The position numbers and the translations under genes were made by a program. Below are positions 1 through 64,000 of a stretch of 64,000 nucleotides of DNA, piece by piece. The DNA is from Cyanobacteria bacterium FACHB-DQ100 (GTDB lineage: Bacteria > Cyanobacteriota > Cyanobacteriia > Leptolyngbyales > Leptolyngbyaceae): contig JACJNW010000034.1 of assembly GCA_014695195.1 (NCBI GenBank), positions 124,001 through 188,000 of the forward strand, read 5' to 3'. The first letter of the stretch is position 1; each line of letters starts with the position of its first letter. The notes under the pieces were generated by a model that did not search any database, had not been told where the DNA came from, and saw only the letters and a list, made by a program, of their open reading frames with translations.

Positions 1-350
1 AGCGTCGAAACTAGGGTTTTTCCTTCCCCGGTTTTCATTTCAGCGATTTGTCCATCGTGCAGCACCATACCGCCGATTAGCTGCACATCGAAGTGCCGCA
101 TTCCCAAGACCCGCTTGCCCGCTTCACGCACGACCGCAAACGCTTCCGGCAGAATGTCATCGAGAATTTGCTTTTCTTCGTCTTTATTCTTTGCCTTGGC
201 GAGTCGCTCTCTGAATTCAGTGGTCTTGGCTCTCAATGCGTCATCTGAGAGCGGCTCAATCTCTTCTTCTAAAAGATTGACTTCATTGACCAGGGGTTTG
301 TATTTCTTGAGCTTGCGTTGATTGGGGTCGCCCAGGAGAGATTTAAGCAT
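1..350 (-). CDS. secA: SecA preprotein translocase ATPase, N-terminal part (cut by window edge)
   Basis: Reading the minus strand from the ATG at 350 gives [20 protein letters not shown] and continues open to the window edge. The fragment is about 116 residues. It contains the SecA N-terminal helix region, the motif [13 protein letters not shown] and the Walker A segment MKTGEGKT, all typical of SecA. SecA is the cytosolic motor that drives unfolded preproteins through the SecYEG channel; cyanobacteria use it at both plasma and thylakoid membranes. The rest of the gene lies to the left of the window, so length and C-terminal zinc motif cannot be judged. No neighbour on the same strand suggests an operon. 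Confidence 0.95.
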
Positions 351-674
351 GACAGGGGAAAATCAGAGCTTCTGAATGTGGGTGTGGGGGTGCGATCGAC
401 CAAAACGTGCAGAGTTGCACATTTATTCCGATCCCGATAAAGGTATTCCAATCCTATCACTCAGATCGAAACCTGAACGGGCAATGGCATCGGGGAAAAC
501 CGTAATTCGCGAGTGGTGAGAGGATCTTTAGGTAAAAGTGGCAACTTCTACAGGACGTTCTACGCTCAACGCTTTGCGATCGCGCTTAATCCGGTCAACT
601 TGATGTAATGTCGCAGCCGTTGTCCTTGAAGCTTCTGTGCTACTTTGCTTATCGCTCAGAGTAGCACCTCAAAT
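351..674. other. Intergenic region between secA and the cytochrome gene
   Basis: This stretch of about 320 bases holds no convincing gene. On the minus strand, roughly 665 down to 528, there is an open frame without an ATG or GTG start that ends in VEVATFT and has plausible codon use; it may be the decayed tail of a lost gene. Just downstream of the cytochrome stop a GCACCT/AGGTGC hairpin (about 662-681) could act in termination, but no T-run follows it. Confidence 0.4.
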
Positions 675-1211
675 TTAAGGTGCGTTTTCCCAATCTGGGG
701 TGAGTTTACGGAAGTTGTACTGATTCGTTCCGGGGTGGCAGGTGGCGCAGCTAGAGAGGGAAATCGATCGCGAAATCCCAACTTTCGGATGCAGAAGCTT
801 AAATGGTTTCGATTCGCCAAAACGGTAAGGAATGCGCTCGTCTTCGAGGGCTTGGCGAGAGAAGGTTCTGAGGTAAGTCCAGACGAGCGATCGTTCCGGC
901 TCAACCAGTGGAGTCAGGGTTGCGCCATAGTGCTGCGAGTCTCGGAGCAATTCGCGCCAGGTTTGGGTTGGGAAAGCGGCGGGAGGAATGCCAATATGAC
1001 AAGTCGCGCAGTTTTGGAGATACGTTTGCTGGGCAAGCTGGAGATTGCCTGAAACGACATCAACGGTTCCGATTTCGGCCGATTGAGGTTTTTCTACAGC
1101 TTGAGCCAGTCCCCAGCCTAAAATTAGGCTCCAAATCAGCAAAATCAGGATGAGAATGACCGGAGAACGCCTACGAATCCGACGCGGTTTAGACTGAGAT
1201 GAGTTTGGCAT
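675..1211 (-). CDS. Diheme cytochrome c, membrane-anchored
   Basis: The 178-residue product has an arginine-rich N-terminus, one hydrophobic segment (about residues 18-38, a signal anchor or uncleaved signal), and two CATCH haem c-binding motifs (Cys68-His72 and Cys155-His159). This predicts a small electron carrier on the lumenal or periplasmic side. Similar short diheme proteins occur in many cyanobacteria, but I cannot name a partner or pathway. Basic residues before the hydrophobic segment fit the positive-inside rule. The ATG at 1211 is the natural start because it directly precedes the basic stretch. It stands alone between secA and a divergent GNAT gene. Confidence 0.8.
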   Translation of the reverse strand: MPNSSQSKPRRIRRRSPVILILILLIWSLILGWGLAQAVEKPQSAEIGTVDVVSGNLQLAQQTYLQNCATCHIGIPPAAFPTQTWRELLRDSQHYGATLTPLVEPERSLVWTYLRTFSRQALEDERIPYRFGESKPFKLLHPKVGISRSISLSSCATCHPGTNQYNFRKLTPDWENAP

Positions 1212-1440
1212 ACGGTGATTCTGACGTGAATCCGGGTGAGTTTGTTTTTCTGCTGTAGAGACATCGACTTATGCTGGACTTAATTTGTTTCGGAATCTAA
1301 CATCAGTGCGATGTGATCTCTAAGCAATTCATAGAATAATCGAGAAGATTTCTGCGGTCAAAGTGCGATCGGCATGAGAATCGTCAGAGATCCCTGTTCG
1401 ATCACACACAACCTCACCTTCAACTTCAGGAATTTTCACG

Positions 1441-1905
1441 ATGGATTGCAGTCACGTTCAGCTTTGCGATCGCAAAAGTCAGGTCGATCTGGTTCAGCTT
1501 CAGGCTTTGTTTCAAGTTGCGGCATTTTGGGCGGGTGATCGCAAGCTCGAAGATTTAGCGATCGCGATTAAAAATAGTGATCCGGTGATTTCGGCGTGGG
1601 ATCACGATCGTCTGATTGGATTTGCGAGAGCGACTTCGGATGGAGTTTACCGCGCTACGATTTGGGATGTCGTCGTGCATCCGGATTATCAGGGAGCAGG
1701 TCTCGGACGCAAGTTAGTGCAAACTGTATTGAGTCATCCGCACGTATCAAAGGTCGAGCGGCTGTACTTGATGACGACGAATCAGCAAGAGTTTTATAAG
1801 CGGATCGGATTTGAGATCAATCAGACAACCACAATGGTGTATTTCAATCAGCCATTAGTGTTGCCGACTCCTGCACCTGAAGTCGAATGTGATATTGGCA
1901 GGTAA
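1441..1905 (+). CDS. GNAT family N-acetyltransferase
   Basis: The 154-residue protein carries the acetyl-CoA binding motif of the GNAT fold: VVHPDYQGAGLGRKLV (about residues 79-94) matches the R/Q-x-x-G-x-G/A pyrophosphate loop, and the C-terminal FYKRIGFE is the usual beta-strand near the active site. The protein would transfer an acetyl group from acetyl-CoA to an amine; the substrate is not predictable. It is convergent with dps and shares a hairpin terminator with it. Confidence 0.85.
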   Translation: MDCSHVQLCDRKSQVDLVQLQALFQVAAFWAGDRKLEDLAIAIKNSDPVISAWDHDRLIGFARATSDGVYRATIWDVVVHPDYQGAGLGRKLVQTVLSHPHVSKVERLYLMTTNQQEFYKRIGFEINQTTTMVYFNQPLVLPTPAPEVECDIGR

Positions 1906-1911
1906 AGCGAA

Positions 1912-1940
1912 GCCCCCAGTGTTGTTAGAACGCTGGGGGC
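1912..1940. terminator. Bidirectional hairpin between convergent GNAT and dps genes
   Basis: A 12-base-pair stem (GCCCCCAGTGTT / AACGCTGGGGGC, one G-U pair) with a five-base loop starts 7 bases after the GNAT stop and ends 21 bases before the dps stop. Its position between convergent genes and its GC-rich stem support a terminator for both, although neither side has a long T-run. Confidence 0.65.
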
Positions 1941-1961
1941 GAATATTCACAAACTTAGAAG

Positions 1962-2504
1962 TTAGTTTGCAACACCTGCGGGGAACTTCACTTCGTTCGG
2001 GGTTACGTTGTCGGATTCAACGCGCTTGCCTTGAATGAACGATCGCAGCATCCATGCCATTTCTTCATGCTGTTCCATCATTCCGGTAAGGAAGTCAGCC
2101 GTTCCTTCATCGTGGAACTCTTCAGAACAACGATCGATGTGTTCGCGCAAGTTGCGGATAATTGTCTCGTGATCGTCAACCAAGTTTTCGACCATGGTTG
2201 AGGCAGGAGGAACTTCACCCGTATGTTCTTGAAGTGAGCCGTATTGGATGAAGCCAGCCGCTGTTCCAACCGGGTATTCGCCCAATTGACGAATGCGCTC
2301 AGCAAGTTGGTCGATCGCTTCGTTTAGGATGGTGTACTGCTCTTCCCAAATTTGGTGCAGGGAGCGGAATTCAGGGCCTGTGACATCCCAATGATATTTC
2401 TTTGTTTTAATCAAAAGCAAGTTTTCATCTGCCAGGTCGCGGTTCAGCATTTCGCATACGCCTTGGCGCTGTTCGTCAGTTAAGCCGATGTTAATTTTAC
2501 GCAT
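1962..2504 (-). CDS. dps: Dps-family DNA-protection / ferritin-like protein
   Basis: The product is about 180 residues and shows the Dps ferroxidase pattern: TKKYHWDVTGPEF with the conserved His, a downstream LHQIWEEQY with acidic ligands, and the helix DDHETIIRNLREH. Dps proteins form dodecamers that oxidise and store iron using peroxide, protecting DNA. Of two candidate starts, GTG at 2513 and ATG at 2504, I chose the ATG (MRKINIGL), which begins the conserved region. The gene is single and convergent with the GNAT gene. Confidence 0.93.
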   Translation of the reverse strand: MRKINIGLTDEQRQGVCEMLNRDLADENLLLIKTKKYHWDVTGPEFRSLHQIWEEQYTILNEAIDQLAERIRQLGEYPVGTAAGFIQYGSLQEHTGEVPPASTMVENLVDDHETIIRNLREHIDRCSEEFHDEGTADFLTGMMEQHEEMAWMLRSFIQGKRVESDNVTPNEVKFPAGVAN

Positions 2505-2618
2505 GACAATCACTTTTTACCTTATCGGGTTTCTTCTGCTAGTTCACCAAATTTCTGTTATGGGGGCATCAGTCGAAGGAAGGAAGGAGGGGTTTGTCAA
2601 TTCCGTCTTCAGAGTGTT

Positions 2619-3218
2619 TTAGGTGGGTTCGCTTGCTTCTTCTTGTGGCTCAGTCCAATCGACTTTGTTGTAGAGGTCAGATACTACAAATTGACAGGGG
2701 ACAGACGAAAGTGAGATTTCGGTATTTTCATCGTCGTAATTGACTAAAATCCAGCGTCGATCGTCGCTTTTGACATAGTGTTCGACATGAATTGTATATT
2801 GATCAATTAATAGATATTCCTGAAACTCTGGAATAGTGCGATAAGCAGTAAATTTCTCGTCTTTATCATAGCTATGAGTTGATTTAGATGATACTTCTGC
2901 AATAAAGCAAGGATTTGTAATCGTATCGCGCCGACCTGGTTGAAGTTGTAGAGGTTGAGCGACGACCATAATGCCTGGATACGTATAAATTCGCTTTTTA
3001 GGAATCCACAATCGTTGAGCCGCTACAAAAATACCGTAAGGTGAACTCCTTAGAGCAACATTTAACTCAGTGTGAAGATTGCCTGTAATTTTGTTGTGAT
3101 TTGGAAATTCACACGACATCAGAACAATTTCACCGTCAATGTATTCTTGTTTCTCATCAGATTGCGCCTCGGCTTCTAAGTATTCTTCTACGGTGTATTT
3201 GCGCTTGGTTTGCACCAT
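2619..3218 (-). CDS. Uma2-family (DUF820) nuclease-fold protein
   Basis: The 199-residue protein has the Uma2/DUF820 layout: an N-terminal YTVEEYLEAEAQSDEKQEYIDGEI, a PGIMVV strand, the segment CFIAEVSSKSTHSYDK with the E-x-S/K pattern of the PD-(D/E)XK core, and EYLLIDQ. Uma2 proteins are massively expanded in cyanobacteria and are predicted endonuclease-fold proteins of unknown role. The usual first catalytic Asp of PD is represented here by the P-G-I-M segment rather than PD, so activity is doubtful. It follows the HTH-GrpE-like gene on the same strand. Confidence 0.85.
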   Translation of the reverse strand: MVQTKRKYTVEEYLEAEAQSDEKQEYIDGEIVLMSCEFPNHNKITGNLHTELNVALRSSPYGIFVAAQRLWIPKKRIYTYPGIMVVAQPLQLQPGRRDTITNPCFIAEVSSKSTHSYDKDEKFTAYRTIPEFQEYLLIDQYTIHVEHYVKSDDRRWILVNYDDENTEISLSSVPCQFVVSDLYNKVDWTEPQEEASEPT

Positions 3219-3276
3219 CGTGCGACTCCTGGATGCTATTGGGATAAGTTTATTCTGGAGTAGAATTTCTGTACTG

Positions 3277-3876
3277 TTAAATCAGACTCACTTTGGCGCG
3301 ATACAACAGTCGATCGTGCTGTCGATACCCCGCATACCGAACGCGAACCAGATCGCCAGGTTCAGCCGCACCGCCCATGAGTTGATGTTGCTGCGGATCG
3401 TAAGGAACTTCAGAACCAACGATCGCAGTTTGCTCAATGCCCCATTGTTGTAGCAGTTGTTCGATCGGGCGCAACAATGGTAGAAGCTTCACCGCAGGCG
3501 CTTGAGGATTTTGTTGGGCTGCATAAGCGGCTGCCGACCATTGGATTAACCAAGGTTCTAAGGTTTGCAGGCTAGATTGTTGGAAGTCCTGTAGTAATGT
3601 TTCGCGTTGTTCTGTTAGTTGAATTTGGAGTCGATCGTATTCTTTCTGCAGGGTGTTCGTTGGAATCAGATCAAACAATGAAAGCAGATCACTCAAAGAA
3701 ATCTCTAAGCGTGCTGCAAATTGTGTGAGTGTTTCTAAACGTAATTGTTGCAGTTGACCCTGCCGCAGTTTGGCAAGCTGCTTTTCGGTCAGACCTGTAC
3801 GATCGCGCAAGGCTCGAAAGGTAGCGAGGTTACGCGATCGCATTAATTCTCGGATTTTTGGCGTGTAGTCGGTCAT
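3277..3876 (-). CDS. HTH protein with GrpE-like C-terminal domain
   Basis: About 199 residues from the ATG at 3876 (MTDYTPKIREL). Residues about 1-65 look like a Cro/XRE helix-turn-helix (RTGLTEKQLAKLRQG then LETLTQFAARLEISLSDLL). A short coiled coil follows (residues about 75-100). The last 45 residues, with VPYDPQQHQLMG, EPGDLVRVRYAGYR and HDRLLYRAKV, match the beta-domain of GrpE nucleotide exchange factors. This combination is known among cyanobacterial proteins annotated as GrpE-like; it differs from housekeeping GrpE in having a DNA-binding-like head. It lies 69 bases downstream of the J-like metallopeptidase gene on the same strand, so the two may be co-transcribed. Confidence 0.7.
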   Translation of the reverse strand: MTDYTPKIRELMRSRNLATFRALRDRTGLTEKQLAKLRQGQLQQLRLETLTQFAARLEISLSDLLSLFDLIPTNTLQKEYDRLQIQLTEQRETLLQDFQQSSLQTLEPWLIQWSAAAYAAQQNPQAPAVKLLPLLRPIEQLLQQWGIEQTAIVGSEVPYDPQQHQLMGGAAEPGDLVRVRYAGYRQHDRLLYRAKVSLI

Positions 3877-3945
3877 ATGAGGCGCGATCAAACATCTTGC
3901 TTTCACTGTATCAGAGTGGTTTGCTGGTGATCACTGTGCGAAGCA

Positions 3946-5175
3946 CTAGCCGAAGGCACCAACAATCCAGCGACGATGCTTGATCAAGAAAAAGACGTAA
4001 AGACTAATCAAAGCAATCAAACAAACATTGCCTAAAGTGTTGTAGGTTGTGATGATTGTTTTATCGCTCCAGTTGTACACTTCGCTGAGTGTATTCATAT
4101 CACCTATATCTTCTCCGAGTAGAAGCGACCCCCAAGGGATTGAGCGTGTGCCTTTCTGGATGTCCTGCCACATTGAGAAGGCTCCCCAGAATGTGTTCGC
4201 GCCGACGATAATTAAGGGATATCTCCAAAAGTCCCATCGCCAATCGTTCGGAAGTTGAAAATAAAAGCCAGCAATCATTAAAGCACTGAGATAAAACTCA
4301 CCACCCACGCCACCAAAGGCAAGCCACATCTCAAACTGATCCGCCGTCTGTATCCAGGTCATCACAAACTGTACGATCGCACAAATCACCGCAAACAACA
4401 TTGTCGATCGCTTTTTCTCTTTCCAACCTGCCCAGAACAGTAAGCCCAACAGCAGCAGCATGCCAAAATAAACAAATAGCGATCGCTCTAGCAACACACT
4501 TGTCCAACCAAACGGTAGCGGTAAAGCGCGTCGTCCAGAAAACCAAGCGACTGTGGCATGACCGACTTCATGCACCCAAAGCTGTAATGGAAATAACAAT
4601 AATTTTGTGAAGCCAAGTGATTGAAACAGAATTGCAGAGCAGATCGCCACCGGAAACGCTAAAAGCAACACATAACGATTCTTGAATGAATACGGATCAC
4701 AATCCTCCGGAGAAACCGCATTGATCGTGAACTGTTTTTTCCAACTTACGAGCCTTGACGATCGCATTCCATAGATCACGATCGTTGTAATTTCAGGTAG
4801 CTCTAAGGTGCGGATCTGCTGATAAATTTGGTTGCCATAGTCATGATTTAAATTAGTTTTGAAAAAGATTTGAAGTGTGTCAGCTTGAATCTTGACATGG
4901 AACGGCTCCGGGTGGAGGCGCTGTATAAACTCTACAATTTGATTCATTAAAGAGTCTGATTCAGATTGATGAGCCGTTTCGTAGAGATGCTCTTTTATTT
5001 GCTCATAAGCAACTTTGAGCAGAGCTTTTTCTTGCTTTGCACCCTGCTGTATTTTCTCCAATGCCTTTTTCGAGTAGGCAGCATCAACCTCAACGATCGA
5101 GGCTCCCGGACTTAACTCTAATAGCGCATAACATTGCTCAAGCGTTAACTCACTCATATCGGGAAGTCCACTCAT
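3946..5175 (-). CDS. Membrane metallopeptidase-like protein with J-like N-terminus
   Basis: The protein is 409 residues from the ATG at 5175, which has AGGA close upstream; a GTG at 5220 and ATG at 5157 are alternatives. Residues about 10-65 (LTLEQCYALLELSPGASIVE then VDAAYSKKALEKI) resemble a DnaJ J-domain helix pattern but the HPD tripeptide is absent. A soluble middle part precedes several membrane segments. The first membrane region ends in WVHEVGHATVAWF (about residue 200), a canonical HExxH zinc site as in M50 site-2-type proteases. I see no clear second NPDG-type motif, so activity is inferred only. Its neighbour encodes a GrpE-like protein. Confidence 0.6.
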   Translation of the reverse strand: MSGLPDMSELTLEQCYALLELSPGASIVEVDAAYSKKALEKIQQGAKQEKALLKVAYEQIKEHLYETAHQSESDSLMNQIVEFIQRLHPEPFHVKIQADTLQIFFKTNLNHDYGNQIYQQIRTLELPEITTIVIYGMRSSRLVSWKKQFTINAVSPEDCDPYSFKNRYVLLLAFPVAICSAILFQSLGFTKLLLFPLQLWVHEVGHATVAWFSGRRALPLPFGWTSVLLERSLFVYFGMLLLLGLLFWAGWKEKKRSTMLFAVICAIVQFVMTWIQTADQFEMWLAFGGVGGEFYLSALMIAGFYFQLPNDWRWDFWRYPLIIVGANTFWGAFSMWQDIQKGTRSIPWGSLLLGEDIGDMNTLSEVYNWSDKTIITTYNTLGNVCLIALISLYVFFLIKHRRWIVGAFG

Positions 5176-5494
5176 TTTCCTGGCTAGAATTCCCGATTTG
5201 ACGATCAACTTGTCAACCACAAATCTTATTCAAAGATTCCAAAATATCAGCAAATTCGGTGCGACTTCATTGTATGGTAATAGGAATTTGAAACCGATAT
5301 CTAAAGCTGTGCAGTTTTGCAGACAGACTTGAACTCTGTCTTAAAGTATTGAAAAATCATCAGGTGAGATCGAATCAACTTTAACCGTCAATCATCGAAT
5401 GGGTGCTGCTCTAAATGTTCAACTCTGGTACATCTATCGGGTTTAATACGAGTTCTAAGTAACCTAGTGCGATCGTAGAAAGAGGAAATTGTCA
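5176..5494. other. Divergent intergenic region before the SGNH gene
   Basis: About 320 bases between two divergent genes. It must carry both promoters, but I could not pick out a confident -10/-35 pair or operator. No small gene with a ribosome-binding site is evident. Confidence 0.4.
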
Positions 5495-6880
5495 ATGTTT
5501 TTTAGGCATAGCCGAAAGTCTTCCTGGTCTAGCCGTTCGCTATATCAGAAGAAAAAGGCGTTTCCAAAACGGTGGATTTTTCTGTCGATTCCACTCGCTT
5601 TGGTGGGGCTAGAACTGTTGCTGCGTCTAATTGTGGGCGCTACAGGAAAAACCGCAGAATTAAACGCCTTTGAAGGCGAACCCCTAAATCTCACAGCTTA
5701 CCGGCTCAAGTTTCTCGATCAGCAGGGAAACCCCTTCGATGGACTTCCAGATCATGGACAACTGACTGTAAAACGCAGCCCTGTTCTGGGCTATCGGCTC
5801 GTTGGCAATCAGCAAAATTCAGCCTGGAAAATTAATGAGCAAGGCTTTAGAGCCGATCAGCCAATCAGCCCCGATAAACCTAAAGATGAAGTGCGAATCT
5901 TCCTGCTTGGCGGTTCAGCGGCGTTTGGACAACTCAGCTCTAACAATCAAGCGACGATCGCGGCTCAGCTTGAATCCCGTCTCAACCAACAAGTGTCCGC
6001 CCAAAAAGCCAACCCGAATAAGTTTCGCCCCGATACGCTGCCCTATTTTGCCGATGAGCTAGAAAAGGCACTGAAACTGCCGCCCCGAATTCGAGAAACT
6101 CGCTATCGCGTGATTAATGCAGCCGTTCCGGGATATGCGTCAGGCAATGAGTTAGCACAATTAGCGTTTGAGGTGTTGCCTTGCCAACCTGATGCGATCG
6201 TCCTGATCAATGGCTACTCTGATTTGCTGCTTCCCAGCGTTCAGGATGGGGTGGATGTTCCCCAAGTAGAAGCGCTGTTAGAAAGTGCGCCTCGGCATTT
6301 GATGACAAGCTGGGGCAATCAAATTAACGATTTCTTCCAGCAATTCTATTTAGTGAAGGGGATTCAATACTGGATATTTCGCCCTCATACTGCATTCAAG
6401 CAGCTAATTCCTCCGGTTGAAGACCCTGTACAAGAGCGATTAACGACGGATACTAAAGAACTAGAACGCCGCGCCGATCGCTATCGCCATAATCTTCAAC
6501 AGGTTTCACGTCTGGCGACGGCTGCTAAAATTCCGCTCTTTGTTGCGCTTCAGCCTGAAGTGTCTACTCGCGCCGGAAAGCCTGCCGGACGGGAAAAAGA
6601 GATTTTGGATCAGTTAGGATCGCGCTATCCCCAGCAGATTCAAGCGGGTTACGGCAAGCTCCAAGGCGCGATCGAGCAAGTGAAGCGTGATACACCTGGA
6701 ATTTCAACGCTGAATCTCGTTGAGGGCTTGAATTCTACTCAGGGTGAAGTGTTCCAAGATGCAATTCACTTAACCGATAGTGCGAATGGTGCAATCTCGA
6801 ATCGATTGTATGATGCGATCGTACCGAAGCTACACGTCCAGCCCAAGCCTTACGCCGGAGGAAATGTTCCGCCCTCTTGA
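5495..6880 (+). CDS. SGNH/GDSL-type hydrolase, membrane-anchored
   Basis: About 461 residues from the ATG at 5495, preceded by AGAGGA at a good distance; a TTG two codons upstream is less likely. A basic N-terminus and one hydrophobic helix (about residues 25-50) suggest a signal anchor. The segment IFLLGGSAAFGQ holds the block-I GxS nucleophile of SGNH hydrolases, VINAAVPGYASGN matches block II, VLINGYSDLL is block III and DAIHLTDSANG gives the catalytic D-x-x-H. Such proteins remove acyl or acetyl groups, often from cell-surface polysaccharide; the substrate here is unknown. It is convergent with pstB and no clear terminator is seen between them. Confidence 0.82.
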   Translation: MFFRHSRKSSWSSRSLYQKKKAFPKRWIFLSIPLALVGLELLLRLIVGATGKTAELNAFEGEPLNLTAYRLKFLDQQGNPFDGLPDHGQLTVKRSPVLGYRLVGNQQNSAWKINEQGFRADQPISPDKPKDEVRIFLLGGSAAFGQLSSNNQATIAAQLESRLNQQVSAQKANPNKFRPDTLPYFADELEKALKLPPRIRETRYRVINAAVPGYASGNELAQLAFEVLPCQPDAIVLINGYSDLLLPSVQDGVDVPQVEALLESAPRHLMTSWGNQINDFFQQFYLVKGIQYWIFRPHTAFKQLIPPVEDPVQERLTTDTKELERRADRYRHNLQQVSRLATAAKIPLFVALQPEVSTRAGKPAGREKEILDQLGSRYPQQIQAGYGKLQGAIEQVKRDTPGISTLNLVEGLNSTQGEVFQDAIHLTDSANGAISNRLYDAIVPKLHVQPKPYAGGNVPPS

Positions 6881-6924
6881 CCGCTCATCTGTATAAGGGC
6901 GTTGCAGCCAAGACGGGCTAAGGC

Positions 6925-7713
6925 TCACCCAAATCGCCCTTCGACATAATCGCGAGTGCGGGGATGGGCTGCACCGTTAAAAATTTTAGCGGTATTGTCA
7001 ATTTCAATCAGTTGACCGATGCGGCTTTCGTCGGTGCTGAAAAAGGCTGTACGATCGCTAATTCGCGCCGCTTGCTGCATATTGTGGGTGACAATGACGA
7101 TCGTGAATTCTTTCCGCAATGAGTTGATTAATTCCTCGATCTTCATGGTGGCGATCGGATCAAGCGCCGAACAGGGTTCATCCATTAGCAAAACTTTCGG
7201 CTTCACTGCCAATGCCCGCGCAATACAGAGCCGCTGTTGCTGTCCACCGGATAAGCTGAGGGCTGATTTTTTCAGGTTATCTTTGACCTCATTCCACAAG
7301 GCTGCGTCTGCAAGCGCGGTTTCAACGATTTCATCAAGACGCGATCGCGAAACCCGACTAAACACCCGCACCCCATAGGCGACATTATCGTAAATGCTCA
7401 TGGGGAATGGGTTTGGCTTTTGAAACACCATGCCAATCTGCCGCCGCAGTCGATTCAGGTTGACGCGAGGACTGTAGATATCTTGACCAAAAAATTGCAC
7501 CTGTCCCTTCACTCGCATCTCGCTTTCGAGTTCGCCAATCCGATTTAGCGCTTTGATAAAGGTTGATTTACCACAGCCGGACGGACCAATAATCGCGGTG
7601 ACTTGTCCGGGATAAATCGCCATCGAGACGGACGATAAGGCTTTACGATCGCCATAAAACACATCCATATTTTGGGCTGAAAGCGCAAGTTCGGACTGAG
7701 AAGTAGAAGTCAT
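6925..7713 (-). CDS. pstB: Phosphate ABC transporter ATP-binding protein PstB
   Basis: This 262-residue ATPase has Walker [10 protein letters not shown] (residues 43-51), the ABC signature LSGGQQQR, Walker B VLLMDEP, and the PstB-specific features [21 protein letters not shown] and a final [19 protein letters not shown]-like tail. It powers high-affinity phosphate uptake with PstA and PstC at the plasma membrane. It begins only 3 bases after pstA, so translation is probably coupled. It is the last gene of the operon. Confidence 0.97.
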
Positions 7714-7716
7714 AGG

Positions 7717-8592
7717 TTAACGTTTCCGGGTGATCAGACGAGACAAAAGATTGGTGACAGTCACAAGACCGAGCAGCACCAGTGAAGCTGTCCAAGCAAG
7801 CTGAGTTTGTTCGGGAAAAGCAGAACTCGAATAGTTGTAGATCATCACCGAGAGCGAAGGTGCAGGATTAAGAAGACCCTCGACCCAACTCTGGCTAAAC
7901 AAGGCCGTGAAAATGAGCGGAGCGGTTTCACCAGAGGCTCTAGCGATCGCTAACAATACTCCGGTTGTGATACTCGGTAATGCGGTTGTCAATACAATCT
8001 TAAACACCGTTTGAATTGAATTGGCACCGAGTGCTGCTGAGGCTAATCGTTGATGATTGGGAACAAGCTTCAAAGCTTCTTCGGTCGAGAGAACGACGAT
8101 CGGTAACATAATTACCGCTAGCGCAAACGCCCCCGCTAATGCTGAGAATCCGCGATAGCCAAAGATTGTAGCGAGAACGATCACAGCGTAAGCAAATACA
8201 CCAACCACAATCGAAGGAACTGCACTCAGAATTGACAACACAAACCGGACTGTTTGAGCAATTGCACCAGATTTACCAATTTCAGCAAGATAGATAGCGA
8301 TCGCAATTCCAAACGGAATACTAAAAGCCGTTGCGATACTCACCATTAGCACTGTTCCTTGAATCGCATTCGCAAATCCACTGACAACGCTGGTATCGCC
8401 AGCCGGGGCAGGTAGATTTGTAAACACTTCCCACTTCAGATTCGGTAAGCCTTGACGCAGAATTTCCAGCAAAACCGAGAGGAGCGGCAAGAGTGCAAGT
8501 GCTGTGAAAAGAACCGCGATCGCGCTCATCGCATGGCTAAAAATCCGGCGATCGAGCGATAGGGGTTTCGTTAACGGTTGCTCTGCATTCAT
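7717..8592 (-). CDS. pstA: Phosphate ABC transporter permease PstA
   Basis: The 291-residue protein has about six membrane helices and the ABC permease (EAA-loop) region around AALGANSIQTVFKIVLTTAL, followed by GVLLAIARASGETAPLIFTA, which is diagnostic for PstA. It forms the membrane channel with PstC. It lies 11 bases downstream of pstC and 3 bases upstream of pstB in a tight operon. Confidence 0.96.
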   Translation of the reverse strand: MNAEQPLTKPLSLDRRIFSHAMSAIAVLFTALALLPLLSVLLEILRQGLPNLKWEVFTNLPAPAGDTSVVSGFANAIQGTVLMVSIATAFSIPFGIAIAIYLAEIGKSGAIAQTVRFVLSILSAVPSIVVGVFAYAVIVLATIFGYRGFSALAGAFALAVIMLPIVVLSTEEALKLVPNHQRLASAALGANSIQTVFKIVLTTALPSITTGVLLAIARASGETAPLIFTALFSQSWVEGLLNPAPSLSVMIYNYSSSAFPEQTQLAWTASLVLLGLVTVTNLLSRLITRKR

Positions 8593-8603
8593 TGTTCTAA
8601 AAT

Positions 8604-9563
8604 CTATTGTTTTAAGCCGAATGTTTTGACGATCGAATTTGCAATCATGTTAATTACTAGGGTTAACGCAAACAGCATTAACGCCAAATACATTAACGTT
8701 CCAATATGCAATTCGTCTAATGCTTCGGGAAACTGATTTGCAAGAATTGACGGAATCGTATTTCCTGCATCTAGCAACGATAAGCTGATTTGATCCGAAT
8801 TACCAATCACCATCGTTACTGCCATTGTTTCGCCCAATGCCCGTCCTAACGCCAGCATGATCGCGCCAATGATTCCCGATAGACTTGCTGGAATTAATAC
8901 AGTTGTGATCATTTCCCAACGAGTTGCCCCTAGTGAAAGAGATGCGGTGCGTAAATCTTGGGGAATCGCTAACATTACATCTCGGCTAATTGCAGCGATC
9001 GTAGGTAAAATCATCACCGCAAGAATAGTTCCTGCCACCAGCATACTGGGGCCAAAGGTATCAGTTCCGAATAAGGGGATCCAACTCAATTGTTGATGTA
9101 ATTCGGATTGAATCGGTTTCATCAATGGAATCAGCACGAAGATGCCCCACAAGCCAATAATCACGCTGGGAATCGAGGCAATCAATTCGATCAAAAATCC
9201 TAACGTCGATCGCAACCATCCCGGCAGAAATTTCTCGCTAGTGACAATTGCCACCATGATTCCAATCGGCACTGCGAATAAAAGCGCGATCGCAGAAGTG
9301 ACGATCGTTCCGTATAAATAAGTTTGCGCCCCAAACTGAAGCTGATTTACATCCCATTCCTGCCGCATCAGAAATCCCCATCCGAATTGTCGAATCGCGG
9401 GGAGTGCAGCGTTAAAAATAATCCAGCCCATCCAGAGCAAAAGCGCGATCGCGCTGAGCGATAAAATTCGCAAGCCCCAGGTAAAGCCTAAATCAATCCA
9501 AGCGGTGTTCCCGCCCTCGATCGACTCTGGAATATTTCTCGACTGAGATGGAATCGTTGCCAT
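8604..9563 (-). CDS. pstC: Phosphate ABC transporter permease PstC
   Basis: About 319 residues from the ATG at 9563 (MATIPSQSRN). A GTG at 9599 is open too, but it lies inside a hairpin that looks like an attenuator, so the later ATG is preferred. The protein has six or so helices, the EAA-like loop ASLSLGATRWEMITTVLIPA and ALGRALGETMAVTMVIG, typical of PstC. It partners PstA. The gene follows the porin gene with a hairpin in between. Confidence 0.95.
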   Translation of the reverse strand: MATIPSQSRNIPESIEGGNTAWIDLGFTWGLRILSLSAIALLLWMGWIIFNAALPAIRQFGWGFLMRQEWDVNQLQFGAQTYLYGTIVTSAIALLFAVPIGIMVAIVTSEKFLPGWLRSTLGFLIELIASIPSVIIGLWGIFVLIPLMKPIQSELHQQLSWIPLFGTDTFGPSMLVAGTILAVMILPTIAAISRDVMLAIPQDLRTASLSLGATRWEMITTVLIPASLSGIIGAIMLALGRALGETMAVTMVIGNSDQISLSLLDAGNTIPSILANQFPEALDELHIGTLMYLALMLFALTLVINMIANSIVKTFGLKQ

Positions 9564-9592
9564 AATGCTGAAGATTGAGAGGAATAAAGAAA

Positions 9593-9617
9593 GGGACACC
9601 CTAAATGGAAGTGTCCC
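9593..9617 (-). terminator. Hairpin between the porin gene and pstC (possible attenuator)
   Basis: On the minus strand a GGGACAC/GTGTCCC stem with an eleven-base loop is followed by TTTCTTTATT. It sits 19 bases after the porin stop and before the chosen pstC start. A leaky terminator or RNA-stabilising stem here could lower pstCAB relative to pstS and the porin. Confidence 0.6.
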
Positions 9618-9635
9618 CGCAGTGAGGTGTGAAAG

Positions 9636-11429
9636 CTAAAACGTGAATGTTGTTCGGATCGTACCGACGTAGATCGCATTGTTCGCAGAATTGCCTTCTG
9701 GGTTGAAAATCACAAATGCGCCCGGTGTGATCGAAATGTTGTCGTTGAGGCGATAGCGGTAGAAAACTTCCAAATGATAGGAAGAATCTTGATCTTCTCG
9801 ACGAGCAGAAACGGCAGTGGGTGTCGCCAAGCCAAAGTCACTGCTGGTTACTTTCGGCGGCATACCAAAAATGATTCCACCCAAGCTGCCTTCCTTGAAT
9901 AGGTCAGGAAACGCTAGACCCACCGCCCAATTGAAGATCGTTGCTCGATCGTCTTCTCGAACCGTCGTTCCAGTTCCGATCGTGCGTCTCGCTCTTGCGT
10001 CGGTCAACCCTGCCCAACCTGCCAGAGTTAGACCAGGATTAAGCCGAATATTGGCTTGCAGTCCAAACTGATTCGTACTGGTCGGAACGTTTCCAGCCGA
10101 ATTAATCGTTTGGTTACTGCCAAAGGGGTTGTTCGCAAAACTACTCCCGGTACTGCCTGTCACGCCAGAACCCGTGTTGTAGTACGCATTCGCATACGTG
10201 AAACCAATCCCCAGGTTTGGAGTTGGCTGATACACGAGCTGCGCGATCGCCGCATAACTTCCGGTGAATAATCCACGATCGAGACCCGGATCTTGAGCAT
10301 CTCCAGTCGGCACTAAGTAACCGAGCGAAAGGGTGAATTGATTACCCAGCGTAAATTCTCGCCCTAATCGATGGTTCACGATGATCCCGGTTCCAGTGCT
10401 GGTGCGGTAGATCGGATTGAACCGACCGAACCGCGAAATTGAACCGCTCCCACTGGATTCAAACGGGCTAAGCGTCGGGATCGAATCGTTAAACTCTAAG
10501 CCGTCATTCGTTCCCGTTCCGATGAATACAGTGGTTTGATCGCCGAGCGGAAAGCGATATTCCAAGCGTCGAAGCTCGATCGAGTTGCTGTTGCTGCCGT
10601 CATAGCCCAAACGGGTCATGTTTGTGCCTGTGATTCCGGTCGCCCCGGTGCCACTGAACGCAGCAATGTTTCTGGCTTGCAGTTGGGTTCTCAAGCGATC
10701 GCGTCCGGTAAAGCTCGTATCAAACGCAAGCCGTACCCGATCGGCAAAAATTGTATTCTCGCGAACTCCACGATCAGGGTTGGTTGGCGATCCGGTGATT
10801 GCATTATTTCGCGCTGCTTCTCGTGCCGCAGGTGTGAGGGCTGCATCAATCACTCGCTGCTGGTCAGAATTGACGGCTCGATCTGCACCAAAGGCTTGGC
10901 TGACCGAAAAGATTACTTCTCCGGTCAGTTTCGAGGTCGTCGAGAACTGCTGCCGTTCTAGGGTAGTGGTGCGTGCTTCTAAGCTATCCACCGCTCCGCG
11001 CAGTGATGCTAACTCTGCGGCAAACTCTTCTTGTAGTTTTTGCAGGGCTGTCAGGTCTTCTTTCTTCACCAAATCCGAAGTGGATGCGGCAATCAGTTCG
11101 TTGACGCGATCGAGACATGCATTCAGTCCTGCTGCAAATTCAAAGCGGGTTAATGCTCGATTGCCGCGAAAGGTACGGTCAGGATATCCGGCGATACAGC
11201 CATACCGCTCAACTAAAGATTGCAAAGCTTGAAATGCCCAATCTGTAGGTCGAACATCAGACAACTGAGACACCGAAGTCACCTGTCCTTTGATCGCATT
11301 AGGTTGAGCCCAGATTTCATTGACTGAAGTGACGCGCTCTTGACCTAGAGATTGAGCCGTCGCGGAAAGTGCTACCGCGCCTATCAATGTAGGCGACAAC
11401 ACAAGGGAATACCAAAATAGGCGAAACAT
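9636..11429 (-). CDS. SLH-domain outer-membrane porin (SomB/OprB-like)
   Basis: About 597 residues from the ATG at 11429 (MFRLFWYSLVLSPTLIGA), which starts a clear signal peptide ending near ATAQS. An SLH domain follows (VRPTDWAFQALQSLVERYG, then GYPDRTFRGNRALTRFEFA), then a short coiled coil, then a beta-barrel rich in alternating Tyr/Asn/Gly strands, ending in IRTTFTF with the terminal Phe of outer-membrane proteins. Cyanobacterial SLH porins anchor to the pectic peptidoglycan and pass small solutes. Placement between pstS and pstC suggests phosphate or phosphoester passage, but that is inference; relatives are often annotated as iron-uptake porins. Confidence 0.88.
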   Translation of the reverse strand: MFRLFWYSLVLSPTLIGAVALSATAQSLGQERVTSVNEIWAQPNAIKGQVTSVSQLSDVRPTDWAFQALQSLVERYGCIAGYPDRTFRGNRALTRFEFAAGLNACLDRVNELIAASTSDLVKKEDLTALQKLQEEFAAELASLRGAVDSLEARTTTLERQQFSTTSKLTGEVIFSVSQAFGADRAVNSDQQRVIDAALTPAAREAARNNAITGSPTNPDRGVRENTIFADRVRLAFDTSFTGRDRLRTQLQARNIAAFSGTGATGITGTNMTRLGYDGSNSNSIELRRLEYRFPLGDQTTVFIGTGTNDGLEFNDSIPTLSPFESSGSGSISRFGRFNPIYRTSTGTGIIVNHRLGREFTLGNQFTLSLGYLVPTGDAQDPGLDRGLFTGSYAAIAQLVYQPTPNLGIGFTYANAYYNTGSGVTGSTGSSFANNPFGSNQTINSAGNVPTSTNQFGLQANIRLNPGLTLAGWAGLTDARARRTIGTGTTVREDDRATIFNWAVGLAFPDLFKEGSLGGIIFGMPPKVTSSDFGLATPTAVSARREDQDSSYHLEVFYRYRLNDNISITPGAFVIFNPEGNSANNAIYVGTIRTTFTF

Positions 11430-11553
11430 GGAACTAATCCTCACATCACAAGTAAATCGGGCAAGCCGCTCTAAATCGCTAGAACTCGCATCGATCATAG
11501 AGCAAAGTTCTAGCGGCTTTACGGCAGTTTCAGAGCCTTTAAGTTCAAACCTT

Positions 11554-12597
11554 CTAGGGCTTCACTTCGCTTCTCACTTGCTGAAGTGCCCGTTGTGCCA
11601 CATCAGGCGGAATCCGAGTAAAGTCTAAGCTTGCGTTAAGGTTCTGTCCCTCAGTCAAGACATATTCAACCCATTTCTTCACTGCTTCTGACTTCTGTGG
11701 GTCGTTGTACTGTTTGTACACCATCATCCAGGTCAGCCCTGTAATCGGATAGCCATCGGCGGGATTGCCCTCAAACACACGGAAGTTTGCGGGAAAGGTC
11801 ACAGTAGACAATGCTTTGTTGGTGTTCTCGATCGAAGGAGTCAAGAAGTCGCCTTTCTGATTCTGCACTGCTGCAACTGCGACGTTGTTCTTCTTCGCAT
11901 AAGAATATTCGACATAGCCGATCGAACCTGGTGTTCTCTGTACCAACGCTGCAACTCCAGGATTTCCTCGACCTCTGAGCGGATTCGTTGTCCACTTTGG
12001 AGCCGTTCCCACACCGACGCGACCCTTAAAGTAAGGACTCACCGCACTAAGATGATTTGTGAAAATAAACGTTGTGCCGCTACTATCGGCTCTCACCACC
12101 GTTTTAATGTCTGAATTCGGCAGATTCACTCCAGGATTGTCTTTGGCAATTCTCTGATCGTTCCACTTGGTAATTCGCCCTGCGAAAATTTCGGGTAACA
12201 CTTCCCGCGAAAGTTTCAGGCTATTGACACCGGGAACATTATAAATTGGTGTGACTGCGCCGCCTGCTGTCGGAACCAAAATGACACCGCGACTAACTTT
12301 CGCCATGTCCTCGTCGGTCATTGCGGCATCACTGCCACCGAAGTCAATCACATTTGCCAGCATCTGGCGGATTCCACCGCCGCTTCCGATCGCTTGATAG
12401 TTGACCGTAATGTTCGGCTCTTTTTTCTTAAATTCCGAGATGTAGCGCTCATACAACAGTGCCGGGAACGTTGCGCCTGCACCGTTAATTGTGGCTCTGG
12501 ACTGAGCGATCGCCGATAGAACTGGGGAAAGCGCGATCGCAGTTGCCACAAACAGCGCGATCGCTCCACGGCGGAGAGCTTTTCTAGAGAGTGTCAT
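11554..12597 (-). CDS. pstS: Phosphate-binding periplasmic protein PstS
   Basis: The 347-residue protein has a signal peptide (GAIALFVATAIALSPVLSA, cleavage near AQS) and the PstS ligand-binding features: INGAGATFPALLYERYI near the mature N-terminus, NYQAIGSGGGIRQ, FGGSDAAMTDED and VVRADSSGTTFIFTNHL. It captures phosphate in the periplasm for PstCAB. It is the first gene of the operon and has a three-unit Pho box about 100 bases upstream, so PhoB/SphR-type induction under phosphate starvation is expected. Confidence 0.96.
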   Translation of the reverse strand: MTLSRKALRRGAIALFVATAIALSPVLSAIAQSRATINGAGATFPALLYERYISEFKKKEPNITVNYQAIGSGGGIRQMLANVIDFGGSDAAMTDEDMAKVSRGVILVPTAGGAVTPIYNVPGVNSLKLSREVLPEIFAGRITKWNDQRIAKDNPGVNLPNSDIKTVVRADSSGTTFIFTNHLSAVSPYFKGRVGVGTAPKWTTNPLRGRGNPGVAALVQRTPGSIGYVEYSYAKKNNVAVAAVQNQKGDFLTPSIENTNKALSTVTFPANFRVFEGNPADGYPITGLTWMMVYKQYNDPQKSEAVKKWVEYVLTEGQNLNASLDFTRIPPDVAQRALQQVRSEVKP

Positions 12598-12694
12598 GGT
12601 GTCCTCGTCCTTGCGCGATCAAGTGTCGATTGAAGTAACAAAAACAACCCTACAACTCTGGCAGTTAAATGAAGGCAAACAGAACGATAACAGA

Positions 12695-12724
12695 AAATTA
12701 AATCTAGTTAAAAGTTAGGTTAAT
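12695..12724 (-). promoter_or_regulatory. Pho box upstream of pstS
   Basis: On the minus strand three 8-base units ATTAACCT, TTTTAACT and TTTAATTT are each separated by exactly 3 bases. This matches the cyanobacterial Pho box layout (tandem CTTAACCT-like octamers with 3-base spacers) recognised by SphR/PhoB. It is about 98 bases before the pstS start. The first unit fits best and the third is weakest. Confidence 0.85.
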
Positions 12725-13094
12725 AAAAATGCAACACTACTCGCAATAGCGGAGTGATACCAGTGATACTACAAAAAGCTCGGCTAAAAAATCCGTTTTA
12801 GGACAGAGTTTGATATGATGACACTGTTGCTTTTGCATTCTGGTAGAACAAGCAAAAATGGCACTTTAAATATGTAGGCATCTTTTGGATTTAGATCTCA
12901 TACCGAATTAAACATAGATTGCGACAGATCATATTCAAAGTCCCCCAGCATGGGGAATTTAGGGGGCGAGAATCTGTCGCATCCACAAATCAATCTGGTA
13001 TCACAGCAGAAATGCTTCGGACACAAATTGCGATCCAAGTTTAGAAAAGCGAGAACATCTCATCCTGCCCTTAGTTCATGCGCCATCCGACCTT
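12725..13094. other. Divergent intergenic region between pstS and the TonB-like gene
   Basis: This 370-base stretch contains one copy of a GC-rich dispersed repeat (12936-12967) and otherwise AT-rich DNA. I see no gene in it; an open frame running through the repeat has no homologous-looking content. Confidence 0.5.
12936..12967 (+). repeat. Dispersed GC-rich repeat, single copy
   Basis: The sequence CAAAGTCCCCCAGCATGGGG followed by AATTTAGGGGGC belongs to the same family as the inverted pair at 27102-27205. It can form a small hairpin (CCCC-AGCAT-GGGG). Such CCCCTAAATCCCCC-type elements are scattered in intergenic DNA of many filamentous cyanobacteria. Confidence 0.75.
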
Positions 13095-14177
13095 ATGATA
13101 AAGACGCTCTCGATCCCGTCCCTTCCTCAACTTCCGGCAGCCGTTCGCAGCTTTATTCGACCAATGCTGTTTGCAGCATTAGGATTACACGCGATCGTCC
13201 TGTTTATGCCGTTTCCCAAAGCCAGCGAAAAGCCACCCGAAGACAAGGAAGCTCCGGTTAAAATTACGCAACTGCCCACGACAAAAGCTAACACGACAAA
13301 AACTCCGAAAATCGCGGCTGCAAAACCAAGTGGACCTGCGCTTCCGAAAATTAATCGACCCAATACTAATCCAATCGTTCAGAAATCAGCCAGCGAGTTG
13401 CCCCAGCCGCAAGCAACAGCCGAAGCACCCCCAACGGAAACCAGAGCCTCAACCAAAGCAGACACCGCAACGGCTGCCGACTTTCCACACTACAATCCCT
13501 CGACTCCGAACTGTTTCGGTCTAGGGCTGGGTGAAAACTGCCGGGTTGCGACGGCGAATTTGTCTACGGTTGCAGCATTCTATCTTTCTGCACCGAAGGC
13601 GAAAGGATTTACCTTAACTCCAGACGAAGAGAGCGCTGACAAAAAGATCTATACCGTCACGACTCCCGACAAGAAAACGCTATTTCTGCATCTATTCAAG
13701 GATGAGCCGACTACTGTTGTGCTTGTGAGTGACGGTAAAGTTGCAGATTTGGCAACGCTAAAAGGATCAGTCAATATTCCTGAAGATTATTACAATCTGA
13801 TTACCGAGCTTGCACCCCAAGTCGATCGCTCTGACAATCCTGAAACGAATGCTAGACCCGAACACTTTGCAAATCCGCAACTGTTCTTCAAAGTGTTGAA
13901 TGAAGCGGATTTGCAGAGCGGAGCTATTCCAGAAACGCGATCGGGGATTGATGGCAGTCCGACTCTGATTCTGGGTCAGGCACCGGAGGTATTCTATAAC
14001 ACGATTTCGACCGCAGGACTGGCTGGAACGTTTCAAGTCACGCCAAAAGGTCAGTACGGCGGCGGCAAGCTTTATGAGCTGAAAAAAGACAACATCACGT
14101 TCTACATGAATTTGGTTCCGACTAAAGATCAAGGCGGAACGATCGTTGTAACGTGGTTAAAAAATCCGGCCAGTTAA
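13095..14177 (+). CDS. TonB-like protein with atypical C-terminal domain
   Basis: The 360-residue protein has one N-terminal membrane helix (about residues 24-40, PMLFAALGLHAIVLFMPF), then a Pro/Lys/Thr/Ala-rich linker to about residue 130, then a soluble domain. That topology is that of TonB/TolA energy transducers, and exbB/exbD lie immediately beyond a shared terminator on the opposite strand. However, the usual TonB C-terminal pattern (YPxxAxxxGxxGxV) is absent; the C-terminal domain contains CFGLGLGENC with two cysteines and a globular region ending WLKNPAS. It could be a cyanobacterial energy transducer variant or an unrelated anchored periplasmic protein. Confidence 0.6.
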   Translation: MIKTLSIPSLPQLPAAVRSFIRPMLFAALGLHAIVLFMPFPKASEKPPEDKEAPVKITQLPTTKANTTKTPKIAAAKPSGPALPKINRPNTNPIVQKSASELPQPQATAEAPPTETRASTKADTATAADFPHYNPSTPNCFGLGLGENCRVATANLSTVAAFYLSAPKAKGFTLTPDEESADKKIYTVTTPDKKTLFLHLFKDEPTTVVLVSDGKVADLATLKGSVNIPEDYYNLITELAPQVDRSDNPETNARPEHFANPQLFFKVLNEADLQSGAIPETRSGIDGSPTLILGQAPEVFYNTISTAGLAGTFQVTPKGQYGGGKLYELKKDNITFYMNLVPTKDQGGTIVVTWLKNPAS

Positions 14178-14200
14178 TAGAACCAGTTAATAAAATAATA

Positions 14201-14231
14201 AAAGGGGAAATACAAAACGTGTTTCCCCTTT
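14201..14231. terminator. Bidirectional terminator between TonB-like gene and exbD
   Basis: The stem AAAGGGGAAA / TTTCCCCTTT with an eleven-base loop lies 23 bases after the plus-strand stop and 11 bases after the exbD stop. Its A/T-flanked arms give a U-run in both transcripts, so it can serve both convergent genes. Confidence 0.85.
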
Positions 14232-14242
14232 CTCTACGACGA

Positions 14243-14650
14243 TTACTCGATCGCTAACGAAACGCGATCGCCTCCAACATCCCGCAGCACTCCCAACGTT
14301 TTCACAACCTGTTCATACGACAAAGATTTATCGGCTTTCAAAACGATCGTTCCTTTCGGATTCTTTTGAAAGTACGAAACGACTTGTTCAGCCATTTGCG
14401 TTTCTGTCACTGTACCTTGATTGATTTCGACTTGACCTGTTCTCGTTACTCCAATCACTAACGGATCAGCAGGTGCTTCTTTGTTCGCGCCTTTTTCCGA
14501 ACTCGGTAGCGTTGCATCTACCGATTGAAAATTCGTCAACGTCATCGACACGATAATAAAAAACGTCAGAATCGTCATAATCACGTCCATCATCGGCACG
14601 AGATTGACTTCTGGCATTTGCGATCCTTTGTGCTGATTCTTGAATCTCAT
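14243..14650 (-). CDS. exbD: ExbD/TolR family biopolymer transport protein
   Basis: The 135-residue protein has the ExbD layout: a short cytoplasmic N-terminus, EVNLVPMMDVIMTILTFFI with the conserved membrane Asp that conducts protons, and a periplasmic domain ending VGGDRVSLAIE. With ExbB it forms a proton-driven motor for TonB-like partners. It follows exbB by 8 bases, clearly an operon. Confidence 0.92.
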   Translation of the reverse strand: MRFKNQHKGSQMPEVNLVPMMDVIMTILTFFIIVSMTLTNFQSVDATLPSSEKGANKEAPADPLVIGVTRTGQVEINQGTVTETQMAEQVVSYFQKNPKGTIVLKADKSLSYEQVVKTLGVLRDVGGDRVSLAIE

Positions 14651-14658
14651 AATCTACC

Positions 14659-15363
14659 TTAAACTGGGAGTCCAGTCGAATCGGTCTGCTGAGAACGCCC
14701 CGCCATTTCTACTCGCGCAAGCTCATTCATCGCAGGTTCGTACCAATATTGACGATAAATCAATTCCAACTCGCTGCCAACCTTAGAAAAATAGTCGATT
14801 TGTTTGGCTTGCAGCGTCACCGAGACTCGGAAGATACAGAGCGCGATGATTGCCACGACCATACCGCCCGCCGTAGTCGTTAAGGCTTCTCCGATTCCGG
14901 CGGCGGCTTTTGTGGTGGATTCGGCAGAAGCAGCCCCACCGCCTACATTTAAGTTGGCAAAGGTAATCATCAGACCGGTCACGGTTCCCAACAGTCCGAG
15001 CAGTGGCGCGATCGCGATCGTACTCTCAAGCAATTTATCGCCTTTTCGCATTTTGGCAAACTCTTCATCGCCTGCGGTTTCGAGGGCGAGGCGAAAAGTT
15101 TCGGGAGTTGGTTGATTCAGCTTGAGCGGAGCCAGCAAAAAGCGTCCGATCGGCGACTCAGACCGTTCTGCGATCGTTCGTGCGTCAACTAAGCTATATT
15201 TCGCGGCTTCTAGAACATCGTGGGCAAGCTTCGCCTCAGTCCGCAGTAAAGGAATCCAAAACGTCGATCGTTCAAACGCACAAGCAAACGTTGCAACAGA
15301 CAAGCCGACGAGCGGGATCATGATCGGCCCGCCTTTTGCAAGAACTTCGTAGAGATTAGACAT
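14659..15363 (-). CDS. exbB: MotA/TolQ/ExbB proton channel family protein
   Basis: About 234 residues from the ATG at 15363 (MSNLYEVLAKGGPIMIPL); an upstream start at 15408 cannot be excluded. It has three membrane helices and the family core LLGLLGTVTGLMITFANL and AGIGEALTTTAGGMVVAI, which match ExbB/TolQ. It forms the proton channel with ExbD. The pair is convergent with the TonB-like gene. Confidence 0.92.
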   Translation of the reverse strand: MSNLYEVLAKGGPIMIPLVGLSVATFACAFERSTFWIPLLRTEAKLAHDVLEAAKYSLVDARTIAERSESPIGRFLLAPLKLNQPTPETFRLALETAGDEEFAKMRKGDKLLESTIAIAPLLGLLGTVTGLMITFANLNVGGGAASAESTTKAAAGIGEALTTTAGGMVVAIIALCIFRVSVTLQAKQIDYFSKVGSELELIYRQYWYEPAMNELARVEMAGRSQQTDSTGLPV

Positions 15364-15729
15364 AACGTACTGAACTGGCGTACTGAACTGATCCGGGAAA
15401 GTTGTCAAAGAAATGCAGATTGTCGAACAAAGTGAACTTCTCGCGTGAAGGCTCGATCGAATTTGATGAACGCTTGAGATTCACGTAAGAGATCTAATCA
15501 ACACAAAGCAAACTCCTGTTTAGCTTATCGGAAACATCCGTTCAACCAGGTTAAGGCAGCGTAATGAACAATCGAAATTCTAGTTAAGAACAATAAAAAA
15601 TAACGTTGCGTGAATACAACGGCGTTAAATCGAAGAATGACAAGGTTAGCGATCGCATATCTCCTGCTGAAGTAGCACTGCTTCACTCGCATCCGTTTCC
15701 GCAAGTCAATATCAAGACTGTCTAACAGA
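15364..15729. other. Intergenic region upstream of exbB
   Basis: About 365 bases between the exbB start and the end of the cbiG-cobJ gene. It should hold the exbBD promoter and the end of the cob transcript. I see no convincing gene, Pho box or strong terminator in it. Confidence 0.4.
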
Positions 15730-17145
15730 TCAATCATAACGACGTGGAGTATAGACCCAAACGCCGCCGTCTGCACGATCGATCACTCGCGTCTTGCTTG
15801 ATCCAATCAAAATCACGGTTCTCATATCGGCATCGTCGATCGCTAAATCTCCCAGTTTTTTTACCTGAGTTTGTTGTCCGGGTCTACCGAGATTTCGAGC
15901 AAGAACTATCGGAGTATCAGGCGATCGAGAGTTCAGCAATAAAGCTTTTGCTTTCTCAAGCTGCCAAGTACGCGTTTTAGAAACGGGATTGTAAAAGGCG
16001 ATCGCAAAGTCTGCTTGAGCGGCGGCAGCGATGCGATCAGCGATCGTTTCCCAAGGTTTGAGAATGTCTGAGAGCGAAATCGCACAGAAATCATGTCCCA
16101 ACGGTGCGCCCACTTGAGCGGCTGCCGCTTGCATCGCCGAAATTCCGGGGCAAACTTGAAGGTCGATCGCGCTCCAGTCCGGTTTCTGGTCGCGCTCTAG
16201 AACCTCAAACACTGCTGCCGCCATTGCATAAATGCCCGGATCGCCGGATGACACCATCACAACCGATCGCCCCTCTGCTGCCAAATCTAGCGCCAGTGCT
16301 GCTCGCTCTAGCTCTTCACGGTTATCAAAGACATGAAGGCGCTGTGCTGTGCGGAGCGGTTCGACCAAGTTCAAATAGGTTTGATAACCGATCCAATCAG
16401 TCGCCGATCGCAGCACTTCTTTAACTTGAGGAGACATCCACTCGGCTGAGCCGGGACCTGTGCCAACAATGGCAAGCCGTTTGATTGAAGTTCGCTGATA
16501 AACCAAACAATCTGCGCGACCTGCGCTGCCCTTCGGCTCCGCTGAGCCGTCCCCTTGTTCTGTAATTTTGATGGTTAATCGGGCATCAGGCGCGATCGGT
16601 AGCTGACTCTCCACCAGCCAAGGCGCATCGCCCTCAATCTTAACGGTCGCTCCTGCGAGTAAATCCGCTAGAAAAGTTTTTGCATCATCAGGATTGAGCA
16701 AGCGATATTCCTTGGGTGGAGCGAGCAATGCCGTGCGAAATCGAATGTCTCCGCTCGTGGTGATTGCGGGCGCAACTTCAAAAATTGCAGCAATTTGACG
16801 CGCTAGATCATTCACGCCCTGCAAGCCACCCAGTAAGGGAACCACTGCGCTACCATCTTCTGCGATCGCAAGCACAGGTGGTTCTTGCCATTTATTGTTT
16901 AACAGAGGTGCAACGGTGCGAATCAAGATTCCCGCAGCACAAATTCCCACGATCGCAGTCCCTTGACTGAACAATTCGCGCACGGTTTCCCCGAACTGAG
17001 TAAAGGCGCGATCGGCTCCATGAGTCCGATGTTCTAAGCCGTACAAAGTTGCATTCGGGAAAGTATTCACAATCTGACGAGCGATCGGAATACTGGCTTG
17101 ACTCAAGACAATTACTGCGATCGTAGAAGAAGTTAAGGCTGCCAT
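15730..17145 (-). CDS. cobJ: Fusion of CbiG-type hydrolase and CobJ (precorrin-3B C17-methyltransferase)
   Basis: The 471-residue protein has two parts. Residues about 1-215 match CbiG (GIVGICAAGILIRTVAPLL-like region and VVPLLGGLQGVNDLARQIA), which opens the delta-lactone ring in cobalamin synthesis. Residues about 230-471 are a SAM-dependent tetrapyrrole methylase: LAIVGTGPGSAEWMSPQ, VVMVSSGDPGIYAMA and FAIAFYNPVSKTR are CobJ/CbiH signatures for ring-contracting C17 methylation. This fusion is common in cyanobacteria. The start codon overlaps the end of cobI by 13 bases, implying coupled translation. It is the last gene of the riboswitch-controlled cob operon. Confidence 0.92.
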   Translation of the reverse strand: MAALTSSTIAVIVLSQASIPIARQIVNTFPNATLYGLEHRTHGADRAFTQFGETVRELFSQGTAIVGICAAGILIRTVAPLLNNKWQEPPVLAIAEDGSAVVPLLGGLQGVNDLARQIAAIFEVAPAITTSGDIRFRTALLAPPKEYRLLNPDDAKTFLADLLAGATVKIEGDAPWLVESQLPIAPDARLTIKITEQGDGSAEPKGSAGRADCLVYQRTSIKRLAIVGTGPGSAEWMSPQVKEVLRSATDWIGYQTYLNLVEPLRTAQRLHVFDNREELERAALALDLAAEGRSVVMVSSGDPGIYAMAAAVFEVLERDQKPDWSAIDLQVCPGISAMQAAAAQVGAPLGHDFCAISLSDILKPWETIADRIAAAAQADFAIAFYNPVSKTRTWQLEKAKALLLNSRSPDTPIVLARNLGRPGQQTQVKKLGDLAIDDADMRTVILIGSSKTRVIDRADGGVWVYTPRRYD

Positions 17146-17828
17146 TGACTCGGAATTACAATCATTGAGAAATAAGGAACTTCAGCCGGATTCATTTGAT
17201 CAATCGGCACAACGCGCTGATCGGGCATGGTTGCACGTTCAATGTATTTGGCACGATCGTACAGTCCCAACTGTTTCAGCACACTGACAACTTTATTGAA
17301 GTGCTTACCCAGTTTGATGATTGCAGCAGCATCAGCGACTGATAACCGCGATGCTAACTCTTCTTCAGGAAGAATGGCAGAGACCACCATAAACACATCA
17401 TTGCGGTAAGTTAAAGGCGTTCCTAAAATCGCTGGGCTTGCCATCACACAAGACACACCCGGAATCACCTCAGTTTGAAATCGATCGGACAAGCGATTGT
17501 ACAGATACATAAACGATCCAAAAAAGAATGGATCACCTTCACACAGAACCGCCACATCACGCCCTGCTTCTAGATGTTCTGCCAGCGTTTCTGCGGCTTT
17601 ATCGTAGTAAGGCTGTGCTGATTCTTCGAGCTTAAACGGAAAATACATCGGCACTTCGATTTGTTCGGGTCGGAGATATTCCGCCACGATCGATCGTGCC
17701 AATTTGCGCCCACTATCTGACATCGGGTAAGCCACGACTGAGGACGATCGCAGCACCCGAAACGCTTTCATTGTCAGTAGTTCTGGATCTCCAGGGCCAA
17801 TGCCAATGCCATAAAGCCGACCTGTCAT
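17133..17828 (-). CDS. cobI: Precorrin-2 C20-methyltransferase (CobI/CbiL)
   Basis: The 231-residue protein begins LYGIGIGPGDPELLTMKAFR, the GxGxGxPxLLT SAM-methylase motif, and contains VAVLCEGDPFFFGSFMYLY and VIPGVSCVMASPAILGTPL, which place it with CobI/CbiL. It methylates C20 of precorrin-2, the branch point to B12. It lies 2 bases after cobH. Confidence 0.94.
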   Translation of the reverse strand: MTGRLYGIGIGPGDPELLTMKAFRVLRSSSVVAYPMSDSGRKLARSIVAEYLRPEQIEVPMYFPFKLEESAQPYYDKAAETLAEHLEAGRDVAVLCEGDPFFFGSFMYLYNRLSDRFQTEVIPGVSCVMASPAILGTPLTYRNDVFMVVSAILPEEELASRLSVADAAAIIKLGKHFNKVVSVLKQLGLYDRAKYIERATMPDQRVVPIDQMNPAEVPYFSMIVIPSQWQP

Positions 17829-17830
17829 AT

Positions 17831-18460
17831 TTATATCTCCTCTTGTTTTGCTAAAGCATTTACCGCTGCCGCTGCGATCGCGCTTCCACCCCGCCGCCCG
17901 TGCAGCGTGATAAACGGGACACCCCGACTATTTGCCGCAAGTTCCGCCTTTGACTCTGCGGCCCCGACAAATCCCACCGGAAACCCTAAAATCAGCGCGG
18001 GCTTTGGCGCACCTTCGTCTAACAACTCCAGCAACCGAAACAACGCTGTCGGAGCATTGCCGATCGCTACGACTGCTCCACCCAATATGGGTTTCCAAAG
18101 TTCCAAAGCGGCAGCCGATCGCGTGTTGTTAATCGATCGTGCAAGTTCTGGAACCATCGAATCATTGAGCGTACAGACTACCTGATTATCTACAGGTAAG
18201 CGTTTGCGGGTCACGCCATTTGCCACCATCTGAGCATCACACAGAATCGGAGCACCGAGCGCAAGCGCCGATCGCCCCACTTCCACTGCATCCGGAGAAG
18301 CCTCGATATCTTCAGCCAAATCAGTCATCCCGCAAGCATGAATTAACCGGACTGCGACATGAGCCAGATCAGCAGGTAAGCGATCGAGTCGAGCTTCTGC
18401 GCGAATAATGGCAAAGGATTTGCGGTAGATATCGTCACCGTTACGAATGTAATCAATCAT
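17831..18460 (-). CDS. cobH: Precorrin-8X methylmutase (CobH/CbiC)
   Basis: The 209-residue protein shows the CobH/CbiC features: the VAVRLIHACGMTDLAEDI segment with the catalytic His, ALGAPILCDAQMVANGVTR and IIGNAPTALFRLLE-like and GFPVGFVGAAESKAEL segments. It moves the C11 methyl to C12 to give hydrogenobyrinate. Its start overlaps the cobG stop by 8 bases. Confidence 0.95.
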   Translation of the reverse strand: MIDYIRNGDDIYRKSFAIIRAEARLDRLPADLAHVAVRLIHACGMTDLAEDIEASPDAVEVGRSALALGAPILCDAQMVANGVTRKRLPVDNQVVCTLNDSMVPELARSINNTRSAAALELWKPILGGAVVAIGNAPTALFRLLELLDEGAPKPALILGFPVGFVGAAESKAELAANSRGVPFITLHGRRGGSAIAAAAVNALAKQEEI

Positions 18461-19775
18461 GTAGCGTGTTAATTAACTCTACGATCGTCGAAAGTTCACT
18501 TGCGAGAATCGGACGATCGCTGAGGGGTCGATCGCCTGCAAACAAAGCATAAGCTTCAGAGCCTTGCACAGTTGTTCCCAGCAGAGTAAATTCTGCGGGG
18601 CTGGGTTGAGCGCATCGTTTTGGGCAGCCAGTAACATGAATGTTAACAGGATGGTTTAATTGGTCGATCAAGGTTAATGCGTGGGCTTGAGTGTGAGTTT
18701 CTGAGGCTGCACAGCCTGGTTTTCCAGCACAGGCAACCACTGTAGAATTGATCAAATCGGTGGAAAGCTCAAGCGCTGCGATCGCGTCGAGCACCGTTGC
18801 TGTCTGGTCGATCGCCACGTCGGGAAGCAAAATAGACTGCCAGGGGGTGAGCCGCAATTCTCCAGAACCGTAAGTTTCCGCCAGTTGAATCAAGCCTCGA
18901 AGCTGAGCGATCGTCATCCATCCCAGTTTGAGCGCAATTCCAATATAAGCCCGTCCGGGTTGGCGCTGCGGTTGAATGCCTAAATACTGCGTTAGCTCTG
19001 CTGCACTTCGTGTTCGAGCAGGCGAAATCGAAGCATCTGAATCATGCTCAAACTGAAACGGAACGCGCTCAAGATACGATTCAATCCCCCAATCTTTTAA
19101 TAAATCACGCAGACGCGGCTTTTTCTGACTTTGGGACTGCTGCACATAAGCGAGATACGGTTGCGTCAGCGCTGAGATTGCTGCCACACAATCTGACTTT
19201 TTGATTAGCACACCTGTCTCATAGAATCGCCGATTGCTCCCCAGCGTCAACTTAAATCGATCGTCTGTCACGGCTGAAAGTTGAATTTCATTGTACCGAT
19301 GCTGCCAAGCTGATTTGGATCTCGCCCCAATCCCGATCGCTCCACCACCATCAATTCCAATACTAAATTTAGGCGGCAGTCCGATCAATTCGGGCGTGTT
19401 CTGAAGATCAGTATCAATTGCCTGAACTAGCGATCGCACATCGATTAACTCTGCTGGATCAATTCCTGCCGTTGGGCTTGCCATGATATTTCTGAGGTGA
19501 TCCAGGTGTGGATTCTGAGATGCAAGTCCGACCGATTGCAGCGTGCTAAACACTTCGGGACTTGGAATCGATCGCAGCGCTCGAAACTGAAGATTCGCGC
19601 GGTTCGTCACTTGAACCCTGGAAGTCTGCCAGCGATCGGCAATTTCGACGATCGCAATTGCTTGATCACGACTTATACAACCGCCCGGAACGCGAATCCG
19701 AATCAACGTTCCGTCTTGAGCAGCGGTGCCATAAAACAAGCCTGGACAGGGATTTGATGCAGCCAACCAACTCAT
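18453..19775 (-). CDS. cobG: Precorrin-3B synthase-like protein (CobG), sirohaem/Fe-S type
   Basis: The 440-residue product belongs to the nitrite/sulphite reductase fold: two ferredoxin-like halves, a VQVTNRANLQFRAL segment, and a C-terminal cluster motif CAGKPGC followed by CPKRC that would bind a 4Fe-4S cluster next to sirohaem. CobG uses O2 to make precorrin-3B in the aerobic B12 route. It is the first gene after the cobalamin riboswitch. The ATG at 19775 is preceded by GAGAAGGGG, a ribosome-binding site that can be masked in a local hairpin. Confidence 0.88.
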   Translation of the reverse strand: MSWLAASNPCPGLFYGTAAQDGTLIRIRVPGGCISRDQAIAIVEIADRWQTSRVQVTNRANLQFRALRSIPSPEVFSTLQSVGLASQNPHLDHLRNIMASPTAGIDPAELIDVRSLVQAIDTDLQNTPELIGLPPKFSIGIDGGGAIGIGARSKSAWQHRYNEIQLSAVTDDRFKLTLGSNRRFYETGVLIKKSDCVAAISALTQPYLAYVQQSQSQKKPRLRDLLKDWGIESYLERVPFQFEHDSDASISPARTRSAAELTQYLGIQPQRQPGRAYIGIALKLGWMTIAQLRGLIQLAETYGSGELRLTPWQSILLPDVAIDQTATVLDAIAALELSTDLINSTVVACAGKPGCAASETHTQAHALTLIDQLNHPVNIHVTGCPKRCAQPSPAEFTLLGTTVQGSEAYALFAGDRPLSDRPILASELSTIVELINTLHD

Positions 19776-19784
19776 GAATATGCC

Positions 19785-19925
19785 CCTTCTCCGTGGGTCG
19801 CAGAGAATTAAACAGACTGCTCAAGACTGGCATTCTGACTCGAACCCTTGTTCATCACAGTTGCGCCACAGTGCCGGAATCTGACCGGACTTTCCCAATC
19901 CTAAGCCAATGCAGCATATCACACT
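19785..19925 (-). promoter_or_regulatory. Cobalamin (B12) riboswitch upstream of cobG
   Basis: On the minus strand the DNA contains the conserved order of B12-riboswitch blocks: TTGGGAAAGTCCGGTCAGATT, then CCGGCACTGTGGCGCAACTG, then the B12 box GAGTCAGAATGCCAGTC at 19841-19825. This is followed by TTCTC...GAGAA pairing that covers part of the GAGAAGGGG ribosome-binding site, which suggests control of translation rather than termination. When adenosylcobalamin is bound, the cob operon should be off. Confidence 0.93.
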
Positions 19926-20589
19926 CAATTCACTCGCATTCTGATCGTTACCTCTTTCTTAAGAAAACTGAAAATTGACAAATTTAGAAGTTTTTACAGA
20001 TTGTAACGATCGCGATCGTTGTTTTTCAATTCATAGTTGCGTTCATTTGTAAACTCTCTACTCAGCGATCCCAATTTCTAACTCTTGCTAGAGGAGTACA
20101 GCGATTCTGCTGGGGATACTTATTGTAGGGCGCAATCAAAAAGTGACGCTAAAAACAGGTTTCTTGTTTCGTCACCTTCAAAAAGCCTGATTTGTAATAA
20201 GTGAGTTTGCTATGTGTTTCTCTCTGATCCCCATCCCGTTTTTGCACTTCTAGTTCGCCTTTGTACAGCTCTAAACAATTATTTTTCACGGTTTAGAGCG
20301 ATCCCCGAAATCTAAAATCAATATGAAACTCCATTTTCGCAATTGATTGCTAGAAGCGAGATATAGCAACGATTTTCAAGGTTTTTATAAACACACATTC
20401 CTGCGAACCTGCTTAACAATAAGAATCAGAAACACAGTAGTTGTGAACCCCGGTTAATCGTTCTAATCGGTATTGAGTATAGGCAACTTACTCAATATTT
20501 CTTAATTGATTTCACTCAGTAACAAACCAAAATACTTCATAAGAAGTAGTCCTGCTGTTTCACATTCGCACTCTAACCTGTCCGAGAAC
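19926..20589. other. Long intergenic region upstream of the cob operon
   Basis: About 660 bases without a recognisable gene. A perfect 16-base palindrome AACGATCGCGATCGTT at 20005-20020 is followed by GTTTTT and could fold as a hairpin; it also carries the HIP1-like core. The remainder is AT-rich and should include the cob promoter and the promoter for the gene starting at 20590. Confidence 0.4.
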
Positions 20590-20895
20590 ATGAACAATAA
20601 CGATGCCTTGACCTCAATCTGTCGCCACTGTCGATTCTATTCTCCTGAAGGACGGCGCGGTGGACACTGTAATCAACTCAATGTCGCCGTTCAAAGTACC
20701 TGGAAATCTTGTTCTCTGGCAACTCCAATTTTTGAACCAGAATGGGAAGTCGCCCCCTGGCATCCTGAAGTAGCATTTGCCCGATCGCGCAGCACGACCA
20801 GCGCTGGCGGAAACTCATTTACCAGCGCCTTTCCTTGTGTCATTGAGTCTGGGGCAATGCTTTCAGAGTTGGAAGTTACGGCTTCTTCGCTCTAG
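20590..20895 (+). CDS. Small cysteine-rich cyanobacterial protein
   Basis: About 101 residues from the ATG at 20590 (MNNNDALTSICRHCRFY). Residues 10-45 contain CRHCRFYSPEGRRGGHC and a later WKSC, a four-cysteine arrangement (CxxC...C...C) that could bind zinc or a cluster. The remainder, with SLATPIFEPEWEV, is low in complexity toward the C-terminus. I recognise the pattern as a conserved cyanobacterial small protein but know no function. It is followed by a strong terminator. Confidence 0.7.
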   Translation: MNNNDALTSICRHCRFYSPEGRRGGHCNQLNVAVQSTWKSCSLATPIFEPEWEVAPWHPEVAFARSRSTTSAGGNSFTSAFPCVIESGAMLSELEVTASSL

Positions 20896-20926
20896 GCGTT
20901 AAGCAAAGCGTTAAGCAAAATCGGGC

Positions 20927-20958
20927 ATCGCATCCTTGATATGAGGATGCGATTTTTT
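20927..20958 (+). terminator. Intrinsic terminator after the cysteine-rich gene
   Basis: The stem ATCGCATCCT / AGGATGCGAT with a seven-base loop is followed directly by TTTTTT. It lies 31 bases after the stop at 20895, a textbook rho-independent terminator. Confidence 0.92.
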
Positions 20959-21032
20959 CATGCAAAAGCGTCGAAATCAAGCTGACCTCGACATTCAATC
21001 GAATTCTGTTGGGGCTTCAGAGTTGCGAATCG

Positions 21033-21455
21033 CTAAGGATTTTGAGCGGGAGCCGCTTGCTTGGGGGACTCTGCACCATCTAACACAATCAAGCGCTGAT
21101 TCGGGTCTGCACGATTCGTTTGCTCCTGAACGATCGCGGTTGCCTGCTGCGGATCGAAATAGCGGTTAAAGTCTGCTTTCAAGCGAGTCACTCGCGTCTC
21201 AGCGATCTGGACTTCCGCTTGAATTTCTTTGAGTTTTGTCTGCTGGCTGATGCTCTGAGGAATAAGCTGCACCAATGCCGCGATCGCGGCGCTAGAAATG
21301 ACAGCATTTACACCCAGTTTCGCGATCGCTTCAGCCGCTAAAATACGATGGCTGCTGGCTGACTGCTCAGGCTGCGGACGGGCGCGACGTGCAGACTGTC
21401 GAGCGCGACGAGGCTTGGGAGATTCAGGCGGCTGTGGAAGAGGAAGTGCATTCAT
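21033..21455 (-). CDS. Slr1601-like cyanobacterial membrane protein
   Basis: About 140 residues from the ATG at 21455 (MNALPLPQPPESPKPRR). An Arg/Pro-rich N-terminus precedes one hydrophobic helix (LGVNAVISSAAIAALVQLI, about residues 47-66), then a coiled coil and the segment RLKADFNRYFDPQQATAIVQ and DPNQRLIVL. This order is what I recall of the Slr1601 family of putative cell-division proteins; that name is from memory and function is unproven. It would be a single-pass inner-membrane protein. Confidence 0.7.
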   Translation of the reverse strand: MNALPLPQPPESPKPRRARQSARRARPQPEQSASSHRILAAEAIAKLGVNAVISSAAIAALVQLIPQSISQQTKLKEIQAEVQIAETRVTRLKADFNRYFDPQQATAIVQEQTNRADPNQRLIVLDGAESPKQAAPAQNP

Positions 21456-22007
21456 GGGTTCGTTAACGTGTGATAGCAGATAGCAAAAGAAAGTCACTCA
21501 AGCACAAAAAACTTTCATCCAGAAGTATTCACGATTAGGCTTCACTTTTAACGTGAATCCCTGTAACTTAACTGAATTCGATGTTCTTGGATAAGAGACT
21601 GACCAAAATATCTCACCGATTCAACGGGAAGAATATCAAACTTTAATTCATCAAAGGATTGACTCTCAAAATTTGATTATCAGTAGAGCTTATTCAAGAT
21701 TACAAATCTGGCACCCAAAATCAAGAAGTACGAGTGAACTAAGCACAGTTACAACAAAAAAGAACTGAAAACTGAGAGAAAAGATTTGAATTTTTTCGCA
21801 GTTTTGAATGGCGCTTTTTTGTGCTTTTCGATCGCGATATGTTCGCCTACCTGCTTGGAAAGAACCCATTTAGGCAGGAAACTCGCCTAGATAGTTTACT
21901 AGCTGAATCGAAAAATGAGCACTGAATTGACAGTTTTCTTTTAACGATTTGCTTGTTCACCATCAAGGCGAGTTTCTTACTTTGGTCGGAACCTACTGAT
22001 TCGGAAC
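21456..22007. other. Intergenic region between the Slr1601-like gene and psaM
   Basis: About 550 bases, AT-rich. An 11-base inverted pair built on GGCGAGTTTC lies at about 21879-21889 and 21966-21976. A 28-codon open frame from about 21839 has no ribosome-binding site and is not supported. I see no other gene. Confidence 0.4.
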
Positions 22008-22103
22008 CTACTTATACAGTTCAGTGGCTAACCGAAATGCGAGGACTCCCGGAATGAGAGCCACGACCAGTGCAACCAGAACTTGAGTATCGGATAAAGA
22101 CAT
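22008..22103 (-). CDS. psaM: Photosystem I reaction centre subunit XII (PsaM)
   Basis: The minus strand from the ATG at 22103 encodes 31 residues: MSLSDTQVLVALVVALIPGV then LAFRLATELYK and a TAG stop. The length, the S/T-D-T-Q start and the FRLATELYK end are diagnostic of PsaM, a one-helix subunit at the PSI trimer interface. The gene stands alone; its right-hand neighbour is the antiporter on the same strand, ending 101 bases upstream. Confidence 0.95.
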   Translation of the reverse strand: MSLSDTQVLVALVVALIPGVLAFRLATELYK

Positions 22104-22204
22104 TGTGTGAAAACTCCTTATCTCAGGGTATCGTTCCTCAATGTGAACGAAAATGCACATTTCGGGAAGTAGTTCGTAACAAGATGCAACAGAGCGTGTC
22201 CCGA

Positions 22205-23479
22205 TTAAGCTTCGTGCTGGGCGGGATGTTGCTCTAAAGTTGGGTTGTGTTCGACGTGACGCTCGTACCAGCGCATTAGGGGGGTTGAAGTTACGCCATG
22301 CAGCAGGACGGAAATGACAATCGTCCAAAAGGTAATCCAGGCGATTTGTTCACCCGTTTCACCCTTCAGTCCATGACCGAACGTGTAGGCGAGATAGTAA
22401 ATCGAGCCGACTCCGCGAATTCCGAACCAGCCATAAAGCCAGCGCGTTGCGGGATGAGCCTTTAAGCCGATCGTGCTAATCCAAGTTCCTAATGGGCGAA
22501 TCACAAAGATTAAGCTAAAGGCAATTAGAAACGCATCGCCCGCATATTTCAGCATCGGTTGGAATCGCAGCATCGAGCCGAGCAGGAGAATGGTTCCGAT
22601 TTCTGATAGTTTTTCTAACCGTTCGATGAAGTGGAGTTGATTTTTTGTGTACTCGGTATTCCGTCGCCTTCGCATAGCGATTCCTGCAATAAAGACCGCT
22701 AAAAAGCCATATCCGTTGATTAACTCAGTCACGGCATAGGTGATGAGAATGGCACTGAGAGCGACGAAATCTTCCATCAAATCATCGGGAGTCCGAAAGC
22801 GTTCGAGTTTTTTATCAATCCATTTGATCGCTTTTGCGACCAAAAAACCAGCCGCTAATCCGGCAAAAATTGCCCACACCACATCGATCATGAGCCATTC
22901 TCGAAACCAACTGCGCCAATTGCCTTTTTCGATCGAGTGAATACCAAAGTAGACAAACGGAAATGCCAGCGCATCATTTAATCCACCTTCGGAAGTGATA
23001 CCAAATCTCAATTCATCGCGATCGTGGGGGTCTTCGAGCTGTACTTCTGCGGCGAGAACCGGGTCAGTCGGGGCAAGAATTGCACCTAAAAGAATGGCTA
23101 ATCCCCAGTCCAATTTGAGAATAAAATGCGCGATCGCAGCAATTGAAAAAATCGTGATCGGCATTAATAAACCGATTAATCGCGTGGTCGATCGCCAAGC
23201 CCAAAATTGCATTGGACGATTCATTTTGAGTCCGCAGCTAAAGAGCGAAATCAAGACAACTATTTCCGTCACTCGCTCTAAAAAATTTGCGTCTGGGCGA
23301 GCCTGAACCAGATTAAAACCATACGGGCTTAAAATGATACCAACAAGTAGATAAATTAGTGCATAGGAGAGCGGTAAGCGGGCGATCCATCCTGCTCCCA
23401 GCGTTACCATTAGTAGCAGTAAGCCGATGACTAATAAATCAAGAATATAAACATCCACAGGTGCTTTCCCACATTGCAT
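22205..23479 (-). CDS. Cation:proton antiporter (CPA1/NhaP type)
   Basis: The 424-residue protein has about twelve membrane segments and the NhaP/CPA1 core: AILLGAILAPTDPVLAAEVQ with the TDP motif and SEGGLNDALAFPFVYFG with the conserved N-D ion-binding pair, followed by FGIRGVGSIYYLAY. It should exchange Na+ (or K+) for H+ across the plasma or thylakoid membrane. The ATG at 23479 is open; a GTG at 23458 with GGGAAAG upstream is an equally good start. Downstream on the same strand is psaM. Confidence 0.9.
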   Translation of the reverse strand: MQCGKAPVDVYILDLLVIGLLLLMVTLGAGWIARLPLSYALIYLLVGIILSPYGFNLVQARPDANFLERVTEIVVLISLFSCGLKMNRPMQFWAWRSTTRLIGLLMPITIFSIAAIAHFILKLDWGLAILLGAILAPTDPVLAAEVQLEDPHDRDELRFGITSEGGLNDALAFPFVYFGIHSIEKGNWRSWFREWLMIDVVWAIFAGLAAGFLVAKAIKWIDKKLERFRTPDDLMEDFVALSAILITYAVTELINGYGFLAVFIAGIAMRRRRNTEYTKNQLHFIERLEKLSEIGTILLLGSMLRFQPMLKYAGDAFLIAFSLIFVIRPLGTWISTIGLKAHPATRWLYGWFGIRGVGSIYYLAYTFGHGLKGETGEQIAWITFWTIVISVLLHGVTSTPLMRWYERHVEHNPTLEQHPAQHEA

Positions 23480-23545
23480 TCGTCTTTACTCTAATGGGGC
23501 ATCTGGTTATGTCCTATTCGTCTGCTGATAGATTCGCCGTCTTTC

Positions 23546-24580
23546 TCAGGGCTTAGGGATATAGCCCCATTTATCGTTAAGTTTGACTCGCGCTAATCCT
23601 TCGTGAAATGCGCCTGCCTCTTCAAACTGAGGCGCGATCGCAATCTTTCCGGTTGGGTTGATGTAGCCCCACTTGTCCCCAATTTTGACGGGGGCAAATC
23701 CTTCTTGAAAGCTTGCAGCAAATTCGTATTTTGGCTCGATTACAAATTTGCCGAATTTATCAATGTAGCCCCATTTTTGATTGCTTTGAGCTAAGGCTAA
23801 ACCGTTAGAGAAATCAGAGGCGAATGAATACTGAGGTGCGATCGCAACTTTTCCCCTGGAATCGACATATCCCCAACGCTCACCAACTCGGACGCGCCCC
23901 ATTGCATCGGAAAGATTAAACGCGCCATCAAATTGAGGTTGGGCGACAAATTGACCGTTTTGGTTGATGTAGCCCCATTTTTGACCGATTCGAGCCGCCG
24001 CTAATCCCCCAGAAAATCGCCAAGCATCATCGAATTTTGGCTCAATTTTGATCTGTCCAGTTGGGTCAATGTAGCCATATTTTGCGCCCAATTTTACGGC
24101 TGCGAGTCCTTGAGAGAATCCGGAGGTCAGTTCAAATTTCGGCGGGATCACTACCTCACCTGTAGGTTTAATAAATCCGTAGCGTCGATCGACGCGAATG
24201 GCAGCCAGTCCTTCTTGAAATTTTGACACCTGCTCAAATTTTGGCTCGATCGCGAACTCACCCTGCCGATTCAAATAACCAAATAAACCGCCGAGTTTGA
24301 CGATCGCTAATCCTTCAGAAAACGGTGCGTAGGCTTCAAGCTCGATTTTTGGCGTAACGGTTAATCTCCCAGCGTGATCGATGTAGCGAAATTCTCGTCC
24401 GAACTGCACTAACGCTGCACCTTCAGCGAAGTCACTTGCGCTGTCAAACTGATTTTCGATCGCAAGTGGAGTGGGTGTGACAGCGATAGCGCGTTGTGCG
24501 ATTGCAATTCTCGGAGGAGCCGTGCAAGCTCCGATCGTTACCAAGCTGAGAGCCGCAAGCAAAAAGAGGCGAAACATCAT
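23546..24580 (-). CDS. WG-repeat lipoprotein
   Basis: The 344-residue protein starts with a signal peptide ending VTIGAC, a plausible lipobox, and is then built almost entirely of about eight WG-type repeats of 34-36 residues, with the pattern KWGYINPTGK...IAPQFEEA...F.EGLA.VK. WG repeats are thought to form a beta-propeller or beta-roll for protein or ligand binding; no enzymatic site is visible. Expected location is the outer face of a membrane. The TIGAC site is weakly supported because the -3 residue is Ile. Confidence 0.9.
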   Translation of the reverse strand: MMFRLFLLAALSLVTIGACTAPPRIAIAQRAIAVTPTPLAIENQFDSASDFAEGAALVQFGREFRYIDHAGRLTVTPKIELEAYAPFSEGLAIVKLGGLFGYLNRQGEFAIEPKFEQVSKFQEGLAAIRVDRRYGFIKPTGEVVIPPKFELTSGFSQGLAAVKLGAKYGYIDPTGQIKIEPKFDDAWRFSGGLAAARIGQKWGYINQNGQFVAQPQFDGAFNLSDAMGRVRVGERWGYVDSRGKVAIAPQYSFASDFSNGLALAQSNQKWGYIDKFGKFVIEPKYEFAASFQEGFAPVKIGDKWGYINPTGKIAIAPQFEEAGAFHEGLARVKLNDKWGYIPKP

Positions 24581-24787
24581 CGAAATATCAGTAACACATA
24601 TGCTTAAGTGTAACGAGGAACAACAGTTTGAACATTAAAACTAGGTGAAAGTCGATCGTCGCTAAACTAAAACTATTGCCGCGATCAAGTATTGCGACGG
24701 GGATTGTATTCAAGCCTCGATCTAGTGGCTATGCCGTAAAGTAGTTGCGCTTTATCTGAAGTAGCAAATTTAATATCGCTAACTAGG

Positions 24788-25999
24788 ATGTTCGTGATAT
24801 TGGAAATGCCTAAAGTTGCTTTGATTGCTGGAACTTATTTACCCGATCGCTGTGGGGTGGCTCACTATACGGCACGACTGCGATCGGAACTGTCGATCGA
24901 TACTATTGTTTTAACGACAACTGAAGCCGCCAAACTTGCCAACGATCCAAGCGTCTTAGGCGTTGTAGAGGACTGGAATTTACAGAATCTACCTGCATTG
25001 GTGCAAGCGATTCATCAAACGCAGGCGGATCTCTTGCACATTCAACACGCAGCAGGAACTTATGGATTCGATCGAGCCATCTTTCTGTTACCGATCGTAC
25101 TTCGGGCTACAGGATGGCATAAACCGATCATCACCACTGCCCACGAATATGGCTGGTGGGAATGGCAACCGAAATGGATTCCATCTGCATTGTTAGAAGG
25201 CTTGAAACAGTGGGGTCAACAGCAGCAATGGTGGGATCGTGAAGATGGTTTTTTGCTAACTCAAAGTGCTGCAATTATCGCAACGAATGATGAGGCTGAA
25301 AAAGTAATTGTCGATCGTCTCCCCGATGCACAAGTACATCGAATTCCAATCGGCGCAAATATTGATGTGACTGCGTGTAAGACTGCAAGACAAAAGCTAT
25401 TAGAGAACTGTGGTTGGTCTGAGGATGTGATTGCGATCGCGTTCTTCGGATTTTTGCATCCGGTGAAAGGTTTGGAAACATTGCTCAAGGCTTTTCAGAT
25501 CGTAGTGCAGCAGCAACCTCAAGCACGATTGATTTTAATAGGTGGGGTTGAAAGCCTAGCGTTGCGTGGAGCAGAGGCTAAACAGTATTGGAACAAGCTA
25601 GAAAGCATGATTTCTGAGCTGCAACTCAATGGTAGAGTTCACATGACAGGCTATGTTCCGGGGGAGGTTGCTTCTGTTTATCTATCGGGTGCTGATATCG
25701 GAGTGCTACCGTTTAATCATGGTGTGACCTTGAAAAGCGGTTCATTACTAGCATTAATGGCACATCAATTACCTGTGATTGCAACTCGATCGGCGGATTC
25801 AACCTTAACTAGCCTAGTTAAACAGATTCCGTCGCGTAATTCTGATGCACTAATTCATGCACTGTTAGAGCTAATTGAAGATTCATCAGAGCGATTTCGC
25901 TTAGCTCAACAAGGATATCAATTCGTGCAGCAGTTCAACTGGAAAACGATCGCCGAAGCTCATCTTGCAATCTATCGATCGGTGTTGTCTCATGCTTAA
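24788..25999 (+). CDS. Glycosyltransferase family 4 (first of a pair)
   Basis: About 403 residues; starts at 24788 or, more likely by homology, at the ATG at 24806 (MPKVALIAGTYLPDRCGVAH). It is a GT-B enzyme: an N-terminal Rossmann domain with HIQHAAGTYG and a C-terminal domain with FFGFLHPVKGLETLLKAF and the nucleotide-sugar site around VLPFNHGVTLKSGSLLALMA. The donor and acceptor are not predictable. Its stop overlaps the start of the next glycosyltransferase by 8 bases, so the two form an operon that may build a surface or exported glycan. Confidence 0.88.
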   Translation: MFVILEMPKVALIAGTYLPDRCGVAHYTARLRSELSIDTIVLTTTEAAKLANDPSVLGVVEDWNLQNLPALVQAIHQTQADLLHIQHAAGTYGFDRAIFLLPIVLRATGWHKPIITTAHEYGWWEWQPKWIPSALLEGLKQWGQQQQWWDREDGFLLTQSAAIIATNDEAEKVIVDRLPDAQVHRIPIGANIDVTACKTARQKLLENCGWSEDVIAIAFFGFLHPVKGLETLLKAFQIVVQQQPQARLILIGGVESLALRGAEAKQYWNKLESMISELQLNGRVHMTGYVPGEVASVYLSGADIGVLPFNHGVTLKSGSLLALMAHQLPVIATRSADSTLTSLVKQIPSRNSDALIHALLELIEDSSERFRLAQQGYQFVQQFNWKTIAEAHLAIYRSVLSHA

Positions 26000-27059
26000 A
26001 GTTGTGGTCTACACTGATTCGGAAGGAATTGGTGGTGCGGAAATTAGCTTAGGTCATTTAGTTGCAACTACCTCGGCAGACGTAACTGTAGTCGGTGTTT
26101 CTGAGACAGTGGTGAATGCAATTGCCCATGATCGTCCTAAATTTATTCTGCCTAAAACACTTTTCTCGCATTGGTTAACCTTCGCTCGATTGCAGCCCGA
26201 TATCATTCACATCAATTGCTGTACACCCTGGGCTTGCGCGATCGGTCTAACAGCCGCATTGATGATTCCAAATACCAGAGCGGTTCGAGTGGATCAATTA
26301 CCTCTCAGGACGACTGATGCGATCGAGCTTTGGCGCACTCGATTTCTATCCTTGCGGCTTGATGCTCATGTTGCCGTAGGAAAGAAGAGCGCTCAACGCA
26401 TGGAGGACTTTTACGCGCTCGGCCGCAATTCAGTAATCTCGATTCCGAATGGTGTACCGGATTTAGGAGAAGCTCAATTAGTCACAGCAGACACCATGAC
26501 CGTCGGAAGCATCGGGCGATTAGATGCAATGAAAGCGCATGAAATTTTATTGAAAGCGATCGCTCAAACTGAGAACATCAATGCGGTGATTTTAGGTGAA
26601 GGGTCAGAGCGATCGAACTTAGAACAACTGGCAATTGATCTAGGTATTCAAGAGCGAGTTCAGCTTTTAGGGTGGGTGGACAATCCGCGATCGTATCTAT
26701 CAAAATTCGATGTAGTGGCAATGCCTTCTCGCTCAGAAGGCTTTCCTTTAGCAATGGTCGAAGCCATGTTAGCGGCTCGTCCGGTGATTGCTACACGAGT
26801 TGGAAGTATGCCCGAAGCGGTGATTGATGGTGTAACGGGATGGTTGATCGAAAAGAACGCTGTGGATGGATTGGTAAAAGCTTTAATGCGATCGCGAGAT
26901 GATGTTCCTCTACGTCTGCAAATGGGGCAACAAGCCAGACAAATGGCACTATCGAATTACACGGTTGAAGCAATGACCAAACAATATGAGCAACTTTGGC
27001 AGGAATTGAGAGGGAAGGCACGATCGCCTAGATTTCGGGTTTCTCGCCCGAAGGATTAA
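25992..27059 (+). CDS. Glycosyltransferase family 4 (second of a pair)
   Basis: About 355 residues from the ATG at 25992 (MLKVVVYTDSEGIGGAEISL), which overlaps the upstream stop. The N-terminal GGAE loop, HINCCTPWACAIG, the central SIPNGVPD and VGSIGRLDAMKAHEILLKA, and the C-terminal MPSRSEGFPLAMVEAMLAA with E-x7-E are standard GT4 features. Probably works in the same pathway as the upstream enzyme. Confidence 0.9.
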   Translation: MLKVVVYTDSEGIGGAEISLGHLVATTSADVTVVGVSETVVNAIAHDRPKFILPKTLFSHWLTFARLQPDIIHINCCTPWACAIGLTAALMIPNTRAVRVDQLPLRTTDAIELWRTRFLSLRLDAHVAVGKKSAQRMEDFYALGRNSVISIPNGVPDLGEAQLVTADTMTVGSIGRLDAMKAHEILLKAIAQTENINAVILGEGSERSNLEQLAIDLGIQERVQLLGWVDNPRSYLSKFDVVAMPSRSEGFPLAMVEAMLAARPVIATRVGSMPEAVIDGVTGWLIEKNAVDGLVKALMRSRDDVPLRLQMGQQARQMALSNYTVEAMTKQYEQLWQELRGKARSPRFRVSRPKD

Positions 27060-27377
27060 CGTCAGTTCGATGAGTTTTTTCGCTTCGATTTGAGCCGCTC
27101 TGCCCCCTAAATCCCCCATTTTGGGGGACTTAGAGAATCGCGATTCCCCAAATTTAAGCGCCTTCTAAGCTTCAAAGTCCCCCACTCGTGGAGGATTTAG
27201 GGGGCTACCCGCAGATCCAAACGCGGCCAAGACTTGTATCGAACTGACGTTAATTTACAAATTAATAGAGAATCGAGAATTAATGCTCAAAATCGAATCG
27301 TGAACGGAATTGCAACAGTCACAAAACAAGATAGAACATCACTAGCTAATAGATGAATGAATTGGAGGGACGGGGAA
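27060..27377. other. Intergenic DNA with a dispersed inverted repeat
   Basis: Downstream of the glycosyltransferase pair. It carries the inverted repeat at 27102-27205, which could terminate the upstream transcript. Nothing else recognisable apart from the following small open frame. Confidence 0.5.
27102..27205. repeat. Inverted pair of GC-rich dispersed repeats
   Basis: The left copy at 27102-27131 starts GCCCCCTAAATCCCCCATTT and ends GGGGGACTT; the right copy at 27173-27205 is its near reverse complement (ends GGATTTAGGGGGC). Each copy can itself fold, and together they form a stem of about 30 bases with a 41-base loop. A related single copy is at 12936-12967. Confidence 0.85.
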
Positions 27378-27536
27378 ATGTTTCATCTATTATTCAAGTT
27401 CTTTGGAGTTCACCACTCATCCGCAGAATTGGAAAACTTCAGACCAGCGAATCCTTTGTTTGCTCCAAGGCGCTTTGAAGGGCAAGCGATCGTGAACGAA
27501 GTACTAATCCCCAATCGGCAGGGGTCGGATCGGTAA
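27378..27536 (+). CDS. Small open frame with ribosome-binding site, 52 codons
   Basis: The ATG at 27378 is preceded by GGAGG about 9 bases upstream. The product starts MFHLLFKFFGVHHSSAELEN and ends GQAIVNEVLIPNRQGSDR. The FEGQAIVNEVLIP part faintly recalls the start of an NfeD-like OB-fold, so it could be a truncated remnant. Alternatively it is a genuine small protein. It lies 91 bases before the convergent end of the lycopene-cyclase-like gene. Support is limited to the ribosome-binding site and codon use. Confidence 0.35.
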   Translation: MFHLLFKFFGVHHSSAELENFRPANPLFAPRRFEGQAIVNEVLIPNRQGSDR

Positions 27537-27627
27537 CACCTTGATCATCGCACCGTTGAACTTTGTGCCAGTTACTTAAGCAGAGAGTGAGAAGATCCAG
27601 CATCTCCCCACTCTAGAAGCTGTTTAG

Positions 27628-29718
27628 TTAGCTAACCTGACGATTTCCGGCTTCTGGTTCTCGGCTCTCTAAGCGCGATCGCGGATTGATGCCGATCGCA
27701 GTTCTCGGTCTCGATAGCTTAAATCTCGGCATCAAGTCGGGTTTACCCATACCGTAGGTGAGCGCATAGCTTTGCGATAATCCCCACAGCCACAAAGCCG
27801 GAAATCTTGGCTCTAACCAGGGTTGAATCTGAAACAGCAATTTCGGAAACCAGCCGCTCAAAATCCAGCTAATCAAAGCATTTACCCCGAAGCTAAGATA
27901 GCTTCTTGTCCAGCGTAATAAGTCTTTTGCGCCTGCCATTTGCCAGATCCAGAGCAAGAGAGATGGATTCTTCCAACCCGCAACGATCGCCATCCTGTTG
28001 AATCTTGTCCAGGTGACGCGATCTTTGATGAACGCATCTGCGATCGCAGGCGGCTGCGTCGCCAACACATCAAAGAATGTATTCAACATCGAGTTGACTT
28101 GCTGCGGTGGCAAGGATTTTCCGGTCGGAACCATCATGCCCCTAGAAAACATCCAGGTGACAGAGATATTGCTTTGATAGGCTCGAATTGCATTCAGATA
28201 TTGTTTCGTTAACAAATCATGCTTGAGTGCTGTATCGAGCAACTGAGTCAAGCGGGAAAGATTTCGCACCAGTGAGCCGAATCCGGTAAACACTAGCGGC
28301 GATTGCAAGGAGGCAGCATCACCGATCGCAATGAGCCGATCGAATGCCACCGTCCGATCGCGGCTACTGGTGCTGAAATGTCCAGGAATATAGCCGAAGG
28401 TTGCTTTCTTCCAGACCAGCTTATCCATGTCGCAACGTCGATATTCTGGCAAAATCGTGAAAAAGTCCTCATACATTTCCAACAGTGATCCAGGGTTTTC
28501 GGGATGCACTTGATGATAGTGAAATAGATAAAACGTCAGTTCTTTACCTTCGGCTGGGAACAGTTCCCAAATCAATTGCCGTCCGCGTGAAATGTCGCCG
28601 TGACTGTTCAACACATCGCCATAGTGACTATCCCACACTGCTGGATCAAAGCCGTCTGAAATCACTGCGCCAACGGTTGGACAGACACTATCAAACGCCC
28701 GTCCACCGTTTAATTGCCACGCGATCGGCGAAGCCGTTCCCATGGCATCGACTAACAATCGTCCGGTGATTTGTCTGTCGCTTTGGGTTGGAAGATGCGT
28801 TGCATAAATAGTCACTTGATTGCGGCTGATGTCAGCGCGTTGAAATTCAGTTTCATCCCAAATCTCGCCGCCTGCTTCGCGGAGTTTATCGCCGCAGAGT
28901 TTGAGGAATTTCTCAGCATCGATCGCAACGTTTAGAACCGTAGGCGTGTGCAGAATTTTTGCCTTCGCTTGCGGTGGATTATTCGCATCGAAGAACTTGT
29001 GAAACCCATCGACGTACTCATTGGCAATCACGCGATCGAACTCGGCTGCGGTAAACAATCCCAGATCAATCAAACTCTGGAACTCACCGCGCGAAATATT
29101 CCATTCCCGGTTCATCCGTCCAAAGGGCATCCGCTCAAGCAGCAACACGCGATAGCCTAGTCTCGCCATTACTGCCGCATGAACAATTCCCAATGCCCCG
29201 CCAACATAGACCAGATCAAACGCAGGCTTTGCAGGCGAGATATTGCCATCATCGGTCACAAACACAACTTGCTTAGGAGTCTGCGGTGCTCGGACTCCCT
29301 CACGCCAGCGCTGTTCCCACCAGTAAACTCGATTGAGATCATATTCCCCGTTCGGAATTTTCTTAAAGAACTCTACGGTTTTGGGATAGTACGGTGCTAA
29401 TGCCTCAAAAATGGAGTGTTGCGATAGATCAAGGTTTGGCGGTTCCGGGTAAAGGTTTGGAAACTGTGTTCTAATCGCGCTGACAAAGTGATGAATAATT
29501 TGTTTTTCTTGGACGATCGTGCCTGTACGAAAGACTTTAAGATAAGTCGATCGCTGAAGCGACCAGACAAAAATTGAAAGCTCACCGCCCAAAGTTAGCC
29601 GAATTCCGGCAGGAGTTTGTGTTTTTTCGCCGCGATCGGGGTGATAATCCGTGTGTAGCCACTGAATCACAGCATTGGTATCAGGGGTAGGAACTTCGAG
29701 ATAAAGAATTTCTTTCAT
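27628..29718 (-). CDS. CruA/CruP-family lycopene cyclase-like flavoprotein
   Basis: The 696-residue protein has an N-terminal extension of about 165 residues, then an FAD Rossmann motif DLVYVGGALGIVHAAVMARL with a downstream acidic LLLER, and the family signature PFGRMNREWNISRGEF. Later segments VDAMGTASPIAWQL and AIGDAASLQSPLVFTGFGSL are the flavoprotein FAD-binding end. CruA and CruP are cyanobacterial lycopene cyclases or related carotenoid enzymes; CruP is also linked to protection from oxidative stress. I cannot decide between CruA and CruP by eye. The last 20 residues (ending GNRQVS) look unrelated to the fold. Confidence 0.82.
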   Translation of the reverse strand: MKEILYLEVPTPDTNAVIQWLHTDYHPDRGEKTQTPAGIRLTLGGELSIFVWSLQRSTYLKVFRTGTIVQEKQIIHHFVSAIRTQFPNLYPEPPNLDLSQHSIFEALAPYYPKTVEFFKKIPNGEYDLNRVYWWEQRWREGVRAPQTPKQVVFVTDDGNISPAKPAFDLVYVGGALGIVHAAVMARLGYRVLLLERMPFGRMNREWNISRGEFQSLIDLGLFTAAEFDRVIANEYVDGFHKFFDANNPPQAKAKILHTPTVLNVAIDAEKFLKLCGDKLREAGGEIWDETEFQRADISRNQVTIYATHLPTQSDRQITGRLLVDAMGTASPIAWQLNGGRAFDSVCPTVGAVISDGFDPAVWDSHYGDVLNSHGDISRGRQLIWELFPAEGKELTFYLFHYHQVHPENPGSLLEMYEDFFTILPEYRRCDMDKLVWKKATFGYIPGHFSTSSRDRTVAFDRLIAIGDAASLQSPLVFTGFGSLVRNLSRLTQLLDTALKHDLLTKQYLNAIRAYQSNISVTWMFSRGMMVPTGKSLPPQQVNSMLNTFFDVLATQPPAIADAFIKDRVTWTRFNRMAIVAGWKNPSLLLWIWQMAGAKDLLRWTRSYLSFGVNALISWILSGWFPKLLFQIQPWLEPRFPALWLWGLSQSYALTYGMGKPDLMPRFKLSRPRTAIGINPRSRLESREPEAGNRQVS

Positions 29719-29853
29719 GAGTGGGTTCTAAACTCCGAAATAAGAACGAAAGCGGATTGAAAAATTGAGGGAAAACAAGCTACTCCTGATACCAACTTCA
29801 GAAACTTCACATCTCATTATTCATGATTGAAGCCGCCAGATTGGATCTGCCCA

Positions 29854-30015
29854 ATGAATTATCCTAGTCCGCGCCCCGTCTCCAGATCTATCCCACCATT
29901 AGCAGAAGTGATGGAAGATGATACGCTGCTAGAAGTTGAGCAGCGCTATTGGTGGCGTGAAAAGGTGGCGCAGGCATGGGAAGTCACACAGGATGAAGCA
30001 GGTTCTAGGAATTGA
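29854..30015 (+). CDS. Small protein, 53 codons, overlapping the ROK kinase start
   Basis: The frame starts MNYPSPRPVSRSIPPLAEVM and contains LLEVEQRYWWREKVAQAWEV. It has balanced, amphipathic composition typical of a real short protein, and its end overlaps the kinase start by 23 bases, which would allow coupled translation. No clear ribosome-binding site precedes it. I do not recognise the family. Confidence 0.45.
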   Translation: MNYPSPRPVSRSIPPLAEVMEDDTLLEVEQRYWWREKVAQAWEVTQDEAGSRN

Positions 30016-30901
30016 TCTCGGTGGAACGGCGATTAAGCTAGGGCAGTTTGAGAGCGATGGCACCTGTCTGCGATCGTGTTCGATTCCGACTCCGCAGCCT
30101 GCAATTCCCGAAGCCGTTCTCGCTGCGATCGTTGAGGCAATTGAGCAACTTGATCCGAATCGAGAGGCTTTGGCGATCGGGGTTGGAATGCCAGGGCCGA
30201 CCGATGCAGCGGGACGCATTGCGCGAATTGCGATTAATCTACCGGATTGGGTCGATGTGCCGCTAGCGGATTGGTTAGAAGCGAAAACCGGACGACCCAC
30301 GATCGCCGCGAACGATGCCAATTGTGCCGGATTGGGAGAGGCTTGGTTAGGAGCGGGGCGATCGTTTCGCAATTTCATTTTGCTGACGCTGGGAACGGGA
30401 GTTGGCGGGGCGATTATGCTCAATGGTGAACTATTTATCGGGCACAACGGTGCAGCCGGTGAACTAGGGCTGATTAGTCTCGATGCGAATGGGACGCTCT
30501 GCAATAGCGGTAATCGTGGATCGCTAGAGCAGCATCTCTCGATCGGGGCAATTCGCCGACGCACCGGAAACGCACCGGACGAGTTAGGGCAATTGGCACG
30601 ATCGGGCGATCCGGAAGCGCTCTCGTTTTGGCGATCGTATGGGCGCGATTTGGGCGTTGGATTGACGAGCTTAGTGTATGTGCTGACACCGGAAGCGATC
30701 GTCATCGGGGGCGGTGTGAGCGCGAGTGCGGAGTTTTTCTTACCGAGTGCGATCGCTGAAATTGAACAGCGAGTCATGCCTACTTCGCGGGAAGGATTAC
30801 GAATTTTGAGAGCAGAATTGGGAAATCGAGCAGGAATGCTTGGAGCCGCGAAACTAGCGATCGACCGATATTGCACCGAGGAATTAAGAGCAACCCGCTA
30901 G
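29993..30901 (+). CDS. ROK-family sugar kinase (glucokinase-like)
   Basis: About 302 residues from the ATG at 29993 (MKQVLGIDLGGTAIKLGQFE). The phosphate-1 loop GIDLGGT, the VGMPGPTD segment, NDANCAGLGEAWLGAG with the catalytic Asp, GTGVGGAI and the EXGH-like IGHNGAAGELG are all present. The ROK zinc motif CxCGxxGCxE is degraded to CNSGNRGSLE: two of three cysteines are serine. It most likely phosphorylates glucose or a related sugar with ATP. Confidence 0.9.
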   Translation: MKQVLGIDLGGTAIKLGQFESDGTCLRSCSIPTPQPAIPEAVLAAIVEAIEQLDPNREALAIGVGMPGPTDAAGRIARIAINLPDWVDVPLADWLEAKTGRPTIAANDANCAGLGEAWLGAGRSFRNFILLTLGTGVGGAIMLNGELFIGHNGAAGELGLISLDANGTLCNSGNRGSLEQHLSIGAIRRRTGNAPDELGQLARSGDPEALSFWRSYGRDLGVGLTSLVYVLTPEAIVIGGGVSASAEFFLPSAIAEIEQRVMPTSREGLRILRAELGNRAGMLGAAKLAIDRYCTEELRATR

Positions 30902-30980
30902 GGTTTGCTCTTCGCCTTTTAGAGCCGTTTGGGGCTTTCAGCAGCAAGATTGGTGCGTCAACTGAGACAAATTGCGTTAA

Positions 30981-31190
30981 AAACAGGAATGTTGCTGTTT
31001 GACGTGGGAACAGTCTTGCTCAAAGTAGGAATGTTTCGCTTCTGAACACGAATGTTGCTGCTTGACGTGGGAATAGTCTTGCTCAAAGTAGGAGTGTTTC
31101 GCTTCTGAACAGGAATGTTGCTGTTTGACGTGGGAACAGTCTTGCTCAAAGTAGGAATGTTGCTGTTTTGAGTGGAAATGTTCCGATTAA
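30981..31190. repeat. Tandem repeat tract with 63-bp period and 21-bp subunits
   Basis: The block GAATGTTGCTGTTTGACG recurs at 30987, 31050 and 31113 (63-base spacing) and again in part at 31155. Each 63-base unit is three related 21-base subunits. The minus strand is open through the whole tract (83 codons, 31209-30958) and reads as a heptad series such as NSNIPTL, SKTVPTS, NSNIPVQ, KRNTPTL. All plus-strand frames contain stops. It may be a minisatellite rather than a gene. Confidence 0.9.
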
Positions 31191-31238
31191 AGATAGCAGT
31201 GACGATCAAAAAGCAGCGATCGCCTCGGCATAGCAGGC

Positions 31239-31430
31239 ATGAAAGAAGTCACCGAAGCCTATAACGACTACGCAATTCCGATACAAACACGCACGATCGA
31301 AGCCCAAAAACTCGAACACCAACTTTCAGATCTGATCAATCAAGCTTACGGACTCACCCCTGAAGAGATTGATTTGATGTGGAAAACCGCGCCGCCTCGA
31401 ATGCCGATTGCTAATCCACTTTTAGAATAG
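31239..31430 (+). pseudogene. Short protein resembling the C-terminus of an Eco57I-type methylase
   Basis: The 63-residue frame contains LEHQLSDLINQAYGLTPEEI followed by DLMWKTAPPRMPI. This tail is what I recall at the C-terminus of type IIG/Eco57I-like restriction-methylase proteins in cyanobacteria. No methylase domain lies upstream; a tandem repeat is there instead. It is probably a decayed remnant, though an independent small protein cannot be excluded. Confidence 0.5.
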
Positions 31431-31454
31431 AAGAACCTCGATCGCAAAACATCT

Positions 31455-31697
31455 ATGAATCCTCTCCTCGATCGCATTACCCAAACGCCCGGACAGTGCG
31501 GCGGTCGTCCCTGTATTCGCGGCATGAGAATCCGAGTCAGCGACATTCTAGAAATGCTTGCCGAGAATGTCAGCAGCACAGAAATTTTAGAAGACTTCCC
31601 CGATCTAGAACCTGAGGACATCCAAGCTTGTCTGCTCTTTGCCGCGCCGCAATTGACTTTTTCAACCGCTAGGATAGAATCTGACCTTCACTTTTGA
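31455..31697 (+). CDS. DUF433 (VapB-like) antitoxin-type protein
   Basis: The 80-residue protein shows the DUF433 layout: DRITQTPGQCGGRPCIRGMR, then IRVSDILEMLAENVSSTEIL, then EDFPDLEPEDIQACLLFAA. The family has a helix-turn-helix and usually pairs with a DUF5615 PIN-like toxin located just downstream. Here no such toxin follows; an aldo/keto reductase starts 12 bases later. It is either an orphan antitoxin or one that has lost its toxin. Confidence 0.88.
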   Translation: MNPLLDRITQTPGQCGGRPCIRGMRIRVSDILEMLAENVSSTEILEDFPDLEPEDIQACLLFAAPQLTFSTARIESDLHF

Positions 31698-31708
31698 CGC
31701 GATCGCTC

Positions 31709-32881
31709 ATGCTGTACCGACGTTTTGGACGCACTGAACTTCAGATGCCTGTATTTTCGTGCGGGGGAATGCGCTATCAATACAAATGGCAAGATGTCCC
31801 TCGCGATCAAGTTCCGTCAGACAATCAGGCAAACTTAGAAGCCACCATTCGACGAGCCTTCGCGTTAGGAATTCATCACATCGAAACCGCACGCGGCTAT
31901 GGATCTTCGGAAATGCAGTTGGGTCAAATTTTGCCAAAACTCCCCCGCGAAAAGCTGATCTCCCAAACCAAAGTTGTGCCAATGGCAGATCCAAAGGCGT
32001 TTCGCAATACGTTTGAACGATCGCTCAAATACCTCAAACTGGATTACGTCGATCTCTTGGGACTGCATGGAATTAACAATGCAGAAACCTTAGAACAGGC
32101 ACTGCGCTGCCTAGAAGTCGTGCGAAAGCTACAAGACCAAGGAAAAGTCCGATCGGTGGGATTTTCCACGCACGGATCGACCGAGATTATTACCCAAGCG
32201 ATCGAAACCGACCAGTTCGATTACGTCAATTTGCACTGGTACTACATCAATCAGCAAAACTGGAGCGCGATCGAAGCCGCAACCCGTCACGATATGGGCG
32301 TTTTCATCATCAGCCCCTCCAACAAAGGCGGCAACCTCTACAATCCACCCCAGCGCTTGGTGGATCTCTGTGCGCCGCTTTCCCCGATTGTGTTTAACAA
32401 TCTCTTCTGTCTGAGCCATCCGCAAGTCCACACCCTCAGCATCGGAGCCGCAAAACCGAGCGATTTCGACGAACACCTGAAAACCTTAGACCTGCTCGAT
32501 CGTGCCGATGAACTCCTCCCCCCAATTCTTCAGCGACTAGAGCAAGCAGCAATCGATCGTCTCGGTGCCGATTGGGTAAAACGCTGGCAAACTGGATTAC
32601 CCACAGTTGACGAAACTCCCGGACGGCTGAATCTGCACACGATTTTATGGTTACGAAATTTAGCGATCGCTTACGATTTGGTCGATTACGCCAAAATGCG
32701 CTACAACCTTCTTGGTCAAGGCAGCCACTGGTTTCCGGGAGCGCGGGTGAATGAAATCGACATCGCAGCCCTGCGACCCTGCTTAGCTGCCAGTCCCTTT
32801 GCCGATCGCATCCCAGAATTACTGCACGAAACCCACCAACTGCTAGGCGGTGAAGCCGTCAAGCGATTATCCGAGCAATAA
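31709..32881 (+). CDS. Aldo/keto reductase
   Basis: About 390 residues from the ATG at 31709 (MLYRRFGRTELQMPVFSCGG). It is a TIM-barrel NAD(P)H-dependent oxidoreductase: GIHHIETARGYGSSEMQLG holds the catalytic Asp-equivalent/Tyr region, and VDLLGLHGIN the His. The C-terminal extension (about 100 residues) has none of the cysteines that bind Fe-S clusters in some relatives. The substrate is unknown. A TTG at 31694 is an upstream alternative start. Confidence 0.88.
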   Translation: MLYRRFGRTELQMPVFSCGGMRYQYKWQDVPRDQVPSDNQANLEATIRRAFALGIHHIETARGYGSSEMQLGQILPKLPREKLISQTKVVPMADPKAFRNTFERSLKYLKLDYVDLLGLHGINNAETLEQALRCLEVVRKLQDQGKVRSVGFSTHGSTEIITQAIETDQFDYVNLHWYYINQQNWSAIEAATRHDMGVFIISPSNKGGNLYNPPQRLVDLCAPLSPIVFNNLFCLSHPQVHTLSIGAAKPSDFDEHLKTLDLLDRADELLPPILQRLEQAAIDRLGADWVKRWQTGLPTVDETPGRLNLHTILWLRNLAIAYDLVDYAKMRYNLLGQGSHWFPGARVNEIDIAALRPCLAASPFADRIPELLHETHQLLGGEAVKRLSEQ

Positions 32882-32985
32882 CCATTGAAAAATTTCTTCT
32901 AAATTAAACGGCTCAAACTTTTTCCGGCGAGGTAAAGTAAGTAGATTCGTTTTATTGCCCTCAGTACAGACACTGAATTTTTCTT

Positions 32986-33525
32986 GTGATAGCCATCTAC
33001 CCCGGCAGCTTTGACCCGATTACCTACGGACATCTCGACATTATCAAGCGAGGTGCGCTATTGTTCGATCGCGTCATTGTTGCCGTGTTGCGAAATCCTA
33101 ACAAAACCCCGCTCTTTAGCGTTCAAGAGCGCCTCGATCAAATTAAGATCGCGGCTCACCACCTTCCCAACGTTGAAGTCGATAGTTTTGAAGGGTTAAC
33201 TGTGACTTACGCTCAAATGCGGGGAGCGACCGCCCTGATTCGAGGATTACGCGCTGTCTCAGATTTTGAGATGGAGTTGCAGATGGCACACACAAATAAG
33301 ACGCTATCGACTCAGATCGAGACCGTATTCCTTGCGACCTCGAACGAGCACAGCTTCCTCAGCAGCAGTGTGGTCAGAGAAATCGCCCGCTTTGGTGGAT
33401 CGATCGATCACCTGGTTCCTACCCACGTCGCCGAAGATATTTACCGATGTTACGCCAAGACCCACCCAGCATCACCCCAGACGGAGCCAACCCCAGCGAT
33501 CGTCGCCACGACGTTCAGCGAGTAG
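32986..33525 (+). CDS. coaD: Pantetheine-phosphate adenylyltransferase (CoaD)
   Basis: The 179-residue enzyme begins at a GTG (32986) with [19 protein letters not shown], the nucleotidyltransferase TxGH-type motif. [19 protein letters not shown] and the C-terminal [15 protein letters not shown] are CoaD-specific. It adenylates 4'-phosphopantetheine in coenzyme A synthesis. The tail (about 20 residues, ending VATTFSE) overlaps the next gene by 79 bases. Confidence 0.95.
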
Positions 33526-34133
33526 GCAGTCTCGATATTCAACGAGAACTGAATCGGCTAGAGGAAATGCTTCTCGATAGCCCCCGGATTCCCCTGTCTC
33601 GTCGGACGCTAATCGACGAGGAACAATTTCTCGATCAGTTAGATCTGGTGCGGTTGAGCTTACCAGAGGCGTTTCACGAAGCGGTGGAGATCGCGCAGCA
33701 CCGTGATGAGATTTTGGATCAGGCGGAGCAGTACGCTCAAGAGATTGTCGAAGAGGCAGAACGCCGCGCCGCTCTGATGTTGAATGAAACTGGAATTATT
33801 CAGCGAGCCGAGCAAGAAGCGCAGCAAATTCGCAGTGCGGTACAGCATGAGTGTGAAGCGGTGCAGCAGCAAACTCTGGCGCAAATCGAACAGATGCGAA
33901 GACAAGCGCAGCAGGATTTAGAGGAAATGCGACGCTTGGCGATCGAAGAAAGCGAAGATGTCCAAAATGGTGCAGACGAGTACGCCGATAAGGTCTTACG
34001 CGATATGGAAACGCAGATGAGCGAAATGCTGCGAATTGTGCGAAACGGTCGCGCTCAGTTGCACATCAACCAACCGCAGCCGCCATCGATTCCGAAGCCG
34101 AAGGGGAATGTGGGCGATCGTAAGGTGCAGTAA
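33447..34133 (+). CDS. Coiled-coil protein, DivIVA/ATP-synthase-b-like, downstream of coaD
   Basis: Up to 228 residues. Residues about 25-70 ([20 protein letters not shown], then [20 protein letters not shown]) are well ordered; residues about 80-200 form a long charged coiled coil ([20 protein letters not shown]). No membrane segment is present. Similar proteins follow coaD in many cyanobacteria; function is not established. The ATG at 33447 overlaps coaD by 79 bases, so a later start such as the ATG at 33567 is possible; however the conserved part begins before it. Confidence 0.7.
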
Positions 34134-34370
34134 GCGATCGAGCCTGTTAGTCCGCTTCGGCGTGCGTTCCCACGTCGATGAAAACGATCTCTGCTTCTTT
34201 GGCTTCCTCGTTTCTTCAGGGCACGACGAAAGCCCTTACCAAAAAGCAGCGCTCTCATACCAAATTGACTGGGTATCATTCCTCGTCTCCAAACAGGTCG
34301 GAAAGGGCTTCGACGGATTCGATCACAGTTTGGAAAAACGGCTGGGTTCATGAGTTCGATCGCAATGATT

Positions 34371-34396
34371 CTCACCAAATTCTAGAATTTGGTGAG
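34371..34396. repeat. Perfect 26-base palindrome downstream of fabI
   Basis: The left half CTCACCAAATTCT is followed immediately by its reverse complement AGAATTTGGTGAG. In RNA it would form an 11-base-pair stem with a CTAG loop. It is 26 bases after the fabI stop, so it may act as a terminator or 3'-end stabiliser, but no T-run follows on the minus strand. Confidence 0.85.
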
Positions 34397-34422
34397 TGCA
34401 CTGATATTAATTCAGAGCTTGA

Positions 34423-35220
34423 TTACTCCGCCGCTTTTGATCCGGTCATTCCCATGATTTCGTAGCCCGCATCGACGTAAATCACTTGTCCGGTGATACC
34501 GCTCGACAAGTCACTACAGAGAAACGCTGCCGTGTTACCAACTTCAATCTGAGTCACAGTCCGACGCAGTGGCGCAACTTCCTCGACGTGGTGAATCATA
34601 TCGAGAATGCCGCCGACCGCAGAAGAAGCCAACGTGCGAATCGGGCCTGCCGAGATAGCATTCACGCGAATATTGTTCTGACCGAGTTCTGATGCGAGAT
34701 AACGCACATTCATTTCTAAGGCAGCCTTGGCGATTCCCATGACGTTGTAGTTCGGAATCACTTTTACGCCACCCAGGTAAGTTAGGGTGACAATGCTACC
34801 GCCTTCGGTCATCAGGGGCTTTGCGGCTCCGGCAAGCTGGATCAGCGAATAAGCACTGACATCGAGTGCAAGAGAAAACCCACTGCGCGAAGTGTTGGAG
34901 AAGTCTCCAGATAAATCTTCTCTGTTGGCAAAGGCAAGACAATGAATCAGGATGTCTAACTTGCCCCATTTGTCGCGCACGGTGTTAAATGCGGATTCGA
35001 TCTGAGCCTCATCCTGCACATTTAACGGCAGAAATAAACTCGGCTGCAAGGATTCGGTCAGTTCTGCGACTTTCTTTTCTGCTTTGCCTTTTTCGTCGGG
35101 TAGATAAGTAATTCCAATGTTTGCGCCTGCTTTGTGTAACTGTTGAGCAATGCCCCATGCGATCGAGCGATTGTTAGCAATTCCCGTTACAAGTGCGTTT
35201 TTTCCAGTCAGGTCTAGCAT
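34423..35220 (-). CDS. fabI: Enoyl-[acyl-carrier-protein] reductase FabI
   Basis: The 265-residue short-chain dehydrogenase begins LTGKNALVTGIANNRSIAWG, the FabI nucleotide loop, and contains the FabI catalytic YxxxxxxK as YNVMGIAK after TYLGGVKVIPN, and SAGPIRTLASSAV. It performs the last reduction in each fatty-acid elongation cycle using NAD(P)H. An independent gene on the minus strand. Confidence 0.96.
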   Translation of the reverse strand: MLDLTGKNALVTGIANNRSIAWGIAQQLHKAGANIGITYLPDEKGKAEKKVAELTESLQPSLFLPLNVQDEAQIESAFNTVRDKWGKLDILIHCLAFANREDLSGDFSNTSRSGFSLALDVSAYSLIQLAGAAKPLMTEGGSIVTLTYLGGVKVIPNYNVMGIAKAALEMNVRYLASELGQNNIRVNAISAGPIRTLASSAVGGILDMIHHVEEVAPLRRTVTQIEVGNTAAFLCSDLSSGITGQVIYVDAGYEIMGMTGSKAAE

Positions 35221-35367
35221 GGTCTTCTACCGTGGTAAGCATTTATGAGGATACCAGAATCTGACACGCCATAATTGAACTGATCGATTCGGATAGAACT
35301 CAAACTCGTGCAATGAAGCGAAGCACTCAATTGAATCGAGGAAACGTGGAGATTTACGGCATGAATA

Positions 35368-35459
35368 GCTTAAGACCGTAGATTGATTGTAGAAGATGCG
35401 ATTTCTTAATTTATCTCCGCAACGCTGATTCAAAACCCGCTACATCTCAATTGTTATGC
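35368..35459 (+). repeat. Diverged direct repeat, copy A
   Basis: Starts GCTTAAGACCGTAGATTGAT and includes GTAGAAGATGCGATTTCTT, TCTCCGCAACG and AAACCCGCTA. The same ordered blocks, with small indels, occur at 36819-36900 in the same orientation. The two copies bracket the GNAT, PIN-toxin and antitoxin genes. Confidence 0.65.
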
Positions 35460-35464
35460 AGTTG

Positions 35465-35953
35465 TTATGCAGTGCCATTGCCATCCTCAACTGCTATGTC
35501 GAAATGAAGCACTTCTTCGCGAATGCCCAATTTCGTGTACAGCGCGATCGCGGGTTCATCATCGATATCTGCCTGCACGAAAATAACGTATGCTCCTCGG
35601 TCTTGGGCGATCTGCTTAAGCTCCCGAATCAATGCTGTCGCGATACCCTTACGACGATGAATTGCGGCAACAGCCAAATCATAGATGTAGATCTCGCTGC
35701 GCTCTTGCTCGAACTTCATCAACTCATAGGCTGCGATACCGCCTACAACTTCGCTGTCCTGCACAGCAGCGATCCCAATGAAGTAGCCGCTGTTGAGCAG
35801 ACGCTTGAGATAAGTCACACTAGGTCGATTCCCGCTGTAGGTCTCCACTTCATTAAAGGCTTCGCCAAAGATTGTCAACATGGCTTCCAACAAAGCTACG
35901 TCGTCGGGCGCGATTTGGTGAATGCTGAAACGGGATTGTAAAGACAAGTACAC
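35465..35953 (-). CDS. AAC(3)-I-like GNAT acetyltransferase
   Basis: The 162-residue protein resembles aminoglycoside 3-N-acetyltransferases of type AAC(3)-[18 protein letters not shown] near the N-terminus, [40 protein letters not shown] with the acetyl-CoA loop, and [19 protein letters not shown]. Chromosomal relatives exist without known resistance, so a resistance role is only a possibility. An 11-base unit TTGTTATGCAG is duplicated across its stop codon (35451-35472). Confidence 0.85.
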
Positions 35954-36065
35954 CTCCTAAACTGCAGCACAAAAGAATTTCTCTAATTCCTAACTCGCCA
36001 GTACATTGGGAGTGCCTGTCTGAGCTTTGGGATGGGATGAATGAAGATCAGGGTTCTGTTGCCCC

Positions 36066-36554
36066 TCAAATTACTAAATCTCCGATGACCACCACTCTCA
36101 ATTCCTGAACTCGCTTTAAGGCTGAATCATTTGTAAGAAAAACATAGCACCCAGCCACGATAGCTGTCCCAACTTGGAGAGCATCTGGCAGTTTCAAATT
36201 ATATTTCACTCTCAATTCTGCTGCCTTTCGTCCTATGACTGCATCGATTGACTGAAGAATTGTGTTCTCCCCGTTCACAATTGCTGCGTTAAATTCCTGT
36301 TGCAGTGCTAACAAACCCTGGCGTGTTGGTAAGATCAAGCATTCTGATAAAGTGATTGGCGAGGTAACAGCTTGAAAGGTATTATTTTGTACGCCTTGAA
36401 AGATACGTTGAACGATCGCAAAGTAACTAGAGTTCCGTTCAATATAATAGATGGCTGGGGCTGTGTCTAAGAAAAGTTGGGTTGCGCCGTTGAAAGCTTG
36501 CTCAAATTGCGTGACATATATTGTTTTCAGAACTGCTGTTCGCGATCGCCCCAC
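36066..36554 (-). CDS. PIN-domain protein (VapC-like toxin)
   Basis: The 162-residue protein shows the PIN acidic pattern: Asp30 in LFLDTAPAIYYIE, Glu71 in ITLSECL, Asp in KLPDALQVGTA and LTNDSALKR near the C-terminus. PIN toxins are Mg-dependent RNases that cut tRNA or mRNA. Its start overlaps the preceding small gene by 28 bases, the usual layout of toxin-antitoxin operons. The first 20 residues are probably not part of the fold, so the true start may be later. Confidence 0.85.
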   Translation of the reverse strand: MGRSRTAVLKTIYVTQFEQAFNGATQLFLDTAPAIYYIERNSSYFAIVQRIFQGVQNNTFQAVTSPITLSECLILPTRQGLLALQQEFNAAIVNGENTILQSIDAVIGRKAAELRVKYNLKLPDALQVGTAIVAGCYVFLTNDSALKRVQELRVVVIGDLVI

Positions 36555-36754
36555 TCATCGCGGATTCGATTGATCCAAGCTTGAGCATCTTCACCATTGA
36601 GCAAATTCAGCGCGGCTCCTTCTAAATCCTGCCAAGATTTTCTAGGCTGCGCTTCAAGGGTTTGCATCTGCTGAACTTGCTCGATTAGTTGCGATCGTTC
36701 TTCGGATGTGAGTTGAGCAATTTCAGCCAGAACTTGCTGCAATCGAGGACTCAT
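36527..36754 (-). CDS. Probable antitoxin partner of the PIN protein
   Basis: A 75-residue charged protein beginning MSPRLQQVLAEIAQLTSEER followed by SQLIEQVQQMQ, a pattern common in small antitoxins, and ending IRDEWGDREQQF. It overlaps the PIN gene by 28 bases, which supports a toxin-antitoxin pair. No obvious DNA-binding motif beyond the N-terminal helices. Confidence 0.7.
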   Translation of the reverse strand: MSPRLQQVLAEIAQLTSEERSQLIEQVQQMQTLEAQPRKSWQDLEGAALNLLNGEDAQAWINRIRDEWGDREQQF

Positions 36755-36818
36755 GATGATTCTCCAAACAAGTTAGCTCAATTGTACTTCCTGAGCAGTT
36801 CAGCGAATTGCGATCGTG

Positions 36819-36900
36819 GCTCAAAGCTGTAGCTTGATTGTAGCGGATGCGATCGCTAATCCTTTCTCAACGATTGTTATAAACCCACTAGAACTATCTA
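36819..36900 (+). repeat. Diverged direct repeat, copy B
   Basis: Starts GCTCAAAGCTGTAGCTTGAT and includes GTAGCGGATGCGATCGCTAAT, TTTCTCAACG and AAACCCACTA. It aligns with copy A at 35368-35459 and lies between the antitoxin and SMI1/KNR4 genes. Confidence 0.65.
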
Positions 36901-36927
36901 CTATGTGCGGCGTGATACAACCTAAAT

Positions 36928-37431
36928 TCAGCTATCTTGTGTTGCAGCATGAATATTAATATCTGACCACGGTTCAAATTCGTAAGGAGCCTGTAAATCA
37001 TCATAACGCTGTAAAAAATACGCACTAAGCTCCTGAAATGACTGCACTAAGATAGCTTCCTCTTCTTCATGTGGAAGGATATACCACCGATTTCGATCAA
37101 GCGGGTGAAAGAGAATGGTATCCCCATCAGCACTGCCAAAAAATCCCACACATTCCACTGCATGAGTTTGTGTCAAAATCTGTGAGCTTCTACCCCAGAA
37201 CCAGAACTCAGCCAGCCGATCACGTGGCTCAAATAAATTTTGATCTAGAGGTGGGAATGCTTGTACATGAAACTCGGTTTCCCCAAAACCTAAAGTGCTA
37301 ATAAATGCTCGATAATCTCCTGGAAACGTAAATCCTAGTCGCGCTTCGATAGCTTCTAATTCCTTGATAGAAACAGTAGATAGTGGTGCGTCAGAAATAA
37401 ATGTAATGCCCTGGAAATTGATTCTTTGCAT
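36928..37431 (-). CDS. SMI1/KNR4 family protein
   Basis: The 167-residue protein has the SMI1/KNR4 (SUKH) pattern: IEARLGFTFPGDYRAFISTL at residues about 27-48, and later VECVGFFGSADGDTILFHP. In bacteria this fold is frequent among immunity proteins of contact-dependent or polymorphic toxins, and in stand-alone proteins. No toxin gene is next to it here. Confidence 0.8.
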   Translation of the reverse strand: MQRINFQGITFISDAPLSTVSIKELEAIEARLGFTFPGDYRAFISTLGFGETEFHVQAFPPLDQNLFEPRDRLAEFWFWGRSSQILTQTHAVECVGFFGSADGDTILFHPLDRNRWYILPHEEEEAILVQSFQELSAYFLQRYDDLQAPYEFEPWSDINIHAATQDS

Positions 37432-37496
37432 ACAATTAGTGGGGTTTCATTTAATATATCCACCGTGGATAAGTTGTACTAGCAATCAGAGCAGAA

Positions 37497-37528
37497 TGAA
37501 AAAGATGGAGAGTGTTTCTCCCCATCTT
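37497..37528 (-). terminator. Terminator after the adenosine deaminase gene
   Basis: On the minus strand AAGATGGGGAG-AAACA-CTCTCCATCTT forms a stem with one mismatch and is followed by TTTCATT, giving a U-rich tail. It lies just after the stop at 37538. Confidence 0.82.
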
Positions 37529-37537
37529 CCCAATCTT

Positions 37538-38557
37538 CTAACTCGCTTCAGACTTCAAAAGCCGATCGATCAACGATGCCGGACGTTGTGCATATTGCCA
37601 CGCAAACGCATGACGGAACGCCGCATCCTGACAAACCTCCAACTCTTCAAACCCAATCACATCCTGAGTCAGCAGCGTTTCATACTCAAACGGCAACCGC
37701 ACATCATTCAGACCCGCGTTATCAGTACAGATCGCAATATCCACGCCTGCATCAAAACACTGATCAAACACCTGTTTCAGTTGCCGAACTTCCTGAAGCG
37801 TCCCCGTTTTCAGGTAAGTGGTCGGACAGACTTCTAAGCACTGACCTCGTTGCGCTACTTCTCCCAGCAAATGTGGGTAACGGAGCGGAATTTGAATGCC
37901 ATGCCCGATCCGATCCAAAAACGGTAGCAGTTCGGGATAATTGCCTTCCGTTTCGTACAGGTGACAAGTTGTATGGAGATTGAGCGATCGCGCATATTCA
38001 AACAGCCCGATAAACTCCTCCAACCGTTCCCCGTAATACGAATCACCGCCCGCCAAATCGATCGCGCAAATATACTCCGGCATCTGAGCCGCCAACTCCA
38101 CGATCGCTCGATTCACCTCATACGGCAATTTCGAGTGCATACAGAGAATCTGACTGCTGACGATCGGATATTCTTTCAACTGACTGGCACGACCGACAAT
38201 CTGAGCAATTTCGATCATCTGCTCGATGCGATGCGACTGATCCAAGTTCGGATTCGTTCGCAAATAAGGCGTATAGCGAAGTTCCAAGTACGCCAAATTC
38301 TCGAAAATGTACGCGCCCCGCATCAAGCGATAGATGAAATAGGGCAACGCCTCAGCCGTTTGCACACCTTCGACGATCGTATGCAGTTCCAAATACTCAT
38401 CGAGCGTGTTACGCGGACGAGTGTAAAAATCTTCAAATTCAGCATAAGCGGAAAAGCGATCGATTAATTCCGATTCGCTGCGTTCTAAATAGCGCCACAA
38501 AATGCGAGGGACAACCGAGCCGCCTAAGTGACGATGCAATTCTGCGTATAAAGCCAC
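37538..38557 (-). CDS. Adenosine deaminase family protein (variant active site)
   Basis: The 339-residue protein has the metal site H8-x-H10 in ELHRHLGGS, the GHGIQ motif and a C-terminal ICTDNAGL. In canonical adenosine deaminases the corresponding sites are HAGE and S/T-D-D-P; here they read HLYETEG and TDNAG, so the Asp that contacts the purine is Asn. It is probably a hydrolytic deaminase of a purine-like compound, but adenosine itself is not certain. A strong terminator follows. Confidence 0.78.
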
Positions 38558-38741
38558 GGAAACCTCTGTATCAATTCTGATGATTGTTCCTATTCTGACC
38601 TGTCATTCTCAACTTGACAGGCTCTTTGTAATACCAAAATCGATTTTTTACACCCTGAGTACAGCTACCGGTAAAACCCTTCTCGCTCCACAGGCTTATA
38701 CAATAGTAAGGAGACCGACACTTACTCGAAGGGAAACACAA

Positions 38742-39701
38742 ATGGATTTGGTTGCGCTTCAAGGGATTTTAGATAACTTATCCTTTGCCGTTTTATTTGC
38801 CACGATGCTGATTTACTGGGTCGGTGCAGCCTTTCCACAGATTCCTTACGCATCGGCTTTAGGCACCGCAGGAATGGCGATCGCCAACCTTTCAACCGCG
38901 ACGCTGCTTGCCGCTCGCTGGATCGAAGCGGGCTATTTTCCCCTGAGCAACCTTTATGAATCGCTCTTTTTCCTGGTTTGGGGCATTACTACGATGCACC
39001 TGATCGCTGAGAACATGAGCAAAAGTAAGCTGGTTGGAGTCGTTACGGCTCCGGTTGCGATGGCAATTACGGCATTTGCAGCCCTCACTCTACCCGACAC
39101 GATGCAAGCCTCTGCCCCTCTGGTTCCGGCTTTGAAATCCAACTGGTTAATGATGCATGTCAGCGTCATGATGTTGAGCTACGCCACGCTGATGGTCGGA
39201 TCGTTACTGGCGATCGCCTTTCTCGTCATTACTCGCGGACAAAATATCGAACTCCGAGGAAGCTCGATCGGAACGGGCAGCTACCGCGAAAAATCCTACC
39301 AACTGCACCGCTCAGAAGAAATGAATGCGAACTCTGGCGGAACTGCCGTTTTAGAGCGCACAACCCTTTCTCCTCAGCGCTTGACCTTAGCCGACACCTT
39401 AGATAACATCAGCTACCGCGTCATTGGGTTAGGCTTTCCGCTATTGACGATCGGCATTATTGCAGGCGGCGTTTGGGCAAACGAAGCTTGGGGATCGTAC
39501 TGGAGTTGGGATCCAAAAGAAACCTGGGCGTTCATTACCTGGCTTGTGTTTGCAGCTTATCTTCATGCCCGGATCACCAAAGGTTGGCAGGGTCGGAGAC
39601 CTGCAATTCTCGCCGCAGTCGGCTTCGTCGTGGTTTGGGTTTGCTATTTGGGCGTGAATCTGCTCGGTAAAGGACTCCATAGCTACGGATGGTTCTTATA
39701 A
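38742..39701 (+). CDS. ccsA: Cytochrome c biogenesis protein CcsA (system II)
   Basis: About 319 residues from the ATG at 38742 ([19 protein letters not shown]); the frame is open further upstream but without membrane or family features. It has several membrane helices and the haem-handling WWD motif [19 protein letters not shown]. With Ccs1 it delivers and attaches haem to apocytochromes such as cytochrome f and c6. The naming CcsA/CcsB differs between databases. Confidence 0.93.
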
Positions 39702-39737
39702 TGCACAAGAGAACGGGAGCGAGGATAGAAAAGCGAC

Positions 39738-40130
39738 ATGGATAATGGATTTACCCCAATGAATGAAGATGAAGTCTTGTTCGTCGATCGCGGTCGCGTT
39801 TTGATGGGCAATCCGACTTTCAAAGTCAGCGAATTTCTAGATGAGCTGGCACAAGCCGTCAGCGATAACTCAAGCGATTGGTCAGAAGATTGTGAAGCTT
39901 GGTTTGATGAAGGCTTAGAGTGCGAGGCGCTGCGGCTCACTTCTGGTGCAGGATGGCAACGAGGTAGAGTCCGAATCCGGTTAGAATTTGCGCCGCTTAG
40001 ACCCCAAGAACGATTACCGGAGCGCTCTTCTGCTCGGCAGCCTGAGCCTTTGGGCAAGCCTGAACCGCTCACCGATCGACTCCGCCCCCGAAATATTGAC
40101 GATATTTACGCTGCCGAAGACGATTACTAA
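39738..40130 (+). CDS. KGK-type cyanobacterial protein
   Basis: The 130-residue protein has GFTPMNEDEVLFVDRGRVLM at the start and GAGWQRGRVRIRLEFAP, the position where KGK-family members read GWQKGKVRI; here both lysines are arginine. The C-terminus is Arg/Pro-rich. It is a cyanobacteria-specific family of unknown role. It lies 36 bases after ccsA, possibly co-transcribed. Confidence 0.65.
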   Translation: MDNGFTPMNEDEVLFVDRGRVLMGNPTFKVSEFLDELAQAVSDNSSDWSEDCEAWFDEGLECEALRLTSGAGWQRGRVRIRLEFAPLRPQERLPERSSARQPEPLGKPEPLTDRLRPRNIDDIYAAEDDY

Positions 40131-40179
40131 TCTTCCGTACAGACGCGATTAATCGCGTCTCTAGCGTCTCTCTATCTAT

Positions 40180-41145
40180 ATGGCGCAATCTTGGACACCG
40201 CTCCATGCTCAAATTCATCGCACAATTCGCCAACGCCAGCTCTTACACAAAAATCAATCGATCGTCATTGCCGTCTCTGGTGGACAAGATTCACTCTGCC
40301 TTGCTCAACTGCTTGTAGATTTACGATCTCGCTGGAATTGGCAACTCGCGATCGCGCATTGTGATCACCGCTGGCGCTCTGATTCCCAAGCTAATGCCGA
40401 GTATGTAGCAACCCTAGCTCAACAGTGGAACCTACCGTTTTATCTAAAGACTGCTGACTCTGCGCCCAGCAGCGAAGCGGCTGCTAGAGAATGGCGTTAT
40501 GCTCAGCTTCAATCGATCTCAGGCAAAAGCGCAATCGTCACGGGACATACGGCAAGCGATCGGGCTGAAACGCTCTTATTCAACTTAATTCGCGGCAGCG
40601 GAGCCGACGGATTGCAATCCCTTCATTGGACACGATCGCTCAGCTCAACTCAAACGCTAGTGCGTCCACTATTGGAATTGACCCGATCTCAAACCGGTGA
40701 CTTCTGCCGCGATCGTCATCTTCAAATTTGGGAAGACAGCACAAACTCGGATCTGACTTATGCTCGAAATCGAATTCGACAGGAACTTATTCCCTATCTA
40801 AAAACGTATTTTAATCCTCAAACCGAGCAACACTTAGCCCAAACGATCGAACTTCTCTCCGCAGAAGTCGAGTATTTAGAGAATGCTGCCTATGAAATCT
40901 ACGAACAAGCAATTTCACCCGATGGTTTAGATCGTCAAGTTTTGCGTCAAGCTCCGATCGCCCTCCAGCGCCGAGTGATGCGGCAGTTTTTAGCGCGATC
41001 GCTCAACTTCAATCCCAATTTTGAGCAAGTTGAAAAACTGGTTGCACTGATCGCTGCGCCAAACCGATCGCGCACCGATCCATTGATCAAAACGACGATC
41101 GCGCAAGTCCGTGGCAACTTCATTTGTCTCAGTCAGATTTCTTAA
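40180..41145 (+). CDS. tilS: tRNA(Ile)-lysidine synthase TilS
   Basis: The 321-residue protein has the PP-loop SGGQDSLCLAQLL (about residues 34-46), HCDHRWRSDSQANAE, TGHTASDRAETLLFNLIRG and the DxTN-like EDSTNSDLTYARNRIRQ, all typical of TilS. It attaches lysine to C34 of tRNA-Ile(CAU), changing its decoding. It lacks the long C-terminal domain of E. coli TilS, as usual in cyanobacteria. Its stop TAA shares bases with the convergent hmpF stop. Confidence 0.95.
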   Translation: MAQSWTPLHAQIHRTIRQRQLLHKNQSIVIAVSGGQDSLCLAQLLVDLRSRWNWQLAIAHCDHRWRSDSQANAEYVATLAQQWNLPFYLKTADSAPSSEAAAREWRYAQLQSISGKSAIVTGHTASDRAETLLFNLIRGSGADGLQSLHWTRSLSSTQTLVRPLLELTRSQTGDFCRDRHLQIWEDSTNSDLTYARNRIRQELIPYLKTYFNPQTEQHLAQTIELLSAEVEYLENAAYEIYEQAISPDGLDRQVLRQAPIALQRRVMRQFLARSLNFNPNFEQVEKLVALIAAPNRSRTDPLIKTTIAQVRGNFICLSQIS

Positions 41146-42851
41146 GCCACTGCATACTGTGGACTCTGAGTGAGGTTCGCAATCACTGCTTTCATTTCCC
41201 CAATCGCGTGATGTTGTCCCTCGGACTGTGCAATCGCTTCAAGGTGCTGCCCCATTGCAGCGATCGAATCTTGAACCGGTTGTAGCATCTCTTGGTACAG
41301 CGAAGCTTTACCCGCAAGTTCCGCCGCTGTCACTCTTTGGACTTGTAATGCCGCTTCAATTTGCTTTAATTCGCTGCGCTTGGCATCTTGCTCACCCGAT
41401 TGCTCATTGATTTGATGCTGAAGTTGTTGAGTTTTTAACTCAAGCTCTTGAATCTGTGCTTCGATTTGCTGTAATTTTTCAGCTTGCTTTTGGCGCTGTG
41501 CTTCAATTTGGGAAAAGACGATCGAAAAATCTAGTTCGCGTTCTCCATCGGGTTCTGCTCCACCGCGCCGCACTAGCACCGCTTTATGTTGGCGCAAAAT
41601 TGCCTCTTTTTCTCTTAAACTGCGGCGCTGACCGACTAAAGTTTGATGTAGAAATTCATAAGCATCCTGCTCATCGGTTAGCTCCGTTTCAAGGCTCATG
41701 CGATCGAACTCATTCACCTGAGCAATCTTGTCTTTGAGTGCCTGAATCTCCTCCTCTTTCAGCCGAAGCTCCTCATCCTGATGATGCACAAATTGCGAGG
41801 ACTGATCAAACTCACGCTGCATTCCTTGCACAATCGATCGCAGTTCTCCAAGATCCATGGTTTCCAGCGCTTGCACATCGACGATCGGTGCGTCACTATC
41901 GACCCCTTCAACCATGTTTTGAAGTTGCTGGTGCAACTGAGTCTGATACTCAATCTGTGCTCTGAGCAGTCCAGCAAACTCCTGCTGACTCTGCAAAAGA
42001 GAATGCTGGGTTCCTAGCTCGATTTTGGCTTGTTCAAGAGACACTTGTGCCTGCTCCCAGGCTTGCCACTGCTCAGCCAGATGATGTGCCTGTTGGTCAA
42101 TGTCTTGCCGCATCTGTTCCGCCGAATGCCGCTGCTCTTCTAGCGTTTGCCAGTGATGAGTTAGGAGACTTTGCTGATAGTTGAGTAGCTCATGGCACTG
42201 CTGCATCGCTTCAGGCGATGTCCCAGATTCGACTAAGCGATCGAGCCATTGATAAAGTTCCTGTGCCTTCGCTTCATCCAGAACACAAGCCCCGAATAAT
42301 TCTGCTTGTTGCTCTTCTAACTGGCGCTTTTGTCCATGTAACTGCTCCCATGCCCCCTCTAATTCCTGGCGATTGCGCTCTAGCTCCTGCTGTTGGCGCG
42401 CCAATTCTTCCCGCTCTGCTTCAAACTCCTGGCGCTGCTGCTCTATTTGCTGGCATTCAGCCTCCAGGATTTTTAGCTCCTCCTGCCGCGCTTCCATTTC
42501 CATTTCCCGGCGGGTCAATTCCTGACTCTGGTACGTCAGCGACTCGTTCCACTGCTCGATTTCGACTTCTTTAGTCTTGATTTTGTCTTGCAGCCGTGAA
42601 AACGTTTGCAGAATGTTGGCGATCGGGCGACCTGCTTCTTGAACCCGCTGTACCTGCTTATTGCCAGTCAAATCGACGAGCAAGAGCGTCCCAGAGCCAA
42701 ACTTACTCGCTTCATCCGCAGCAATAATCTCCTCTGCGGTAATCGCGCTCCAATTTTGCTCTGCTCGCTGACAAGCCAGTAACTTCAGTTCAGACTTGCC
42801 ACCGCCCATGATTCCGCCTTTCTTCTGAACCACTTCTGCTAGATACAGCAC
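41142..42851 (-). CDS. hmpF: Pilus motility taxis protein HmpF
   Basis: The 569-residue protein starts MLYLAEVVQKKGGIMGGGKS, then ELKLLACQRAEQNWSAITAE, which I recognise as the conserved HmpF head (residues about 1-80). The rest is a long Glu/Gln-rich coiled coil (residues about 85-540). In Nostoc punctiforme hmpF lies divergent from hmpABCDE and is needed for gliding hormogonium motility, located at the filament poles of cells. The arrangement here is identical. No membrane segment or signal peptide. Confidence 0.88.
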   Translation of the reverse strand: MLYLAEVVQKKGGIMGGGKSELKLLACQRAEQNWSAITAEEIIAADEASKFGSGTLLLVDLTGNKQVQRVQEAGRPIANILQTFSRLQDKIKTKEVEIEQWNESLTYQSQELTRREMEMEARQEELKILEAECQQIEQQRQEFEAEREELARQQQELERNRQELEGAWEQLHGQKRQLEEQQAELFGACVLDEAKAQELYQWLDRLVESGTSPEAMQQCHELLNYQQSLLTHHWQTLEEQRHSAEQMRQDIDQQAHHLAEQWQAWEQAQVSLEQAKIELGTQHSLLQSQQEFAGLLRAQIEYQTQLHQQLQNMVEGVDSDAPIVDVQALETMDLGELRSIVQGMQREFDQSSQFVHHQDEELRLKEEEIQALKDKIAQVNEFDRMSLETELTDEQDAYEFLHQTLVGQRRSLREKEAILRQHKAVLVRRGGAEPDGERELDFSIVFSQIEAQRQKQAEKLQQIEAQIQELELKTQQLQHQINEQSGEQDAKRSELKQIEAALQVQRVTAAELAGKASLYQEMLQPVQDSIAAMGQHLEAIAQSEGQHHAIGEMKAVIANLTQSPQYAVA

Positions 42852-43081
42852 ACTAATAGCCCTCTTCTAATCGATGCTCAATGCTTCGCTTAATGTGCCC
42901 GAACTGGCTGCGTTCTACCCATCTGATCAAAAATTTTGATCACTCGATACCCCAAAAAACCGAATCTTTAAAAAATTCGATACACCCCAGCATTAGCGGA
43001 TACAATGTGGGGTCAATTCACGCAGATTCAATTTAGCTGCATTGTGAATGTCGATCGTCCCCCGACCTATGGCATCCCTTC
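42852..43081. other. Divergent promoter region between hmpF and hmpA
   Basis: Only 230 bases separate the two starts, so promoters for both transcripts must be here. It is AT-rich near 42930-42990 but I cannot assign sigma-factor boxes with confidence. No gene is present. Confidence 0.5.
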
Positions 43082-44326
43082 ATGCAAGGACAGTTAAGCG
43101 AAATTGATATCAGAAGTATTCTGCAACTGATCGAACTCGGTCAGCGCACGGGTGAATTATTTGTTGAGGCTTACTCGCCGCAATCGTCTGGTGCGCTCAA
43201 TCGTCGTCACCTTCGGCACAGTAGCGTTGATCATTATCCGTCCTGGTTTGTCTTTTTTCTCAACGGTCAGATCATCTATGCCGGGGAAACAGAGTCGGAT
43301 TTATCCCGCTTACGCGATTATTTACATCGGTATCGCTTAGAAGCCACGATCGACCAAATTCCGGCATCGTCGATCGCGACCTTCAACACCCCAGAGTACG
43401 GCTGTCTTTGGGCACTACTAGAAAATCATCTCGTCACACCCGCTCAAGGGCGCAGTATTCTCCGAGGCATGGTACAGGAGACGCTGTTTGATTTGCTCAG
43501 TCTCCATCAAGGCTCATTTGTGTTTGAGCTAGGAAATCCACTGACCCCTCAACTGCTAACGCTGGAAATTGCACCCCTAGCGATGAAAATGTTGAAGCAG
43601 ATTCAAGAGTGGAAACAGCTCCATCCACAGCTTCATTCTCCGGATCAATGTCTCTTGATTGCAGAGGCAGCAAGACTTAAAGCCGCACTTCCCGAAGCCA
43701 CGTTTCAAGCACTTGATCGCTACCTGGACGGACAAACTTCCATTCGCCAAATCGCTCGATATCTGAATCGTGATATTTCTACGGTTGCACGGGCAGTCTA
43801 TCCGTATCTTCAGCGCGGTTGGCTACAGGCCGACCACGCCGTTTCACCCTCACAGCCTGCTTCGGAACTGTCTTTGCAGATCAAGGCTCCTAAAGTCGTC
43901 TGCATTGATGACAGCCCAACGATTGGGAAGGCAGTAGAATTAATGCTAAATCGCAATGGTTACGAAATTACGACGATCGAAAATCCACTGAGTGCCTTGA
44001 GTTTGGTGTTTCAACTCAAGCCCGATTTTATTCTGTGCGATATTGCAATGCCAGAGCTAGATGGATATGAACTCTGTGCCATGCTGCGACAATCGACCGC
44101 ATTTCGGCACACCCCGATCGTCATGTTGACCGGCAAAGATGGATTTATCGATCGGGTGCGGGCGCGAATGGTAGGGGCAACTGATTATTTAACCAAACCG
44201 TTTGGAGAACATGAAATTCTGATGCTGCTTGAAAAATATATTGGGATTGGACAACCTGACCCAATTCCAACAACCGCGCAAATTTTGGATGCTTTAGAAG
44301 CAGAGCTTCGTTTAAATCCCTCGTAA
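43082..44326 (+). CDS. hmpA: HmpA: PATAN-domain response regulator
   Basis: The 414-residue protein has an N-terminal PATAN/DUF4388 domain (QGQLSEIDIRSILQLIELGQ, RTGELFVEA) to about residue 250 and a C-terminal receiver: Asp276/Asp277 in CIDDSPTIG, phospho-acceptor Asp320 in CDIAMPELDG and Lys in YLTKPFG. This matches PatA/PixG/TaxP1-type regulators that act in twitching or gliding. It is the first gene of the hmp operon; 128 bases separate it from hmpB. Confidence 0.9.
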   Translation: MQGQLSEIDIRSILQLIELGQRTGELFVEAYSPQSSGALNRRHLRHSSVDHYPSWFVFFLNGQIIYAGETESDLSRLRDYLHRYRLEATIDQIPASSIATFNTPEYGCLWALLENHLVTPAQGRSILRGMVQETLFDLLSLHQGSFVFELGNPLTPQLLTLEIAPLAMKMLKQIQEWKQLHPQLHSPDQCLLIAEAARLKAALPEATFQALDRYLDGQTSIRQIARYLNRDISTVARAVYPYLQRGWLQADHAVSPSQPASELSLQIKAPKVVCIDDSPTIGKAVELMLNRNGYEITTIENPLSALSLVFQLKPDFILCDIAMPELDGYELCAMLRQSTAFRHTPIVMLTGKDGFIDRVRARMVGATDYLTKPFGEHEILMLLEKYIGIGQPDPIPTTAQILDALEAELRLNPS

Positions 44327-44454
44327 AAATACTTGTTTTTGCAGTAAATCAGATTATTTCAAGATTTGCGGGTACTTTATTTAGTAAGGATTCAAGGTAA
44401 ACGGGGCTTAGTCCCTCCCGTCATCGGTTCAGCCAAGCTCACAGGTAGGGGGTT

Positions 44455-44820
44455 ATGAGTACAGTTTTAGTCGTGGAAGATAGCGTCACTCAGCGAGAAA
44501 TGATTACGAATCTACTCAAAGGCAGTGGAATCGCCGTGACGATCGCGACCGATGGCGTAGAAGCCTTGGAACACATTGAGAAGCACTGTCCCGATTTAGT
44601 GGTGTTGGATATCGTCATGCCTCGAATGAATGGGTACGAGGTCTGTCGTCGGCTTAAAGCAGATCCAAAGACTCAAAAAGTACCTGTCGTGATGTGTTCC
44701 TCAAAAGGAGAAGAGTTCGATCGCTATTGGGGCATGAAGCAGGGCGCAGATGCCTATATTGCCAAGCCCTTTCAGCCGACCGAACTCGTGGGTACGGTGA
44801 AACAATTGTTGCGTAGTTAG
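44455..44820 (+). CDS. hmpB: HmpB: CheY-like response regulator
   Basis: The 121-residue stand-alone receiver has VVEDSVTQREM (acidic pair Glu8-Asp9), phospho-acceptor Asp52 in VVLDIVMPRMNG, and Lys104 in AYIAKPF. It resembles PilH/TaxY-type regulators. It would be phosphorylated by HmpE and control pilus activity. It lies 12 bases upstream of hmpC. Confidence 0.92.
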   Translation: MSTVLVVEDSVTQREMITNLLKGSGIAVTIATDGVEALEHIEKHCPDLVVLDIVMPRMNGYEVCRRLKADPKTQKVPVVMCSSKGEEFDRYWGMKQGADAYIAKPFQPTELVGTVKQLLRS

Positions 44821-44832
44821 GAAATAGAGGTA

Positions 44833-45363
44833 ATGGTAGGAAGTCCAGATTTCTTAACCGGAAGAGGGCAGGATCAAGCGCCCGAATTTCAAGAGCTAGA
44901 AAGCCCTGAAGGTGAGTTGCATTTGCGCTTCTATACACCGTCGGGGGCTGAATTTGCTTTGCCTGCAACTGGAATTCGCGAAGTGCTTTCTCCCTCACCG
45001 GATCGAATTACGCCTGTTCCCAATGTTTCGCCGCTCCTGCTCGGAACGCTGAATGTTCGAGGTCGAGTGGTTTGGGTGGCAGATTTGGGGCAGTTTTTAG
45101 GCGATGCGGCAGCACTCAACACCGATCGCCCAGAAATTTCAGTGATCGCGATCGAAGATCAAGATATTATGCTGGGCTTGGCGGTCGATCGCATTCTGGG
45201 GATGGAGTGGCTTGATATTGACCATGTACAAGCTGCAACCGCCGTTCCTGACTCTGTTGCACCTTTTCTACGGGGAGAATGGGTTCTCGCTCAAGAAGGG
45301 GGGCAATGTTTGCGGCTGCTCGATCAAGTTTCGATCTTACGATCGGCACGGTGGGCAGCATGA
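44833..45363 (+). CDS. hmpC: HmpC: CheW-like adaptor
   Basis: The 176-residue protein is a CheW domain: FALPATGIREVLSPSPDRIT, PVPNVSPLLLGTLNVRGRVVW and VDRILGMEWLDID. It would link the receptor HmpD to the kinase HmpE. The gene has GAGG just before its ATG. The unconserved first 30 residues precede the domain. Confidence 0.9.
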   Translation: MVGSPDFLTGRGQDQAPEFQELESPEGELHLRFYTPSGAEFALPATGIREVLSPSPDRITPVPNVSPLLLGTLNVRGRVVWVADLGQFLGDAAALNTDRPEISVIAIEDQDIMLGLAVDRILGMEWLDIDHVQAATAVPDSVAPFLRGEWVLAQEGGQCLRLLDQVSILRSARWAA

Positions 45364-45621
45364 GGAGCGTGTCAAGCCGATCGACACTGAATTTAGAAAA
45401 ATATGTTGATTCTGTGAAGAATCTAGGGAATTCTCCTTTCAAGAGAGGTTCTCTGCTCGAGATACACTTTAATGCTGCACATCAGAAACTTGAGCGCTTG
45501 AAAAACGTTTTAATTGGTTGCGCCGCAATTTATCAGAGTATGTATCATTTTCACTTTACCCTAACTGCTCCCAGTTTCAAATCCGGTTTTCAGAGCAGCA
45601 CGTACTTGCAGGAGGAGGCAT

Positions 45622-48270
45622 ATGGCACGAGGAAATGAGTTTGCCCAAGAATATCAGCAGGCAGAGCGAGCCTATATGCAGGGCAAGTATGAAGAAGCCG
45701 CAGGCATTGTTGATCGTCTAGTCGATCACTATCCTGACGATCCAAGCGCTCGATTATTGCGTGGTCACATTTACTGCTACGGACTTCAGAAATACGATGT
45801 GGCACAAGAGCAGTATCAATCGGTGCTGAAGCTGACCTCTGACCCAGAGTTCGTCGATTACGCCAATAGCGGATTGGCCTATGCGGGGCAGTTTGCAGCA
45901 AATGGAGTAGATAGCATTGGTGATACAAACTTAGAAACCGATTACTCAGCATTCGGGGAGTCCAATGGTTTTGCCGCTTCTGATGTAAACTCGCTTGATC
46001 ACCTTGTGCTACACGATGACGGATTTAATGCAAATACCGAGCATGACGCTTTATTTAGCGATCCGTTTGAGGCAAACTACAACGGTCACAAAAGTCTTCA
46101 AAATGGAAACGGCTCAAAGCAGCACAATCATTTTGGCTTAGACGATCCGTTCGCGATCTCACCCAGTCACACTTCAGACACTCTCGCTCAATCAGACTTC
46201 ACAGCAAACACTGACTTTTCAAGCGTTCTAGATGATTTTGATCAAGTCTTCGCAGCAGACGATCACGCAACTCCCAGCGGCATGACGACTGTTTCAACCA
46301 ACCCAGGCATCTCTAGCGAAGCAGATCTGGGTCACAGTCCGATCGTAAGCCGCGACACCAGCGAAGATACGTTATTTATGGCAGCTCCCAGTTTTTACGA
46401 TGAGCAAGCGGCGGCTCAGTTTGACTTTCCGGCTGAGCAGGGCAAGTTTGCCCCGATCGACGATGAACCGAACGATCGCGCTCCTGTAGCTCCCGGCAGC
46501 CAAAGCAACGTTGATTTTCTTGACAATTTTGAAGACTTTGACGACCTCGGCAATCTAGCCGATTTTGACTTGTCTGAAGATTCTGCCGGCTTTACCAGTC
46601 CCTCGGTCGGCAGTGCCTTTGGTTTCTCTTCAGATCTGTCAGCCGCTTCAGATAGCACCGACCTTGATTTTGTCCAAGACCCAGGCTTCGGCTCTTCAAA
46701 CGGTGCAGGTGCGAAACTGTCTGAAGACGAACTGTTCAGCATCTCCAGCACTGCTGAACCGGTTCCGAGCTTTACCACTCAGGTCGATGCACCGGTTGCC
46801 GACCCCACACCCACCGTTGAGCAGGGTTGGTTAGCCCCCCTGGAAAATGCCTCATTTGCCACCAAGCAGGCGATCGCGGCTGGAGCCGCAGGAATTGTCT
46901 CAGCGATCGCGGTGGCGGTTGTGAGCTTTGTCTCATCTAATCAAGCTGCACAGCAGAATAATGGGGCTGTCGTCTCGCAACTACGGACAACGGGGATCAT
47001 CATGGCGTTAGCAGGGGGAGTCTGCGGTGGCGGTGCGGCGCTTGCTGTCGGGCAACTCACGGCGCGTCATATGAAACGATCGGCCAACGACCTCAGAGCG
47101 CAGTTTCAAGCGGTGTCTCAAGGTCACTTTAGCGCCCGCGCCTCGGTCTTTGCCGAAGATGAACTCGGTCATCTTGCAGCCGAATTCAATCAGATGACGC
47201 GCATCATCTCCACAACCACAAGCGAAGCACAGCGTAAAGCAGAAGAGCAAGAGCAGGCAAAAGAAGATTTGCAGCGCCAAGTGATTCGACTGCTTGACGA
47301 TGTAGAAGGCGCAGCGCGGGGAGATTTGACGGTGCAAGCAGAAGTCACCGCAGACGTGCTGGGAGCCGTTGCCGACTCTTTCAACCTCACGATTCAAAAC
47401 CTGCGCGAAATCGTTCAGCAGGTGAAGCAAGCAGCGCGCCAAGTAAGCAAAGGTTCGACCGAAAACGAGATGTTTGCTCGCAGTCTGTCCTCTGATGCCC
47501 TTAGACAAGCCGAAGAACTGGCGGTGACGCTGAACTCGGTGCAGGTGATGACGAATTCAATTCAGCGTGTGGCAGAAAGTGCTCGTGAAGCGGAAGAAGT
47601 CGCAAAAACCGCATCTGCTACCGCACTGAAAGGTGGCGAAGCCGTAGAACGAACGGTTGCAGGGATTCTCGAAATTCGGGAAACCGTCGCAGAAACGACT
47701 CGCAAAGTGAAACGATTGGCGGAATCCTCGCAAGAAATTTCTAAGATCGTAGCGCTGATTTCTCAGATTGCTTCCCGCACCAACTTGCTTGCACTGAACG
47801 CGAGTATTGAAGCGGCGCGGGCAGGGGAAGCAGGAAGAGGATTTGCGATCGTCGCCGATGAAGTCCGACAACTGGCAGACCGCGCCGCTAAAGCCTCCAA
47901 AGAGATTGAGCAAATCGTTCTACAGATTCAAGGTGAAACTGGCTCCGTAATGACCGCGATGGAAGAAGGAACCCAGCAGGTGATTGAGGGGACTCGACTG
48001 GCAGAGCAAGCCAAACGATCGCTCGAAGATATTATTCAGGTGTCGAGCGTGATTGATACGTTAGTGCGATCGATTACTGCCGATACAGTGGAGCAGACCG
48101 AAACTTCGCGCAACGTCGCTCAGGTCATGCAATCGGTGGAACTCACCGCACAAGAAACTTCGCAAGAAGCGCAGCGGGTGTCTGGTTCACTGCAAAACCT
48201 CGTCGGTGTTGCCCGCGACTTGCTCACCTCAGTAGAACGGTTCCGCGTGGAAACCGCAGAGCGTAAATAA
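45622..48270 (+). CDS. hmpD: HmpD: methyl-accepting chemotaxis protein
   Basis: The 882-residue receptor starts with a TPR-like segment ([20 protein letters not shown], residues about 7-90), then a long Asp/Ser-rich disordered part to about residue 400, two hydrophobic helices (about 416-440 and 455-480), a HAMP domain ([19 protein letters not shown]) and a classical MCP signalling coiled coil ending in the hairpin [20 protein letters not shown]. Sensing input is unknown. The N-terminal half is cytosolic by this topology, not periplasmic, which is unusual for chemoreceptors but seen in cyanobacterial PilJ/HmpD relatives. AGGAGG lies just before the ATG. Confidence 0.9.
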
Positions 48271-48456
48271 GCGCTCAACTTTATGCGCCCGACCCAGGAA
48301 CTTCGGCTACAGTGAAGCCAATCAAAATCACTCCGGGTTAACCCACCTCGATGACTCAACCGATCCCCACTGGGTCATCTTCATCCCAGAGACTTCCGCG
48401 TTCAACTTGAACCAGGCTCGACGGAGATTACTCATCTACAGCAAAGGAACAGTGCG

Positions 48457-51400
48457 ATGCAGCCGGAACAACAGCAGCGAATCATGGGCTATTTCATTGA
48501 GGAGGCAAAAGACCACCTCAATACGATCGAGCAGGGTTTGCTGAATCTGCGAGGCATGATGGCAGATCCAGAACTGGTGAACGAAGTCTTCCGGGCAGCT
48601 CACTCGGTTAAGGGTGGGGCTGCAATGTTGGGTTTTCACAGCATACAGAGAACGTCTCACCGCTTAGAAGATTATTTCAAGGTACTTAAAGAGGCTCCCA
48701 ACATTCAGCCAGACCACAAGCTGGAGACGCTTTTGTTAAGAGTGTATGATGCGCTCAAAGGCTATTTAGAGCAGCTACAGACTCCTGCTGGACTAGACGA
48801 GGCAACCGCACAAGCGTCTTTAACCCAGCTAGAGCCTGTATTTTCCGAGGTCGAGCAGCACCTGGTTCAGCTACAACAGGCAGTTCGTTCTAGCTCGACC
48901 TTTACTCAATCTCCCGTGGGAGATCCTACGCTTGTGGTGATCTTCCAGAATGATGTGCCCGCACAACTGCGTGAGATGCTGCAAACATTTCGGCAAGCTG
49001 AGACAATGCTGGATGCGCGGGAACGGCTACAGGGCATCTGTGAGGGTTTACGGGGGCTAGGCGAGGCGTTCGGAGTGACGCAATGGAGTCAATTAATTGA
49101 GATGGCAAGTCGGGCGATCGCGAATCCTGTGAATTCGTATCGTGATCTTGCACAGGTGTTAATTCCTGAGATTAAGCAAGCTCAAGAACTGGTTTTAGCG
49201 GGACGCGCTCAGGAAATTACTGCTAGCCAGAAGCTACAGGCGATGGTTCCTGCGCCCACTAGCGCGGCTGAGATGGAGTTAGACTTAGCAGACTTCTTTG
49301 CGATCGCAGAGGGCGGTTCCTCAGACGACCTTGATTTTTCAATTTTAGAGTTTGCAGCAGACGACTCCGCAGCAGAGGCTTCAGATTTTGATCGCTTATT
49401 TGATTTGGACGAGTCGGATGCGCTCTCACCAGATCGGTTAAGTCTGGATGGACTGTTTGATCTACCCGATTTAGAACAAGCACCAGGAGCAACTGATTTC
49501 CTCAATCAAAAGGGTCCTGATGTGGGCATGGAGGAATTGAACAGCCTTGCGGATTTATTTGAGGATGAGCTACCAGGGTTAGAGGCGACTTGGGAGCAGG
49601 AGGAAGTGCTTGATATTGCAGCGCTTTCTGATATATCGAGTGCGGAATTAGATGCAGAGGTAGATGATTTTACAAATTTTCTATCTGAATCTTCTGAAGA
49701 GCGTGAAACTCAGGCAAACGCCCAGATTGATGATTTAGCAGATTTATTTGAAGATGAGCTTTTGGACGGACTCGATGCGCCAAACTTAACCTCTGAGGCT
49801 GAGATCGAAGAGCTACTAGATTTTTCTGAGAATTTAACAGAGTTTGAAGGGAGTGCTGCTCCACTCGACAAGGCGGTTGTCGTAACGGAGACGACTGCAT
49901 CCGACTTAGATTTTGATGAACTGGGGTTGTCGCAAGAGGCTGAAGATGATTCTGCCAATCAGCTTGATGTAGAAAGCGACAATTCCTTGGAAGATTTGAG
50001 TGAGCTATTTGCTGGGCTAGACAACTCAGACCTGGATTTTCCATCGGCACTAAATCAAGCAAACCCTTCAGAGTCGATCGAGACATTAAACTCAGCGAAT
50101 CTCGATCGAATGTTTGAAACTAGCGCTCCTGAAGATCTAAGTTTCGACAGCTTTGATTTATTGGGTTTAGACAATGATTCCGCTGGATCATTAGGAAGCG
50201 AACTCACCGAGGCAACACAGCTCAACGGTTTATCAGAACTGGTTCCTGATCCGTGGGATAACCTGAATCTAGAAGCAGGTGCTAATTCCGTACAATTTGA
50301 GGGTTTGTTTGAGTCAACGGAAATGCAACCTTCTGTGGAGGGTGCGGATTTATTCAATGCTGATGGTACAGAAAATTCGGGGTTTGCGGCACAAGACTTA
50401 GAGCAATCAGGTCTAGATTTGGATGCCCAAGAAGATGAAATCCTCAACTCATTATTTTCTGGAGAGATTACGGACGACGCTCCGATTGAGAATTCGACTT
50501 TCGATATTAATGAATCTGAGATTTCTTCTACGGATTTTGAACTTGACCATCTCTTAGATCAGCCAAAGGCTGAAGCAGAAGCGACATTAAACGGATGGAA
50601 CGAGTTTGACGAAGAAATCGAACTTAGCCTCAGCGAATTTAGCGAACTTGGTACGGACGAAGAGAACACGCTAAATGGTCAGGGAGCTATCAACTCAGAA
50701 TCTTTAGGAAGCTTAGAAGATGAAGATTCTTTTGCAGATTTACTGAATTTTTCAACACCTGAATCTCTGCTTGATACTGAAGCCAACTCCGGGAACGGTG
50801 CTTCACTGAATTTGGAAGATTCGCTTGCTGATTTGCTGGATTTTTCTGAGTCCTCAACCGACCTGTCGATCGAGGAAGCCTCGCTAGAAGAGTCACTCAA
50901 CTTTGATGCTCTCATGGGGGCTGAGTCTATCAGCGATTCTTCGTTAAGTTTGGAAGATCCGATCGCTGATTTGCTGGATTTTTCTGAGTCCTCAACCGAC
51001 CTGTCGATCGAGGAAGCCTCGCTAGAAGAGTCACTCAACTTTGATGCTCTCATGGGGGCTGAGTCTATCAGCGATTCTTCGTTAAGTTTGGAAGACCCGA
51101 TCGCTGATTTGCTGGATTTTTCCGCTGAACCTTCAACCGATTTGTCGATCGAGGAAGCCTCGCTAGAAGAGTCACTCAACTTTGATGCTCTCATGGGGGC
51201 TGAGTCTACCAGCGATTCTTCGTTAAGCTTGGAAGACCCGATCGCTGATTTGCTGGATTTTTCTGAGTCCTCAACCGGCCTGTCGATCGAGGAAGCCTCG
51301 CTAGAAGAGTCACTCAGCTTTGATGCTCTCATGGGGGCTGAGTCTATCAGCGATTCTTCGTTAAGTTTGGAAGACCCGATCGCTGATTTGCTGGATTTTT

Positions 51401-54210
51401 CCGCTGAACCTTCAACCGATTTGTCGATCGAGGAGCCTTTGTTAGAATCATTCAACCTTGATGATTTTGCTGAGGTTGAGTCATTAGGCGAACCAGACTT
51501 GTTGGAGCAAGAGTTAGGAGTCTTGCAGAACAACTTATTGAGCGCACCGGATGTAGAGCCACAGCTAAGCGGCTTAGAGCCTAATTCAGAATTAACAGAA
51601 GACACATCGCTTATTCTCGATGATTTATCCAACCTTGACTTCGATCAGTTGGGCGCAGAACCCTTGACCGAAGAAACACTGGATATTGATCAAAGCGGCT
51701 TCTTCGATGAAGTTAATCTAGATTTAGTAGATCTAGGAGATGAGAATCGTGATTTCGCAAATTCTAGTGATACTAGCCTAGATGAGCTTGACTCTTTACT
51801 TGCAGAGGTTGAGTTGCCAAGCGAACCCACTAGCGACACCAATCCGCTTCTTGATGCAGGACTCGGAGCAGCCACGATCGCTGGATTAGGAGCAGGATTT
51901 GCCGCCCTCCAATTCGACCCAACGACAGCCGAAGCAGATAGTCTCGATGATCTTCTCAACTTACCTGCTTCAGAACTAGATGAAACATCCGGCAATCTAG
52001 ATGAGTTAGAGTCTCTACTGGAGGAGGCCACCCCTACCAGCGCTGCGATCGATCAGTTCGATGACCTGGAATCGCTCCTTGGGGATGCTTCAGACCCAGC
52101 CTCGCTCAACTTTGCCGCAGCCCACGAAGCAGAGGCAGAATTCGGCGACTTAGAGAAGATGCTGGAGGAAGCCGACATGACGATGGGCGGCTCTGCTGCA
52201 AGCCGTACTGCCACTCCACCCGGTCGCCGCTCAACCCGTGTGGCAAGAGGATTCAACGAACAAACAATGCGGGTTCCGATCAAGCAACTCGACAATCTGA
52301 GCAACTTAGTCGGGGAACTGGTAGTCAACCGTAATAGCCTAGAGCAAGACCAAGAGCGGTTGCGGCAGTCGCTCGATAATTTGCTGTATCAGGTGCAGCA
52401 GTTGAGTGATGTCGGTCAGCGAATGCAGGATTTATACGAGCGATCGCTGCTCGAAAGCTCGTTGCTGGCAAGTCGTCAAAATCGCCGCGTTGCGTTTGGG
52501 GGTTCAGACCGGAGCGCAAACGGCAACTCGCTCGGAGTCGAGTATGACCCGTTAGAAATGGATCGCTTTACCGGATTCCACTCGCTGTCTCAAGAAATGA
52601 TCGAGTTGATTGTGCGAGTGCGGGAGTCTTCATCGGATATCGAATTTATTGTCGATGAAGCGGATCAAGTGACGCGGATGTTCCGACAGGTGACAACGCA
52701 ACTGCAAGAAGGATTGACGCGATCGCGAATGGTGCCGTTTGCTCAAACCGCCGATCGCTTGCCGCGTGCAGTTCGCGATATTGCAATGAAGTGCGGCAAA
52801 CAAGCAGAACTGGTGATCGAAGGGCGCGACACGCTGATCGACAAGATGATTCTGGAGCATTTATACGATCCGATGACGCATCTAGTAAACAATGCGATCA
52901 CACATGGAATCGAAAATCCAGAAGTCCGCTACACCACAGGAAAAGCACCCACAGGTCGAATCACAATTCGAGCGTTTCACCAAGGCAACCAAACCGTGAT
53001 TTCGGTCTCGGACGATGGAGCAGGGATTGATGTGGAACGGGTGCGATCGAAAGCGATTGAGAAAGGGTTGATCACGGCAGCAGAAGCAAAGAATGCAACT
53101 CGTCTCGATATTTACGATTTGCTGTTCCATCCTGGATTTAGTACGAAAGATCAAGCTGATGATTTTTCGGGGCGTGGTGTGGGCATGGATGTGGTGCGGA
53201 CAAGTCTCAGCGAGATTCGAGGCACGATTAGCATCGATTCAGCCCACAACAAAGGAACCACGTTTACGATTCGGCTGCCTTTAACGCTGAGTATTTCTAA
53301 AGCGCTGTGCTGTATTAGCGATCGTGCCCGCATTGCCTTCCCAATGGATGGCGTTGAAGATATGCTCGACCTTCCGAAAGAGCGACTTCATACCGATGCA
53401 GAGGGACAAGCTTGTATTACTTGGCGTGATACAGTGCTGCCTGTGCGCCCATTGAGAGAATTGCTGAGCTATAACCGTCATCTCAGTCGAGGAACGGTTT
53501 ACGGGGGCAATCAGGAAGACGACTTGGTTTCGATCGTGATTCTACGAAGCGCAGGAAATTATCTAGCGCTACAAGTCGATCAAGTCTTAGGCGAACAAGA
53601 AATCGTCATCAAGCAGCTTGAAGGCCCCGTGCCAAAACCGATCGGTGTTGCAGGTGCGACGGTGCTAGGAGATGGGCGGATTATGCCGATCGCGGATGTA
53701 TTGGAGCTGATTGACCTGTCACTGGGTCGAATTCGTCGCGATGCAGGCCCAATCTGGGAGCAAGGAACGGCTCAACCTGTCGTTGAGACGGCGGCAGTGA
53801 AGACCGAGCCAATGGTACTCATCGTAGACGATTCGATTACAGTCCGCGAATTGCTATCGATGACCTTCAATAAAGTCGGTTATCGGGTGGAGCAAGCCCG
53901 CGACGGTCAGGAAGCTTGGGAAAAACTGAGATCGGGTCTGCCCTGTGACATTGTGTTCTGTGACATTGAGATGCCCCGTATGGACGGACTGGAATTGCTA
54001 TCGCGAATTCAGAAAGACCCGAACTTGTCGAATCTCCCGATCGCAATGCTGACCTCGCGGGGTGCCGATCGACATCGCCAAATGGCAGCTTCTCTGGGCG
54101 CAAGTGGTTACTTTACCAAGCCATACTTAGAAGAAGCGCTGCTTGATGCGGCACAGCGGATGCTCAAGGGAGAGGTGCTAATCTCTGCGAACAGCCCTGG
54201 AAACGGTTGA
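48457..54210 (+). CDS. hmpE: HmpE: hybrid CheA histidine kinase with receiver
   Basis: The 1917-residue protein has an N-terminal Hpt domain with phospho-acceptor His49 in RAAHSVKGGAAMLG, a very acidic linker (about residues 270-1260), a dimerisation region (MRVPIKQLDNLSNLVGELVV, about 1270), the kinase (HLVNNAITHGIE near 1475, DDGAGID, GRGVGMDVV), a CheW-like domain and a C-terminal receiver with Asp1836 in FCDIEMPRMDG. The linker contains a tandem repeat (residues about 791-994). A CheA of this size is larger than most because of the linker. It closes the operon; a strong terminator follows. Confidence 0.93.
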   Translation: MQPEQQQRIMGYFIEEAKDHLNTIEQGLLNLRGMMADPELVNEVFRAAHSVKGGAAMLGFHSIQRTSHRLEDYFKVLKEAPNIQPDHKLETLLLRVYDALKGYLEQLQTPAGLDEATAQASLTQLEPVFSEVEQHLVQLQQAVRSSSTFTQSPVGDPTLVVIFQNDVPAQLREMLQTFRQAETMLDARERLQGICEGLRGLGEAFGVTQWSQLIEMASRAIANPVNSYRDLAQVLIPEIKQAQELVLAGRAQEITASQKLQAMVPAPTSAAEMELDLADFFAIAEGGSSDDLDFSILEFAADDSAAEASDFDRLFDLDESDALSPDRLSLDGLFDLPDLEQAPGATDFLNQKGPDVGMEELNSLADLFEDELPGLEATWEQEEVLDIAALSDISSAELDAEVDDFTNFLSESSEERETQANAQIDDLADLFEDELLDGLDAPNLTSEAEIEELLDFSENLTEFEGSAAPLDKAVVVTETTASDLDFDELGLSQEAEDDSANQLDVESDNSLEDLSELFAGLDNSDLDFPSALNQANPSESIETLNSANLDRMFETSAPEDLSFDSFDLLGLDNDSAGSLGSELTEATQLNGLSELVPDPWDNLNLEAGANSVQFEGLFESTEMQPSVEGADLFNADGTENSGFAAQDLEQSGLDLDAQEDEILNSLFSGEITDDAPIENSTFDINESEISSTDFELDHLLDQPKAEAEATLNGWNEFDEEIELSLSEFSELGTDEENTLNGQGAINSESLGSLEDEDSFADLLNFSTPESLLDTEANSGNGASLNLEDSLADLLDFSESSTDLSIEEASLEESLNFDALMGAESISDSSLSLEDPIADLLDFSESSTDLSIEEASLEESLNFDALMGAESISDSSLSLEDPIADLLDFSAEPSTDLSIEEASLEESLNFDALMGAESTSDSSLSLEDPIADLLDFSESSTGLSIEEASLEESLSFDALMGAESISDSSLSLEDPIADLLDFSAEPSTDLSIEEPLLESFNLDDFAEVESLGEPDLLEQELGVLQNNLLSAPDVEPQLSGLEPNSELTEDTSLILDDLSNLDFDQLGAEPLTEETLDIDQSGFFDEVNLDLVDLGDENRDFANSSDTSLDELDSLLAEVELPSEPTSDTNPLLDAGLGAATIAGLGAGFAALQFDPTTAEADSLDDLLNLPASELDETSGNLDELESLLEEATPTSAAIDQFDDLESLLGDASDPASLNFAAAHEAEAEFGDLEKMLEEADMTMGGSAASRTATPPGRRSTRVARGFNEQTMRVPIKQLDNLSNLVGELVVNRNSLEQDQERLRQSLDNLLYQVQQLSDVGQRMQDLYERSLLESSLLASRQNRRVAFGGSDRSANGNSLGVEYDPLEMDRFTGFHSLSQEMIELIVRVRESSSDIEFIVDEADQVTRMFRQVTTQLQEGLTRSRMVPFAQTADRLPRAVRDIAMKCGKQAELVIEGRDTLIDKMILEHLYDPMTHLVNNAITHGIENPEVRYTTGKAPTGRITIRAFHQGNQTVISVSDDGAGIDVERVRSKAIEKGLITAAEAKNATRLDIYDLLFHPGFSTKDQADDFSGRGVGMDVVRTSLSEIRGTISIDSAHNKGTTFTIRLPLTLSISKALCCISDRARIAFPMDGVEDMLDLPKERLHTDAEGQACITWRDTVLPVRPLRELLSYNRHLSRGTVYGGNQEDDLVSIVILRSAGNYLALQVDQVLGEQEIVIKQLEGPVPKPIGVAGATVLGDGRIMPIADVLELIDLSLGRIRRDAGPIWEQGTAQPVVETAAVKTEPMVLIVDDSITVRELLSMTFNKVGYRVEQARDGQEAWEKLRSGLPCDIVFCDIEMPRMDGLELLSRIQKDPNLSNLPIAMLTSRGADRHRQMAASLGASGYFTKPYLEEALLDAAQRMLKGEVLISANSPGNG
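50827..51440 (+). repeat. Tandem repeats of 138-141 bp inside hmpE
   Basis: Units start at 50827, 50965, 51103, 51244 and 51382: three of 138 bases, one of 141 bases (with an added AEP codon triplet) and a partial fifth. Each encodes about 46 residues containing ADLLDFSESSTDLSIEEAS and ESLNFDALMGAES. The copies are nearly identical in DNA, so the array is recent and probably varies in copy number. Confidence 0.95.
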
Positions 54211-54230
54211 GGTTGGATTCCTAGCGACCT

Positions 54231-54328
54231 ATAGCGATCCTAAATCAGCTGTGAAGGTGGAGTGCCGTTCCTTTTCAGCCCCCTCCTCCCTACTTTTTTA
54301 GCGCTCACAACTCTAGTAGGATCGCTAT
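54231..54328. repeat. Inverted repeat between hmpE and its terminator
   Basis: ATAGCGATCCTA at 54231-54242 is matched exactly by TAGGATCGCTAT at 54317-54328. The 74 bases between them contain a CCCCCTCCTCCC run and TTTTTTA. The element could be a small mobile repeat or shape the 3' end of the hmp transcript. Confidence 0.75.
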
Positions 54329-54333
54329 GGCTG

Positions 54334-54363
54334 AGACGGAGCCGTTAAAGCTCCGTCTTTTTT
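54334..54363 (+). terminator. Intrinsic terminator of the hmp operon
   Basis: The perfect stem AGACGGAGC / GCTCCGTCT with a seven-base loop runs straight into TTTTTT. It is the strongest terminator in the window and lies about 120 bases after the hmpE stop. Confidence 0.95.
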
Positions 54364-54943
54364 AATGAATTGGACAAATTCCTAATTCTGTAGATCGCTA
54401 CCCCCTTTTTTGCGATAACCTACAAATTCAAGAATATGTCTACAGATTTGAGTGAAACTTTTTTAGCAAGTAAGCCCCGATACAAAATTTTATATCTCTC
54501 AAACTTTGTAGAAAAAGCGACATGAATTACTTTAGATGTCATTAAGGAAGGGCGTAGAGTTCTGGCGAGCGCGCGATCGTCGGGTGTCGAGATTCGTAAT
54601 ATCCGAACACGGAAGGAAGGCTGCGTAGCAGATGCGGCTCTAATCCTGCTATAGTGTCACATAGAGATGAACTGTCGCTTCAATCAGAATCGATGCTCAG
54701 GCATCGATTAACCACCCGAACACTTTCTGTTTAGTTAAGTATTTTTGCTGAAATCGCCTCGTAGTATTTACGTAGTATTTCAGCAGTGATAGTGGTGTTT
54801 TTCACCCTGTCAAGTCGGAATCACCGCCTTGGCAGAATTTGAATTTTAGACTAAATCTGACTTAGCTCTCCTAGGAAGCAAATGATCGAGAGTCTCTGAC
54901 AAATGTGAGGCGACCAAGCTGTTTGACCTTGTAGGAGGTTTTT
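54364..54943. other. Long intergenic region upstream of a glycosyltransferase
   Basis: About 580 bases. A hairpin AATCGATGC-TCAG-GCATCGATT lies at 54688-54709, and CGTAGTATTT is directly repeated at about 54761-54782. Very short open frames occur but none has a ribosome-binding site with protein-like composition. A long leader for the following gene is possible. Confidence 0.4.
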
Positions 54944-56014
54944 ATGCGAATTGCCCAAGTTACCCCATTGTGGGAGCGCGTTCCGCCCCCGGCGTATGGT
55001 GGCATTGAATTAGTTGTGAGCTTATTAACCGATGAATTAGTCCGTCGAGGTCATGAAGTTACATTATTCGCAACGGGTGACTCCCTAACCTTAGCGGAGT
55101 TGGAATCAGTACATCCCCGTGCGATTCGGACTGACCCAACCGTGAAGGAATACCAAGTGTATGAGTCCCTGCAACTTGCTCAGGTGTATGAGCGTTCGCA
55201 CGAGTTTGATATTATTCATTCTCACATGGGATTTGCGGCTTTGCCCTTTGCACAATTTGCGACAACGCCAACCGTTCATACGCTACATGGCGTGTTTACT
55301 CCGGATAACGAAAAGCTGTTCTCGTATGCCCGATCGCAGTCCTATGTCAGTATTTCTGATGCACAGCGAGATCCGCGCTTGGGTCTGAACTGTGTTGCAA
55401 CGGTGTATAACGGCATTGATGTGGATAGCTACAAGTTTTACGCCAAGCCGAATGATCCCCCCTATCTCGCGTTTCTCGGTCGGCTCTCACCAGAAAAGGG
55501 GCCGGATCACGCGATCGCGATTGCTAAACGCACAGGACTCCCGTTAAAGATGGCAGGTAAGATCGATGTTGTCGATCGTCAGTTTTATGAGGAAGTGTTA
55601 GCGCCCCAGATCGATGGTGAGCAAATTCAGTATCTGGGCGAGGCGAACCATGTGGAGAAAAATACGCTAATGGGGCAAGCAATGGCAACGCTATTCCCAA
55701 TTACGTGGAAAGAACCGTTTGGTTTAGTCATGGTCGAGGCGATGGCGGCAGGAACACCCGTGGTTGGGATGCGCCTCGGCTCAGTTCCAGAAGTGGTTCA
55801 AGATGGCAAGACTGGATTTTTATGTGAAACGATCGACGACTGTGTTGCTGCTTTGGATCGTCTTGCAGAAATCGATCGTGCCATGTGTCGTCAGCATGTG
55901 ATCGAGAACTTTAGCGTACAGCGCATGACCGATGGATACGAAGCTGTATATCGGCAGTTGCTCGGTGAGACTATGTTTCCTGCAAGTGAGCAATTAGTCG
56001 GTCAACTCAATTGA
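54944..56014 (+). CDS. Glycosyltransferase family 4
   Basis: The 356-residue GT-B enzyme begins RIAQVTPLWERVPPPAYGGI with the GG-E-hinge (YGGIELVVSLL), and has FLGRLSPEKGPDHAIAIAKR and EPFGLVMVEAMAAGTPVVG with the E-x7-E pattern. AGGAGG at an ideal distance makes the ATG at 54944 certain. The sugar donor is unknown. Its neighbour 85 bases downstream is another glycosyltransferase. Confidence 0.9.
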   Translation: MRIAQVTPLWERVPPPAYGGIELVVSLLTDELVRRGHEVTLFATGDSLTLAELESVHPRAIRTDPTVKEYQVYESLQLAQVYERSHEFDIIHSHMGFAALPFAQFATTPTVHTLHGVFTPDNEKLFSYARSQSYVSISDAQRDPRLGLNCVATVYNGIDVDSYKFYAKPNDPPYLAFLGRLSPEKGPDHAIAIAKRTGLPLKMAGKIDVVDRQFYEEVLAPQIDGEQIQYLGEANHVEKNTLMGQAMATLFPITWKEPFGLVMVEAMAAGTPVVGMRLGSVPEVVQDGKTGFLCETIDDCVAALDRLAEIDRAMCRQHVIENFSVQRMTDGYEAVYRQLLGETMFPASEQLVGQLN

Positions 56015-56099
56015 GCCACGGAGAGAACGTAACGCAGAAGGATGAAGGGTAAGCACGGTTTATCCTTCACCATTGTTCAAATTTGTGGAGGTAGAAGTA

Positions 56100-57458
56100 A
56101 TGGTTATAATCAATGAAAAGTTTGCTCCGGTTCAAAGTCGATTGCAGAGTCCGAGACAGCCGATCGCGTTGATTTCTGAACATGGTGATCCGGCGGCTGA
56201 AGTGGGTCGGGAAGAAGCGGGGGGTCAAAATGTGTATGTGCGCCAAGTTGGAGAAGCGCTTTCTCGCTTGGGTTGGCAGGTGGATCTGTTCACCCGCAAA
56301 GCAAATCCGAACGATGAGACGATCGTGCAGCATACTCCCCATTGCCGCACGATTCGATTGAAGGCAGGCGCGGAGAAGTTTGTGCCGCGTGATCAGTTGT
56401 TTGAGTGGATGCCGGAGTTTGTGGAATCGTTTCTTCAGTACCAAGCAAAGCATCATTATCCGCTCATCCACACGAACTACTGGATGTCGGCTTGGGTAGG
56501 ATTAGAGGTGCAAAAGACCCACAAGGTTGAATTGATTCACACTTATCATTCGCTGGGTGCTGTGAAGTATCAGGCGGTTCCGAATCGTCCTGCGATCGCC
56601 GACACTCGTTTGGCTGTGGAGAAACAGATTCTAGAGCAGGCGCGTTGTATTGTGGCAACAAGTCCTCAAGAAGAAGAGATGCTGCGATCGTGGGTATCGC
56701 AAGAGGGTCGGATTGAAGTGATTCCTTGTGGCACCGATTTGGGCAGATTTCATACGATCCCAAAACTGCAAGCGCGTCAGGAGTTAGGACTGAAGCCGAC
56801 GGATGAAGTTGTATTGTATGTGGGACGATTCGATCCGCGTAAGGGAATTGAAACGCTGGTGCGATCGTTTGAGTTAATTTACCGAAACGCTGTTGATCCT
56901 ACGAATTTACGCTTGGTGATTGTGGGAGGTAGTGCTTCTGATCAATCTGATGGGCAGGAGCGCCAACGGATTGAGCAATTGGTGAATGAATTGGGAATTG
57001 CAGGGAATGTAATTTTTGCCGGAAGAGTCGGGCACGATCGCTTACCGCTTTATTACACGTCGGCGGATGTCTGCGTGATTCCGAGCCATTATGAGCCGTT
57101 TGGATTGGTGGCGATCGAAGCGATGGCGTGTGGAACGCCTGTGGTGGCTTCGGATGTGGGCGGTTTGAAATTTACAGTGGTTCCAGGAGAAACGGGATTG
57201 TTAGTGCCGCCTCAAGATACCGCCGCGTTTGCAATGGCGATCGGGCGAATTTTGGATGATGAATTGTGGGCGAGAAAGTTACGCAAACGAGCATCGGAAC
57301 GGGTGCAACAGAACTTTAGCTGGACGGGCGTTGCGGTGCAGTTGAGTGATTTGTATCGGCGATCGTTGGCGGAGTCGATTATGAATGACGGCGTAATTTT
57401 GGCTCCGAGAAAAGTTGCCTATTCGCGGGTGAATTCGATTCCTTTAAAGGTTTCGTAG
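56100..57458 (+). CDS. Glycosyltransferase family 4 (sucrose/trehalose-type)
   Basis: About 452 residues; the ATG at 56100 has GGAGG 8 bases upstream and is preferred over an in-frame ATG at 56073. The N-terminus contains REEAGGQNVYVRQVGEALSR, the GGQ loop shared with sucrose-phosphate synthases and mycothiol-type enzymes; FDPRKGIETLVRSFELI and EPFGLVAIEAMACGTPVVAS follow. It may make a nucleotide-sugar-derived disaccharide or glycolipid, but the family is too broad to say. Confidence 0.88.
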   Translation: MVIINEKFAPVQSRLQSPRQPIALISEHGDPAAEVGREEAGGQNVYVRQVGEALSRLGWQVDLFTRKANPNDETIVQHTPHCRTIRLKAGAEKFVPRDQLFEWMPEFVESFLQYQAKHHYPLIHTNYWMSAWVGLEVQKTHKVELIHTYHSLGAVKYQAVPNRPAIADTRLAVEKQILEQARCIVATSPQEEEMLRSWVSQEGRIEVIPCGTDLGRFHTIPKLQARQELGLKPTDEVVLYVGRFDPRKGIETLVRSFELIYRNAVDPTNLRLVIVGGSASDQSDGQERQRIEQLVNELGIAGNVIFAGRVGHDRLPLYYTSADVCVIPSHYEPFGLVAIEAMACGTPVVASDVGGLKFTVVPGETGLLVPPQDTAAFAMAIGRILDDELWARKLRKRASERVQQNFSWTGVAVQLSDLYRRSLAESIMNDGVILAPRKVAYSRVNSIPLKVS

Positions 57459-57543
57459 AATCTAAGCTCTTCTGCTAGTTCTCGATCGAGGTTTTCTCGA
57501 CTAAGAAGTGCTTCCCTAGACGCGACGACCTGATATCAATTTA

Positions 57544-57604
57544 ACGTGAGTCTCCAACGAAGGCGTGCCTGTGGGAAGGGCGCATCTTTGTTGGAGACTC
57601 ACGT
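57544..57604. repeat. Long inverted repeat between convergent genes
   Basis: ACGTGAGTCTCCAAC at 57544-57558 pairs perfectly with GTTGGAGACTCACGT at 57590-57604, and the stem extends four more pairs inward. The 23-base loop is G-rich. It lies between the glycosyltransferase and the treS gene, so it could act as a shared terminator or be a small mobile repeat. Confidence 0.85.
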
Positions 57605-57662
57605 CAATTCAAATTGCTAAAGAAGAAACTGAACTGTCGTCACATTGCAGTTTGATTTGGTA

Positions 57663-60600
57663 TTAGACCGAGCAGAGTTCGAGAATTCTCAGCATAGCAA
57701 TGTCAAGCTGAGAAGAGTATTGGGTCAATGCTTTTCCTAGATCAAAGATTGCTTTTTCTAGTAAGTAGTGATTTAACAATCGTTGCAGTTCGTCAGAATT
57801 CTGCGGTAGGAAACCATCCTGCTGTGCGACCTCAAGATAAGCATCCAAAAAAGTGGTGCTGACCCATTGTTTCCAGGCTTCTGCCCATTGCTTCATGTTC
57901 TCCAATTGATCCGGCGCAAATTCTGCATTGCTAATTTCATTGTTTAGCGCGATCGAGCTTGCAAAATAAAATGAGTGCAGCATTCCGGCAACATCGCGTA
58001 AAGGAGAACGCTTCATGCGGCGATCGTTCAAACTCCGCGAAGTATTGCCTTCAAAATCAATCACCAGAAAATCTTTTCCGGTGTAAAGCACCTGTCCGAG
58101 ATGATAGTCTCCGTGATATCGAGTCCGCATTGCCGTAATTTTTAGATTCAGAACGCTGCGGAATTGGTCTAGACAAGGCTCGTATTGTCCCAAAACTTTC
58201 TGCGCGAGTTGGGGGTTTGGCATTTGGTATAGCTCATTTCTCAATGCGAGAAAGACCTGGCCAGCGAGATTACGAGCATACTGGTAAATCGATCGCTGAT
58301 ACAAAGAGGTAAATGGTTCTGGCTTAAAGTCGGGGTTTTCAGAATCAGAAGCTAAAGCGATGTGCAATTCAGCCGTTCGTTGTCCCAAGCGTTGAATATT
58401 GACAAGATAGGCTCCAAGCGCAGTCTGGGCGGCTTCTGGAATGCTTTCTTGTAGCGTACAAGCTCCATTCTCACAGGAGGTAACTGCATCAAAATAGGTA
58501 CGAAGACTATCTAATGTATAGTCCCAACCATTCCGCGCATCCGAGATAAACTCTTGCAGAACTGCGATCGTTGAAGGTGGCTTGCTAGGGGATTGATAAG
58601 TGAGTGTGCCAACAATGGCAGGAATTTGAGTAAATCGCGACTGTAAAAACTGCCGCATCTCAACATCCGGGTTAATGCCTTCTTCAACAATGCGGAACAA
58701 TTTGAGAATATAAGCAGCTTCTGCACTGGTTTTTACCGATTCACCGTAGATGATCGATGTATTGTTATGCTCACCTTTGAGCAAGGAAGCTTCCAGCATT
58801 GGAAACTGTCTGATCGCGCTCACGCTCAGTTGTCCAGATTGACCGGGATAGCGATCGCCATCTGAGAACCGTTCGAGCAATCCAACTAGGAATGCTGGAT
58901 CAGCGATCGCTGCAAACAATACCCCGTCTCCTTCAACTTGAGCAATGATTGATTCAGCCGGCAAAGACGAAGCTCGATTACTATCTGCATGAGCCACAAT
59001 CACAATGTAGGTTTCAGGCTGCCCTTGAAGGTAGTTTACTTGTAGCCAAACCATCTGAGCTTCATGAGTTTGGTACGGAATCGTGATCGACTCGACAATC
59101 TGAGCCGATTGCACTGGGCGGGTTCTTGCTCGGAACCAGCGATGCTGCATTAGATGATTAACCAGAATTGTTTCCAAGGCAGCTTTACTCGTGGATTGTG
59201 TCAACGCGCTTTGCCAGTTTCCAACTAATCGCAATGTGGGTAATTCTGAAGGTACGATCGTTTCAACTTCTTGGGGTTTGAGGCTAAACCAGTAAAACGC
59301 ATAGCCTCCTAAGCTGAGAAAATAAGGTGCATCCTCAATGGCTGGAAACTGTGTTCTGCCAAAGACCTCAACCGGAACAAAACCAGAAAAAGCAGAGAGA
59401 TCAAGCTCAACGGTTTGCACAAAGCGAGATAAGTTCGCAACGACTAGGATGCACTCATCTTTGAAGGCGCGGGTAAATGCTAAAACTTTACGATTTTCCG
59501 GGTGTAATAGCTGAAATTCTCCCTGTCCAAAAGCATGAAACCGTTTTCGAGTTGCAATCAAGCGCCGCATTGCGTTTAACAACGAATTCGGGTTCGATCG
59601 CTGAGCTTCAACATTCACGGTTGTATAGTTGTACTCAGAATCTACAATCAGCGGTAAGTAAAGTTTGTGGGGATTGGCGCGGCTAAATCCAGCATTGCGA
59701 TCGTCACTCCACTGCATCGGCGTTCTAACGCCATTACGATCGCCTACATACACATTGTCGCCCATGCCAATCTCATCACCGTAGTACAGCACCGGGGTTC
59801 CCGGCAAGGAGAGCAATAGACTGTTTAACAGTTCGATTTGTCGGCGATCGTTTCCAAGTAGCGGTGCCAATCGTCGTCGAATGCCTAGATTGACTCGCAT
59901 GTCTTTGTCTTGAGCATAGACGCGATACATATAGTCTCGGTCTTCATCTGTAACCATTTCTAGAGTCAGTTCATCGTGATTTCGCAGGAAAATACCCCAC
60001 TGACAGTTTTCTGGAATGGTTGGTGTTTGCTGCAAGATATCACTGATGGGAAAACTATCTTCCATTCGCACCGACATAAACAATCGCGGCATTAATGGAA
60101 AGTGAAAGTTCATATGACACTCATCGCCATCCCCATAATAAGCCGCAGCATCTTCGGGCCATTGGTTTGCCTCAGCCAGCAGCATACATTCGGGATAGTC
60201 TTTTTCCACGCGCTGACGTAGTTTCTTCAGAAACTCATGGGTTTCTGGTAAGTTCTCGCAGTTTGTTCCTTCTCGCTCATACAGATAGGGCACTGCATCC
60301 ATTCGCAAGCCATCGACCCCCATCTTTAACCAGAAGTCTAAGACCTCAAACACGGCTTCTTGGACTGCCGGATTGTCATAGTTCAAATCGGGTTGATGTG
60401 AGTAGAAGCGATGCCAAAAGTAAGATTTAGCCACTGCATCCCATGTCCAGTTAGAAACCTCGAAGTCCTGAAAGATAATTCGTGCTTCTTGGTATTTTTC
60501 AGGCGTGTTGCTCCAGACATAGAAATCTCGTTCGACAGAGCCTTCTGGGGCACGTCGAGCGCGTTGAAACCAGGGATGCTGATCAGAAGTGTGATTAATG

Positions 60601-60923
60601 ATTAGCTCGATGATGACGCGAATTCCACGGGCATGAGCGGCTTCTAGAAAGTCCTTAAAGTCTTCGATCGTCCCATAGATCGGATTGACGCTGGTATAGT
60701 CTGAAATATCATAGCCATCATCGCGCAACGGAGACGGGAAAAAGGGCAGCACCCAAAGTGCCGTTACACCCAGATTTTGCAAATAATCCAACTTCTCAGT
60801 CAAGCCGCGAAAATCCCCGATGCCATCGGCGTTGCTATCTGCGAAAGCACGAACTGGAACTTCGTAAATAATGGCATCTTTGTACCATTGAGGATCGTAG
60901 TTGAGCGTTGAAGATTGCATCAT
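57663..60923 (-). CDS. treS: Trehalose synthase (maltose alpha-D-glucosyltransferase) fused to maltokinase
   Basis: The 1086-residue protein has a GH13 catalytic domain: AIIYEVPVRAF, VTALWVLPFFPSPLRDDGYD, the nucleophile in GLRMDAVPYLY (about residue 208), acid/base Glu in LLAEANQWP (about 249) and the transition-state Asp in RNHDELT (about 317). After about residue 560 comes a maltokinase-like domain with HGDYHLGQVL (about 937) and VIDFEGN. TreS interconverts maltose and trehalose; the kinase part makes maltose-1-phosphate. The fusion is known in several bacteria. Confidence 0.93.
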   Translation of the reverse strand: MMQSSTLNYDPQWYKDAIIYEVPVRAFADSNADGIGDFRGLTEKLDYLQNLGVTALWVLPFFPSPLRDDGYDISDYTSVNPIYGTIEDFKDFLEAAHARGIRVIIELIINHTSDQHPWFQRARRAPEGSVERDFYVWSNTPEKYQEARIIFQDFEVSNWTWDAVAKSYFWHRFYSHQPDLNYDNPAVQEAVFEVLDFWLKMGVDGLRMDAVPYLYEREGTNCENLPETHEFLKKLRQRVEKDYPECMLLAEANQWPEDAAAYYGDGDECHMNFHFPLMPRLFMSVRMEDSFPISDILQQTPTIPENCQWGIFLRNHDELTLEMVTDEDRDYMYRVYAQDKDMRVNLGIRRRLAPLLGNDRRQIELLNSLLLSLPGTPVLYYGDEIGMGDNVYVGDRNGVRTPMQWSDDRNAGFSRANPHKLYLPLIVDSEYNYTTVNVEAQRSNPNSLLNAMRRLIATRKRFHAFGQGEFQLLHPENRKVLAFTRAFKDECILVVANLSRFVQTVELDLSAFSGFVPVEVFGRTQFPAIEDAPYFLSLGGYAFYWFSLKPQEVETIVPSELPTLRLVGNWQSALTQSTSKAALETILVNHLMQHRWFRARTRPVQSAQIVESITIPYQTHEAQMVWLQVNYLQGQPETYIVIVAHADSNRASSLPAESIIAQVEGDGVLFAAIADPAFLVGLLERFSDGDRYPGQSGQLSVSAIRQFPMLEASLLKGEHNNTSIIYGESVKTSAEAAYILKLFRIVEEGINPDVEMRQFLQSRFTQIPAIVGTLTYQSPSKPPSTIAVLQEFISDARNGWDYTLDSLRTYFDAVTSCENGACTLQESIPEAAQTALGAYLVNIQRLGQRTAELHIALASDSENPDFKPEPFTSLYQRSIYQYARNLAGQVFLALRNELYQMPNPQLAQKVLGQYEPCLDQFRSVLNLKITAMRTRYHGDYHLGQVLYTGKDFLVIDFEGNTSRSLNDRRMKRSPLRDVAGMLHSFYFASSIALNNEISNAEFAPDQLENMKQWAEAWKQWVSTTFLDAYLEVAQQDGFLPQNSDELQRLLNHYLLEKAIFDLGKALTQYSSQLDIAMLRILELCSV

Positions 60924-61103
60924 CGTCGCCGTTAGAATTGCTGAAATTACGGTATTACGCTAGGAGGTTTTAGGAATTTTCGTCATCCTCCTAAGACTGA
61001 TTCTTCACAAATTGCTTTGGTGATTCAATTTCCGTCCATAGAATTATGATTTTGCTCACAGAGTTTAGTAAAGTTCAGCGATGGCAAGCGTGGAGAATGG
61101 GTG

Positions 61104-62591
61104 ATGTTTCAGCGATCGAGCGGAATTCTTCTGCATCCGACGAGTTTACCGAGTGACTTTGGCATTGGGGATTTAGGGCGATCTGCATATGAGTTTGTAG
61201 ATTTTCTCGCCAAAAGTGGTCAAACGCTGTGGCAAATTTTGCCGCTGGCTCCGACCGGCTACGAACATTCACCCTACACCATGAATTTCAGCGTGTTTGC
61301 GGGTAATCCATTGATGATTAGCTTGGAACAGCTTGCCGAAGAAGGATTACTGAAGCCCGAAGAAGTGATCCCGATTGAAGGGGGACGGGAGCGAGTTGAG
61401 TTCGATCGCGTGATTCCTTACAAGACCAAACTGCTGAAGTTAGCGTTCGATCGCTTCAAGCCACAGCCTGATTTCAAGGACTTTTGCCAGCAGCAATCCC
61501 AGTGGCTAGATGATTTTGCATTGTTTATGGCATTACTTGAAGCCAACCCTGGAAAAGATTGGCATCACTGGGATCGAGGACTAGCAAAACGCGATCCTGA
61601 TGCTCTTAAATCGGCAACTGAAGCCTTGCAGCCAGCCATCCAGTTTCATCAATTTCTACAATTCAAGTTCTTTGAACAGTGGATGAAGTTGCGGCACTAT
61701 GCCAATGCTAAGAACATTCAGATTATTGGTGATATTTCGATCTATGTTTGCCATAACAGCGCCGACGTCTGGGCGCATCCAGAGATTTTCAAGCTCGATC
61801 GAGACACGTTTGAGCCGACCTTTATTGCAGGTGTTCCACCAGATTATTTCAGCGCCACTGGGCAGCTTTGGGGAAATCCCGTTTATGACTGGGATCAACT
61901 CCAGAAAAGCAAATATGAGTGGTGGATTCAGCGCTTTCAAACCACTTTGCAGTATGTTGATATTGTTCGAGTTGACCATTTCCGAGGCTTCCAAGCGTAT
62001 TGGCAAGTTCCCGCCGGTGAAGAAACGGCGATCAATGGAGAATGGATCGAAGCACCGGGAGCCGAGTTTTTTGAAACCTTGGGAGCGCGTTTAGGCGAAT
62101 TGCCAATTCTGGCGGAAGACCTTGGGATTATTACCCCCGAAGTTGAGGAGCTACGCGATCGCTTCAATTTCCCCGGCATGAAGATTCTACAGTTCGCTTT
62201 TAGTGATGATGCAAACAACACACATCTACCGCATCACTATGTTCAAAACAGCATCGTTTATCCTGGGACACACGATAACGATACTGCGATCGGCTGGTGG
62301 AACACAGCAACACCGCACGAAAAAGAATTCTTCGCGCAGTACATTGGCTATACTCCGGATGAGACAAACATTCATTGGGCATTAGTCCGGATGGCGTTTG
62401 CGTCTGTGTCGGTTTGGGCAATTCCAGCGCTGCAAGACATTCTAGGACTGGATGGACGATCGCGCATGAATGATCCGAGCCAATATGCAGGCAATTGGCG
62501 CTGGCGATATCCAAGCTCTGAACTGCTCACCGATGAACTGGCGGAAAAGCTGCGATCGATGACCGCTTGCTACAGTCGGCTGAAGTCATAA
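61104..62591 (+). CDS. malQ: 4-alpha-glucanotransferase (amylomaltase) MalQ
   Basis: The 495-residue GH77 enzyme from the ATG at 61104 (MFQRSSGILLHPTSLPSDFG) has the family motifs GQLWGNPVYDW, VRVDHFRGFQAYW with the nucleophile Asp, PILAEDLGIITPEV with the acid/base Glu, and YPGTHDNDTAIGWW. It transfers maltodextrin units in glycogen breakdown, supplying glucose and longer chains. A GTG codon one position upstream is a minor alternative. Divergent from treS. Confidence 0.95.
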   Translation: MFQRSSGILLHPTSLPSDFGIGDLGRSAYEFVDFLAKSGQTLWQILPLAPTGYEHSPYTMNFSVFAGNPLMISLEQLAEEGLLKPEEVIPIEGGRERVEFDRVIPYKTKLLKLAFDRFKPQPDFKDFCQQQSQWLDDFALFMALLEANPGKDWHHWDRGLAKRDPDALKSATEALQPAIQFHQFLQFKFFEQWMKLRHYANAKNIQIIGDISIYVCHNSADVWAHPEIFKLDRDTFEPTFIAGVPPDYFSATGQLWGNPVYDWDQLQKSKYEWWIQRFQTTLQYVDIVRVDHFRGFQAYWQVPAGEETAINGEWIEAPGAEFFETLGARLGELPILAEDLGIITPEVEELRDRFNFPGMKILQFAFSDDANNTHLPHHYVQNSIVYPGTHDNDTAIGWWNTATPHEKEFFAQYIGYTPDETNIHWALVRMAFASVSVWAIPALQDILGLDGRSRMNDPSQYAGNWRWRYPSSELLTDELAEKLRSMTACYSRLKS

Positions 62592-62678
62592 ATCATCTTG
62601 CAAGAAGGTTTCAAGTTGCAGGGTTCCGCTTACGCTGTAAATCAATAAATCAATTGCAGCGTTTCTAGGACAGCATAC

Positions 62679-64000
62679 ATGGATCGATTGAACTTGAGCG
62701 GTTTTCGACAATTCTGGACGATCGCGAAACCCTACTGGCAAGGGAACGAAAAGTGGCAGGCAAGAGGCTTGTTGCTGAGTGTGGTGCTATTTTTGCTGGC
62801 GTACACGGGTTTGAGCGTGATTCTGAACAACAAGCGAGGCGTGTTAATTTCCGCGCTTTCTGCCCGTGATGAATCGCGATTCTGGCAAACCGTGTTTGTG
62901 TTTATTGCTGTTCTGGTAATTTATGCGCCATTGCTTGCAGGCTATCGCTATCTACGCGATCGTCTCAGCTTACAGTGGCGACGTTGGCTAACGACGCGCT
63001 TTGTGGATAGTTACTTTAACGATCGGGCTTATTATGAACTGACCGCAAAACCTGAAATTGATAACCCCGATCAGCGAATCGCTGAAGATGTTCGGAGCTT
63101 TACGCAAGAGTCGCTTGCCTTTTTGTTGGTTCTAGTTGAATCGGTTCTCTCGGTGATTGCCTTTAGCGGGGTGCTTTGGGGCATTTCTAAACCGCTAGTG
63201 ATTTTTCTAGTGTTGTATGCGCTGGCAGGAACGCTTGTAACCACCGTTGTCTTTGGTAAGCCTTTGGTGCGGCTGAATTTTGAGCAACTGAAAAAAGAAG
63301 CAGATTTTCGATTTAGCTTGGTGCGGATTCGCGAGAATGCTGAAGCGATCGCGTTCTATCGGGGCGAAGAACAAGAATCGAACCAGGTCAAAGCGCGGTT
63401 TCTTGAAGTATTTGAAAATGTGAAACGGCTGCTGATTTGGGAACTCAATCTGAATGTGTTGACGAATGCGTATGAGTTTATTCCGTTTATTCTGCCTGCT
63501 TTAGTCGTTGCTCCTGCAATCTTTGCGGGAGAGATGGAAGTGGGTAAAGTGACTGAAGCTCAAGGCGCGTTTGTTCGAGTGTTCTTCTCGCTCAATGTTG
63601 TTGTTGCAAGATTCCAAGCGTTAACAACCTTTGGGGCTGGAATTAATCGTCTATCCAGCTTTGCAGAATTTTTAGAACAAAAAGATGCTGTAGATGAACA
63701 AGCAATCATTCAAACCACCGAAGACGATCGCATCACGATCGAACACCTAACCCTTCAAACTCCAAACCGACAACGGACATTAGTTGAAAACTTATCAATC
63801 GAGCTTCCCAAACAGCAAGGGCTTTTAGTCATGGGTGCAAGTGGCTGCGGTAAAAGTTCTTTATTAAGAGCGATCGCAGGCTTATGGAACGCTGGGACTG
63901 GAACGATCGTGCGTCCCAATTTAAATCAGGTTCTATTTTTACCGCAACGTCCTTACATGGTGTTGGGAACCTTGCGCGATCAGTTGCTTTATCCAAACTC
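62679..64000 (+). CDS. SbmA/BacA-like ABC transporter, permease-ATPase fusion (cut by window edge)
   Basis: The frame opens at the ATG at 62679 (MDRLNLSGFRQFWTIAKPYW) and runs to the window end. The N-terminal half has about six membrane helices of the ABC_membrane_2 type (QWRRWLTTRFVDSYF, FSLVRIRENAEAIAFYRGEE), as in SbmA/BacA and peroxisomal ABCD proteins. Walker A is GASGCGKSS near residue 387; the signature and Walker B lie beyond the edge. Substrates of relatives include peptides, cobalamin and very-long-chain acyl-CoA. Confidence 0.88.
   Translation, partial: MDRLNLSGFRQFWTIAKPYWQGNEKWQARGLLLSVVLFLLAYTGLSVILNNKRGVLISALSARDESRFWQTVFVFIAVLVIYAPLLAGYRYLRDRLSLQWRRWLTTRFVDSYFNDRAYYELTAKPEIDNPDQRIAEDVRSFTQESLAFLLVLVESVLSVIAFSGVLWGISKPLVIFLVLYALAGTLVTTVVFGKPLVRLNFEQLKKEADFRFSLVRIRENAEAIAFYRGEEQESNQVKARFLEVFENVKRLLIWELNLNVLTNAYEFIPFILPALVVAPAIFAGEMEVGKVTEAQGAFVRVFFSLNVVVARFQALTTFGAGINRLSSFAEFLEQKDAVDEQAIIQTTEDDRITIEHLTLQTPNRQRTLVENLSIELPKQQGLLVMGASGCGKSSLLRAIAGLWNAGTGTIVRPNLNQVLFLPQRPYMVLGTLRDQLLYPN

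Follow-up and report, generated by a model that had tools for sequence, protein, structure and literature searches.

Genomes are often assumed to encode a single GrpE, which serves DnaK. A single GrpE homologue was counted in Nostoc punctiforme (PMC9239167). Canonical GrpE (PF01025; PDB 1DKG, 4ANI, 8GB3) consists of a long helix, a short helical part and a C-terminal beta domain, and an AlphaFold model supported by NMR and mutant data places residues 94-106 and 117-129 of the E. coli protein against the beta-hairpin of DnaK (PMC10825016). Three prokaryotic Hsp70 types, DnaK, HscA and HscC, are distinguished in a 2021 review, which argues against an interaction of HscC with GrpE and takes HscA and HscC to have outgrown the need for an exchange factor (PMC8215388). 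In the pairs HspR-DnaK and CbpM-CbpA, a helix-turn-helix (HTH) type protein is tied to an Hsp70 system, and in Anabaena the FurC/PerR regulon (srxA, prxA, ahpC) includes srxA and prxA as FurC targets (PMC10406281). We found no description of an HTH-GrpE protein in cyanobacteria in the open-access literature. To our knowledge, neither HspR nor CbpM has a GrpE module. The main text of a 2025 review of GrpE-like factors contains neither cyanobacteria nor helix-turn-helix or DNA-binding.

We analysed a stretch of 64,000 nucleotides (the window) from Cyanobacteria bacterium FACHB-DQ100 (contig JACJNW010000034.1, positions 124,001 to 188,000). A preliminary description had pointed to two genes on one strand, 69 bases apart, one encoding an HTH protein with a GrpE-like C-terminus (here HG) and the other a membrane protein with an HExxH zinc motif and a J-like N-terminus without HPD. 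It proposed that they could form a membrane proteostasis or signalling unit, and named conserved adjacency among its tests. Both genes were confirmed at that place, strand and spacing, and the features of the locus are as follows.

1962..2513, minus strand: Dps-family gene downstream of HG (Ferritin E 2.6e-31; NCBIfam Dps models below cut-off)
2619..3218, minus strand: Uma2-family gene between HG and dps (PF05685 E 5e-31)
3277..3876, minus strand: HG gene, encoding an XRE helix-turn-helix and GrpE-like protein of 199 aa (ATG 3874-3876)
3283..3438, minus strand: GrpE-like beta domain of HG, residues 147-198 (Pfam, AF2, Foldseek, alignment)
3511..3660, minus strand: long helix in the GrpE-like half of HG, residues 73-122 (AF2 model, alignments)
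3676..3864, minus strand: HTH domain of HG, residues 5-67 (Pfam HTH_26 E 1e-10, AF2 helices, VIA)
3946..5175, minus strand: M50B-like membrane protein, 409 aa from the ATG, not a conserved partner (ORF, Pfam, locus comparison)
4558..4572, minus strand: HExxH zinc motif HEVGH of the M50-like protein, residues 202-206 (sequence)
4972..5142, minus strand: J-like N-terminus of the M50-like protein, residues 12-68, lacking HPD and modelled at low confidence as three helices (Pfam, AF2)

The HG frame is open upstream of its ATG as far as a GTG at 3906. HG matched Pfam HTH_26 at 42 bits (E 1e-10), above the cut-off of 22, and GrpE PF01025 at 21.5 bits (E 2e-4), under the gathering cut-off of 25.8, which some HG relatives pass (for example G068 with 43.1 bits and G042 with 37.4 bits). 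Each of the two models was matched by 27 of 28 HG homologues at E<=0.01 (best GrpE E 4e-11), so that the domain assignment goes beyond chance. The AF2 model (8-sequence alignment; pLDDT 83, pTM 0.45) shows HTH helices at residues 5-67, a 50-residue helix at 73-122, a helix at 127-144 and then the beta domain. A Foldseek search with this model returned GrpE chains from seven PDB entries in rows 1-12 (E 4e-4 to 1e-2, TM 0.3-0.4), followed by XRE repressors. With VIA, the HTH aligned to XRE-type repressors at Z 6.7-8.0, and HG aligned to six GrpE entries at Z 7.6-9.1 and rmsd 8-12, values that can reflect a common long-helix arrangement. The GrpE-type fold, a long helix with a C-terminal beta domain, was recovered by AF2 and Foldseek, and the XRE/Cro-C1 type by an HTH_26 score above cut-off together with the HTH fold. 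As judged from sequence and model, HG combines a divergent GrpE fold with an XRE DNA-binding-type domain at its N-terminus, and the composite protein of the preliminary description is borne out. Within the family, mean identity is lower in the HTH (44%) than in the GrpE-like half (59%) and reaches 64% in the beta domain; the recognition helix is conserved in part only, and no alignment column has more than three Cys among 28 sequences.

The window genome also holds a canonical GrpE (contig C23) and a further GrpE-like relative, of a type sister to HG, on contig C35. HG and the sister type were split 100/100 from canonical GrpE in an unrooted tree whose bootstrap had not fully settled. By two alignment methods, DNFERA of the genome's own canonical GrpE aligned with LIQWSA-type residues of HG, which lie in LEPWLIQWSA of its long helix and read LLQWPTA in the family; the conserved DNFERA-type bundle segment was not found in HG. 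The E. coli counterpart of this stretch, ELLPVIDSLDRAL, is residues 94-106 by our count along the chain. HG thus shares the overall architecture of canonical GrpE but differs by its N-terminal HTH, the replaced segment and its place on the far side of the 100/100 branch. Since the replacement falls where GrpE is thought to touch DnaK, canonical DnaK binding becomes less likely, and in the loci scanned no HG gene stood beside a canonical dnaK. We nevertheless considered that HG might serve canonical DnaK as an exchange factor in times of stress, with the HTH as a relic or a dimerisation unit. The conserved beta domain, alignable to canonical GrpE, would suit this, but we consider it improbable in view of the LLQWPTA replacement of a segment whose E. 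coli equivalent is modelled against the DnaK hairpin (PMC10825016), the 100/100 split of the clade from canonical GrpE, and the pairing of the clade with another Hsp70, described below.

The M50-like protein was largely as first described. HExxH was invariant in 11/11 homologues, Peptidase_M50B was matched by eight of them and DnaJ by six (both at E<=0.1; best DnaJ E 8e-5), and HPD was absent from the first 150 residues in all 11. The window protein itself scored 16.9 bits with Pfam M50B, below the cut-off of 26. The J-like N-terminus was present in 9/11 homologues, the region being missing from L037 and L041; in the longer protein of L035 it begins later, and the alignment shows no HPD there. 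Profile searches gave GrpE, DnaJ and M50B matches across homologues, as the preliminary description had anticipated, and structure prediction supported the GrpE fold and HTH of HG but failed for the M50-like protein, whose model (pLDDT 56.6) was too poor for a fold search.

The proposed pairing, on the other hand, turned out to be local. The M50-like gene was found in 11/292 genomes of the phylum and adjoined HG in none of the other 10 carriers, where every listed HG-clade match was on another contig or at least tens of kb away, and its 1.5-kb flanks contained no HG hit. Its neighbourhoods showed no partner conserved across families. Among the close relatives L064-L067, the pair was kept in three (L064, L065, L067), and L066 has HG with no M50-like gene at the locus. 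Without adjacency beyond the closest relatives, the unit fails the test set for it. A membrane proteostasis unit of HG and the M50-like protein is extremely improbable: the shared strand, the 69-base gap and the retention of the pair in three relatives speak for it, and the separation in all 10 other carriers, the loss in L066 and the J-like region devoid of HPD weigh against it. The M50-like gene beside HG looks incidental.

A different neighbourhood recurs around HG. We compared 74 HG loci, one per genome, drawn from HG-matching genomes and close-relative records by similarity first and then by spread, after removal of 13 duplicates or other copies and of 7 loci of the sister type; some of the loci are short-flanked or reach a contig end. 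A sulfiredoxin gene (srx) lay upstream on the same strand in 33/74, a dps gene at most 1.5 kb upstream in 28/74, and both, in the order srx-dps-HG, in 26/74. Altogether 40/74 had srx or a nearby dps on the HG strand and 34/74 had neither; in some loci without them, genes that by eye look STAS-like or response-regulator/phosphatase-like are found repeatedly. Srx was identified by a match to a solved sulfiredoxin (E 5.5e-30) and Dps by the Ferritin and Dps models. Two genomes of the window's family, G289 and G185, have srx-dps-HG-dps, so dps also lies downstream of HG there. The window genome splits the unit, with srx-dps on contig C25 and HG-Uma2-dps in the window: in this lineage HG has left the srx-dps-HG unit.

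From gene order and name, all4144 of Anabaena PCC 7120 is probably HG. This gene has been called 'probably a chaperon' (PMC8147232), and the main text of PMC10406281, on FurC, does not mention it. The genes asl4146 (srxA) and all4145 (a Dps) are listed with 8.2 and 6.5 in an H2O2 column (PMC4518582). NpDps2, given as the counterpart of All4145 (PMC6616624), has been called an essential protectant against added H2O2 (PMC6675082).

A palindromic box resembling AAGTCATAACGAGTATGATTTA, overlapping a TATGAT (-10-like) element, was present in 30/33 srx upstream regions of HG loci, a count that is not independent because the PWM came from a by-eye seed and was trained on those very regions. The lowest of the 30 boxes scored 12.9 bits, against a top score of 9.8 bits in mononucleotide-shuffled upstreams, and in two of the three srx upstreams without a box (L078 and L089) a site overlaps the srx start as called. 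The published FurC/PerR consensus, CAAAATCATAACGACTTTG, has the same core as the box, TCATAACGA (PMC10406281). Both this core and the leading srx gene liken these loci to the FurC/PerR regulon of Anabaena, but HG of the window has no box: upstream of HG and of M50-HG the best scores were -8.5 and -3.9 bits. HG loci lacking srx upstream had a box in 1/41 (L109), a rate not above the 4.1% found for random 600-bp segments from the same loci (srx boxes included). The exception, L109:3877-3898, is a 33-bit box about 30 nt before the HG frame in a genome without detected srx (G103), as if srx-dps had been lost and the promoter retained by HG; match positions suggest that HG has likewise retained a box promoter in G072, G127 and G153, of the same genus.

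The window genome has 14 places that fit the 17-base box pattern with at most 2 mismatches, against 8 for a reversed control. Six of them, including an overlapping pair at srx, lie ahead of redox genes, five in all: srx and the genes for thioredoxin reductase, Fe/Mn-SOD, FMN reductase and 2-Cys peroxiredoxin. FurC/PerR-like boxes lie before the thioredoxin reductase-thioredoxin, Fe/Mn-SOD, FMN reductase and 2-Cys peroxiredoxin genes at L145, L146, L150 and L157. Across the class, the pattern was matched in 84/104 genomes outside family f19 against 44/104 for the reversed control (165 against 80 sites), and within f19 in 4/35 against 3/35. This genome-wide count is weak, and several matches have no frame starting nearby (for example L176, L178, L185 and L193) and may lie inside genes.

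Our first idea was that the palindrome in front of srx is bound by HG. Near-matches also precede redox genes of the window genome, but the FurC/PerR consensus has the same core, and box and HG do not travel together (1/41 loci without srx); this idea was dropped as less simple. A broader alternative sees HG as a transcription regulator with the GrpE-like half as sensor of an Hsp70 (DnaK or the Hsp70-like protein), comparable to HspR and DnaK; the chaperone would alter its DNA binding, and HG would tune srx-dps or other genes. The presence of HTH_26 in 27/28 members, the operon-like order with genes that HG might regulate, and the precedents of HspR-DnaK and CbpM (PMC4063869) argue for it; HspR and CbpM are, however, MerR-type relatives (PMC4063869). 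The conserved srx box is already explained by FurC/PerR (PMC10406281), HG and the box part company where srx is missing, and no HG operator was found. We regard this alternative as unlikely, if less so than service to canonical DnaK.

The reading that we prefer rests on a second Hsp70. In 6/7 sister loci the sister gene is followed or preceded by a short Hsp70-like gene. The Hsp70-like proteins are mostly 520-550 aa long, and their Pfam match (PF00012, E 1e-26 to 1e-35 at the sister loci) covers the nucleotide-binding part only. They thereby resemble DnaK, HscA and HscC, but differ by a short C-terminus and, in group A, by the GrpE-like gene alongside; the two copies of the window genome fall well short of the NCBIfam DnaK and HscA cut-offs, these being the models compared. 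Group A was represented by the best match of each of the 26 top-scoring genomes (L077 and L086 recur here as L225 and L221) and the more distant group B by the next four loci by score and eight hand-picked regions. A gene of the HG/sister clade lay within 1 kb on the same strand in 22 of the 26 group-A loci, seven of them with an overlap of 1-11 nt; no such neighbour was detected in the other four, nor in any of the 12 group-B loci. By a hydropathy cut-off, 11/17 of the GrpE-like partners have an N-terminal membrane-like segment, which the C35 copy lacks, and some sister proteins also carry a weak HTH. In L202, L203, L204, L206 and L208 (the L055 locus, scanned as such), a protein with both a membrane-like segment and HTH_26 (E 9e-6 to 0.03) stands beside the Hsp70-like gene. 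On C35 of the window genome (G000; L044:4116-6298), the sister gene overlaps a short Hsp70-like gene by 4 nt. The Hsp70-like protein of L224:1501-4050(+) has 849 aa and a C-terminus that looks by eye like WD40 repeats, and at L205:1498-3057(-) an Hsp70-like gene beside a GrpE-like gene is broken by a stop into two frames.

HTH-bearing members without a transmembrane segment adjoin the Hsp70-like gene in L050, L077 and L086. L050 reads box-srx-dps-HG-hsp70, with a box of 20.5 bits and a 64-nt gap ahead of the Hsp70-like gene; the overlap is 4 nt in L077 and 1 nt in L086. These three were placed by the family profile and an identity of about 36-40%: Pfam detected GrpE in neither L050 nor L086 at E<=0.05 and only weakly in L077 (E 0.0097), and the GrpE tree left out L077 and L086 and has L050 as a long branch. 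In the Hsp70-like tree, the L050 protein falls with group B with moderate support (82/99), and L077 (a long branch) and L086 lie at the base of the main group-A branch. The Hsp70 theme of the preliminary description consequently survives for HG, by way of the short Hsp70-like gene of its clade, and not for the J-like partner, which lacks HPD.

HG relatives were found in 105/292 genomes of the phylum. According to hand-transcribed tables, on which all class-wide counts inside and outside f19 rest, an HG-clade match is present in 103/104 class genomes outside f19 and 0/35 inside it; one of the 103 (G123, 30% identity, short frame) may be of the sister type only. G241 is the one genome of the class outside f19 in which no HG-clade gene was detected; it does have an Hsp70-like gene and box-pattern matches. 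A profile search of eight f19 genomes and G241, run without a positive control, found no HG. The Hsp70-like gene is present in at least 71/104 genomes outside f19 and 0/35 inside (E<=1e-60), the former a floor, since at most five candidates were scored per genome and G036, whose Hsp70-like gene lies in L050, is not among the matches listed. Srx was found in 3/16 f19 genomes searched. The f19 genomes, which we guess to be marine picocyanobacteria, are small (1.6-3.7 Mb) and miss many genes, so the shared absence of HG and the Hsp70-like gene is weak evidence.

We accordingly lean, with somewhat less than even confidence and from sequence comparisons, towards HG being an HTH-bearing cofactor of a second, peroxide-linked Hsp70 system. 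The partner of the HG clade would most likely be the short Hsp70-like ATPase and not canonical DnaK. The sister branch, often membrane-anchored, would pair with group A, and HG would be the soluble HTH branch. Because the L050 Hsp70 falls in group B, and the window genome has its A copy on C35 beside the sister gene and its B copy alone on C39, our guess is that HG serves the B copy there. The GrpE-like half may dock on the Hsp70-like nucleotide-binding domain, and the HTH may tie the Hsp70 machine to DNA, or the machine may control DNA binding by the HTH. Many relatives have HG in third place in an srx-dps-HG unit behind a PerR box, so that peroxide stress probably induces its synthesis there. 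E. coli DnaK is temporarily inactivated under oxidative stress (PMC4807281), which makes a separate Hsp70 unit for peroxide stress plausible, no more. Several observations count against this preferred reading: an Hsp70-like gene is next to HG in only 3/74 loci (flanks being limited to 1.5 kb in many), of which two lack a Pfam GrpE match and the third has a weak one, and G241 has the Hsp70-like gene with no detected HG. Likewise, 34/74 loci are without srx or nearby dps, the box is missing from the HG and M50 genes of the window and from all but one of the 41 HG loci that lack srx upstream, conservation is lower in the HTH than in the GrpE-like half, the group-B support is moderate and the shared absence in f19 is weak.

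For the conserved gene that follows the Dps gene in many relatives, this reading provides candidate partners. More widely, it is possible, though we hold this with less confidence than the role of HG itself, that cyanobacteria run a second Hsp70 machinery, in which a short divergent Hsp70 has its own GrpE-like cofactors, one often membrane-anchored and one, HG, DNA-borne via its HTH and wired to the PerR peroxide response beside sulfiredoxin and Dps. A near-universal HTH-carrying GrpE relative together with a short Hsp70 would, if true, amount to an exchange-factor system outside DnaK, HscA and HscC.
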